Below are positions 1 through 34,503 of a stretch of DNA of 34,503 nucleotides, in pieces. Below the pieces are notes generated by a model. It ran no database searches, was not told where the DNA came from, and saw only the letters and a program-made list of their open reading frames with translations. Numbering within the stretch: the first letter of the stretch is position 1; every line of letters begins with the position of its first letter. The translations under genes and the position numbers were made by a program. The DNA is from Solobacterium sp. (lineage in GTDB: Bacteria; Bacillota_I; Bacilli_A; Erysipelotrichales; Erysipelotrichaceae): the NCBI GenBank assembly GCA_022486935.1, contig JAKVJO010000013.1, forward strand, positions 1 to 34,503, given 5' to 3'.

Positions 1-54
1 TGACAGTGTCCTCAAGCAGATCACACCTCAAGAGCCAACGAAAATACGAAAACT

Positions 55-708
55 TCAACGAAACTGGTTTCTTCCATCCCATTCCAGCAGGAATTCATCC
101 AGCCAGGCATGCATGAATTCATCCCGGTGGATGGCAATCTGTTTTGCCGTTTCCGTGTTCATCATATTCTTCAGCAGAAACAGTTTCTCATGGAAATGAT
201 TGACGGTTGTTGAGACATGATTCCGGTATTCTGCTTTGGAAAGATGATTCTCAGGTATTTCCTTTGGGTCGTACAGTTTTCTTCCATGGGCACCGCCATA
301 GGCAAATGCCCGGGCAATGCCGATCGCTCCGATCGCATCCAGCCGGTCGGCATCCTGGACAATCTTTCCTTCCAGGGTGTCTGGCACCTGGGTATCGGTT
401 CCGGAAAAGGATACCTGCTCAATGATATGGATCACTGCTTCGATTTCTTCATCAGGAATATTTTCCCTGTTCATGAAACTGCGGGCATTGCGGTGTTCTG
501 CTTCGGTATCCGGTGACAGTTTGTAGTCATCCACATCATGCATCAAAGCGGCCAGTTCACAGCGTGAGACATCTGCGTGTTCGTTTTCTGCAATGGTGAC
601 TGCCATCCTGCTGACCCGAAGGGTGTGGTCCAGATCATGGCCGCTGCTGTCGTTTTTGAACTGCTCTGAAAGAAATTCAATGGTTCTGTTATACAGTTTA
701 TCGTCCAT
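55..708 (-). CDS. HD-domain phosphohydrolase (YpgQ/YedJ-like)
   Basis: A 217-residue soluble metal-dependent phosphohydrolase of the HD superfamily. The first metal motif is HDLDHTLRV (H24, H28), the HD pair is H57-D58 in MHDVD, and a third conserved block near 119-135 reads DADRLDAIGAIGIAR, which is characteristic of the YpgQ/YedJ branch. Family members hydrolyse nucleotides or other phosphates; the substrate here is not readable. I start it at the ATG at 708 because AGGTG lies 6 bases upstream. A longer in-frame version would need a TTG at 753 without a good ribosome site. It stands alone and diverges from the SPFH gene. Length is normal for the family. Confidence 0.85.
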   Translation of the reverse strand: MDDKLYNRTIEFLSEQFKNDSSGHDLDHTLRVSRMAVTIAENEHADVSRCELAALMHDVDDYKLSPDTEAEHRNARSFMNRENIPDEEIEAVIHIIEQVSFSGTDTQVPDTLEGKIVQDADRLDAIGAIGIARAFAYGGAHGRKLYDPKEIPENHLSKAEYRNHVSTTVNHFHEKLFLLKNMMNTETAKQIAIHRDEFMHAWLDEFLLEWDGRNQFR

Positions 709-797
709 GTCGTACACCTGCCTGATCACGATTATATCCCTGTTGACAAACAAAGAGAATGATATTAAATTGATATCACTAAGATACGGGAGGAGAG

Positions 798-1784
798 ATG
801 ATTGGTATGCAGGAAGTTGTATTGAACGGAAAGAAGAACGGCATGGCAGTTCTGATGATTCTGCTTGCTGTAACAGCAGTATCCATTATTGGCTTCATTG
901 CCGGTATCGACATGGACTTTACACCGCTGATGGTAATTTGCACGATCTGGTGGTGTGTAGGCTGGATCTTTGTGATGGGTCTCAAGGTACTGAAACCGCA
1001 GGAGGCTCTGGTGCTGACCCTGTTTGGCAAATATGTCGGAACACTGAAGGGCGAAGGATTCTATTTCGTCAATCCGTTTGTGTCTGCAGTCAACCCGGCT
1101 GCTACCACACAGCTTGGACAGAGCAGTGATGTCAAGCCGGTCACAAAACTTGGCTCCGGGACCGGCATTGACCGTAAGATTTCCCTGAAGGTCATGACGC
1201 TGAGCAATTCCAGGCAGAAGATCAATGACGTGCTCGGCAATCCGATTGAGATCAGTGTCGCTGTTACCTGGAAGGTGACAGATACTGCAAAGGCAGTCTT
1301 CAATGTCGATAACTTCAAGGAATACCTTTCACTGATGTGCGATACCGCAGTGCGTAACATTGTCCGCCTGTATCCATATGATGTTGCACCGAATGTGGAC
1401 ACCACCGGTGATGGAACTGCAGATGACGGAAGTCTGCGCGGCTCCAGCAGCATGGTTGCCCAGCGGATCAAAGAAGAAATCCAGAAGTCGGTAGATACTG
1501 CCGGCATTGAAATCATCGACGCAAGGATTACCTATCTTGCTTATGCCTCTGAAATCGCTGCAGTCATGTTGCAGAGACAGCAGGCATCCGCAATTATTGA
1601 CGCCCGCAAGATGATTGTGGACGGCGCAGTCGGCATGGTTGAAATGGCACTCGAGAAGCTCAAGACAGATGGCGTGGTGGAACTGGATGCTGAACGCAAG
1701 GCAGCAATGGTGTCCAATCTCATGGTGGTCCTCTGCGGCAATCATGATGCACAGCCGATCGTCAATTCAGGGAGCCTGTATTAA
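798..1784 (+). CDS. SPFH/band-7 domain membrane protein
   Basis: A 328-residue protein with two hydrophobic segments near residues 17-37 and 43-62, followed by an SPFH/prohibitin-type domain (about 65-300) with the typical VNPF and AVTWKVTD blocks and a helical, Ala/Met-rich C-terminal part. SPFH proteins oligomerise at membranes and organise microdomains; no enzymatic activity is expected. GGGAGGAGA lies immediately upstream of ATG 798. The next ATG at 807 has more comfortable spacing, so the start may be 3 codons later. It is the first gene of a compact four-gene rightward group, and the ribbon-helix-helix gene begins 3 bases after its stop, so the two are probably translated together. Confidence 0.85.
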   Translation: MIGMQEVVLNGKKNGMAVLMILLAVTAVSIIGFIAGIDMDFTPLMVICTIWWCVGWIFVMGLKVLKPQEALVLTLFGKYVGTLKGEGFYFVNPFVSAVNPAATTQLGQSSDVKPVTKLGSGTGIDRKISLKVMTLSNSRQKINDVLGNPIEISVAVTWKVTDTAKAVFNVDNFKEYLSLMCDTAVRNIVRLYPYDVAPNVDTTGDGTADDGSLRGSSSMVAQRIKEEIQKSVDTAGIEIIDARITYLAYASEIAAVMLQRQQASAIIDARKMIVDGAVGMVEMALEKLKTDGVVELDAERKAAMVSNLMVVLCGNHDAQPIVNSGSLY

Positions 1785-1787
1785 TTG

Positions 1788-1991
1788 ATGGAAGACAATC
1801 GCAAAAAACAGGTGCCGCTGAGGCTGTCACCAAAACTGTATGATGCGATCGCTGCCTGGGCAGAAGATGACTTCCGGTCTGTCAACGGACAGATTGAATA
1901 TCTGTTATCAGAGTGTGTCAGACAGCGTAAAAAGAACGGAAAGTATGTAGGAGAGCAAATCGACGTGCCGCCGAAAATAGATATCAAGTAA
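1788..1991 (+). CDS. Ribbon-helix-helix (Arc-like) small protein
   Basis: A 67-residue basic protein. Its core (residues 7-45, QVPLRLSP then a helix around LYDAIAAWAEDDF and NGQIEYLLSECV) fits the beta-strand/two-helix pattern of Arc/CopG-type ribbon-helix-helix DNA-binding proteins. Such proteins bind DNA as dimers through the strand containing the alternating Arg/Leu residues. The start is ATG 1788; a TTG directly before it is an alternative. It follows the SPFH gene with a 3-base gap. I recall this SPFH plus RHH pairing from other Bacillota, which suggests a functional link rather than a toxin-antitoxin role. No toxin partner is present. Confidence 0.75.
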   Translation: MEDNRKKQVPLRLSPKLYDAIAAWAEDDFRSVNGQIEYLLSECVRQRKKNGKYVGEQIDVPPKIDIK

Positions 1992-2081
1992 GACATGCCT
2001 CTGGGGAAACTCAGAGGTTTGTCATCCGGTGGAAACCGGGTGGCTGTTATGGTACGATCAACAGAGAAAGAAGGATTCATT

Positions 2082-2372
2082 ATGACATTGAATATCTTCG
2101 GAGTTCTTGGTGCAGCAGTGCTGTTCTTTGCGTCACTGATCATCATCGCCAAGATTTATAAACGGAAAGCAGAGAACGGAAAGTTATATACTGTCCTGCT
2201 GCTGTGTCTCATGGTTGGACTGGTGTTATGTGTTGTGTGTATCTTCAGCCTTTCAGCAGGGGCAGACACCACCTGGCTGTTTGGTCTGGTATGGGCGGCA
2301 GTGGAAACACTGGTCTGCCTGCTGGCATTCAAACACTTTTTCTGGGATAAAGAGAAGAAAGGGACAAACTGA
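2082..2372 (+). CDS. Small three-helix membrane protein
   Basis: A 96-residue hypothetical membrane protein with hydrophobic segments near residues 4-24, 38-61 and 65-87, and a charged C-terminus ending DKEKKGTN. I do not recognise a family. The ATG at 2082 is chosen because AGAAGGA precedes it by about 7 bases; the open frame continues upstream but has no ribosome site. The 90 bases before it contain two perfect or near-perfect hairpins (1998-2017 and 2023-2042). Its stop is 2 bases before the next gene, so the two are likely co-translated. Role probably tied to the SPFH membrane module (inference from position). Confidence 0.6.
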   Translation: MTLNIFGVLGAAVLFFASLIIIAKIYKRKAENGKLYTVLLLCLMVGLVLCVVCIFSLSAGADTTWLFGLVWAAVETLVCLLAFKHFFWDKEKKGTN

Positions 2373-2374
2373 AT

Positions 2375-2812
2375 ATGTCTGAACTGAGAACTCAGAGGGA
2401 TGAAATCGGTGAGGCAGTCGGGGCAGCCGAGGTTGCCCTGTCTCATCTGTATAAAGCACATGATATGCTCAAGAGCGCAGGCAACTGGGGGGTGGTTGAT
2501 ATTCTTGGCGGCGGCATGTTGACAACATTTGTCAAACATAACAAGATGGACAATGCCCGCAATGAACTGCAGATGGCAAAAAACGCACTGCAGGATTTCT
2601 CAAGGGAACTGAGAGATCTTGACCGCGTGGTTGATATCAGCTGCGGAGATGACTTCATGGATTTCGCAGACTACTTCTTTGACGGTGCAATGGCAGACTT
2701 CCTGGTGCAGTCAAGAATCTCTGATACCAGACGGCGTGTCGAAGATGCGATTGTCCAGGTGGAGCGGGTTCATAATGAACTGCTTGATCTGGAAGAACGA
2801 AGCGGCTACTGA
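2375..2812 (+). CDS. Conserved hypothetical coiled-coil protein of the SPFH module
   Basis: A 145-residue soluble, mostly helical protein. Helices with heptad-like character flank a conserved-looking centre, WGVVDILGGGMLTTFVKHNKMDNA (split here: WGVVDILGGG at 38-47 and TTFVKHNKMDNA after it). No transmembrane segment, catalytic motif or signal peptide is visible and I cannot assign a function. It begins 2 bases after the small membrane protein and ends the rightward SPFH group. A shared hairpin follows, facing the convergent flavodoxin-like gene. It could be a cytoplasmic partner of the SPFH oligomer, but that rests only on gene order. Confidence 0.65.
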   Translation: MSELRTQRDEIGEAVGAAEVALSHLYKAHDMLKSAGNWGVVDILGGGMLTTFVKHNKMDNARNELQMAKNALQDFSRELRDLDRVVDISCGDDFMDFADYFFDGAMADFLVQSRISDTRRRVEDAIVQVERVHNELLDLEERSGY

Positions 2813-2831
2813 TTGAATGCTCAAATGAAAT

Positions 2832-2866
2832 GACCTGGGTTATCACTGACTCAGGCCATCTTTATT
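2832..2866. terminator. Bidirectional terminator hairpin
   Basis: An imperfect hairpin (left arm from 2832, right arm ending 2857, core CCTG/CAGG) followed on the plus strand by ATCTTTATTTC. It sits in the 49-base gap between two convergent genes and can serve both directions. Confidence 0.55.
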
Positions 2867-3281
2867 TCTGAAGCTGTTTTCTGGCAAATGATCTGAACGC
2901 ATCCAGGTCGTTCTGGTCCGGATGCCCCTGGTACAGGATTCCCAGAGGACTGTGGCAGTGAAACTCTTCTGCCCGCATCCGGATGCCGCGGTCTGCAAGC
3001 AGCGCGGATACCTGGTGATAGGTGGAGGGCATCAGTGCGGATACAGAGAAGTTGACAACTGATTTGACAAGCGAGGGATCCAGACTGCTGATGAAAATCT
3101 TCACGCTGGGAGCGATGATCCCGCTTTCATAACAGCTGCCAAGAAACAGAATATCAACCGGTTCCTTCAGCGGATGATATACCGTCAGCGCAGGAGCTGC
3201 ACACACATCTGAGATCGCATCTGCCAGTATTCTGACACTGTCACATCCAGTACAATACCGGATTGCACAGTTCACCATCAT
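2862..3281 (-). CDS. Flavodoxin-fold protein with CxxC in the phosphate loop
   Basis: A 139-residue protein resembling flavodoxin-family proteins: an N-terminal strand and loop (residues 6-20), a mid-protein LFLGSCYESGIIAPSVKIFISSL block like the 'GSPIYGGKPSP' segment of flavodoxins, and a C-terminal helix. The usual FMN phosphate loop (S/T-x-T-G-N-T) is replaced by YCTGCDS, placing C10 and C13 as a CxxC pair. Other cysteines are C5, C27, C50 and C109. The start ATG overlaps the stop of the thioredoxin-reductase-like gene as ATGA, so translation is coupled. It is plausibly a redox partner of that enzyme (inference). Whether it still binds FMN is uncertain. It is the last gene of the leftward operon. 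Confidence 0.7.
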   Translation of the reverse strand: MMVNCAIRYCTGCDSVRILADAISDVCAAPALTVYHPLKEPVDILFLGSCYESGIIAPSVKIFISSLDPSLVKSVVNFSVSALMPSTYHQVSALLADRGIRMRAEEFHCHSPLGILYQGHPDQNDLDAFRSFARKQLQK

Positions 3282-4150
3282 GCAGCCTTGCGTTTTTTCT
3301 GGGCCAGAAAGTTGACTGCACTCAATACAGCAGTGTTTCCCTGACCGGCGGCTTTGATGTACTGATAAGGAAGACCGGCAATATCGCCTGCCGCAAACAG
3401 CCCCGGGATATTGGTCTCCATCTGCAGATTGACTTTGACAGCAGTGCCCTCAATGGCGAGCCCCGGTACCAGTTGACCGGGAAACTGTGCTTCTCTCAGG
3501 ATGAAGACTGCATCACATGGATATTCATTCTGATCTGTTTTCAGGGAAGTGACCTTCATTCCGCCAAGAATCTCAACCGGTTTCTCTGTTCTGACTTCCA
3601 CGGCATGATTGAAGTGCGGCGTTTCTTGATAAAGCGGGAAGTAGGTTACTTTGGAACATACTTCAGCCAGGAAATCCGCTTCCGCTTCTTCCTTCGGACT
3701 GCCGCCGATGACAGTGACTTCTTTTCCTTTAAACAGCGGAGCATCGCAGGTTGCACAGTAACTGACGCCGCGGCCAAGATACTGTTCTTCTCCCGGATAG
3801 GGTCTGCCGGCAACAACACCAGTAGCGAGAATGACTGATTCTGCTTCAATCACTGTATTCTGATCTGTCTGCAGGGCAAAGTAATCGCCCATGGCATAGA
3901 CGGCAGTGATCTTCTCTTCTGTGATCTCAATGTCCATATCCTTCATCTGCTGTGTAAACGCAGATGCCATATCACTCCCTGATACTTTGGACAGCCCGAG
4001 ATAGTTGTCAATTTCATGAGCGGCCTGCAGTTTGGCACTGAGGTCTTTACTTCCCAGCAGGATGAAATTCTTGTTTCTGATTTTGGCGGTCAGTGCAGCT
4101 GAGAGACCGGCCGGGCCGGTTCCGAGGATTGCAATATCGTAACGTGTCAT
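3278..4150 (-). CDS. Thioredoxin-reductase-like flavoprotein without an NADPH motif
   Basis: A 290-residue flavoprotein of the low-molecular-weight thioredoxin reductase family. It has the FAD-binding GTGPAGL (10-16), the redox-active CATC (C132, C135) and the second FAD motif AAGDIAG (253-259). The NADPH-binding elements are missing: the usual GGGxSA-type motif reads GGSPKEEAE (149-157), and the HRRxxxRA block is replaced by LYQETPHFNHAVEV. This matches the described ferredoxin- or flavin-linked, pyridine-nucleotide-independent thioredoxin reductases of Clostridia better than the E. coli type. AAAGGAG lies 10 bases upstream. It is preceded by the iron alcohol dehydrogenase (15-base gap) and overlaps the flavodoxin-fold gene by ATGA. 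Confidence 0.8.
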   Translation of the reverse strand: MTRYDIAILGTGPAGLSAALTAKIRNKNFILLGSKDLSAKLQAAHEIDNYLGLSKVSGSDMASAFTQQMKDMDIEITEEKITAVYAMGDYFALQTDQNTVIEAESVILATGVVAGRPYPGEEQYLGRGVSYCATCDAPLFKGKEVTVIGGSPKEEAEADFLAEVCSKVTYFPLYQETPHFNHAVEVRTEKPVEILGGMKVTSLKTDQNEYPCDAVFILREAQFPGQLVPGLAIEGTAVKVNLQMETNIPGLFAAGDIAGLPYQYIKAAGQGNTAVLSAVNFLAQKKRKAA

Positions 4151-4165
4151 GATTGTTATTCTCCT

Positions 4166-5344
4166 TTATGCATTCTGATAAATCTTCAGCATATCTGCTT
4201 CATACAGTACTTTTGCGCGTCCGCGGTGTCCGCCGCTGAGTTCGGCACATTGGTGGGCCATAAACTGCATCTGTTCTGCAGTTGGCGAAATGCCAAGTTC
4301 CTTCAGGCTGGTCGGCATACCGATTTTGCGGTAGAACGACTCCATGGCTTCAATTCCCCTGAGGGCTGTTTCTTCATCGGTATCGGCCGGTGCGACCTGC
4401 ATGACATTTCTGGCGAATGAGACAAATCTTGGCAGGCAGTCTTGATAGACATATCTTGCCCAGGTTCCCCATACTGCCGCAAGCCCTGCGCCGTGTGCGA
4501 CATCGAAGAGCGCACTCAGTTCATGCTCCAGACCATGGCATGCCCAGTCGCCGCCATCTCCGCCGCATCCGGTCAGACCATTGTGGGAAAGACTTCCTGC
4601 CCACATGATTTCCGCACGGGCATCATAGTTCTTTGGATCCTGTTTCAGTTTGCGGGCATTGGCAATCACCGTGCGCATCAGTGCTTCGGCAATTCCATCG
4701 GTCAGTTCCATGTTTCCGCCTGGTGTGAAGTAGCGTTCTTCTGTATGCATCAGGATATCTGTACAGCCGCAGGCAGTCTGATAATCCGGCAGGGTCATGG
4801 TCAATTCCGGATTCATGATGGCAAAGACCGGTCTGGCCAGATCATTGGTATATCCGCGTTTGATCATGCCGTCTTCATTGGTCAGAACAGTGGAGTTGCT
4901 CATTTCACTGCCGGCTGCCGCAATGGTCAGAATGACACCGACCGGAATGATCCGTTCCGGCTTGCGCTTCAACATGTAGAAGTCCCAGACATCACCATCA
5001 TTGGCCAGCCCATAGCCGATTGCCTTGGCAGAATCAATGACACTGCCGCCGCCGACAGCCAGAATGAAATCGACCTGTTCTTTTCTGCCGAATTCAATTC
5101 CCTGATAGACTTCAGCAAGACGTGGGTTCGGCATGACGCCGCCCAGTTCTGCATGCATGATGCCTGCTTCATCCAGGGAATGCTTAACCCGGTCAATCAG
5201 TCCGGATTTTACCGCACTGTGCCCGCCGTAGTGGATCAGTACTTTATGAACGTGATACTGCTGAATCAATGCACCGCACTGTGATTCGGTATCTTTTCCG
5301 AAGATCACTCTGGTCGGTGTGTAGTAATTGAAGTTGTTATACAT
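4166..5344 (-). CDS. Iron-containing alcohol dehydrogenase (BdhA/YugJ type)
   Basis: A 392-residue group III metal-dependent alcohol dehydrogenase of the butanol dehydrogenase/YqhD branch, reducing aldehydes to alcohols with NAD(P)H in fermentation. The nucleotide-binding GGGSVIDSAK is at 98-107. The metal ligands fit D196, H200, H270 and H284 (blocks GCTDILMH and WACHGLEHELSALFDVAHGAG). Length is normal. GGAG lies 8 bases upstream of ATG 5344. It is the second gene of the leftward operon, 25 bases after the DMT-type transporter gene and 15 bases before the thioredoxin-reductase-like gene. Substrate range cannot be read from sequence. Confidence 0.92.
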   Translation of the reverse strand: MYNNFNYYTPTRVIFGKDTESQCGALIQQYHVHKVLIHYGGHSAVKSGLIDRVKHSLDEAGIMHAELGGVMPNPRLAEVYQGIEFGRKEQVDFILAVGGGSVIDSAKAIGYGLANDGDVWDFYMLKRKPERIIPVGVILTIAAAGSEMSNSTVLTNEDGMIKRGYTNDLARPVFAIMNPELTMTLPDYQTACGCTDILMHTEERYFTPGGNMELTDGIAEALMRTVIANARKLKQDPKNYDARAEIMWAGSLSHNGLTGCGGDGGDWACHGLEHELSALFDVAHGAGLAAVWGTWARYVYQDCLPRFVSFARNVMQVAPADTDEETALRGIEAMESFYRKIGMPTSLKELGISPTAEQMQFMAHQCAELSGGHRGRAKVLYEADMLKIYQNA

Positions 5345-5369
5345 GGTTTATTCTCCATTCCAGATGGTA

Positions 5370-6257
5370 TTATGCACGATCTGCAGCTTTCTGTTCTGCA
5401 TGATGCTTCAGCACCATGTTGATCAGCATGCCGACAGCGATCAGACATCCGCCGATCAATGACTGCCTGGAAGAGGCCGCACCGGTAAACAGATCAATCA
5501 CTGTGCTGCATGCAAGCTGGCCAAGAAAGGAAAGCAGGGTCAGCTGGAATGCCGGCAGATGGGGAACCAGCAGATTGTTCAATGAGACACCGACAACACC
5601 GAAGATTCCACCGAGATACATCCACCATGGGGCAGATGCCATTTCACTGACGGTGAAATGATTGCCAAGCAGTAACATCAGTACAATTGTGACCGGCATG
5701 GCTGCCGCAAAGTTGAGGAAGGTGCCCTGCATGGTACCGACTGACTGGGCAAGCCGGGCATTCATGGAACGGGAAGTGACAATGGATACGCCGGCTCCCA
5801 ATGACATGACAACTGCGGCAATTCCGGAAGATACAGAAGAATCCATCATGATGATAATGCCGGCAATCGCAAACAGGAATCCGATCAGGGTGCTTTTCTG
5901 GAACGGATGCTTCTTCATGCCGAAGAATCCGAAGGAATCAATGAACAGGGAAGTGATTGTTTCGCCAAGCAGCCCCAGGGCAGAAATGCTGAGCATGGAA
6001 ATCTTGCCGAATGACGATGCCTGGAAGATGGTGGTACAGATACCAACCACACCGGCAAAGTACATCCATTTCGGGGCTTTGGGATCAAACTTCAATTTCC
6101 GGTGCGTCACCAGGAGCACAATCCCACAGGCAACCAGCCCGAACAGATGGATGATCATGGCACCGGTATAGGAATCAAATACACCGACGAGCGATCCATT
6201 AATTGAAATCATGACCGAGAAAAATGAACCGAGTAAGAATGAAAACAAGAGATACAT
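5370..6257 (-). CDS. DMT-superfamily (DUF606/YdcZ-like, duplicated) transporter
   Basis: A 295-residue integral membrane protein with about ten hydrophobic segments arranged as two five-helix halves (roughly 1-145 and 150-290). Each half resembles the short DUF606/YdcZ-type drug/metabolite transporters, so this is probably a fused two-repeat version. The substrate is unknown. AGGGG lies 8 bases upstream of ATG 6257. A minus-strand TATAAT (plus 6289-6294) lies just upstream, so this is probably the first gene of the operon that continues into the alcohol dehydrogenase and redox genes. An EamA-type label would also be acceptable. Confidence 0.75.
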   Translation of the reverse strand: MYLLFSFLLGSFFSVMISINGSLVGVFDSYTGAMIIHLFGLVACGIVLLVTHRKLKFDPKAPKWMYFAGVVGICTTIFQASSFGKISMLSISALGLLGETITSLFIDSFGFFGMKKHPFQKSTLIGFLFAIAGIIIMMDSSVSSGIAAVVMSLGAGVSIVTSRSMNARLAQSVGTMQGTFLNFAAAMPVTIVLMLLLGNHFTVSEMASAPWWMYLGGIFGVVGVSLNNLLVPHLPAFQLTLLSFLGQLACSTVIDLFTGAASSRQSLIGGCLIAVGMLINMVLKHHAEQKAADRA

Positions 6258-6284
6258 CGAAAACGCCCCTTTCAGTCAAGCGAT

Positions 6285-6296
6285 CCCTATTATAAG
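6285..6296 (-). promoter_or_regulatory. -10 element for the leftward redox operon
   Basis: On the minus strand a perfect TATAAT lies about 32-37 bases upstream of the transporter start codon. No strong -35 element is visible at 17 bases, so an activator or a weak -35 is possible. Confidence 0.4.
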
Positions 6297-6421
6297 GCAT
6301 CAGGCAGTACAAGGATACTTTGTGAAAGCAATCTGCTGGCGTCTTTTGCCAGTCATGCTAAACTGTGTGCAGAGATCAAACAGTGATCTGTCGATAGAAG
6401 ATAGAAGGGGTTTGAATATAT

Positions 6422-7204
6422 ATGAATATGGAAGTGGTACGGGGTCTATTGATTCCGTTTATCGGAACAACTGCAGGCGCTGCCTGTGTGCTGTTCATGA
6501 AGAATCAGCTGAACCGGAAAGTGGAACGTTTGTTACAGGGATTTGCGGCAGGTGTGATGGTAGCGGCAAGTATCTGGAGTCTTCTGATTCCGGCAATTGA
6601 GCAGAGTTCCTATCTGGGACAGTGGTCGTTTGTGCCGGCAGTGATCGGATTCTGGATCGGCATCCTGTTCCTGCTGCTGCTGGACAAGGTTATTCCGCAT
6701 CTGCATCTGAACAGTGATGCGCCGGAAGGCCCGAAAAAGAAAGTTTCCAAAACCACGATGATGGTACTGGCAGTGACCCTGCACAACATTCCGGAAGGCA
6801 TGGCAGTCGGTGTTGTCTATGCCGGATGGCTGAGCGGCAGCAGCGGAATTACCGCGGCCGGAGCCCTGGCACTGTCACTTGGCATTGCCATTCAGAACTT
6901 CCCGGAAGGCGCAATTATCTCCATGCCGCTGCACAGCGAAGGATGCTCGAAAGGAAAGTCCTTCTGGTATGGGGCCCTGTCTGGAGCAGTGGAACCGATT
7001 GGTGCACTGCTGACCATCCTGTTCTCCAGGATGATTGTACCGGCAATGCCGTATCTCTTGAGCTTCGCGGCTGGCGCCATGATGTATGTCGTGGTGGAAG
7101 AACTGATCCCGGAGATGAGCGAGGGAGAGCATTCCAACAGCGGTACACTGGCATTTGCATTCGGTATGACACTGATGATGGCACTGGATGTCGCATTGGG
7201 ATGA
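6422..7204 (+). CDS. ZIP-family divalent metal transporter
   Basis: A 260-residue membrane protein of the ZIP family (ZupT/GufA branch), importing Zn2+ or related metal ions. It has about eight hydrophobic segments with the transport-site motifs HNIPEG at 121-126 (helix 4) and QNFPEG at 158-163 (helix 5). A short His-containing loop (HLHL, 93-96) lies between helices 3 and 4. GAAGGGG precedes ATG 6422 by about 11 bases. It is monocistronic: divergent from the leftward operon and closed by a strong hairpin at 7207. The metal specificity is not decided by the motifs. Confidence 0.9.
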   Translation: MNMEVVRGLLIPFIGTTAGAACVLFMKNQLNRKVERLLQGFAAGVMVAASIWSLLIPAIEQSSYLGQWSFVPAVIGFWIGILFLLLLDKVIPHLHLNSDAPEGPKKKVSKTTMMVLAVTLHNIPEGMAVGVVYAGWLSGSSGITAAGALALSLGIAIQNFPEGAIISMPLHSEGCSKGKSFWYGALSGAVEPIGALLTILFSRMIVPAMPYLLSFAAGAMMYVVVEELIPEMSEGEHSNSGTLAFAFGMTLMMALDVALG

Positions 7205-7206
7205 AG

Positions 7207-7230
7207 ACCCGGGAAACCGGGTTTTTCTTT
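7207..7230 (+). terminator. Intrinsic terminator of the ZIP gene
   Basis: A perfect ACCCGG / CCGGGT stem with a GAAA tetraloop followed by TTTTCTTT, 3 bases after the stop codon. It insulates the copper promoter that follows. Confidence 0.9.
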
Positions 7231-7242
7231 CGGGCATCAGTT

Positions 7243-7271
7243 TTGACATATACCCTATGGGGGTATATTAT
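7243..7271 (+). promoter_or_regulatory. Sigma-A promoter of the copper operon
   Basis: A consensus -35 TTGACA (7243-7248), 17-base spacer and TATTAT -10 (7266-7271), about 35 bases before csoR. The spacer is occupied by the CsoR operator, giving simple steric repression. Confidence 0.85.
7249..7267 (+). promoter_or_regulatory. CsoR operator
   Basis: A 19-base GC-cored inverted repeat, TATACCC - TATGG - GGGTATA, which has the T/A-flanked CCC...GGG form of known CsoR boxes. It lies exactly between the -35 and -10 of the promoter of csoR-copA, so Cu(I)-dependent release of CsoR would derepress the operon. Confidence 0.85.
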
Positions 7272-7306
7272 CCATTCTGTAAGACAGCAGAATCAGGAGG
7301 CATACG

Positions 7307-7621
7307 ATGACAGAACATCCCTGCAAAACAGAATCCTGTACGTGCCGGCATACGGAACGTTCAGAACAGGAAAAGAAAGAAATGCTGATCCGGCTCAGAA
7401 GAGCTGAAGGACAGATCCGCGGCATTGAAAAGATGGTGGAGAATGATGCATACTGCCCGGAAATCCTGATCCAGGTTTCGGCAGTCACCAATGCATTGAA
7501 CAGTTTCAACAAAGTGCTGCTGGCCAATCATATCCGCGGCTGTGTCAGTGAGGATATCAAAGCCGGCAAAGATGAATCGATTGATGAACTGGTAGAAGTT
7601 CTCAGGAAACTGATGAAATGA
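7307..7621 (+). CDS. csoR: Copper-sensing repressor CsoR
   Basis: A 104-residue all-helical repressor. The Cu(I) ligand triad is present with family spacing: C50, H75 and C79 (25 and 4 residues apart), matching the Cys-His-Cys set of CsoR rather than the nickel or formaldehyde branches. The N-terminus has an additional cysteine cluster (C6, C11, C13), which is unusual and might bind metal. AGGAGG lies 6 bases before ATG 7307. It is autoregulated through the operator at 7249-7267. The stop codon overlaps the copA start as ATGA. Confidence 0.93.
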   Translation: MTEHPCKTESCTCRHTERSEQEKKEMLIRLRRAEGQIRGIEKMVENDAYCPEILIQVSAVTNALNSFNKVLLANHIRGCVSEDIKAGKDESIDELVEVLRKLMK

Positions 7622-10413
7622 TGAAGCAGTATATTGTGACCGGCATGAGCTGTGCAGCCTGCCAGGCACATGTGGAAAAGGCGGTCAGGGCAGTGACGGG
7701 AGTTACTTCCTGCACGGTCAGTCTGTTGACCAATTCCATGCGTGTAGAGGGCGATGCGGCACCTGAAGCAGTCATCCTGGCGGTTCAGAAAGCCGGCTAT
7801 GATGCACAGCTGAAAGACGGCACCCGAACAAGATCCTCGGCAAGTGATCAACTGCAGGCAGAAGAAGCTGCCCTGGAAGACAGGGAAACACCGGTGCTGA
7901 AACGCAGATTGATTACATCCATTGGATTTCTGCTGGTGCTGATGTATATCTCCATGGGCTACAACATGTGGGGATGGCCGGTACCTTCGTTTCTGGATCA
8001 CAACATGATGGCACTGGCCCTGACGCAGCTGCTCCTTGCCTCAGCAGTGATGATCATCAATGGCAAGTTCTTTACCAGCGGCTTCAAATCACTGTTTGGC
8101 GGGGATCCGAATATGGACACGCTGGTCGCACTTGGATCTTCCGTATCCTTTGGCTGGAGTGTCTATGTGATGTACCGGATGACCGGTGTCATGAGTGACA
8201 TGGCATCCATGATGGAGCTCTATCATAATGAACTCTACTTTGAATCAGCTGCCATGATTCCGACACTGATTACAGTCGGCAAAATGCTGGAGGCCCGTTC
8301 CAAGGGGAAGACCACCAGTGCCCTGAAAGGACTGATGAAGCTTTCTCCGAAGACGGCAGTGCTGATCAAAGACGGTAAAGAAGTAACCGTGGATATTGAT
8401 GAAGTACAGGTCGGCGACCTGTTTGCCGTCAGACCTGGTGAATCGATTCCGGTAGACGGAATCATTGTGGAAGGAAGTTCTTCCATCAACGAGTCCATGC
8501 TGACAGGTGAATCGATTCCAAGAGATGTCAAAGCCGAGGATCATGTCTCTGCTGCAACCATTAACACCACTGGATATCTCAGATGCAGGGCAGAGCGGAT
8601 CGGGGAAGATACTGCACTGGCTGAAATCATCAACATGGTCAGTGATGCGGCCGCAACCAAAGCGCCGATTGCCAAAGCGGCAGATCAAGTGTCTGCGATC
8701 TTCGTTCCGGCAGTGATGATCATTGCGGCTGTTACAACTGTTGGCTGGCTGCTTGCCGGACAGACTGCTGCCTATGCACTGGAACGCGGTCTCTCCGTAC
8801 TGGTCATCTCGTGTCCGTGTGCACTGGGACTTGCGACTCCGGTTGCCATCATGGTCGGTAACGGCCGCGGTGCCAATGCGGGAATTCTGTTCAAGACTTC
8901 TGAAGCACTGGAGAATACCGGCAGGACAGAGATTGTTGCTCTGGATAAAACAGGTACAATTACCTCCGGTGTACCGGAAGTGACAGATATCATTCCATCT
9001 TCCGGCATTACAGAACAGCAGCTGATCCAGAAGGCAGCCTCACTGGAATCGCGGTCTGAACATCCGCTTGCCAAAGCAGTGATGAAGAAGGCCAAAGAGG
9101 AAGGAATCACAGCAGAAGAAGTCACCGACTTTGAAGCGATGCCGGGAAGCGGTCTTTTAGCAATACTGAATGGACGCAGGATCAGCGGCGGCAGCCGCAC
9201 CAGCATGGAGCAGCAGATCAAGATGGATGAAGCAATCCTGAAGCGGTCTGATGAACTGGCTTCCTCCGGCAAGACACCGCTGTTCTTTGCAGAGAATGGA
9301 ACACTGCTTGGAATCATTGCAGTTGCCGATGCGATCCGTGAGGATTCCCGCAAGGCCATCCAGCAGCTGAAGCAGCAGGGGATCGAAGTGGTTATGATTA
9401 CCGGTGATGCAAAGCGGACTGCTGAAGCGATTGCCAGACAGGCAGGTGTTGATGAGGTGATTGCCGGTGTACTGCCGCAGGGAAAGCAGCAGGTCATTGA
9501 ACTGCTGAAACAGCGCGGCAGAACAGCCATGGTCGGTGATGGAATCAATGATGCGCCGGCACTGACTGCGGCGGATGTCGGTATTGCGATTGGGGCCGGC
9601 ACGGATGTGGCAATTGATGCGGCAGACGTGGTATTGATGAAGAGCCGGCTGAGTGATGTGCCATCAGCGATCCGCCTGAGCCGGGCAGTGCTGAAGAACA
9701 TCCATGAGAATCTCTTCTGGGCATTCTTCTACAACATCATCTGTATCCCGCTTGCGGCAGGGTTATATGCATGGAAGCTGAATCCGATGATTGCGGCTGC
9801 GGCAATGAGTCTTTCCAGCGTGACCGTTGTCAGTAACGCATTGCGTCTGAATCTGTTCCATCTGGAAGATGCGGGAAAAGACAGGCCGTCAAAACATCAC
9901 GCCCGTCCGGCAACCAAAGCAGAAAAGGACCAGTTGAATGCATTGATGAATCCGGTCTGCCCGATCAGCAGTGCATCAGAAAAAGAAACAGTACTGATTC
10001 AGTGTATGATGTGTGAGCACTGTGAAGCAGCGATCAGTAAAGCGCTGATGAAGATAGATGGCATCACCTCTGTAAAGGCAGACCATGCCAATGGGACTGC
10101 AGTGATTGAAGTGACGCATCCAGTCAGTGAAGCAGATTTGAAAAAGGCGGTAGAAGCCGCCGGATATGAATATGCCGGAATCGGCAGGAAAGAGGAAATG
10201 AATATGGAAAAGACTTTGAAGATTGAAGGAATGATGTGCGGACACTGTGAAGCTAACGTCAAGAAAGCACTGGAGAAGATCGATGGTGTCGTATCCGCAA
10301 CAGCCGACCATGAGGCAGGTACAGCAGTTGTTACCCTGAATAAGGAGGTTGACAATGCAGTGCTGAAGAAGGCAGTCGAAGACGAGGACTACAAAGTAAC
10401 TGCCATTGACTGA
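7618..10413 (+). CDS. copA: Cu(I)-exporting P1B-ATPase with two C-terminal HMA domains
   Basis: A 931-residue P1B-1 copper pump. In order: one N-terminal heavy-metal-associated domain (C12, C15); membrane helices; actuator TGES (296-299); CPC metal site (C399, C401); phosphorylation site DKTGT (D443); ATP-binding hinge GDGINDAP (640-647); last helices with the Cu(I) signatures YN and MSLSS. The pump core ends near 745. After a His/Lys-rich linker it carries two further HMA domains (C799/C802 in CMMCEHC; C874/C877 in MMCGHC), where most bacterial CopA proteins have none. M863 (nt 10204) is preceded by AGAGGA at 7 bases, so the last domain may also be made alone. It is coupled to csoR by ATGA. 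Confidence 0.95.
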   Translation: MMKQYIVTGMSCAACQAHVEKAVRAVTGVTSCTVSLLTNSMRVEGDAAPEAVILAVQKAGYDAQLKDGTRTRSSASDQLQAEEAALEDRETPVLKRRLITSIGFLLVLMYISMGYNMWGWPVPSFLDHNMMALALTQLLLASAVMIINGKFFTSGFKSLFGGDPNMDTLVALGSSVSFGWSVYVMYRMTGVMSDMASMMELYHNELYFESAAMIPTLITVGKMLEARSKGKTTSALKGLMKLSPKTAVLIKDGKEVTVDIDEVQVGDLFAVRPGESIPVDGIIVEGSSSINESMLTGESIPRDVKAEDHVSAATINTTGYLRCRAERIGEDTALAEIINMVSDAAATKAPIAKAADQVSAIFVPAVMIIAAVTTVGWLLAGQTAAYALERGLSVLVISCPCALGLATPVAIMVGNGRGANAGILFKTSEALENTGRTEIVALDKTGTITSGVPEVTDIIPSSGITEQQLIQKAASLESRSEHPLAKAVMKKAKEEGITAEEVTDFEAMPGSGLLAILNGRRISGGSRTSMEQQIKMDEAILKRSDELASSGKTPLFFAENGTLLGIIAVADAIREDSRKAIQQLKQQGIEVVMITGDAKRTAEAIARQAGVDEVIAGVLPQGKQQVIELLKQRGRTAMVGDGINDAPALTAADVGIAIGAGTDVAIDAADVVLMKSRLSDVPSAIRLSRAVLKNIHENLFWAFFYNIICIPLAAGLYAWKLNPMIAAAAMSLSSVTVVSNALRLNLFHLEDAGKDRPSKHHARPATKAEKDQLNALMNPVCPISSASEKETVLIQCMMCEHCEAAISKALMKIDGITSVKADHANGTAVIEVTHPVSEADLKKAVEAAGYEYAGIGRKEEMNMEKTLKIEGMMCGHCEANVKKALEKIDGVVSATADHEAGTAVVTLNKEVDNAVLKKAVEDEDYKVTAID
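10204..10413 (+). CDS. Possible CopZ-like chaperone from internal start in copA
   Basis: In frame with copA, ATG 10204 is preceded by AGGAA (10186) and AGAGGA (10191-10196), ideal spacing for initiation. The product would be 69 residues, the standard size of a free CopZ copper chaperone, with MMCGHC (C12, C15 of the short form) and the HMA fold. It could be produced in addition to full-length CopA, or the site may be a relic of a separate copZ gene that fused to copA by loss of its stop. Expression is not demonstrable from sequence. Confidence 0.45.
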   Translation: MEKTLKIEGMMCGHCEANVKKALEKIDGVVSATADHEAGTAVVTLNKEVDNAVLKKAVEDEDYKVTAID

Positions 10414-10467
10414 GCCATGCATGCACAACTGTGCTAGGATGGATACTGGAAATCGAGGAATATCAAT

Positions 10468-11550
10468 ATGCTGAGTAAAACACGTCTTGCCAATGTCATG
10501 GACCAGCTGCACAGCAATGGTGCTGAGCAGATGCTGGTCACAGATCCGGTTGCCATCTTCTATCTCACCGGGAAGTGGATTCATCCGGGAGAACGTTTTC
10601 TGTCACTGCTGCTGAAACAGGGGCAGAAGCCGGTGCTGTTTCTCAATGAACTGTTCCGGTTTGAAGAAGAGATCGGTGTTGACAAGGTTTATATCACAGA
10701 TACGACAGATCTTGTTGCAGTACTGAAACAGTATGTCAATCCCGATGGAGTATTGGGCATTGATAAACAGATGGCTGCCAGATTCCTGCTGCAGATGATT
10801 GACGCAAAGATCGCTGCCGGCTTTATCAACAGTTCAATTGCCATTGACCATGTCCGCTCCATCAAGGATGAAACAGAAATTGAACTGATGAGACACTCCT
10901 CCCTGATCAACGATCAGGCCATGGTGCAGTTCAAGGCTTTGATTCATGAAGGCGTCTATGAAGATGAAGTGGCTGCACAGTGCATGGGGATCTATAAAGC
11001 CCTGGGTGCCGAAGCTTACTCATTTGATCCGATTGTGGCTTTTGGTGCCAACTCCGCAGATCCGCATCATATGCCGGATCATACACAGCTGAAAGAAGGG
11101 GATACCGTTCTCTTCGATGTCGGCTGCCGCTACCATGACTACTGCTCCGATATGACCAGGACGTTCTTCTATAAGAAGGCACCGGCTGCGGAACACCGCA
11201 ATGTCTATGAACTGGTGAAACAGGCAAACCAGTCAGCAGAGGATATGCTGAAGCCGGGCATTGAGCTATGCAAAGTGGATGCCATGGCCCGTGATATTAT
11301 CACCGATGGCGGATACGGAAAAGACTTCACTCACCGGCTTGGTCACTTTATCGGAATTGAAGATCATGACTTCGGAGATGTATCAGCTGCCAATCATAAC
11401 CTGACTGCTGCAGGAAATATCTTTTCCATTGAACCGGGGATCTATTCCACAAAGCAGATCGGTGTACGGCTGGAAGATCTGGTGCTGATTACCGCAGATG
11501 GCCATGAGGTGCTGAACCATTATTCCAAAGAGATTGAGGTCATTGAATAG
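10468..11550 (+). CDS. M24 aminopeptidase P / Xaa-Pro peptidase family protein
   Basis: A 360-residue cytoplasmic pita-bread metallopeptidase. An N-terminal creatinase-like domain (about 5-130) is followed by the M24 catalytic domain with the complete two-metal ligand set: D217 (FDVGC), D228 (SDMTRTF), H293 (GHFIG), E322 (IEPGIY) and E336 (VRLEDL). Family members cleave Xaa-Pro bonds in peptides, either at the N-terminus or as dipeptidases; the exact class is not readable. GAGGA precedes ATG 10468. It is closed by a strong terminator at 11551, so it is transcribed either alone or by readthrough from copA 54 bases upstream. Confidence 0.88.
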   Translation: MLSKTRLANVMDQLHSNGAEQMLVTDPVAIFYLTGKWIHPGERFLSLLLKQGQKPVLFLNELFRFEEEIGVDKVYITDTTDLVAVLKQYVNPDGVLGIDKQMAARFLLQMIDAKIAAGFINSSIAIDHVRSIKDETEIELMRHSSLINDQAMVQFKALIHEGVYEDEVAAQCMGIYKALGAEAYSFDPIVAFGANSADPHHMPDHTQLKEGDTVLFDVGCRYHDYCSDMTRTFFYKKAPAAEHRNVYELVKQANQSAEDMLKPGIELCKVDAMARDIITDGGYGKDFTHRLGHFIGIEDHDFGDVSAANHNLTAAGNIFSIEPGIYSTKQIGVRLEDLVLITADGHEVLNHYSKEIEVIE

Positions 11551-11573
11551 GAGCTGGAAACAGCTTCTTTTTT
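11551..11573 (+). terminator. Intrinsic terminator of the M24 peptidase gene
   Basis: AGCTG / CAGCT stem with a GAAA tetraloop directly after the stop codon, followed by TCTTTTTTTC. Confidence 0.88.
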
Positions 11574-11617
11574 CTGGAGTGTGAAACAATGATCTTTCTT
11601 GCGGTTTGCCATATTCG

Positions 11618-11632
11618 GGATTAACATAATCC
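11618..11632 (+). promoter_or_regulatory. Palindrome upstream of the MATE gene
   Basis: A perfect inverted repeat GGATTA-ACA-TAATCC, 36 bases before the MATE start and overlapping a CATAAT -10-like sequence. It could be an operator for a local repressor; no regulator gene is adjacent. Confidence 0.4.
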
Positions 11633-11668
11633 TATTGTTTTGAGAAAGAAATGGGGAGGGATTATGAC

Positions 11669-13042
11669 ATGCCGAAGACTGTTTCAAAACCGATGACCGA
11701 GGGCAATATCCTGAAGGAAATCATCATCTTCTCCCTGCCTCTGATTCTCGGAAATCTGTTTCAGCAGGCGTATAACCTGGTGGATACATCCATTGTCGGA
11801 AAGACCCTCGGATCCAATGCGCTGGCCAGTGTCGGTGTCTCTTCCTCTGTTCAGTTTCTTGTACTTGGTTTCTGCATGGGTGTGGCAATCGGCTTTGCCA
11901 TTCCGGTTGCGACCAAGTTCGGCTCAGGCGACCTGCATGCAATGCGGCAGTATGTCTATATCGGCGGTGTGCTGACAGCGATCATTGCGGCGGTGCTGAC
12001 CGTCTCTACCGTAGTGCTGTGTCCTTCCATCCTGCATCTGCTGGATACGCCGACGGAGATTTATCCGGATGCCTACAGATATCTGGTGACAATCTTTGCC
12101 GGAATTCCCTGCAGTCTTCTCTATAACTACCTGTCCGGTATCCTGCGGGCAATCGGTGATTCCAAAACCCCGTTCATGTTCCTTGCATTCTCGGCAACAT
12201 TGAATATCTTCCTGGATCTCTTCTGTATCATTGTGCTGGATCTTGGCTGTTTCGGTGCGGCAATCGCTACAATCATTTCCCAGGGCGTCAGCGGTCTGCT
12301 GTGTCTGATCCTGATTCTTCGTAAGTTCGAAGTGCTTCATCTGAGAAAAGAGGATCGTGTCTTTGACCATGATATGGCAAAACATGCGCTGAACATGGGC
12401 GTTCCGATGGGACTGCAGTATTCCATTACGGCAATCGGTTCCATGGTCATGCAGACATCAAACAATTCACTGGGTACACTGTATGTCTCAGCCTATGCGG
12501 CAGGCCTCAAGATCAAGCAGTTTGTCATGAGCCCGTTTGATGCATTCGCAACTGCAACAGCAACCTTCTGTTCACAGAACTATGGTGCAGAAAAAACAGA
12601 CCGGATCAAAGAGGGTATCAAGATCGGTCTGGGCATTGCGGTTGGCTACAGTGTCATCGCAACGATTATCATGGTGTTCTTTGGCCGCAGTCTGTCACTG
12701 TTATTCCTGGATGAAAGCAATACACAGATTCTCGATGCGGCTGCCAAGTATCTGAAGTATATCGGTCTGTTCTATTCCCTGCTTGGAATTCTCAATGTCT
12801 CAAGACAGGTCATCCAGGGGCTTGGCTGGAGCCGGCGGGCAATGCTGTCAGGCGCCATTGAAATGGTAGCGAGGATTATTGTCTGTGCAGGATTTACAGG
12901 CACCTTTGGGTTTACTGCAATCTGCTGTGCAGACCAGGTTGCCTGGATCGCAGCAGATCTCTATTGTGTGCCAACCCTGATTTCATGTGTGAAGCACATT
13001 GAGCAGAGTATTGCCATATCCCACGCCTCCGCGATTGAATAA
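11669..13042 (+). CDS. MATE-family multidrug efflux transporter
   Basis: A 457-residue integral membrane protein with about twelve hydrophobic segments in two similar halves, typical of Na+- or H+-driven MATE exporters (NorM/DinF superfamily, VmrA-like). Characteristic blocks include PLILGNLFQQAYNLVDT near the N-terminus and GLKIKQFVMSPFDAFATA in the middle. ATG 11669 is used because GGGGAGGG lies 8 bases upstream; the earlier in-frame ATG 11651 overlaps that ribosome site. Monocistronic, ending at the hairpin at 13046. Substrate cannot be deduced. Confidence 0.9.
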   Translation: MPKTVSKPMTEGNILKEIIIFSLPLILGNLFQQAYNLVDTSIVGKTLGSNALASVGVSSSVQFLVLGFCMGVAIGFAIPVATKFGSGDLHAMRQYVYIGGVLTAIIAAVLTVSTVVLCPSILHLLDTPTEIYPDAYRYLVTIFAGIPCSLLYNYLSGILRAIGDSKTPFMFLAFSATLNIFLDLFCIIVLDLGCFGAAIATIISQGVSGLLCLILILRKFEVLHLRKEDRVFDHDMAKHALNMGVPMGLQYSITAIGSMVMQTSNNSLGTLYVSAYAAGLKIKQFVMSPFDAFATATATFCSQNYGAEKTDRIKEGIKIGLGIAVGYSVIATIIMVFFGRSLSLLFLDESNTQILDAAAKYLKYIGLFYSLLGILNVSRQVIQGLGWSRRAMLSGAIEMVARIIVCAGFTGTFGFTAICCADQVAWIAADLYCVPTLISCVKHIEQSIAISHASAIE

Positions 13043-13045
13043 GAA

Positions 13046-13067
13046 AGCCAGTCTGCTGTGACTGGCT
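13046..13067 (-). terminator. Hairpin between convergent MATE and aldo/keto reductase genes
   Basis: A perfect 8-bp stem AGCCAGTC / GACTGGCT with a 6-base loop. The minus strand continues TTCTTATTC, so it best terminates the leftward reductase gene. It lies immediately after the rightward MATE gene and may act in both directions. Confidence 0.7.
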
Positions 13068-13069
13068 GA

Positions 13070-13843
13070 CTACAATGCATTCTTGATGTGATCCAGTACC
13101 TTCATCTCTTCTTCAGTGAAGTAGAACTTACTCTTTGGCTCAATCGGTTCCGGCCACAGCAGGATACAGTTCTTGGCTTTGATATACTGCTGCAGTACAT
13201 CTGCACAGGATGCCCCGTACTTTGATGCGAGTGTCTTGATTGCCGGCACTTCAAACAGCTGTTCATACTGATCCGGCAGACATCCTTCGGCTTCAATCCG
13301 GTGGTCATGGGCTGAAGTCAGTGTCTCTTCCTGCGGCAGTCCCGGATAGAGATCCACTCTGCCGATCATCGGTGAGATTTCTGCATTTTGAAGCATGGTC
13401 TCAATATCGGTCAGGCCCATGCGGTCGACGCCGATTGCGCGTACCATGCCTTTTTTGTACAGTGTTTCCAGGGCATGCCATGGCTCAGACATCATAGCTG
13501 CATCTCCGCCTGGATTTCTCAGTAACAAGAGATCAATCGAAGTGCGTTCCAGACGCCTCAGTGAGATTTCTGTTTCATGGATGACGCTGTCTTTATCGTT
13601 TTTCTCCGGCGATACTGCACCGGCCAGGATCAGATCATGAGGATCAATACCGCTGCTGCGGATCGCATCTGCGGCAATCTTATCAAAGGTGTGATTCAGG
13701 GGAATCGTCAGATAGCGGCATCCGTGTTCCAGTGCTGTACGGATCTTTGCATCAGCGTCTTCGAGTGCGACGTGTTCTGCATCAAATCCCCAGGTTGGAA
13801 TCGTTACTCCGTTATGCAAAGTAATCGTGTTTGTTTCAGACAT
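13070..13843 (-). CDS. Aldo/keto reductase-like protein lacking the catalytic tetrad
   Basis: A 257-residue protein aligning along its whole length with short bacterial aldo/keto reductases (N-terminal LHNGVTIPTWGF, SLRRLERTSIDLLLL, GMVRAIGVD). The four catalytic positions are all changed by my alignment: Asp is T46, Tyr is H51, Lys is A76 and His is R109. The C-terminal IPKS-type cofactor segment reads WPEP (230-233). It is full length, so it looks like a maintained pseudoenzyme rather than a decayed gene. Its ribosome site GGAGG is 13 bases before the ATG, longer than usual. The function is unknown; oxidoreductase activity should not be assumed. Confidence 0.8.
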   Translation of the reverse strand: MSETNTITLHNGVTIPTWGFDAEHVALEDADAKIRTALEHGCRYLTIPLNHTFDKIAADAIRSSGIDPHDLILAGAVSPEKNDKDSVIHETEISLRRLERTSIDLLLLRNPGGDAAMMSEPWHALETLYKKGMVRAIGVDRMGLTDIETMLQNAEISPMIGRVDLYPGLPQEETLTSAHDHRIEAEGCLPDQYEQLFEVPAIKTLASKYGASCADVLQQYIKAKNCILLWPEPIEPKSKFYFTEEEMKVLDHIKNAL

Positions 13844-13917
13844 GATGGCTGCATTTCCTCCGTGTTTAATTATAGTCTGATATCAGGAAATGATTTCGTG
13901 AATGATGTGTGAAATGA

Positions 13918-13923
13918 TACAAT
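13918..13923 (+). promoter_or_regulatory. Extended -10 element of the HAD gene
   Basis: TGATACAAT (TG-n-TACAAT) ends only 9 bases before the ATG. If used, transcription would begin 2-7 bases before the start codon. No Shine-Dalgarno is present in that interval. Confidence 0.5.
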
Positions 13924-13932
13924 AAAGTCCAT

Positions 13933-14772
13933 ATGGATAAGTATATCTTCTTTGATATTGACGGAACGCTCGTCAGCCATGGCAACCGGACGGTGCCGGA
14001 AAGTGCGAAATGGGCAATCGAGCAGGCACGCAGATCCGGTAATAAGTGTTTTCTATGTACCGGCAGAGCGCATTATATGCAGGATGGTGTAGAGAATCTG
14101 GAAGTGGACGGTGTCATCTGCTCCAACGGCGCCAGTGCAGAGATTGACGGCAAGCGCGTCCTGTCGAGACCGATTCCATCCAATCTGATTCATCAGCTGA
14201 TGAAAGACTGCGAGGAGTGCCATGTCGGCTATTCCCTGCAGGGCTATGACAAAGGCTGGATGAACCAGCTGAACCGCGATATCTTTGCCCGGATGAACCG
14301 TACGCTGCCAAAGGCAATGCAGGAACATTTTAAAAACAGCCGGTATTTTATGCGCGGCCAGAATGATATCAGCACCTATCAGTCTGAGGATATTTACAAA
14401 GTGGATGTCAGCTTCACGGAAGATTCTGATATGCAGAAGTTTTCAGAGCACATGGATCCGCAGCTGAATTTCATCCGTATGCTGTCGATCAACCGGAATA
14501 TGCGGGATGGCGGAGAGATCACCCTGAAGGGAGTTACAAAGGGCACTGCAGCCATTGCCATTACGAAGCAATTCGGCGGGAAACGTGAGGATTCCTACGG
14601 CTTTGGAGATTCATTGAACGATCTGGATCTTCTGAAGCAATGCGGCACTGGAATTGCCATGGGCAATGCAGTGGAGGAGCTCAAGAAATCAGCGGATTTT
14701 GTCACAATGGACATCCTGGATGACGGTATCGCCTGGGCAATGAACTATTTTCATCTCACAAGACAGGCCTGA
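13933..14772 (+). CDS. HAD-superfamily (Cof-type) phosphatase
   Basis: A 279-residue Cof/YidA-type HAD hydrolase that dephosphorylates small phosphorylated metabolites with Mg2+. Motif I is DIDGT (D8, D10), motif II S/T lies in LCTGR near 36-40, and motif IV is GDSLNDLDLL with D226, N229 and D230. A C2-type cap domain occupies about 85-195. The start codon follows an extended -10 by only 9 bases and has no ribosome-binding sequence, so it may be translated from a nearly leaderless mRNA. Downstream, 32 bases separate it from the first tRNA gene. Confidence 0.9.
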   Translation: MDKYIFFDIDGTLVSHGNRTVPESAKWAIEQARRSGNKCFLCTGRAHYMQDGVENLEVDGVICSNGASAEIDGKRVLSRPIPSNLIHQLMKDCEECHVGYSLQGYDKGWMNQLNRDIFARMNRTLPKAMQEHFKNSRYFMRGQNDISTYQSEDIYKVDVSFTEDSDMQKFSEHMDPQLNFIRMLSINRNMRDGGEITLKGVTKGTAAIAITKQFGGKREDSYGFGDSLNDLDLLKQCGTGIAMGNAVEELKKSADFVTMDILDDGIAWAMNYFHLTRQA

Positions 14773-14804
14773 TGAGGTAGAATAATACCTGCAGTCATCA
14801 CTAT

Positions 14805-14879
14805 TCCGGCATAGCCAAGCGGTAAGGCAAGGGACTTTGACTCCCTCATGCGCGTGTTCGAATCACACTGCCGGAGCCA
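14805..14879 (+). tRNA. tRNA-Gln (UUG), copy 1
   Basis: A 75-base cloverleaf with encoded CCA. The acceptor stem is TCCGGCA / TGCCGGA, the D arm contains AGCCAAGCGGTAAGGC, and the anticodon stem AGGGA/TCCCT encloses the loop CTTTGAC, giving anticodon UUG and the usual A37. The discriminator is G73, as expected for tRNA-Gln, with the U1-A72 pair. The T stem GCGTG/CACAC has one C-A mismatch (50-64). Confidence 0.93.
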
Positions 14880-14887
14880 TGACATTG

Positions 14888-14925
14888 AAAACGCTGTTCT
14901 TCCTTCACTGGTTGGGCAGCGTTTT
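14888..14925 (+). terminator. Long hairpin between the two tRNA-Gln genes
   Basis: A perfect 9-bp stem AAAACGCTG / CAGCGTTTT with a 20-base loop, located 9 bases after copy 1. The right arm ends in four T. It could terminate copy 1 or serve as a processing structure in a joint precursor. Confidence 0.45.
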
Positions 14926-14950
14926 ATCATTCTGATGAATCATCAAGTAT

Positions 14951-15025
14951 TCCGGCATAGCCAAGCGGTAAGGCAGGGGATTTTGGATCCCTCATGCGTG
15001 TGTTCGAATCACACTGCCGGAACCA
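14951..15025 (+). tRNA. tRNA-Gln (UUG), divergent copy 2
   Basis: A 75-base cloverleaf with encoded CCA, nearly identical to copy 1 but with concentrated differences. The anticodon loop is TTTTGGA: the anticodon stays UUG, position 37 becomes G, and U32-A38 can pair. Base 27 is G, the T stem is perfect (GTGTG/CACAC), and the discriminator is A73 instead of G73. Structurally intact, but with altered positions that influence decoding and charging. Confidence 0.85.
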
Positions 15026-15165
15026 ATCAAACAATGATTGACTGAATGCAACTCCAGTCAAATATCTGATCATAGTGATAAATCGGAAACTGCAATGCAG
15101 CAAGATAAGTCGAGAAATCCGTTTTGTGCTTCTGTGATAATGGATACTGTCAGGAGGTGAAACAA

Positions 15166-16044
15166 GTGACGGACAAGATTTTGGCTGTTCAGCGGATGCA
15201 GGACTATATTTCCGAACACGCTGAGGAAAAAATCACCTTGTGCGATCTGGCCAGGGTGGCACAGTTTTCTCCCTTTTATTGCGCGCGGATATTCAGGGAG
15301 TTAACAGGGCTTGCACCGGCAGATTACATTCGTCGGGTGCGCCTTTCACGCTCTGCACTGCGGCTTCGTGATGAGAAGTGCAAGGTGATTGATATCGCTT
15401 ATGACAGTGGCTACGACAGTGTAGATGGCTACCAACGTGCTTTTTATAACGAGTTCGGGCGCAATCCGCATGAATATGCAAAAGATCCAGTTCCGCTTTC
15501 ACTGTTCACCCCATATGGCGTGAAATTCAGAAACTTATGGAAGGAGAATCATCACATGGAGAACATTTCAAGTGTTTTCATTCAGGCAGTTGAAAAGCCA
15601 AAGCGCAAAGTAATTGTCAAACGCGGAATCAAAGCCAACGAATATTGGAGCTACTGTCAGGAAGTTGGCTGTGATGTCTGGGGCATTCTGATGAGCATGA
15701 AATCCCTTTGCGGTGAGCCGGTTTGCCTGTGGCTGCCTGAACAGTACCGGGCAGAAGGCACCTCGGAATATGTGCAGGGAGTTGAAGTGGCGGCAGACTA
15801 TCATGGTGCTGTTCCCGACGGATTCGATGTCATCGATTTGCCGGCAGCGAACTATCTGCAGTTTCAGGGAGAACCGTTCAAGGAAGAAGACTATTGCAGC
15901 GCCATCGCGGCAGTACAGGCATCAATGGAAAAATATGACCCGGCAGTGATCGGCTATGCCTGGGATGATTCCAACCCACGCATCCAGATTGAACCGCGGG
16001 GTGAGCGGGGATATATTGAACTGAAAGCTGTCCGTCCTCTTTGA
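15166..16044 (+). CDS. AraC-family regulator with GyrI-like effector domain
   Basis: A 292-residue transcription factor. Residues 5-105 form an AraC/XylS double helix-turn-helix (KITLCDLARVAQFSPFYCARIFRELTG split as helix 1 KITLCDLARVAQFS and recognition PFYCARIFRELTG; second HTH ending GRNPHEYA). From about 130 a GyrI/SoxS-like small-molecule-binding domain follows, ending IELKAV. The architecture resembles Rob. The start is GTG 15166, 8 bases after AGGAGG; an open frame extends upstream to 15124 without a ribosome site. An extended -10 TGTGATAAT lies just upstream. Target genes and ligand are unknown. Confidence 0.88.
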   Translation: MTDKILAVQRMQDYISEHAEEKITLCDLARVAQFSPFYCARIFRELTGLAPADYIRRVRLSRSALRLRDEKCKVIDIAYDSGYDSVDGYQRAFYNEFGRNPHEYAKDPVPLSLFTPYGVKFRNLWKENHHMENISSVFIQAVEKPKRKVIVKRGIKANEYWSYCQEVGCDVWGILMSMKSLCGEPVCLWLPEQYRAEGTSEYVQGVEVAADYHGAVPDGFDVIDLPAANYLQFQGEPFKEEDYCSAIAAVQASMEKYDPAVIGYAWDDSNPRIQIEPRGERGYIELKAVRPL

Positions 16045-16100
16045 CAGCTTCAGATTGCAGAATCATACGCACAGTCTCTGACAGTGCATCATCTCAAAAG

Positions 16101-16136
16101 AACCATCACTTTCTTCTTGGGAAGTGATGGTTTTTC
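16101..16136 (+). terminator. Intrinsic terminator of the AraC-type gene
   Basis: A perfect 11-bp stem AACCATCACTT / AAGTGATGGTT with a 10-base loop, then TTTC. It lies 57 bases after the stop codon. Confidence 0.85.
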
Positions 16137-16152
16137 AAGATCAGCGTCATAT

Positions 16153-16189
16153 CAAAACGCTGTCCATTCCGCATTGGAACGAACAGCGT
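16153..16189 (-). terminator. Terminator of gdhA
   Basis: Read on the minus strand: ACGCTGT / ACAGCGT outer stem with an inner TTCC-GCATT-GGAA hairpin, followed by TTTTGAT. It lies 31 bases after the gdhA stop. Confidence 0.65.
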
Positions 16190-16219
16190 CAGATGTTGAT
16201 GAAATAATTCAGGGATGAA

Positions 16220-17566
16220 TCAGAACCAGCCCTGGGCAATCATGGCAGTCGCGACCTTCTCAAATCCGGCAATGTTGGCGCCGGCAATCAGGTCATAGCC
16301 AAGTCCGTACTTCTCAGCTGCTTCAGCCGAGCAGTCATGAATGGACTTCATGATCTGGTGCAGCTTGGCATCGACTTCTTCTTCTGTCCACTGATAGCGC
16401 ATGGAGTTCTGGGACATTTCCAGTGCAGATACTGCGACACCGCCGGCATTGACAGCCTTGGACGGTGCGACGATCATTCCGGCATCCTTCAGATAGGCGA
16501 TTGCTTCATTGGAGGTAGGCATGTTGGCGACTTCGAAGTAATACTTCGCACCGCTTGCGGCAATGATCTTCGCTTCTTCCATACCGACTTCATTCTGGGT
16601 AGCACATGGCATATAGACATCGCCCTTGACTGCCCATGGCTTTTCGCCTGCGTGGAATTCCAGTCCGAAGTGATCAGCGTACATCTTGATGTTGGCATCT
16701 CTGGATCCGCGCATGGTCAGGAGGTAATTGATCTTTTCTTCCGTGACGATTCCTTCCGGATCATAGACATAGCCATTATGGCCGGAGAGCGTAACTGCCT
16801 TGCCGCCGAGTTCGGCGATCTTCTTTGCGGCACCCCAGGTAACATTTCCATAGCCGGAGAGAACGAATGTCTTCCCCTTGATGGAATCATGTTCATGTTC
16901 GAATACCTGCTGTGCATAGTAGAGTGCACCATAACCGGTTGCTTCAGGGCGTAAGAGTGATCCGCCGAAGGTCTGTCCCTTGCCGGTCAGGACGCCATTT
17001 TCGTAAGCATCCTTGATTCTTCTATATTGTCCGAACAGATAGCCGACTTCTCTTCCGCCGACGCCGATATCACCGGCTGGCACATCAGTATCCGGTCCGA
17101 TATGGCGATAGAGCTCGGTCATGAAGGCCTGGCAGAAGCGCATGATCTCTGCATCGGATTTGCCGTGAGGGTCAAAGTCAGAGCCGCCCTTACCGCCGCC
17201 GATCGGCAGTGTGGTCAGGCTGTTCTTCAATACCTGCTCAAAGCCGAGGAACTTCAGGATGGAAAGATTGACGGTCGGATGAAATCTCAGTCCGCCTTTG
17301 TATGGGCCGAGGGCGCCATTGAACTGAACACGGTAGCCGCGGTTGACATGCGGCTTGCCTGCATCGTCTGTCCAGACAACACGGAATTCAATGAGGCGTT
17401 CCGGTTCGACCAGACGTTCCAGCAATGCATTTGCTTCATACTCCGGGTGCTTGTCGATGACCGGGGCCAGGGAAGTCAGCACTTCCTCAACGGTCTGCAG
17501 GAACTCCGGCTCATTCGCATTCTTTGCCTTTGTTACATCGAGTACTTTCTGTACGTAACTGTTCAT
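16220..17566 (-). CDS. gdhA: NADP-type hexameric glutamate dehydrogenase
   Basis: A 448-residue cytosolic enzyme that interconverts 2-oxoglutarate plus ammonium with glutamate. It has the substrate-binding YKGGLRFHP (K90), the catalytic-lysine block PIGGGKGGSDFDP (K126) and the catalytic aspartate in PAGDIGVGGRE (D166). A Rossmann domain with GYGNVTWG follows around 239-246. Length and motifs match the small-hexamer class usually used for ammonium assimilation. GGAG lies 10 bases before ATG 17566. It follows trpS in the same direction but is separated by a strong terminator, so it has its own promoter; a TAAAAT -10 candidate lies at about 17590-17600. Confidence 0.95.
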   Translation of the reverse strand: MNSYVQKVLDVTKAKNANEPEFLQTVEEVLTSLAPVIDKHPEYEANALLERLVEPERLIEFRVVWTDDAGKPHVNRGYRVQFNGALGPYKGGLRFHPTVNLSILKFLGFEQVLKNSLTTLPIGGGKGGSDFDPHGKSDAEIMRFCQAFMTELYRHIGPDTDVPAGDIGVGGREVGYLFGQYRRIKDAYENGVLTGKGQTFGGSLLRPEATGYGALYYAQQVFEHEHDSIKGKTFVLSGYGNVTWGAAKKIAELGGKAVTLSGHNGYVYDPEGIVTEEKINYLLTMRGSRDANIKMYADHFGLEFHAGEKPWAVKGDVYMPCATQNEVGMEEAKIIAASGAKYYFEVANMPTSNEAIAYLKDAGMIVAPSKAVNAGGVAVSALEMSQNSMRYQWTEEEVDAKLHQIMKSIHDCSAEAAEKYGLGYDLIAGANIAGFEKVATAMIAQGWF

Positions 17567-17628
17567 GAATTTGATTCTCCTTCCGGCAATATTTTACTGC
17601 ATGGGAAATCTGTATGCGGAAAAACTGA

Positions 17629-17659
17629 AGAAAAACAGTGCTTGAGCACACTGTTTTTT
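17629..17659 (-). terminator. Terminator of trpS
   Basis: Minus strand: AAAAACAGTG / CACTGTTTTT 10-bp stem with an 8-base loop ending in a T run. It lies 15 bases after the trpS stop and ahead of gdhA. Confidence 0.85.
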
Positions 17660-17673
17660 GAAAGAAAACCAGA

Positions 17674-18672
17674 CTATTTTTCAATGATCTCCATGCCGAG
17701 GGCACGCTGTACCTTGTCCAGTTTGACACTGGCAATGGCTTCCGCTTTGGCAGCACCGTCTTTGAGGGTTGACTCAATGATGCCGGATGCGTTGATCTCG
17801 TTGTATTTTGCCTGGATGTCGCCGAGCTTGGCACAGACTGCATCAGCGACGGCACGTTTGAAGTCGCCATAGCCCTTGCCGGCAAACTCCTGCTCGATTT
17901 CAGCCATCGGACGATCCTCAGACAGTGAGGACAGGATCTGCATCAGGTTGGAAATACCCGGCTGGTTGATCGGATCAAAATGTACGGTGTTCAAAGAGTC
18001 TGTCTTGGCACCCATGACCTTCTTGCGGGCAGAGTCCAGCGGATCCAGCAGATAGATGCAGCCCTTGTTGGTTTCATCAGACTTGGACATCTTCTTTTCC
18101 GGATCAGAGAGGGACATGATGCGGGCACCGACTTTGGCAATCAGCGGTTCCGGGATCTTGAACAGATCGCCATAGCGGTGATTCATTCTCAGGGCAACAT
18201 CGCGGGTCAGTTCAACATGCTGCTTCTGATCTTCGCCGACCGGTACATAGTCCGGATCATAGAGCAGGATATCAGCAGCCATCAGTGCCGGGTAGGTGTA
18301 CAGACCGCCGGAGAGGTTCTTCTCTCCTTTTGCCTGCTTGTCCTTGAACTGTGTCATACGGTTCAGTTCACCCATATAGGTATTGCAGCACATGATGTAG
18401 CCAAGCTGTGCGTGCTCCTTGACGTCTGTCTGCAGGAAGATGGTAGCTTTCTTTGGATCCAGGCCGCAGGCAAGATACAGGGCGACGCAGTCTCTCAGAT
18501 TCTTCTGGAGTACATCCGGTTCCTGCGGGACAGTGATGCAGTGCAGGTTGGCGATGAAGGCAAACATTTCATACTCATCCTGATAGTCGACAAAGTGGGA
18601 GAGTGCCCCGATGTAGTTGCCCAGGTGCAATTGACCTGTCGGTTTGATGCCGCTTAACATGCGTTTCTTCAT
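17674..18672 (-). CDS. trpS: Tryptophanyl-tRNA synthetase
   Basis: A 332-residue class Ic aminoacyl-tRNA synthetase charging tRNA-Trp. The HIGH-type signature is in GIKPTGQLHLGNYIGAL (HLGN) near residues 8-24, the KMSKS loop is KKMSKSDE, and the GEDQKQHVELTRD block is typical of TrpRS. ATG 18672 follows GGAGG by 10 bases. An open frame continues 25 codons upstream, but that stretch is part of the untranslated T-box leader. Expression is predicted to rise when uncharged tRNA-Trp accumulates. Confidence 0.96.
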   Translation of the reverse strand: MKKRMLSGIKPTGQLHLGNYIGALSHFVDYQDEYEMFAFIANLHCITVPQEPDVLQKNLRDCVALYLACGLDPKKATIFLQTDVKEHAQLGYIMCCNTYMGELNRMTQFKDKQAKGEKNLSGGLYTYPALMAADILLYDPDYVPVGEDQKQHVELTRDVALRMNHRYGDLFKIPEPLIAKVGARIMSLSDPEKKMSKSDETNKGCIYLLDPLDSARKKVMGAKTDSLNTVHFDPINQPGISNLMQILSSLSEDRPMAEIEQEFAGKGYGDFKRAVADAVCAKLGDIQAKYNEINASGIIESTLKDGAAKAEAIASVKLDKVQRALGMEIIEK

Positions 18673-18699
18673 ACGTGTAAATCCTCCATTTTCAAAGTA

Positions 18700-18924
18700 A
18701 ATAAAAGCGTCTCTTCTGATGTAACGAAGGGACGCATGAGATTCCAATGCGCGGTACCACCCAGCTTACCCATGCGGCTGCATGGATCACTTGATTAAGG
18801 GATAACGGGCCGGCCGTACTGCTGTGCTCCCAGGTTCCAATGGTCTGCATCCTGTCCATGGCTTTCACCAATGCGCCATGTCTCTGGTTTGAATGTGGAT
18901 GTGTTCCTGCGCCTGATCAACGCG
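18700..18924 (-). ncRNA. T-box leader of trpS (tryptophan specifier)
   Basis: The minus strand carries the invariant antiterminator sequence GGGTGGTACCGC (plus 18751-18762) followed by a terminator GCGTC...GACGC with TTTTATTT (plus 18700-18735). Upstream are Stem I features: AGAGA, the distal-loop GGTGAAAGCC, and a UGG specifier candidate (plus 18837-18839) followed by A. Uncharged tRNA-Trp pairing at UGG and at the T-box bulge would prevent termination. This fits the downstream gene exactly. Confidence 0.92.
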
Positions 18925-18929
18925 AATTC

Positions 18930-18958
18930 ATTTAATCACAAAACGGGAAGGGAATCAA
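18930..18958 (-). promoter_or_regulatory. Promoter of the trpS T-box transcript
   Basis: Minus strand TTGATT (-35, plus 18953-18958), 17-base spacer, TTAAAT (-10, plus 18930-18935) preceded by TGn. The -35 overlaps the stop codon of the upstream amidohydrolase gene. Confidence 0.75.
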
Positions 18959-20247
18959 TGTTCTGACCCGATGAACTTGTCCAGTTCACGGTCAACTTCT
19001 TCACTGCGTTTGACGTGCGGATGTTTGATGAGTCTTCCTCTTGCCATGACCATCTCAACATTGCGCAGCGTTCTCAGATCATCCAGCGGGTTGCCGTCAG
19101 TGACAATCAGATCAGCTGCCTTGCCTTTCTCGATGGATCCGGTGACATCACCGAGGCCGCCGAGTTCAGCATTATGCAGGGTTGCGGTATAGAGGGCGAA
19201 CTGATTGGAGACACCGACATACATATGGAAGTAAACCGGCTCACGCCAGAAATCATAGTGGGTGATATAAGGGCAGCCGACGTCATTGCCAAGGGCAACC
19301 GGAATATCATTCTTCACAGCGGCAATTGAGCACTCCTTGATTCCGTCAAAGACGACTTCGCCATTATACTGTTCCACTTCAGATGCGTGACTGATGGAAC
19401 GGTCAAACAGGGCATATGGAAGCGCCGGTGACAGGGTGGTGCAGACGAATGCTTTCTTTTCCTTGAACAGCTTGATGATTTCATCATCCGGCTTGGCGCC
19501 ATGTTCAATGGAATCAACGCCATTCTCCAGGGCAACTTTGACACCTTCCGGGCTTTCAACATGAGCTGCGACATAGAATCCCTTCTTGTGGGCTTCATCG
19601 CAGGCAGCCTTGACCATTTCCGGTGACATCTTCAGTTCTCCCGGTACGCCTTTTGCCTTGGCATCCAGCACACCGCCGGTAATCATCAGTTTGACAAGAT
19701 CAACGCCTTCACCGGCAACCTTGTCTACCATGGCAACTGCTTCTTCCGGGTTGTGGCATACAGCCGCAACTGATCCGGCCATGTGTCCATGGGGAACGGA
19801 GATGCCTTCATTTGCCGCAAGGATTCTCGGTCCGACTTTGGAGCCGGCTGCGATCTGATCGCGGAGTCTGGTATCAAAGTCTGCCAGGCCGCCGACTGTA
19901 CGGATGGTGGTGACACCGCTCATCAGTTCTGTCTTTGCATAGCCTGCGCAGAGCTGATAGGCAACCGCCTTGGTCAGCGGATTGCTGAGCAGGGTCTTGG
20001 CCAGTTTGGTGTTGTCCTTCTGTTTCTTCTGTGGCTTTCCGGATCCCGGCAGATGTACATGCATGTTGATCAGACCCGGCATCAGGTATTTGCCGGAAAG
20101 ATCGATGATCTCGTAGCCGGAAGGAACTTCTGTACCATTCAGGATATCGGTGATCTTGTCACCGTCGACCAGGACAGTGACATGTTCCGGGGTCATATCC
20201 TTTGTGCCGTTCAATACAGTTCCGTTGATGAATGCATATTGACTCAT
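18955..20247 (-). CDS. Metal-dependent amidohydrolase (imidazolonepropionase/prolidase-like)
   Basis: A 430-residue amidohydrolase-superfamily TIM-barrel enzyme. The first metal motif is MHVHLPG (H63, H65). Further expected ligands lie in LVKLMITGG (Lys near 191), AAHVESP, DSIEHGA and the C-terminal NDVGCP aspartate. The C-terminal GSIEKGKAADLIVTDGNPL segment is the small beta domain typical of dipeptidase/aryldialkylphosphatase-like members. The substrate is unknown; hydrolysis of amide bonds in dipeptides or cyclic amides is likely. GGGAGG lies 6 bases before the ATG. A palindrome AATGAC-N5-GTCATT (20264-20280) sits just upstream. Confidence 0.87.
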   Translation of the reverse strand: MSQYAFINGTVLNGTKDMTPEHVTVLVDGDKITDILNGTEVPSGYEIIDLSGKYLMPGLINMHVHLPGSGKPQKKQKDNTKLAKTLLSNPLTKAVAYQLCAGYAKTELMSGVTTIRTVGGLADFDTRLRDQIAAGSKVGPRILAANEGISVPHGHMAGSVAAVCHNPEEAVAMVDKVAGEGVDLVKLMITGGVLDAKAKGVPGELKMSPEMVKAACDEAHKKGFYVAAHVESPEGVKVALENGVDSIEHGAKPDDEIIKLFKEKKAFVCTTLSPALPYALFDRSISHASEVEQYNGEVVFDGIKECSIAAVKNDIPVALGNDVGCPYITHYDFWREPVYFHMYVGVSNQFALYTATLHNAELGGLGDVTGSIEKGKAADLIVTDGNPLDDLRTLRNVEMVMARGRLIKHPHVKRSEEVDRELDKFIGSEH

Positions 20248-20263
20248 AATGCGCCTCCCATAG

Positions 20264-20280
20264 AATGACAGTCAGTCATT
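20264..20280 (-). promoter_or_regulatory. Palindrome in the leader of the amidohydrolase gene
   Basis: AATGAC-AGTCA-GTCATT, 17-33 bases before the start codon. It could be an operator or an mRNA hairpin ahead of the ribosome site. The flanking T-rich run on the plus strand makes a weak terminator an alternative. Confidence 0.35.
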
Positions 20281-20330
20281 TTTTATTATTGATACTATTG
20301 TAAATGGTTCGCTGTGAAAATGATATGAAA

Positions 20331-20354
20331 GAAACGTGCTGTTTCTGGTAATAT
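20331..20354 (+). promoter_or_regulatory. Candidate promoter with operator of the flavodoxin gene
   Basis: An extended -10 TGGTAATAT (core 20349-20354) directly follows the inverted repeat GAAAC-GTGCT-GTTTC (20331-20345), which would occupy the promoter spacer. No consensus -35 is visible. The repeat may bind a repressor. Confidence 0.45.
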
Positions 20355-20377
20355 AAACTTGAAAGAAGGCGTTTTGC

Positions 20378-20869
20378 GTGAAGACATTGATTGTGTACTA
20401 TTCACTGAACGGAAACTGTGACTATGTGGCCAGGCGGCTGGCAGAACAGATCAGTGCCGATCTGGAAGCACTGCGCCCGGAAGAAGAACCGCCGAAATCC
20501 GGCGGAATGATGTATGCGAAAGGCGGCTGGAGTGCATTGACGCACAGAACACCGAAGCTTGCAGCACTGAGCCGTGATCTGTTGGCTTATGATACGGTGA
20601 TCATCGGTGCACCGGTTTGGGCCGGGACATATCCTCCGGCAGTCGGCTCCTTTCTGAAACAGACAGTCTTCAAGGCACCGCATCTGTATCTGTTTGCCTG
20701 TTCTTCCTCCGGCAACAGTGAAAAGATGCTGAAGCAGCTTGGCAAAAAAGTTGGAACGGTATCGGCCTCCGCATCATTCAAGGACCCACTGAAGCACCAG
20801 GATCAGGAAAATGCGGCAATTGACGCATTTGCACAGACCATTCTCAAAGACGGATCAATCAAGCTGTAA
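20378..20869 (+). CDS. Flavodoxin family protein
   Basis: A 163-residue flavodoxin. The N-terminal strand and phosphate loop read LIVYYSLNGNCDYVA (4-18), and the second FMN loop is GAPVWAGTYPPAVGSFL (76-92). It carries electrons on FMN in the cytosol. The start is GTG 20378 with GAAAGAAGG 8 bases upstream; no nearer ATG exists. Monocistronic, with its own promoter and a strong terminator at 20889. In contrast to the flavodoxin-like gene at 2862 it keeps a conventional loop, so the genome has both forms. Confidence 0.88.
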   Translation: MKTLIVYYSLNGNCDYVARRLAEQISADLEALRPEEEPPKSGGMMYAKGGWSALTHRTPKLAALSRDLLAYDTVIIGAPVWAGTYPPAVGSFLKQTVFKAPHLYLFACSSSGNSEKMLKQLGKKVGTVSASASFKDPLKHQDQENAAIDAFAQTILKDGSIKL

Positions 20870-20888
20870 TGGCGCATATGACAGTCAG

Positions 20889-20917
20889 GCATCTTCATCA
20901 ATTGAAGGTGCTTTTTC
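20889..20917 (+). terminator. Intrinsic terminator of the flavodoxin gene
   Basis: GCATCTTCA / TGAAGGTGC 9-bp stem (one G-T pair), 5-base loop, then TTTTTC. It separates the gene from the phosphate operon. Confidence 0.88.
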
Positions 20918-20922
20918 TGTGC

Positions 20923-20962
20923 TTTACAAACATTTAACATTTCAGAACCCCGGGACTTTACA
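20923..20962 (+). promoter_or_regulatory. Pho box upstream of pstS
   Basis: TTTACA (20923-20928) and TTAACA (20934-20939) are spaced exactly 11 bp start to start, and a third TTTACA is at 20957-20962. This is the TT(A/T/C)ACA direct-repeat form bound by PhoP in Bacillus-type bacteria. CATATA-like -10 sequences lie at about 20972-20980. PhoP itself is encoded in the same operon. Confidence 0.7.
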
Positions 20963-21014
20963 TTCGTTTTCTAGCATATAGCCGTAACAGAAATGTTAAA
21001 TGGAGGGAACTGAA

Positions 21015-21929
21015 ATGAAGTTCAAGAGTCTGATCAAAAACGTCATTGTATGTGCAGCCGCAGTCGCACTCACTGCCTGCGGATCTTCATCTGCTGCTTC
21101 ATCAACCGCCGCATCATCAACTGCCGCATCTTCTGCAGCTGCAGCTGTATCAGGATCAGTTGCTGTATCCGGTTCTTCCGCACTGCTTCCGCTGGTGCAG
21201 GAAGCTGCCACCGAGTACATGAATGTCAATCCGAAGGTATCAGTCACTGCCAACGGCGGCGGATCCGGAACCGGACTGCAGCAGGTATCTGATGGCACGG
21301 TGGATATCGGTGATTCCGATGTCCCGGCAGAAGAGAAACTGGATGAAACACTTGCTGCAGAGCTGACGGATCATGAAGTCGCATTCATTACAGTTGCGGC
21401 AATTGTCAACCCGGATCTCGGTGTCACTGACCTGACAACCGATCAGCTGGTTGGCATCTTCACCGGCAAGATTACCAACTGGAGTGAAGTCGGCGGACCG
21501 GATCTTCAGATCATGCTGGTAACCCGTCCTTCTTCTTCCGGCACCAGGGCACTCTTCAAGCAGTATGCATTGAATGGTGAAGAGGAAGCTTCCAACCAGG
21601 CACTTGAAACAGATGACTCCGGCACACTGATGCAGACAGTGCAGGACAACAAAGGCGCAATCGGCTATGTAGCACTTCCTTATATCATCAACAGCACAGC
21701 AGTATCTGCAGTATCCATTGACGGCGTTGCACCGACACTTGCCAATACCTGCAGCGGTGATTACAAAGTCTGGGGCTATGAGCATATGTACACCAAAGGC
21801 GAAGGCAGCGCAGCAGCACAGGACTTCATCAACTACATCCTCGGCAGTGACTTCTCTGCAAAAGCAGAAAGCCTTGGCTATGGTGTCGTATCCAAACTCA
21901 GCAGTGCTGCAGTATCCAGCCATCAGTGA
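21015..21929 (+). CDS. pstS: Phosphate-binding lipoprotein PstS
   Basis: A 304-residue extracellular lipoprotein that delivers phosphate to the PstCAB importer. It has a lipoprotein signal peptide with lipobox LTAC (C22), a Ser/Ala-rich linker (about 23-46), then the phosphate-binding domain with the SGSSALLPL loop, GGGSGTGLQQV, and PSSSGTRALF, which contact the ligand. ATG 21015 follows GGAGGG by 7 bases; an ATG at 21000 overlaps that site and is not the start. First gene of the seven-gene phosphate operon behind the Pho box. Confidence 0.95.
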   Translation: MKFKSLIKNVIVCAAAVALTACGSSSAASSTAASSTAASSAAAAVSGSVAVSGSSALLPLVQEAATEYMNVNPKVSVTANGGGSGTGLQQVSDGTVDIGDSDVPAEEKLDETLAAELTDHEVAFITVAAIVNPDLGVTDLTTDQLVGIFTGKITNWSEVGGPDLQIMLVTRPSSSGTRALFKQYALNGEEEASNQALETDDSGTLMQTVQDNKGAIGYVALPYIINSTAVSAVSIDGVAPTLANTCSGDYKVWGYEHMYTKGEGSAAAQDFINYILGSDFSAKAESLGYGVVSKLSSAAVSSHQ

Positions 21930-21931
21930 GT

Positions 21932-22861
21932 ATGAGCACCAAACGATTACCAGTCAGGTCACAGGACGCCCGGGAGAAAACCTGGGAAGGTCTTGTGACC
22001 CTCTGTGGCATTCTGATCATTGTACTGACCCTGGCAATCGGTGCGTTCCTGATTTATAAGGGCTCCGGTACATTCCTCAAGTATCATCATTCCATCTTTG
22101 AATTTCTCTTCTCTTCGGACTGGAGCCCCAGTGACAGTCTGACGGAATCCGGCGGCGGAGTCGGTGCGGCAGTCTACATTGCGGGGTCATTGATGACCTG
22201 CGGTCTGGCCTTGTTGATTGCATTGCCGTTCTCGCTAGCTTCTGCAGTCTTCATGACCGAGATTTCCCCGCGGGCCGGTAAGAAACTGTTTCAGCCGGCC
22301 ACAGAGATCTTCCTTGGGATTCCTTCTGTTGTGTATGGCTGGATCGGTCTGACGGTACTGGTTCCATTTATCCGGGATACGTTCCATGCGCCGATGGGCG
22401 GTTTCTCAGTACTGGCGGCCGGCATTGTGCTGGCGGTCATGATCTTTCCCACAATCACTTCTATCTCGTCAGATGCGATCCGCAGTGTGCCTGACAGTAC
22501 GATTCAGGCTGCCTATGGTCTGGGTTGCACCAGATGGCAGGTGATCTGGCATGTGATATTGCCGGCGGCGTTCTCCGGCATCATGACCGGTGTGATCCTC
22601 GGTCTTTCCAGAGCATTTGGGGAGGCACTGGCAGTTGCCATGGTCATTGGCAAAACCCGCTCATATCCATCTTCCATTCTGTCTCCGACCAGCAATCTGA
22701 CTTCGGCCATCGCATCAGACATGGGCAATACTGCCAATGGCGGCGAGCATAATCTGGCACTCTGGTCCATGGCACTGCTGCTCTACCTGATTTCCATTTT
22801 GTTTATTGTCCTGGTTCACAGGATCACGAAATCCAGAAAGGCGAAAGATGAAGGCAAATAA
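21932..22861 (+). CDS. pstC: Phosphate ABC transporter permease PstC
   Basis: A roughly 309-residue inner-membrane permease with about six transmembrane helices. Its cytoplasmic coupling loop is AAYGLGCTRWQVIWHVILPAA (split: AAYGLGCTRWQV, IWHVILPAA), the EAA motif contacting PstB. It forms the phosphate channel with PstA. No ribosome site is visible before the ATG; a GTG 6 bases earlier overlaps the pstS stop (GTGA), so translation depends on coupling and the start could be at 21926. It overlaps pstA by 14 bases. Confidence 0.93.
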   Translation: MSTKRLPVRSQDAREKTWEGLVTLCGILIIVLTLAIGAFLIYKGSGTFLKYHHSIFEFLFSSDWSPSDSLTESGGGVGAAVYIAGSLMTCGLALLIALPFSLASAVFMTEISPRAGKKLFQPATEIFLGIPSVVYGWIGLTVLVPFIRDTFHAPMGGFSVLAAGIVLAVMIFPTITSISSDAIRSVPDSTIQAAYGLGCTRWQVIWHVILPAAFSGIMTGVILGLSRAFGEALAVAMVIGKTRSYPSSILSPTSNLTSAIASDMGNTANGGEHNLALWSMALLLYLISILFIVLVHRITKSRKAKDEGK

Positions 22862-23747
22862 GACAGCAGGCAATATTGCCAGGGCACATGCCGGCGACCG
22901 GCTGATGACTGCTTTGCTGTATCTCTGCGGCGGCTTCTTCCTGGTCCTTCTGATTGGTCTTGCCGGATACATTATCTACAACGGCCTGAAGAGTTACTAT
23001 CCCGGAATTCTCTCCTTTGATGCCAGCGGCATCGGCAATCAGCTCTTCAATACCATCTATCTGGTCTTCCTGTCGCTATTGATCAGTGCACCGATCGGTA
23101 TTATGGCCGGCATCTATATGGCGGAATACGCAAAGCCTGGAAAGATGCTCAGCTTCCTGAGAACCTCCATTGAATCACTCTCTTCACTTCCATCCATTGT
23201 AGTCGGCCTGTTTGGTTATCTGATATTCATCCTGATGACGGGAATGAAGTGGAATCTGTTTGCCGGGGCACTGGCAGTCTCCATTCTGTCACTGCCTTCC
23301 ATCACCACGACAACTGAAGATGCACTGAGATCGCTTCCCAAGGGCTATATGGAGGGCTCCATGGGCCTTGGCGCTACCAAACGGCAGACCATCAAACAGG
23401 TGCTGCTGCCTGCGTGCGTGTCCCGTATCATGACCGGTATCCTGCTGGCGGCGGGCAGGGGCTTTGGCGAAGCGGCTGCGCTTCTTTACACTTCAGGACA
23501 GAGCACCAATCTGAACTGGAGTGACTGGAATCTGACTTCTTCCACATGTCCGCTGAACCCATTCCGTCCAGGTGAAACACTGGCGCTTCATATCTGGGTC
23601 ATGCGTACGGATGGAAGTCTGAATCCCAATTCAACAAATATCGCAAACTTTTCCTCCGCCGTGCTGGTGATATTGATTCTGGTATTCTCCATTACTGTCA
23701 GGGCAATCTCAGCACATCAGGAAAAGAAGATGGGAGGATTGAAATGA
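22848..23747 (+). CDS. pstA: Phosphate ABC transporter permease PstA
   Basis: A 299-residue permease with about six membrane helices and the EAA loop [20 protein letters not shown] (residues near 178-197). It partners PstC in the phosphate channel. ATG 22848 has AAAGG 6 bases upstream and lies within the end of pstC; a longer open frame begins 14 codons earlier but has no ribosome site. Its stop overlaps the pstB start as ATGA. Confidence 0.93.
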
Positions 23748-24496
23748 CAAATGCATTTGAAGTAGAACACCTGAATTTCAGCTATGGCGGCGATGCCTGG
23801 ACACTCCAGGATATTTCCGTTGTGATACCGGAACATGAAGTGACCGCACTGATTGGACCTTCCGGCTGCGGCAAGTCCACCTTTCTGCGTACGCTGAACC
23901 GGATGAATGATTTCGTGGAAGGATCCCATTCTGAAGGCAGCGAGAAACTGTTTGGAGAAGAGATCCGGAACATGGATCCCATTGCCCTCAGAAGAAGAGT
24001 GGGCATGGTATTCCAGCAGCCCAATCCCTTTGCCAAAAGTATCTATGACAATGTGGCCTATGGACCGAGAATTGCCGGAATCCGCTCCCGCAGGGAACTG
24101 GATGAGATTGTGGAACGTTCTTTGAAACAGGCAGCGATCTGGGAAGAACTCAAAGACCGTCTCCATAAATCAGCACTCGGTCTTTCGGGCGGTCAGCAGC
24201 AGCGTCTCTGTATTGCCAGGACACTGGCCATGGAGCCGGAAGTGATCCTGATGGATGAGCCGACCTCTGCCCTGGATCCGATTGCAACTTCGCACATTGA
24301 GGAACTGATCCTGCAGCTGAAGAAAGACTATACGATTGTGATTGTGACCCACAACATGCAGCAGGCAATGCGAATTTCGGATCATACGAGTTTCTTCCTG
24401 CTGGGGAAACTGATTGAAAGCGATGAGACGGAAGTGCTGTTCTCTTCGCCGAAGGAAAAGAAGACAGAAGAATACATTACAGGGAGGTTTGGATAA
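23744..24496 (+). CDS. pstB: Phosphate ABC transporter ATPase PstB
   Basis: A 250-residue ABC ATPase powering phosphate import. Walker A is GPSGCGKST (38-46), the Q loop is QQPNPF (90-95), the signature is LSGGQQQR (146-153) and Walker B ends MDEPTSALD with E171. LRTLNRMND after Walker A is diagnostic of PstB. GGGAGG precedes the start by 7 bases. Its TAA shares its last A with the phoU ATG. Confidence 0.96.
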
Positions 24497-25143
24497 TGCG
24501 CAGAGAATTGGATGAGGAACTGGCCCAGCTGAACCGTGAGATGATCTCCATGGGTTCCATGTGCGAACAGGCAATCAAACTGACAGAGCAATCATTGATC
24601 CATGAGACCGTACAGCAGGCTAGAGAAGTAAAGCCGCTGCAGGAACAGATTCTCCAGAAAGAGAAGCACATTGAATCCATGTGCCTGAGACTGCTTCTGC
24701 TGCAGCAGCCGATGGCCAGTGATCTGCGGGAGATCAGCGCTGCGTTGAAGATGGTGACAGACATGTTTCGAATCGGCGAAGTGGCAGGGGATGCGGCAGA
24801 TATCATTCTCTATATGAACCGGTTTCACCGGATCGCAGACATTGAAGAACTCTCTGAGAAGGCGGTATCCATGGTGCATCAGTCAGTGGATGCCTTTGTA
24901 AAGCAGGATCTTCAACTTGCGAAAAGTGTGATCGCGTATGATGATGTAGTGGACGATCTCTTCCTCAAAGTGAAGAAAGATCTCGTTCAGGCAATCCGCA
25001 GCGATGCGGATGATGCAGAAGATTATGTAGATCTTCTGATGATTGCCAAATACTTTGAGAAGATCGGAGACCACGCGGTCAGTATTGCAGAATGGGTAGT
25101 CTATTCCCTGACTGGCGTGCATAAGGGAGAAGTAGAGCCATGA
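24496..25143 (+). CDS. phoU: Phosphate signalling protein PhoU
   Basis: A 215-residue all-helical protein with two PhoU repeats (about 1-105 and 110-210). Conserved acidic clusters are visible in DMFRIGEVAGDAADI and YFEKIGDHAVSIAEW, which bind metal in known structures. PhoU links the Pst transporter to the PhoR sensor and represses the regulon when phosphate is sufficient. GGGAGG lies 8 bases upstream. It overlaps pstB by one base and phoP by ATGA. Confidence 0.95.
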   Translation: MRRELDEELAQLNREMISMGSMCEQAIKLTEQSLIHETVQQAREVKPLQEQILQKEKHIESMCLRLLLLQQPMASDLREISAALKMVTDMFRIGEVAGDAADIILYMNRFHRIADIEELSEKAVSMVHQSVDAFVKQDLQLAKSVIAYDDVVDDLFLKVKKDLVQAIRSDADDAEDYVDLLMIAKYFEKIGDHAVSIAEWVVYSLTGVHKGEVEP

Positions 25144-25817
25144 TTGCTGTCGTAGAAGATGATGAAAGCATCCGTGAGATCGAACTCTATACATTGAAAA
25201 CCACCGGCTTTGAAGCGACAGGCTATCCGGATGGGGCTGCATTCTTTGCGGCATTGAAACAGAAGATGCCATCACTTGTCATTCTTGACGTGATGCTGCC
25301 AAATGAAGATGGAATCAGTATTCTGAAGAAACTCCGTGCTGCCCCAAACACAGAACATCTGCCGGTCATTCTGGCTACGGCAAGAAGTTCTGAATATGAC
25401 AAGGTAAAGGGACTGGATCTTGGCGCGGATGATTATCTGGTCAAGCCATTCGGCATGATGGAGATGGTGTCCAGAGTCAAGGCAGTGCTGCGCAGAACAC
25501 AGAACAGCCAGGATGCTGAAATACTGACCTGCGGCATGATCCGCATGGATTCTTCCAGTCATACAGTTGCCGTGGACGGTCAGTCAATCGATCTGACACT
25601 GAAGGAATATGAACTGCTCCATGCATTCATGAAACGCCCGGGTATGGTCTATACCAGGGATCAGCTGCTGAATGAAATCTGGGGCATGGAATACGACGGA
25701 GAGACCAGAACGGTCGATGTCCATATCCGTACACTCCGCAGTAAACTCGGCAAGGCCGGAGACTGCATCAGCACGGTGCGGGGAATCGGCTACCGCATGG
25801 AAGTGGAGCCGGTATGA
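25140..25817 (+). CDS. phoP: PhoP/PhoB-type response regulator
   Basis: A 225-residue OmpR-family response regulator. Receiver domain 1-118 has the acidic pair D7-D8, phosphoacceptor D50 (LVILDVMLP) and K102 in YLVKPFG. A winged-helix DNA-binding domain (about 130-222) follows with the ETRTVDVHIRTLRSKLG recognition helix. It probably binds the Pho box at 20923. It overlaps phoU and phoR by ATGA at both ends. Confidence 0.92.
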   Translation: MIAVVEDDESIREIELYTLKTTGFEATGYPDGAAFFAALKQKMPSLVILDVMLPNEDGISILKKLRAAPNTEHLPVILATARSSEYDKVKGLDLGADDYLVKPFGMMEMVSRVKAVLRRTQNSQDAEILTCGMIRMDSSSHTVAVDGQSIDLTLKEYELLHAFMKRPGMVYTRDQLLNEIWGMEYDGETRTVDVHIRTLRSKLGKAGDCISTVRGIGYRMEVEPV

Positions 25818-27472
25818 CCAAACGGATCTTTCATTCGGTATTCTGGGCATGTGTATTGATCCTTGCGGCCAGTCTTGGCCTGGTGCTCAGTGTACTGAAT
25901 ACACACTTTGTTTCGATTGAGCGCACACAGCTGAAAGCGGAAGCGGAACTGGCAGCTCAGGGAATCGAAAACGAAGGGACGTCATTCTTCGATGGAATTG
26001 ATCTTGGCAGCTACCGGGTCACCTGGATCAACAGCGATGGAACGGTACTCTATGATTCAGTCGCAGATTCCGAAAGCATGGTCAATCATTTCGACCGTGA
26101 AGAATTCAAAGAAGCGATGAGCACCGGCACCGGTACCAGTGACCGCTACTCGGCCACGATGTCTACCAAGACACTCTACTATGCCGTGAAAGTAAATGAC
26201 GGTACAGTGGTCAGAACGGCAGTCACTCAGGATACGATCATGGTGCTGGTATTGAAGATGGCACAGCCGATCCTGATCATCCTGCTGGCGGCACTTGCGG
26301 TATCCTACTTCCTTGCAAAGAAACTGTCCCAGCGGATTGTCAAACCGATCAACCAGCTGGACCTGGATCACCCGCTGCAGAATCAGGTAGATGAAGAACT
26401 GTTCCCGCTGCTGCAGAAAATCGATGAGCAGAACAACCGGCTTGATTCCCAGATGGAGCAGCTGACAGCCAGACAGAAAGAGTTCGATACAATCACCTCT
26501 GTGATGAGTGAAGGACTGATCCTGATTGACAACAACGGACTGGTTCTCAGTATGAACCAGGCTGCCCGTGTGCTTCTGAAGGCACCTGAAGGAGTAGAAG
26601 GAAAGAGTCTTCTCGTTGTTGACCGCAGTGAAGGCATGCAGAAAGCGCTGGACTGCGTCCTGCATGGCGAGGCGGATGAAGAAACCATGCAGATCCAGAA
26701 AGACACCTACGAAATCCATGCCAGCCCGGTGGTCAGCCACAATGAACTGCGCGGCGCATGTCTGGTTATCTTTGGCCTCAGTGACAAGCGCAAGGCAGAA
26801 CAGCAGCGTCAGGAATTCTCAGCCAATGTATCACATGAACTGAAGAGTCCGCTGCAGACGATCATCGGTGCTTCTGAACTGCTGGAGAATCACATGGTGA
26901 AGAAGGAAGATGAAGATCACTTCCTGAAGGAAATCCATGGTGAGTCTGAACGCCTCCTGCATTTGATTGATGATATTATCCGGCTCTCGCAGCTGGATGA
27001 GAATCAGGATATGACCATGGAGAACATATCCATCGGTTCAGCAGTCAATGAGGCGATTGAAGCACTGCAGCCGCAGGCAGACAGCCGTCATGTACAGATC
27101 GACTATGATGGCAGTGATGCCCATATCCAGGGCGTCAGCAGGCTGATCTATGAAATTGCCTACAACCTGCTGGATAACGCAATCCGCTATAACAGGGATC
27201 CAGGCAGTGTGACCATCCGGATCAGTGACACGGATGATCAGGCAGTTCTGAGCGTCAAAGACACCGGCATTGGTATTGCAGAGGATCAGATCCCGCGGAT
27301 CTTCGAACGCTTCTACCGGGTGGACAAGAGCCGCTCGAGAGCGAGCGGAGGAACCGGTCTTGGTCTGTCGATTGTCAAACATGCGATTCAGGTTCATCAG
27401 GCAAAGATTGATGTCAGCAGTCAGCTTGGCGTTGGTACAGAAATGACTGTGACATTTCCGAAACGGCAGTAA
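25814..27472 (+). CDS. phoR: PhoR-type sensor histidine kinase
   Basis: A 552-residue membrane histidine kinase. Helix 1 is about 8-29, an extracytoplasmic loop runs 30-145, and helix 2 is about 147-170. A linker and a PAS domain (about 220-325) precede the dimerisation domain with phosphoacceptor H341 in NVSHELKSPL. The ATPase domain has N box NLLDNAIRYN, G1 DTGIGI, F box FERFYRVDKSRSR and G2 GGTGLGLSI. The position at the end of the pst-phoU operon supports phosphate sensing. It overlaps phoP by ATGA and is closed by the hairpin at 27480. Confidence 0.93.
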   Translation: MTKRIFHSVFWACVLILAASLGLVLSVLNTHFVSIERTQLKAEAELAAQGIENEGTSFFDGIDLGSYRVTWINSDGTVLYDSVADSESMVNHFDREEFKEAMSTGTGTSDRYSATMSTKTLYYAVKVNDGTVVRTAVTQDTIMVLVLKMAQPILIILLAALAVSYFLAKKLSQRIVKPINQLDLDHPLQNQVDEELFPLLQKIDEQNNRLDSQMEQLTARQKEFDTITSVMSEGLILIDNNGLVLSMNQAARVLLKAPEGVEGKSLLVVDRSEGMQKALDCVLHGEADEETMQIQKDTYEIHASPVVSHNELRGACLVIFGLSDKRKAEQQRQEFSANVSHELKSPLQTIIGASELLENHMVKKEDEDHFLKEIHGESERLLHLIDDIIRLSQLDENQDMTMENISIGSAVNEAIEALQPQADSRHVQIDYDGSDAHIQGVSRLIYEIAYNLLDNAIRYNRDPGSVTIRISDTDDQAVLSVKDTGIGIAEDQIPRIFERFYRVDKSRSRASGGTGLGLSIVKHAIQVHQAKIDVSSQLGVGTEMTVTFPKRQ

Positions 27473-27479
27473 ATCAAGA

Positions 27480-27510
27480 GATGATCCAGTTTATAGCCGG
27501 ATCATCTTTT
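27480..27510. terminator. Bidirectional terminator between phoR and the van cluster
   Basis: GATGATCC / GGATCATC 8-bp stem with an 11-base loop, followed by TTTT on the plus strand and TCTCTTGATTT on the minus strand. It serves both the phosphate operon and the convergent racemase gene. Confidence 0.85.
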
Positions 27511-28631
27511 CAATTGGCCCAGAGTCTTGGAAGGCGTGTTCCAAGCCGGCTGAGCAGTTCATTCGAAATCGTATTGCAGTGGGCAGCCCATTCACAGGCG
27601 GTAATCGTTTTCGATCCTTCCGTTCCGACCAGGGTCACGATATCTCCTTCGTGAATATCATCAATCCCACTGACATCAATCAACAGCTGGTCCATGCACA
27701 GCCTGCCGATGATCATTGCCCGATGTCCATGGACCAATACATGCATGTCGCTGCAGCAGCGGGGAATGCCATCTGCGTAGCCGATCGTGACAGTAGCGAT
27801 CGTGACAGGATGATCCGCCTGATATGCCATGCCATAACCGGCATACTCTTCGTTCTGCAATGGGCGTGTCATGGCAATGCGCGCATGCAGGGAAAGAACA
27901 GGCTTCAGCTGATAGCCCAATGTGCTGCTGGCGTTTTCGCCACTGAGACAGCCGTAAAGGGCGATACCGGGACGGGCCAGACTGCCGCAGGGATCCAACT
28001 GTTTCATGATTGCATAACTGGATAGCAGGTGAGTGGTCCCTGGATTGATTCCATCCTGTTTCAATCTGGCAATCAGCTGTTTGAATGATTGGATCTGTGC
28101 ACTGGTATATGCAGTTTCCTGCGGATCTGAACCATCACAGCAGGAAAGATGTGAGAAAAGACCAGTGACCCTGATGCCGCAAAGATGATAGATATCTTCG
28201 ATTTCAGCTAAGTGGCTGACATCTTCGCCAAGCCGCCGCATGCCGGTATCGACTGACACATGAACCTGCACTCCGCAGTTTCGCATGGAAAGCTGCTGCG
28301 CATATTCCAGTGATACGGCATTTTGAATCAGACGGTATCTGACCAGTTCATCAGCCAGTTCTGCAGAAGTTCTGCCCAGAATCAAAAGATCTGCCTGAAT
28401 GCCGGCATCCCTGAGTTCTTTCGCCTCAGAAAAGCAGGCAACACACATGGAGGTGATGCCGAGTTTTTCGAGCTGTTCTGCGATCAGTACAGCGCCATGT
28501 CCATAGGCATTTGCCTTGACTGCCGGCATCAGACTGCAGTGTGCTGGAAGATATGACTGTAATACTCTGACGTTATGTTCCAATGCGCTGCGATCAAGTT
28601 CGATCCACGCACGTTCGGTCTGTTCGTTCAT
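27510..28631 (-). CDS. Alanine/serine racemase (VanT C-terminal-domain type)
   Basis: A 373-residue PLP-dependent alanine racemase fold. The PLP lysine is K39 in AVKANAYGHG. The catalytic-tyrosine block is IGYADGIPR and GRLCMDQLLIDV follows. The C-terminus reads TISNELLSRLGTRLPR, as I recall for VanT serine racemase domains, rather than the NYE pattern of housekeeping Alr. AAGGAG lies 10 bases before the ATG, so it is translated on its own. In known vanG/vanC clusters this domain is fused to a membrane domain in one protein; here the two are separate, overlapping by 38 bases in different frames. It probably makes D-Ser; a general Alr role is the alternative. Confidence 0.85.
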   Translation of the reverse strand: MNEQTERAWIELDRSALEHNVRVLQSYLPAHCSLMPAVKANAYGHGAVLIAEQLEKLGITSMCVACFSEAKELRDAGIQADLLILGRTSAELADELVRYRLIQNAVSLEYAQQLSMRNCGVQVHVSVDTGMRRLGEDVSHLAEIEDIYHLCGIRVTGLFSHLSCCDGSDPQETAYTSAQIQSFKQLIARLKQDGINPGTTHLLSSYAIMKQLDPCGSLARPGIALYGCLSGENASSTLGYQLKPVLSLHARIAMTRPLQNEEYAGYGMAYQADHPVTIATVTIGYADGIPRCCSDMHVLVHGHRAMIIGRLCMDQLLIDVSGIDDIHEGDIVTLVGTEGSKTITACEWAAHCNTISNELLSRLGTRLPRLWAN

Positions 28632-29619
28632 TTGAGCTTAACTCCTTCGAATTCAATGCCTGAACTGCCCAGACAGAAAACAGGGCAGTCAGTGATAACG
28701 TACAGCTATAAAGAATGAGATGCTGATCCACAAAGAGCGCGGTCTGACCGGTAATCATTGCCAGCATACGTATCGCAACAATCATGTATGGATGAATTAT
28801 CCAGGCAATGCTGCAGGCATGTCTCAACTTGGAAGATTCCATGCCTTTGATTTTCAGCAGCAGACAAAACAGAAAGAACATCACAGGCGGAAGAAACAGG
28901 TACATGGCATCGAAATGAAGACTGCTGGACTGATGCGTAATAAACGCTTCAGCAGTCATACATGCAAGACTGATCAACAGCAGAACGATGCAGGGCCCTG
29001 TTTTGACAGTGCGTTTCTGGATTTGCATCTGCATGCCCATATACAGAAACAGCGGTGCCATGAAGAGCCCGTTTCTGGTATAGCTGAACCATTGGAACAT
29101 GCAGGAGTACAGGTTCTTCAATAAAGGAACATCGGCAGTGATGCCATACCAGCTGTCACCAAACAGACCAATCAGATACAGGATGGATACTGCCAGCCAC
29201 GGCAGGATCTGGCTGCGGTTCTTTCTGAATAAACAGACAATCAAAGATCAGATCAGTACAGCCGGGAAGTACCACAGGTGATACATGGTCCCGTCAAAAC
29301 ACAAAAGACTGAATAAGCTGAAAAGTGAAAGCGAAGACAAGGTACCGTTGTAGATGGACAGCGGCAGATACAGCAGTACTGCACCAAGGTATAAAAGCAA
29401 TGTCCGCTTCTGCCAGTTTTGAATCCGCATATCATCATCGGAAGAAAGGACAAAATATCCAGTCACTGTGAAGAAGAACGGTACCGCAGTACGGCCCAGT
29501 ACTCTGGTGAGAATGAAATCTGCTTCAGAACTGATCCCGTACAGCGGACTGATGTGAATGGAAATGACCATCAGCACTGCCAGGATGCGGTACCCGTCAA
29601 TTCCGTTGAGCCGTTTCAT
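28594..29619 (-). pseudogene. VanT-like membrane (acyltransferase-3) domain gene, interrupted by UGA
   Basis: A 10-helix acyltransferase-3-type membrane domain matching the N-terminal half of VanT, proposed to take up L-serine. It starts at ATG 29619 (overlap ATGA with vanXY) and reads MKRLNGIDGYRILAVLM, then HLWYFPAVLI, where an in-frame TGA occurs at 29250-29248. The same frame continues without further stops for 217 codons to 28594, and the helical pattern (FLFCLLL, LYLIGLFGDSWYGI) continues. One nonsense change therefore splits an otherwise intact gene into 123 and about 216 residues. The downstream part begins at a TTG with no ribosome site. The substituted codon could have been TGG, CGA or GGA. 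Confidence 0.8.
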
Positions 29620-30356
29620 CGCCGGATCATTTCCGTCAGGATCAGACGGCTGATGTTGTCACCGGAGATTCTGACAGTCCGATTGGCTGGCAGTGGAATA
29701 TCAGCGCCGATGGAAGAAATCCTGTATTCTGCATGATCTGCTGCAGAGTATGAGGAATAGTACTGACTGAGCTCATAGGGATAGCTGCGGATCAGATCGA
29801 TGTATTCCTCCAGAGACAGATGATGCTGGGTGATGATTGCGGCATGCGGGATACCGACATAACGGAAGTGCCATGGTTCACTGGAAATGTGAGTGATGGA
29901 CTGCTTCTCTTCGGCATAACGTTCAATGAAGCCAAACTTCGCTGCGGCATCCCTGAACACCTGGCAGATTCCCTCATGGGGAAAGTCGGGACGGATGAAG
30001 TCGATCTTCTCCTGTTTCTTTCCAAGATCAATTGCCAGTCCGGTTTCGTGTTCACTGTGTCCGGGAATTGCAACATACTGACTGGTGAATTCCGGGCCGT
30101 CTTGTTTGAGGCAGTCATCAAAGATTTTCTGCTGCTCACTGTGGGGACGATACCCGCTGACCGGCACAATACCATCCCAGCCATGGATTGATTCCATACA
30201 GAGGCTGAGCATATGCGCTGCTTCCTTTTCCAGCTGGATATCGGGGAAGGATGGATGTACTGTGACCATTTCATTCTGCAGGTCACTGCAGCCATAGTCC
30301 GGATTCACCAGGATGAGGGATCCGGAGTGAATCCGGTTCTTCAGATCAGAAGTCAT
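29616..30356 (-). CDS. vanXY: D,D-dipeptidase/D,D-carboxypeptidase (VanXY type)
   Basis: A 246-residue M15B zinc peptidase. Zinc ligands are H103 and D110 in SEHETGLAID and H163 in EPWHFRYVG, with catalytic E160. The SGYRPHSEQQ block at 67-76 and YVAIPGHSEH are typical of VanXY. It removes D-Ala-D-Ala dipeptide or terminal D-Ala so that only altered precursors remain. No signal peptide, so cytoplasmic, as VanXY is. The start overlaps the ligase stop (ATGA) and the stop overlaps the next gene. Confidence 0.88.
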   Translation of the reverse strand: MTSDLKNRIHSGSLILVNPDYGCSDLQNEMVTVHPSFPDIQLEKEAAHMLSLCMESIHGWDGIVPVSGYRPHSEQQKIFDDCLKQDGPEFTSQYVAIPGHSEHETGLAIDLGKKQEKIDFIRPDFPHEGICQVFRDAAAKFGFIERYAEEKQSITHISSEPWHFRYVGIPHAAIITQHHLSLEEYIDLIRSYPYELSQYYSSYSAADHAEYRISSIGADIPLPANRTVRISGDNISRLILTEMIRR

Positions 30357-31399
30357 TTTTCGAGCGCCTCTTTGACAGCGAGATCAATCACTTTCTCAAA
30401 TGGAATGCCGGAAGCTTTCATCATACCGGGATAGCGGCTGTGTTCAGTAAAGCCGGGAATCGTATTGACTTCATTGAAAACAATCTCATTCTGCGGTGTC
30501 ACAAACATGTCAACTCTTGCAAACCCGGAACATCCAAGCACCTGATAGATCTTCAATGCATCGGCTCTTGCCTGCCTGCGTGTATCTGCTGAGACTCTTG
30601 CCGGCACATGAATGGAAGAGGTCTTCAGCGTATATTTCTCGGTATAGTCGAAGAATCCCTGTGAGAGTTCGATTTCATCCAGTTCACTGATGATTGGTTC
30701 ATCTGTTCCAAGAATCGCACAGCCAATCTCGAATCCGTCGATCGCCTCTTCAATGATGATTTCATCATCGAATTTAAATGCCAGCGAGATCGCTTCGCTC
30801 AGTTTGGATGGATCGGATACTTTGGTGATGCCATAGGAAGAACCTGCCTTGACCGGCTTGATGAACAGAGGCAGCGGTTCATAGTCTGCATAAGCCAGCG
30901 CTTCTTCCTGGTGCCCCTGATGGAATACCCGGTATTTTGGAACCCGGATGCCTGCGGTCTGTACCAGCTTATGAGCGCGGTCTTTATCCATGCACAGCGC
31001 AGATGCCAGCACACCACAGCCCACGGTTGGGATATCCAGCAGTTTCAGCATGCCCTGAACGGTTCCGTCTTCTCCGTTTCTGCCATGCAGGACAGGGAAT
31101 GCGGCATCGATCTGCAATACTTTGCGTTCATCACCGTTGTATTCCAGAAATGCATGGATACTGCGGTTCATGATGAGGGTGACCGGCCGGCAGGTCTCGG
31201 GAGAAAACCAGCGGTCATCTTTGATCAGTGCCGGATCGCCGGCGAAGTGATACCAGTTGCCGGATACGGTAATACCGATCAACAGTACTTCATAGCCATT
31301 GATCTTCAGTCCTTTGATCACGGAAGAAGCAGATGACAGCGATACGCTGTATTCTGAGGAACATCCTCCGAAGATGACTGCGATCCGAATTGTTTTCAT
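30353..31399 (-). CDS. vanG: D-Ala-D-Ser ligase (VanG/VanC type)
   Basis: A 348-residue ATP-grasp ligase of the D-Ala-D-Ala family. The N-terminal IFGGCSSEYSVSL (Tyr where ordinary Ddl has His), the ATP-grasp lysine-rich segment FIKPVKAGSSYGITKV, and the omega-loop EKYTLKTSSIHVPAR with EKY place it among D-Ala-D-Ser ligases (VanC/E/G). The Mg-binding end is FARVDMFVTPQNEIVFNEVNTIPGFT. GGGAGG lies 6 bases upstream. It is flanked by vanW and vanXY with ATGA overlaps. A housekeeping Ddl is the less likely alternative, given neighbours and motifs. The vanG versus vanC subtype is a family-level call. Confidence 0.88.
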   Translation of the reverse strand: MKTIRIAVIFGGCSSEYSVSLSSASSVIKGLKINGYEVLLIGITVSGNWYHFAGDPALIKDDRWFSPETCRPVTLIMNRSIHAFLEYNGDERKVLQIDAAFPVLHGRNGEDGTVQGMLKLLDIPTVGCGVLASALCMDKDRAHKLVQTAGIRVPKYRVFHQGHQEEALAYADYEPLPLFIKPVKAGSSYGITKVSDPSKLSEAISLAFKFDDEIIIEEAIDGFEIGCAILGTDEPIISELDEIELSQGFFDYTEKYTLKTSSIHVPARVSADTRRQARADALKIYQVLGCSGFARVDMFVTPQNEIVFNEVNTIPGFTEHSRYPGMMKASGIPFEKVIDLAVKEALEK

Positions 31400-32226
31400 A
31401 AGAGCCCTCCCTGCATGACTGCAGTTCCTTCCGGCAGCGGATAGCCGATTTCACAGGTGTTGCGGTAAAGCACGCGGCGATAGGCATTCTCCGGATGCCC
31501 ATTCAGATATCTTGTCTGAAGCACATCAACCTGTTCATAGATGCGATGATTCTCACTGACATAATTCAGGTTGCAGTTGGCAACTCCGTAGCGGTATCCT
31601 TCATCACTGCTGCACAGGATGCGGCAGATGATATCTGTATCCGTAAACTCAATCCGGATCTGGTAGACATCAGACGAATCATTCCGTGCTTTCAGGTCCA
31701 GCCAGCCTTCTGCGACAGTCGCATCCACACCCTTGACGGCATCGGAGTCGGGCTCCGGGAAATCCTTGACGGCATGACCGTGACGCTCAGTCACATTCAG
31801 CGGGGTATGAAGAAATGCCCAGAACAGCAGGTTGCTCAGCTGACACATCCCGCCGCCCGGGGCAGTGGTCAGTTTTCCGTTGATCACTGTCAGCCCGTCT
31901 TTATACGGTGTCTCTTCATCAGCGCCTTTGATTGTTTTGAAGAAGGAGAAGGTTTCATAGGGACGGATCAGCAGGCCATCCAGTTTTGCGGCAGCCAGCT
32001 TCAGGTTGAATACCTTGTTTTCCTGGTACTTCATATCAAAGCCGGTATCATGGTTGTACATGGGGCAGGCAGTCTTGAACAGTTCGACCGGAAGATCATC
32101 CTGCTGCTGTATCTTTGAATAGACATTGGAGTCGTGTTTCATCTTCCAGTAGAAGAAGTAGGTCTTCTCTTTTCTGCGAAGCGGTGCCAGCTGTGGAAAT
32201 ACCTCAGTCAAACGTTTTCTGCTCAT
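31396..32226 (-). CDS. vanW: VanW family protein
   Basis: A 276-residue member of the VanW family (YoaR/VanW domain). The diagnostic block GGGMCQLSNLLFWAFLHTPL is at about 141-160, with a flanking ERHGHAVKDFPEP. The biochemical role of VanW is not established. It is found in vanB and vanG operons upstream of the ligase, the order seen here. AGAGGG lies 7 bases before ATG 32226; the stop overlaps the ligase start. No signal peptide is evident. First gene of the five-gene leftward van cluster. Confidence 0.9.
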   Translation of the reverse strand: MSRKRLTEVFPQLAPLRRKEKTYFFYWKMKHDSNVYSKIQQQDDLPVELFKTACPMYNHDTGFDMKYQENKVFNLKLAAAKLDGLLIRPYETFSFFKTIKGADEETPYKDGLTVINGKLTTAPGGGMCQLSNLLFWAFLHTPLNVTERHGHAVKDFPEPDSDAVKGVDATVAEGWLDLKARNDSSDVYQIRIEFTDTDIICRILCSSDEGYRYGVANCNLNYVSENHRIYEQVDVLQTRYLNGHPENAYRRVLYRNTCEIGYPLPEGTAVMQGGLL

Positions 32227-32250
32227 TGTTTTGCCCTCTTTTTGAATGCA

Positions 32251-32278
32251 CCTACATGATAGAAAAGGAATCGGAAAA
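32251..32278 (-). promoter_or_regulatory. Weak promoter candidate for the van cluster
   Basis: On the minus strand TATCAT lies about 25 bases before vanW, with no good -35 at 17 bases. This pattern is compatible with an activator-dependent promoter. Confidence 0.35.
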
Positions 32279-32304
32279 GTGCTTTGAGTCCGGCTGAAGA
32301 ATGG

Positions 32305-32342
32305 CTTAAGGTTTTGTTGCGGGATTCTTAAGGGTACTTAAG
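32305..32342 (-). promoter_or_regulatory. Three phased CTTAAG sites upstream of vanW
   Basis: CTTAAG occurs at 32305-32310, 32327-32332 and 32337-32342, so the starts are 22 and 10 bp apart, close to integral helical turns. They lie about 80-115 bases before vanW. OmpR-family regulators such as VanR bind phased repeats, but the sequence does not match the Enterococcus VanR box I know. Unidentified regulator. Confidence 0.45.
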
Positions 32343-32377
32343 AAACAAAAAAGGCCGTCTCTTTTGAAGAGACAGCC
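32341..32377 (-). terminator. Terminator of the HdeD-type gene
   Basis: Minus strand: GGC-GTCTCTT-N3-AAGAGAC-GCC stem (one internal mismatch) followed by TTTTTTGTTTC. It lies 20 bases after the stop codon at 32397. Confidence 0.88.
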
Positions 32378-32396
32378 CAGGGTAAATCAGCAGCAG

Positions 32397-33002
32397 TTAT
32401 TCGTCCTTGATTTTGAGATCCTTCATTGAGCACATCTCGATGATCAGGGCAATTCCATCAATGATCAGGTAGATTGCCATGATGTAGTTGATGGCCATTG
32501 CTGAAACAAACGGCATGCAGAGAAACAGGATCGCGGTGATGATGGAAATGATACCGGTAGCAGTGACCCAGCCATGGCCGCTGACTCCGAAATATGACAG
32601 TTTGCCGGTAAAGGATAACAGGTCAACGCCATAGATCAGCAACAGGATTCCGAACAGGAATACGAAGGTGGTAACTGCGACAGCTTCCGGGGAAGCCAGT
32701 AACAGGATACCAATCAAAATGTTCAGGATGCCGTCTACCATCTTGGCGCCGCTCTGGAACATGACTGGCATGTTGAAGTAGTCAACCAGCTGGTAGATAC
32801 CAATGGCAATGATCAGGAAGTCGGCAATGTACTCAATGACATTGATTGACTGCTTCGGGAAAACGCAGAGGATAATGCCAAGCACTGCCATGACGATACC
32901 GGCAATGATACCGGTGATACGGAACTTGTGAACCCGCTTGTTCCACCGCTCTGTGAATGATTCGACGACATCGTAACTGCCGTCATCTGTATAAGTTTTC
33001 AT
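32397..33002 (-). CDS. HdeD-family (DUF308) membrane protein
   Basis: A 201-residue protein with a charged N-terminus (about 30 residues, VESFTERWNKRVHKF) followed by six hydrophobic segments in paired repeats typical of HdeD/DUF308 proteins (acid-resistance membrane proteins in enterics; role in Bacillota unknown). The start is ATG 33002 with AGGAG upstream; the open frame extends 37 codons further without a ribosome site. An upstream TTGTTT (plus 33055-33060) with 16-base spacing to TATGAT (plus 33033-33038) is a reasonable promoter. Monocistronic. Confidence 0.8.
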   Translation of the reverse strand: MKTYTDDGSYDVVESFTERWNKRVHKFRITGIIAGIVMAVLGIILCVFPKQSINVIEYIADFLIIAIGIYQLVDYFNMPVMFQSGAKMVDGILNILIGILLLASPEAVAVTTFVFLFGILLLIYGVDLLSFTGKLSYFGVSGHGWVTATGIISIITAILFLCMPFVSAMAINYIMAIYLIIDGIALIIEMCSMKDLKIKDE

Positions 33003-33139
33003 ATTGATTTCCATCTCCTTTGGAACATTGTCATCATAGTTGATATGACCGCTGAAACAATTGACAGAACTCAAACACTGTCGATCGAATAGACAACCCT
33101 GCATACATGTCAATCTGAGCGATTTGGTGATACCGATGA

Positions 33140-33167
33140 TTGTTTGTTTGAATCCCCGTACTAGAAT
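33140..33167 (+). promoter_or_regulatory. Promoter of the RibD-C reductase gene
   Basis: TTGTTT (33140-33145), 16-base spacer, TAGAAT (33162-33167), 25 bases before the start codon. Confidence 0.6.
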
Positions 33168-33191
33168 AAAGAAAACGGGAGGAAATCAATC

Positions 33192-33887
33192 ATGAGGCCA
33201 AGACCGGTTACTACACTGTTCATGTTGATGAGCGTAGATGGCAAGATCACTGATGGCGCAACAGACAATCTGGATTTCGATCAGGACTTCCCAGAGATTG
33301 CGGGAGTCAGGGAAGGACTTCAGCAGTACTACGATATTCAGGAGACAACAGATCTCTGGTCGTTCAATACCGGCAGAGTACAGGCCAAGGTTGGCGTGAA
33401 CGAAAAGCCGATTCCGGATCATGCCTGGAGTGTCAGTTTTGTGCTGATGGATAACAGACATCTGACTGCCCATGGAATTGAGTACTTCTGTGCACTGTCA
33501 AAGAACTTTGTGCTGGTCACTTCCAACCCGGATCATCCGGGATTCAAGATCAAACATGATAACTTCCACATCCTCTACCATGAATCACTGGATCTGGGAA
33601 CAATGCTGGAAGACCTCAGAGAACAGTTTGACTGTCAGCGTCTGACCATTCAGTCCGGCGGAGCTGTGAACGGACTTCTGCTGCGGGAACATCTTCTGGA
33701 TTATCTGGATGTGGTGGTGGCACCGGTACTGGTGGGCGGAAAAGATACATCGAGTCTGATTAATGGACCTTCGCTGGTTCAGAAAGAAGAACTGAAAGAC
33801 CTGGGTATCTTGAAACTGATCAATGCACAGAAACTGAATGATTCCTATCTGAGACTGCAGTATCAAATAACAAACGGGCGCGAATGA
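33192..33887 (+). CDS. RibD C-terminal domain / dihydrofolate-reductase-fold protein
   Basis: A 231-residue NADPH-dependent reductase of the RibD-C family. MSVDGKI near residues 13-19 and the cofactor-binding LTIQSGGAVNGLLL plus VVVAPVLVGGKDTSSLI (about 151-192) are the family blocks. There is no deaminase domain, so it is not a complete RibD; the substrate may be a pyrimidine or pterin-like compound, but that is not established. GGGAGGAAA lies 10 bases upstream. No terminator follows before the next gene, 63 bases downstream. Confidence 0.82.
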   Translation: MRPRPVTTLFMLMSVDGKITDGATDNLDFDQDFPEIAGVREGLQQYYDIQETTDLWSFNTGRVQAKVGVNEKPIPDHAWSVSFVLMDNRHLTAHGIEYFCALSKNFVLVTSNPDHPGFKIKHDNFHILYHESLDLGTMLEDLREQFDCQRLTIQSGGAVNGLLLREHLLDYLDVVVAPVLVGGKDTSSLINGPSLVQKEELKDLGILKLINAQKLNDSYLRLQYQITNGRE

Positions 33888-33950
33888 CTATTCTTCTGAT
33901 GGATGAATGCGGCTAAAATAGTGGTGTTACATCAAAAGGGGGTTTTCAAT

Positions 33951-34268
33951 ATGAAAACAAAGAAAATCGGCGGCATCATGTTCCTGGTTGGTTCCATCGC
34001 CGGAATCCTGCTCAGTTTATTCGTCAAGAATATCGGTACTACAATTCCAATGATTCTCGCATTAGTCGCACTGGTCGGTATCATCATGACCAAGTCCAGC
34101 GGCGTATGGCTGTATTTGCTCAGCATGGTTGTTGTCTATGTCGGTGCCAAGGGATGGATCCCGGGCGGCAGCTCTGTCAACAACATCGTGACCATTGTCG
34201 GTCAGGTCATCCAGCTTGTGGCAATCATCTTCTGCTGGAAAGATGCTGTCAAAGACGCACTGAAATAA
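33951..34268 (+). CDS. Small hypothetical membrane protein
   Basis: A 105-residue protein with hydrophobic segments near 8-25, 30-45, 52-66 and 78-94 and a charged C-terminus (CWKDAVKDALK). I do not recognise the family. AAGGGGG precedes ATG 33951 by about 7 bases; a 16-codon upstream extension has no ribosome site. TAAAAT (33914-33919) may be a -10 box. A strong terminator follows directly. Confidence 0.65.
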   Translation: MKTKKIGGIMFLVGSIAGILLSLFVKNIGTTIPMILALVALVGIIMTKSSGVWLYLLSMVVVYVGAKGWIPGGSSVNNIVTIVGQVIQLVAIIFCWKDAVKDALK

Positions 34269-34289
34269 GAGAAACAATTCATTCTGAAG

Positions 34290-34311
34290 AGGCGCAGCGA
34301 TGCGCCTTTTC
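34290..34311 (+). terminator. Intrinsic terminator
   Basis: AGGCGCA / TGCGCCT 7-bp stem with GCGA tetraloop followed by TTTC, 21 bases after the stop of the small membrane protein gene. Confidence 0.88.
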
Positions 34312-34332
34312 TCTCGTCTCAGGGACAGTTGA

Positions 34333-34503
34333 GCACAATTGCTTAAAAGGAGAATGAGAGAAAGTAGCATTGTGCAAAACAGAAAAGCCACCTGCTATGC
34401 AGGTGGATAGACAGTGCTTCTTCTAGAAAGAAGCACCCCATCAGACTAATATGGAGATTGTCGAAGTCGCCATAACTAGAAAGATGAGGTGCATCCATGG
34501 CCA
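34333..34503 (+). mobile_element. Left end of a probable IS200/IS605-type element (cut by window edge)
   Basis: Three hairpins precede a start codon: 34333-34375 (GCACAAT...ATTGTGC), 34388-34406 (CCACCTGC-TAT-GCAGGTGG) and 34414-34436 (GTGCTTCTT-N5-AAGAAGCAC). Hairpin-rich ends without terminal inverted repeats are typical of IS200/IS605 elements. The 10-base segment at 34433-34442 is complementary at 9 positions to the ribosome site at 34483-34492. The element boundary is not resolved. Confidence 0.45.
34497..34503 (+). CDS. First codons of a gene running off the window, possibly IS200-type transposase
   Basis: ATG GCC A with GAGGTG 5 bases upstream. Only Met-Ala is visible. IS200-type TnpA proteins often begin Met-Ala, but the identity rests on the hairpin context. 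Confidence 0.35.

What the first reader, a model, noticed from the sequence alone, without database searches (positions are those of the whole stretch)
28594..31399. vanG-type D-Ala-D-Ser cluster whose membrane domain is cut by one in-frame UGA
Ligase, vanXY, VanT-like membrane domain and racemase occur in the order of vanG operons. The membrane gene has a single TGA at 29250-29248; the same frame then stays open for 217 codons and keeps the helical pattern. The racemase has its own ribosome site and remains intact, so the cluster may make D-Ser without the proposed L-Ser import domain. TGA is used as a normal stop throughout the window, so this is most simply a nonsense change.
Basis: partly seen in the sequence, partly recalled or inferred. 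Interest (0 to 1): 0.75.

Follow-up and report, generated by a model that had tools for sequence, protein, structure and literature searches.

The report
VanG cluster with broken membrane subunit
An uncultured bacterium carries a known kind of vancomycin-resistance gene set whose membrane gene is cut by one ordinary stop codon while the enzyme that makes D-serine stays whole; this matters mildly because related gene sets that lack this membrane part altogether turn out to be scattered through many bacteria.

Summary
Observation confirmed. On the minus strand at 32226-27510 lies a vanW - vanG-type ligase - vanXY - VanT membrane subunit - VanT racemase operon. The membrane gene (29619-28594) has a single in-frame TGA at 29250-29248, inside helix TM4 of a predicted 10-helix acyltransferase (TmAT) fold; the frame then stays open for 217 codons. 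None of 82 matches in 80 other genomes of the order has an in-frame stop, and the interrupted position is an unvarying sense residue in 78 relatives. TGA is the commonest stop of this genome, and no UGA-decoding machinery was found. So this is most simply a nonsense change, or a base or strain-mixture error in a 62%-complete metagenome bin. Divergence after the TGA is not accelerated, so the change is recent. The separate racemase gene is an inherited layout, not damage. The 'L-Ser import' label is unproven. New context: VanG-type clusters with a VanT racemase but no membrane domain occur in at least 12 other genomes, scattered on the racemase tree (7-11 changes). Loss of this subunit is recurrent, and the racemase probably suffices. 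An ordinary mutation, but a useful natural knock-out.

The parts
31396..32226 (-). vanW-like accessory gene, first gene of the operon; its stop overlaps the ligase start (ATGA)
   Evidence: NCBIfam vanW-gen 377.5 bits, cut-off 365; Pfam VanW
30353..31399 (-). VanG-type D-Ala-D-Ser ligase
   Evidence: NF000091 VanG 510 bits, cut-off 495; best solved structure 4fu0, with the shared FFDYTEKYTLK stretch
29616..30356 (-). VanXY-type D,D-dipeptidase/carboxypeptidase
   Evidence: Best NF000149 vanXY_G 217 bits (cut-off 500, not reached) and NF000380 vanXY 199 (cut-off 250, not reached); best solved structure 4f78
28594..29619 (-). VanT membrane subunit gene (10-helix TmAT/AT3 fold), interrupted
   Evidence: Both halves match vanT-CELN and vanT-L-mem at consecutive positions; Pfam Acyl_transf_3 on the first half; model pLDDT 89.9, HGSNAT Z 15.1 over 294 residues
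29248..29250 (-). in-frame TGA at codon 124, inside predicted helix 117-132
   Evidence: Sequence; helix limits; unvarying sense residue in 78 of 78 relatives
28594..29247 (-). open remainder of the membrane gene (217 codons plus stop); a TTG lies two codons after the TGA, with no ribosome site seen
   Evidence: no faster divergence than before the TGA; GC3 0.57 against 0.58 before the TGA
27510..28631 (-). VanT racemase subunit, separate intact gene that overlaps the membrane gene's end by 38 bases
   Evidence: NF033131 vanT-G-Cterm 472 bits, cut-off 460; best solved structure 4ecl; PLP lysine K39 and VanT-type Asn357
28642..28647 (-). ribosome-binding site (AAGGAG) of the racemase gene, 10 bases before its ATG
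   Evidence: Sequence cgAAGGAGttaagctcaaATG
27479..27507 (-). terminator-like hairpin after the racemase
   Evidence: 11 pairs; number of such sites not above chance for the region
32352..32378 (-). terminator-like hairpin of the gene upstream of the operon
   Evidence: 12 pairs followed by a T run

Best explanation
A vanG-type D-Ala-D-Ser operon of the split-VanT layout (separate membrane and racemase genes) in which a recent single-codon nonsense change has silenced the membrane subunit. Shown: the anatomy, the single stop, its absence from all relatives found, and the presence of both a dedicated ligase and an ordinary Ddl. Inferred: the first piece (TM1-3 and half of TM4) is non-functional; the racemase is still translated from its own ribosome site and makes D-Ser in the cytoplasm from the cell's own L-Ser; the ligase joins it to D-Ala; VanXY removes D-Ala-D-Ala. 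The lost TmAT-fold subunit is an accessory part that a number of related clusters lack, so the operon may keep working, perhaps more weakly.
For: One stop only, with the two halves at consecutive profile positions. 0 of 82 other matches have a stop, and column 124 is unvarying in 78 of 78. TGA ends 404 of 788 coding-like ORFs. No UCA-anticodon tRNA in the 74% of the bin read, and no tRNA-Sec over cut-off in the whole bin; the best SelB-profile match is below cut-off and looks like EF-Tu. No unusual RNA fold after the TGA (z -0.04). Other genes of this bin are cut by TAA, so stop-cut genes here are not tied to TGA. End branch of the window after/before the TGA is 1.17 against 1.35 tree-wide, rank 18 of 55: a recent change. 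Racemase complete, with PLP Lys and VanT Asn, and its own AAGGAG. A same-genus relative has membrane (334 aa, intact) and racemase genes overlapping in the same way. Clusters without a membrane domain. Separate ordinary Ddl at C42.
Against: The sequence is a metagenome bin with no reads at hand, so a base error or a mixture of strains is not excluded. No relative closer than about 45% identity in the membrane protein was found, so age and fixation cannot be measured. The untranslated stretch of over 600 bases may lower racemase expression, and that was not tested. The window's remainder departs from 10 well-conserved columns (only 2 of 76 others depart from as many), a hint of relaxed constraint that is confounded by its long branch.
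Confidence: 0.72

Rival explanations
1. Assembly or base-call error, or one allele of a mixed population: the species as a whole has an intact membrane subunit.
For: 62%-complete bin in 80 contigs; no accelerated divergence after the TGA; the remainder keeps R182, N183, E224, M239, H276, P277 and R284, which are unvarying or nearly so in relatives.
Against: A single clean substitution-type change with no frameshift; the other genes of the operon read cleanly. No positive sign of an error.
Confidence: 0.16
2. UGA is read through or recoded at this site, so that a full-length protein is made at some level.
For: Frame and protein family are kept after the TGA.
Against: TGA is the main stop; no suppressor or Sec machinery found; no structure after the codon. 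Trp, the usual product of UGA misreading (own knowledge), is not the residue that relatives share there. No relative uses a stop at this place.
Confidence: 0.04
3. The gene works as two separately made membrane halves, by re-initiation at the TTG two codons after the stop.
For: A TTG at 29244 closely follows the stop; split membrane proteins can reassemble in general (own knowledge).
Against: No ribosome site before the TTG; the cut lies inside a helix; no relative is split there.
Confidence: 0.03
4. The whole cluster is decaying and cryptic, and the membrane gene is merely the first to go.
For: No vanRS genes adjoin the cluster in the window; vanG-like operons can be cryptic (C. difficile, PMC4405338).
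Against: The other four genes are intact, and ligase, vanW and racemase exceed curated family cut-offs.
Confidence: 0.1

Closest known systems
vanG operon of Enterococcus faecalis BM4518 (PMC4405338)
   Same: Order vanW-vanG-vanXY-vanT; ligase and racemase above the VanG-type cut-offs; closest solved ligase and racemase are 4fu0 and 4ecl
   Different: VanT is split into two genes, the membrane gene is broken, and no vanY, vanU, vanR or vanS adjoins. The E. faecalis operon also carries a broken gene (vanY, frameshift; PMC4405338)
vanL operon of E. faecalis (separate vanTm and vanTr; gene naming in PMC11597547)
   Same: Membrane and racemase parts on separate genes
   Different: Sequences score far below the vanL-specific cut-offs; the ligase is VanG-type
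TmAT / acyltransferase-3 superfamily (PMC12423673)
   Same: Predicted 10-helix fold; HGSNAT Z 15.1 (rmsd 4.9, 294 aligned), GWT1 Z 11.1; PF01757 on the first half
   Different: No acyl transfer shown for any VanT that I know of; here the protein is truncated
VanG-type clusters without a membrane gene (L035, L063, L064, L085, L090 and others; found here)
   Same: VanG ligase and VanT-type racemase with the VanT Asn
   Different: The membrane gene is absent and not just interrupted; vanR/vanS adjacent in those checked

Membership tests
vanG-type D-Ala-D-Ser cluster | VanG-family D-Ala-D-Ser ligase | tested here: met
   NF000091 510 bits, cut-off 495; EKY motif shared with 4fu0
vanG-type D-Ala-D-Ser cluster | VanXY enzyme | tested here: inconclusive
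   Best match is vanXY_G, and nearly all of 4f78 aligns, but the curated cut-offs are not reached
vanG-type D-Ala-D-Ser cluster | VanT serine racemase catalytic part | tested here: met
   NF033131 472 bits, cut-off 460; Asn357 and K39
vanG-type D-Ala-D-Ser cluster | intact VanT membrane domain | tested here: not met
   In-frame TGA at codon 124
vanG-type D-Ala-D-Ser cluster | adjacent vanU/vanR/vanS regulators | tested here: not met
   Nearest two-component pair is of PhoB/PnpS type and lies convergently at 25140-27472; its VanR/VanS scores are far below cut-off
vanG-type D-Ala-D-Ser cluster | D-Ser-ended precursors and low-level vancomycin resistance | not testable with these tools
   Uncultured bin; biochemistry needed
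TmAT (AT3) superfamily | 10-helix TmAT fold | tested here: met
   Model of the read-through protein, pLDDT 89.9; the ten best entries are HGSNAT and GWT1, Z 11-15, and the next is 7.6
Altered genetic code or selenocysteine UGA | UGA-decoding machinery in the genome | tested here: not met
   No tRNA-Sec over cut-off, no SelB over cut-off, no UCA anticodon in the stretches read; the bin is incomplete

The most novel reading that the evidence does not exclude
The VanT membrane subunit is not needed for the D-Ala-D-Ser pathway: a soluble VanT racemase is enough, and the TmAT-fold subunit does a separate job (acyl transfer or regulation, not L-Ser import) that lineages lose again and again; the window is caught in the act of one such loss.
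Probability: 0.4. Interest if true: 0.6.

Novelty: new member of a known kind. Interest (0 to 1): 0.36.

Why it matters
What the membrane half of VanT does is unsettled: it has been called an L-Ser transporter (PMC6182600), yet it has an acyltransferase fold and its function was recently called unrecognised (PMC12423673). A natural break next to an intact racemase, together with at least a dozen clusters that lack the part, gives ready-made comparisons for testing whether the part is needed at all. The broken gene itself is ordinary.

Tried and rejected
Recoding of UGA: rejected on stop usage and missing machinery. Ancient pseudogene: no acceleration after the stop. Split of membrane and racemase as a second lesion: rejected, since separate genes are common in relatives (36 against 50 fused, a count that includes more distant acyltransferase-type loci) and a same-genus locus overlaps in the same way. 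Looking for the same species: an exact 27-base probe found nothing in viral contigs; metagenome contigs could not be scanned, and the genome collection holds one genome per species. Plain Foldseek against PDB gave no significant match; only the second look by VIA-align did. Of the papers on VanT domain function, Meziane-Cherif 2015 is not held and Arias 2003 did not come up; what I say on the VanT Asn position rests on my own knowledge of that work plus the alignment to 4ecl.

Full report
What is there. The window is contig C13 of a 1.73-Mb metagenome bin, 62% complete, in 80 contigs. On the minus strand five genes run head to tail: vanW 32226-31396, ligase 31399-30353, vanXY 30356-29616, membrane gene 29619-28594, racemase 28631-27510. 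The first three junctions overlap by 4 bases (ATGA); the last overlap is 38 bases. Terminator-like hairpins lie before the operon (32378-32352) and after it (27507-27479), although such sites are not above chance in number. Ligase, vanW and racemase pass the curated VanG-type or general van cut-offs of NCBIfam; vanXY has the right best match but not the score. The closest solved structures are 4fu0 for the ligase, 4f78 for vanXY and 4ecl (serine racemase) for the racemase.

The stop. The membrane gene has one TGA at 29250-29248 (codon 124), and the frame is then open for 217 codons. Each half matches the VanT membrane profiles, at positions that follow one another. In 316 genomes of the order, 82 other matches in 80 genomes were found and none has a stop; column 124 is an unvarying sense residue in 78 of 78 relatives and at least 90% in a second alignment. 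In the predicted structure of the read-through protein (pLDDT 89.9) the stop lies inside helix 117-132, so the product keeps three helices and half of a fourth, and loses unvarying residues such as R182, E224, M239, H276, P277 and R284.

Why a plain nonsense change. TGA ends 404 of 788 coding-like ORFs of this bin. No tRNA with anticodon UCA was found in the 74% of the bin that was read; no tRNA-Sec and no SelB reach their cut-offs in the whole bin, the best SelB match having the length and the neighbour of EF-Tu. The RNA after the stop folds no better than shuffles. Other genes in the bin are also cut by stops: an MFS-type gene by TAA, and probably an FtsK-like one by TAA, so interruptions are not tied to TGA. 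Caveat: the bin is incomplete and there are no reads, so an error or a mixed population remains possible.

Age. On a fixed tree of 77 sequences, the window's end branch after/before the stop is 1.17, against 1.35 for the whole tree (rank 18 of 55). GC at third positions is 0.57 after and 0.58 before. There is thus no sign of long decay, though the remainder departs from 10 well-conserved columns, which only 2 of 76 others reach; the window also sits on a long branch.

The split is not damage. Among fetched loci both fused and separate membrane and racemase genes are common. G025, in the same genus, has ligase, vanXY, an intact 334-aa membrane gene and a racemase gene that overlaps it by 44 bases; a vanW match follows. 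So the racemase start inside the end of the membrane gene is inherited, and with AAGGAG 10 bases before its ATG it can be translated on its own. In vanL the parts are separate too (gene naming in PMC11597547).

What the lost part is. Foldseek alone found nothing significant, but a second look by VIA-align put ten acyltransferase entries on top (HGSNAT Z 15.1, rmsd 4.9, 294 aligned; GWT1 Z 11.1), with the next at 7.6. This agrees with PMC12423673, which places VanT of the G type in the TmAT superfamily and notes that the role of the domain has not been considered. The older label of L-Ser transporter is repeated in PMC6182600. I treat the function as open.

Natural clusters without the part. 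Among the loci brought in by the ligase, several have ligase, often vanXY, and racemase with no membrane gene between them. In 14 genomes of this sort, counting one with a remnant (L025), the membrane protein was sought genome-wide and found in only one. Their racemases keep the VanT-type Asn in nearly all cases and exceed the vanT-G catalytic cut-off where checked; vanR or vanS genes adjoin in those checked. On a racemase tree the state changes about 11 times, at least 7 by well-supported branches; counts cannot tell gain from loss, but L025, with a cut-down membrane domain fused to its racemase, points to loss. The window fits as one more, very recent, loss.

Likely working. Shown: gene content, intact racemase, a separate ordinary Ddl on C42, and no second alanine-racemase-family gene in the 62% recovered. 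Inferred: cytoplasmic L-Ser is turned into D-Ser, joined to D-Ala by the ligase, with VanXY removing competing D-Ala-D-Ala; the membrane subunit is accessory. Whether resistance is lowered is unknown.

Verdict. Its value is as a natural knock-out beside an under-noticed set of clusters without the membrane part.

Noticed in passing
L035, L043, L055, L063, L064, L073, L081, L083, L085, L086, L090 and others: VanG-type clusters (vanR/vanS adjacent where checked) with a VanT-type racemase but no VanT membrane gene, scattered over the racemase tree.
   Followed up: partly
L025:3998-5479: Racemase with a cut-down remnant (about 110 residues) of the VanT membrane domain fused in front.
   Followed up: partly
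L119-L130: Same-family genomes have an acyltransferase-type membrane gene placed after a racemase gene and not before it, near a ligase; racemases also carry the VanT-type Asn.
   Followed up: no
L183:11389-12558 (minus): MFS-transporter gene of the same bin cut by one in-frame TAA at 12019-12021.
   Followed up: partly
L146:4733-6283 (minus): FtsK/HerA-like match spans an in-frame TAA at 5669; possibly another broken gene of the same bin.
   Followed up: no
window 27510-28631: The cluster's racemase is the only alanine-racemase-family gene found in the recovered 62% of the genome; it may also have to supply D-Ala.
   Followed up: no
L170:2259-3302 (minus): Ddl-like ATP-grasp gene directly beside a KamA-like radical enzyme gene in the same bin.
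   Followed up: no
L013: A VanG-type ligase match in G078 has two stops inside (1 TAG, 1 TAA) and its racemase match is broken into pieces: a decaying cluster elsewhere in the order.
   Followed up: no
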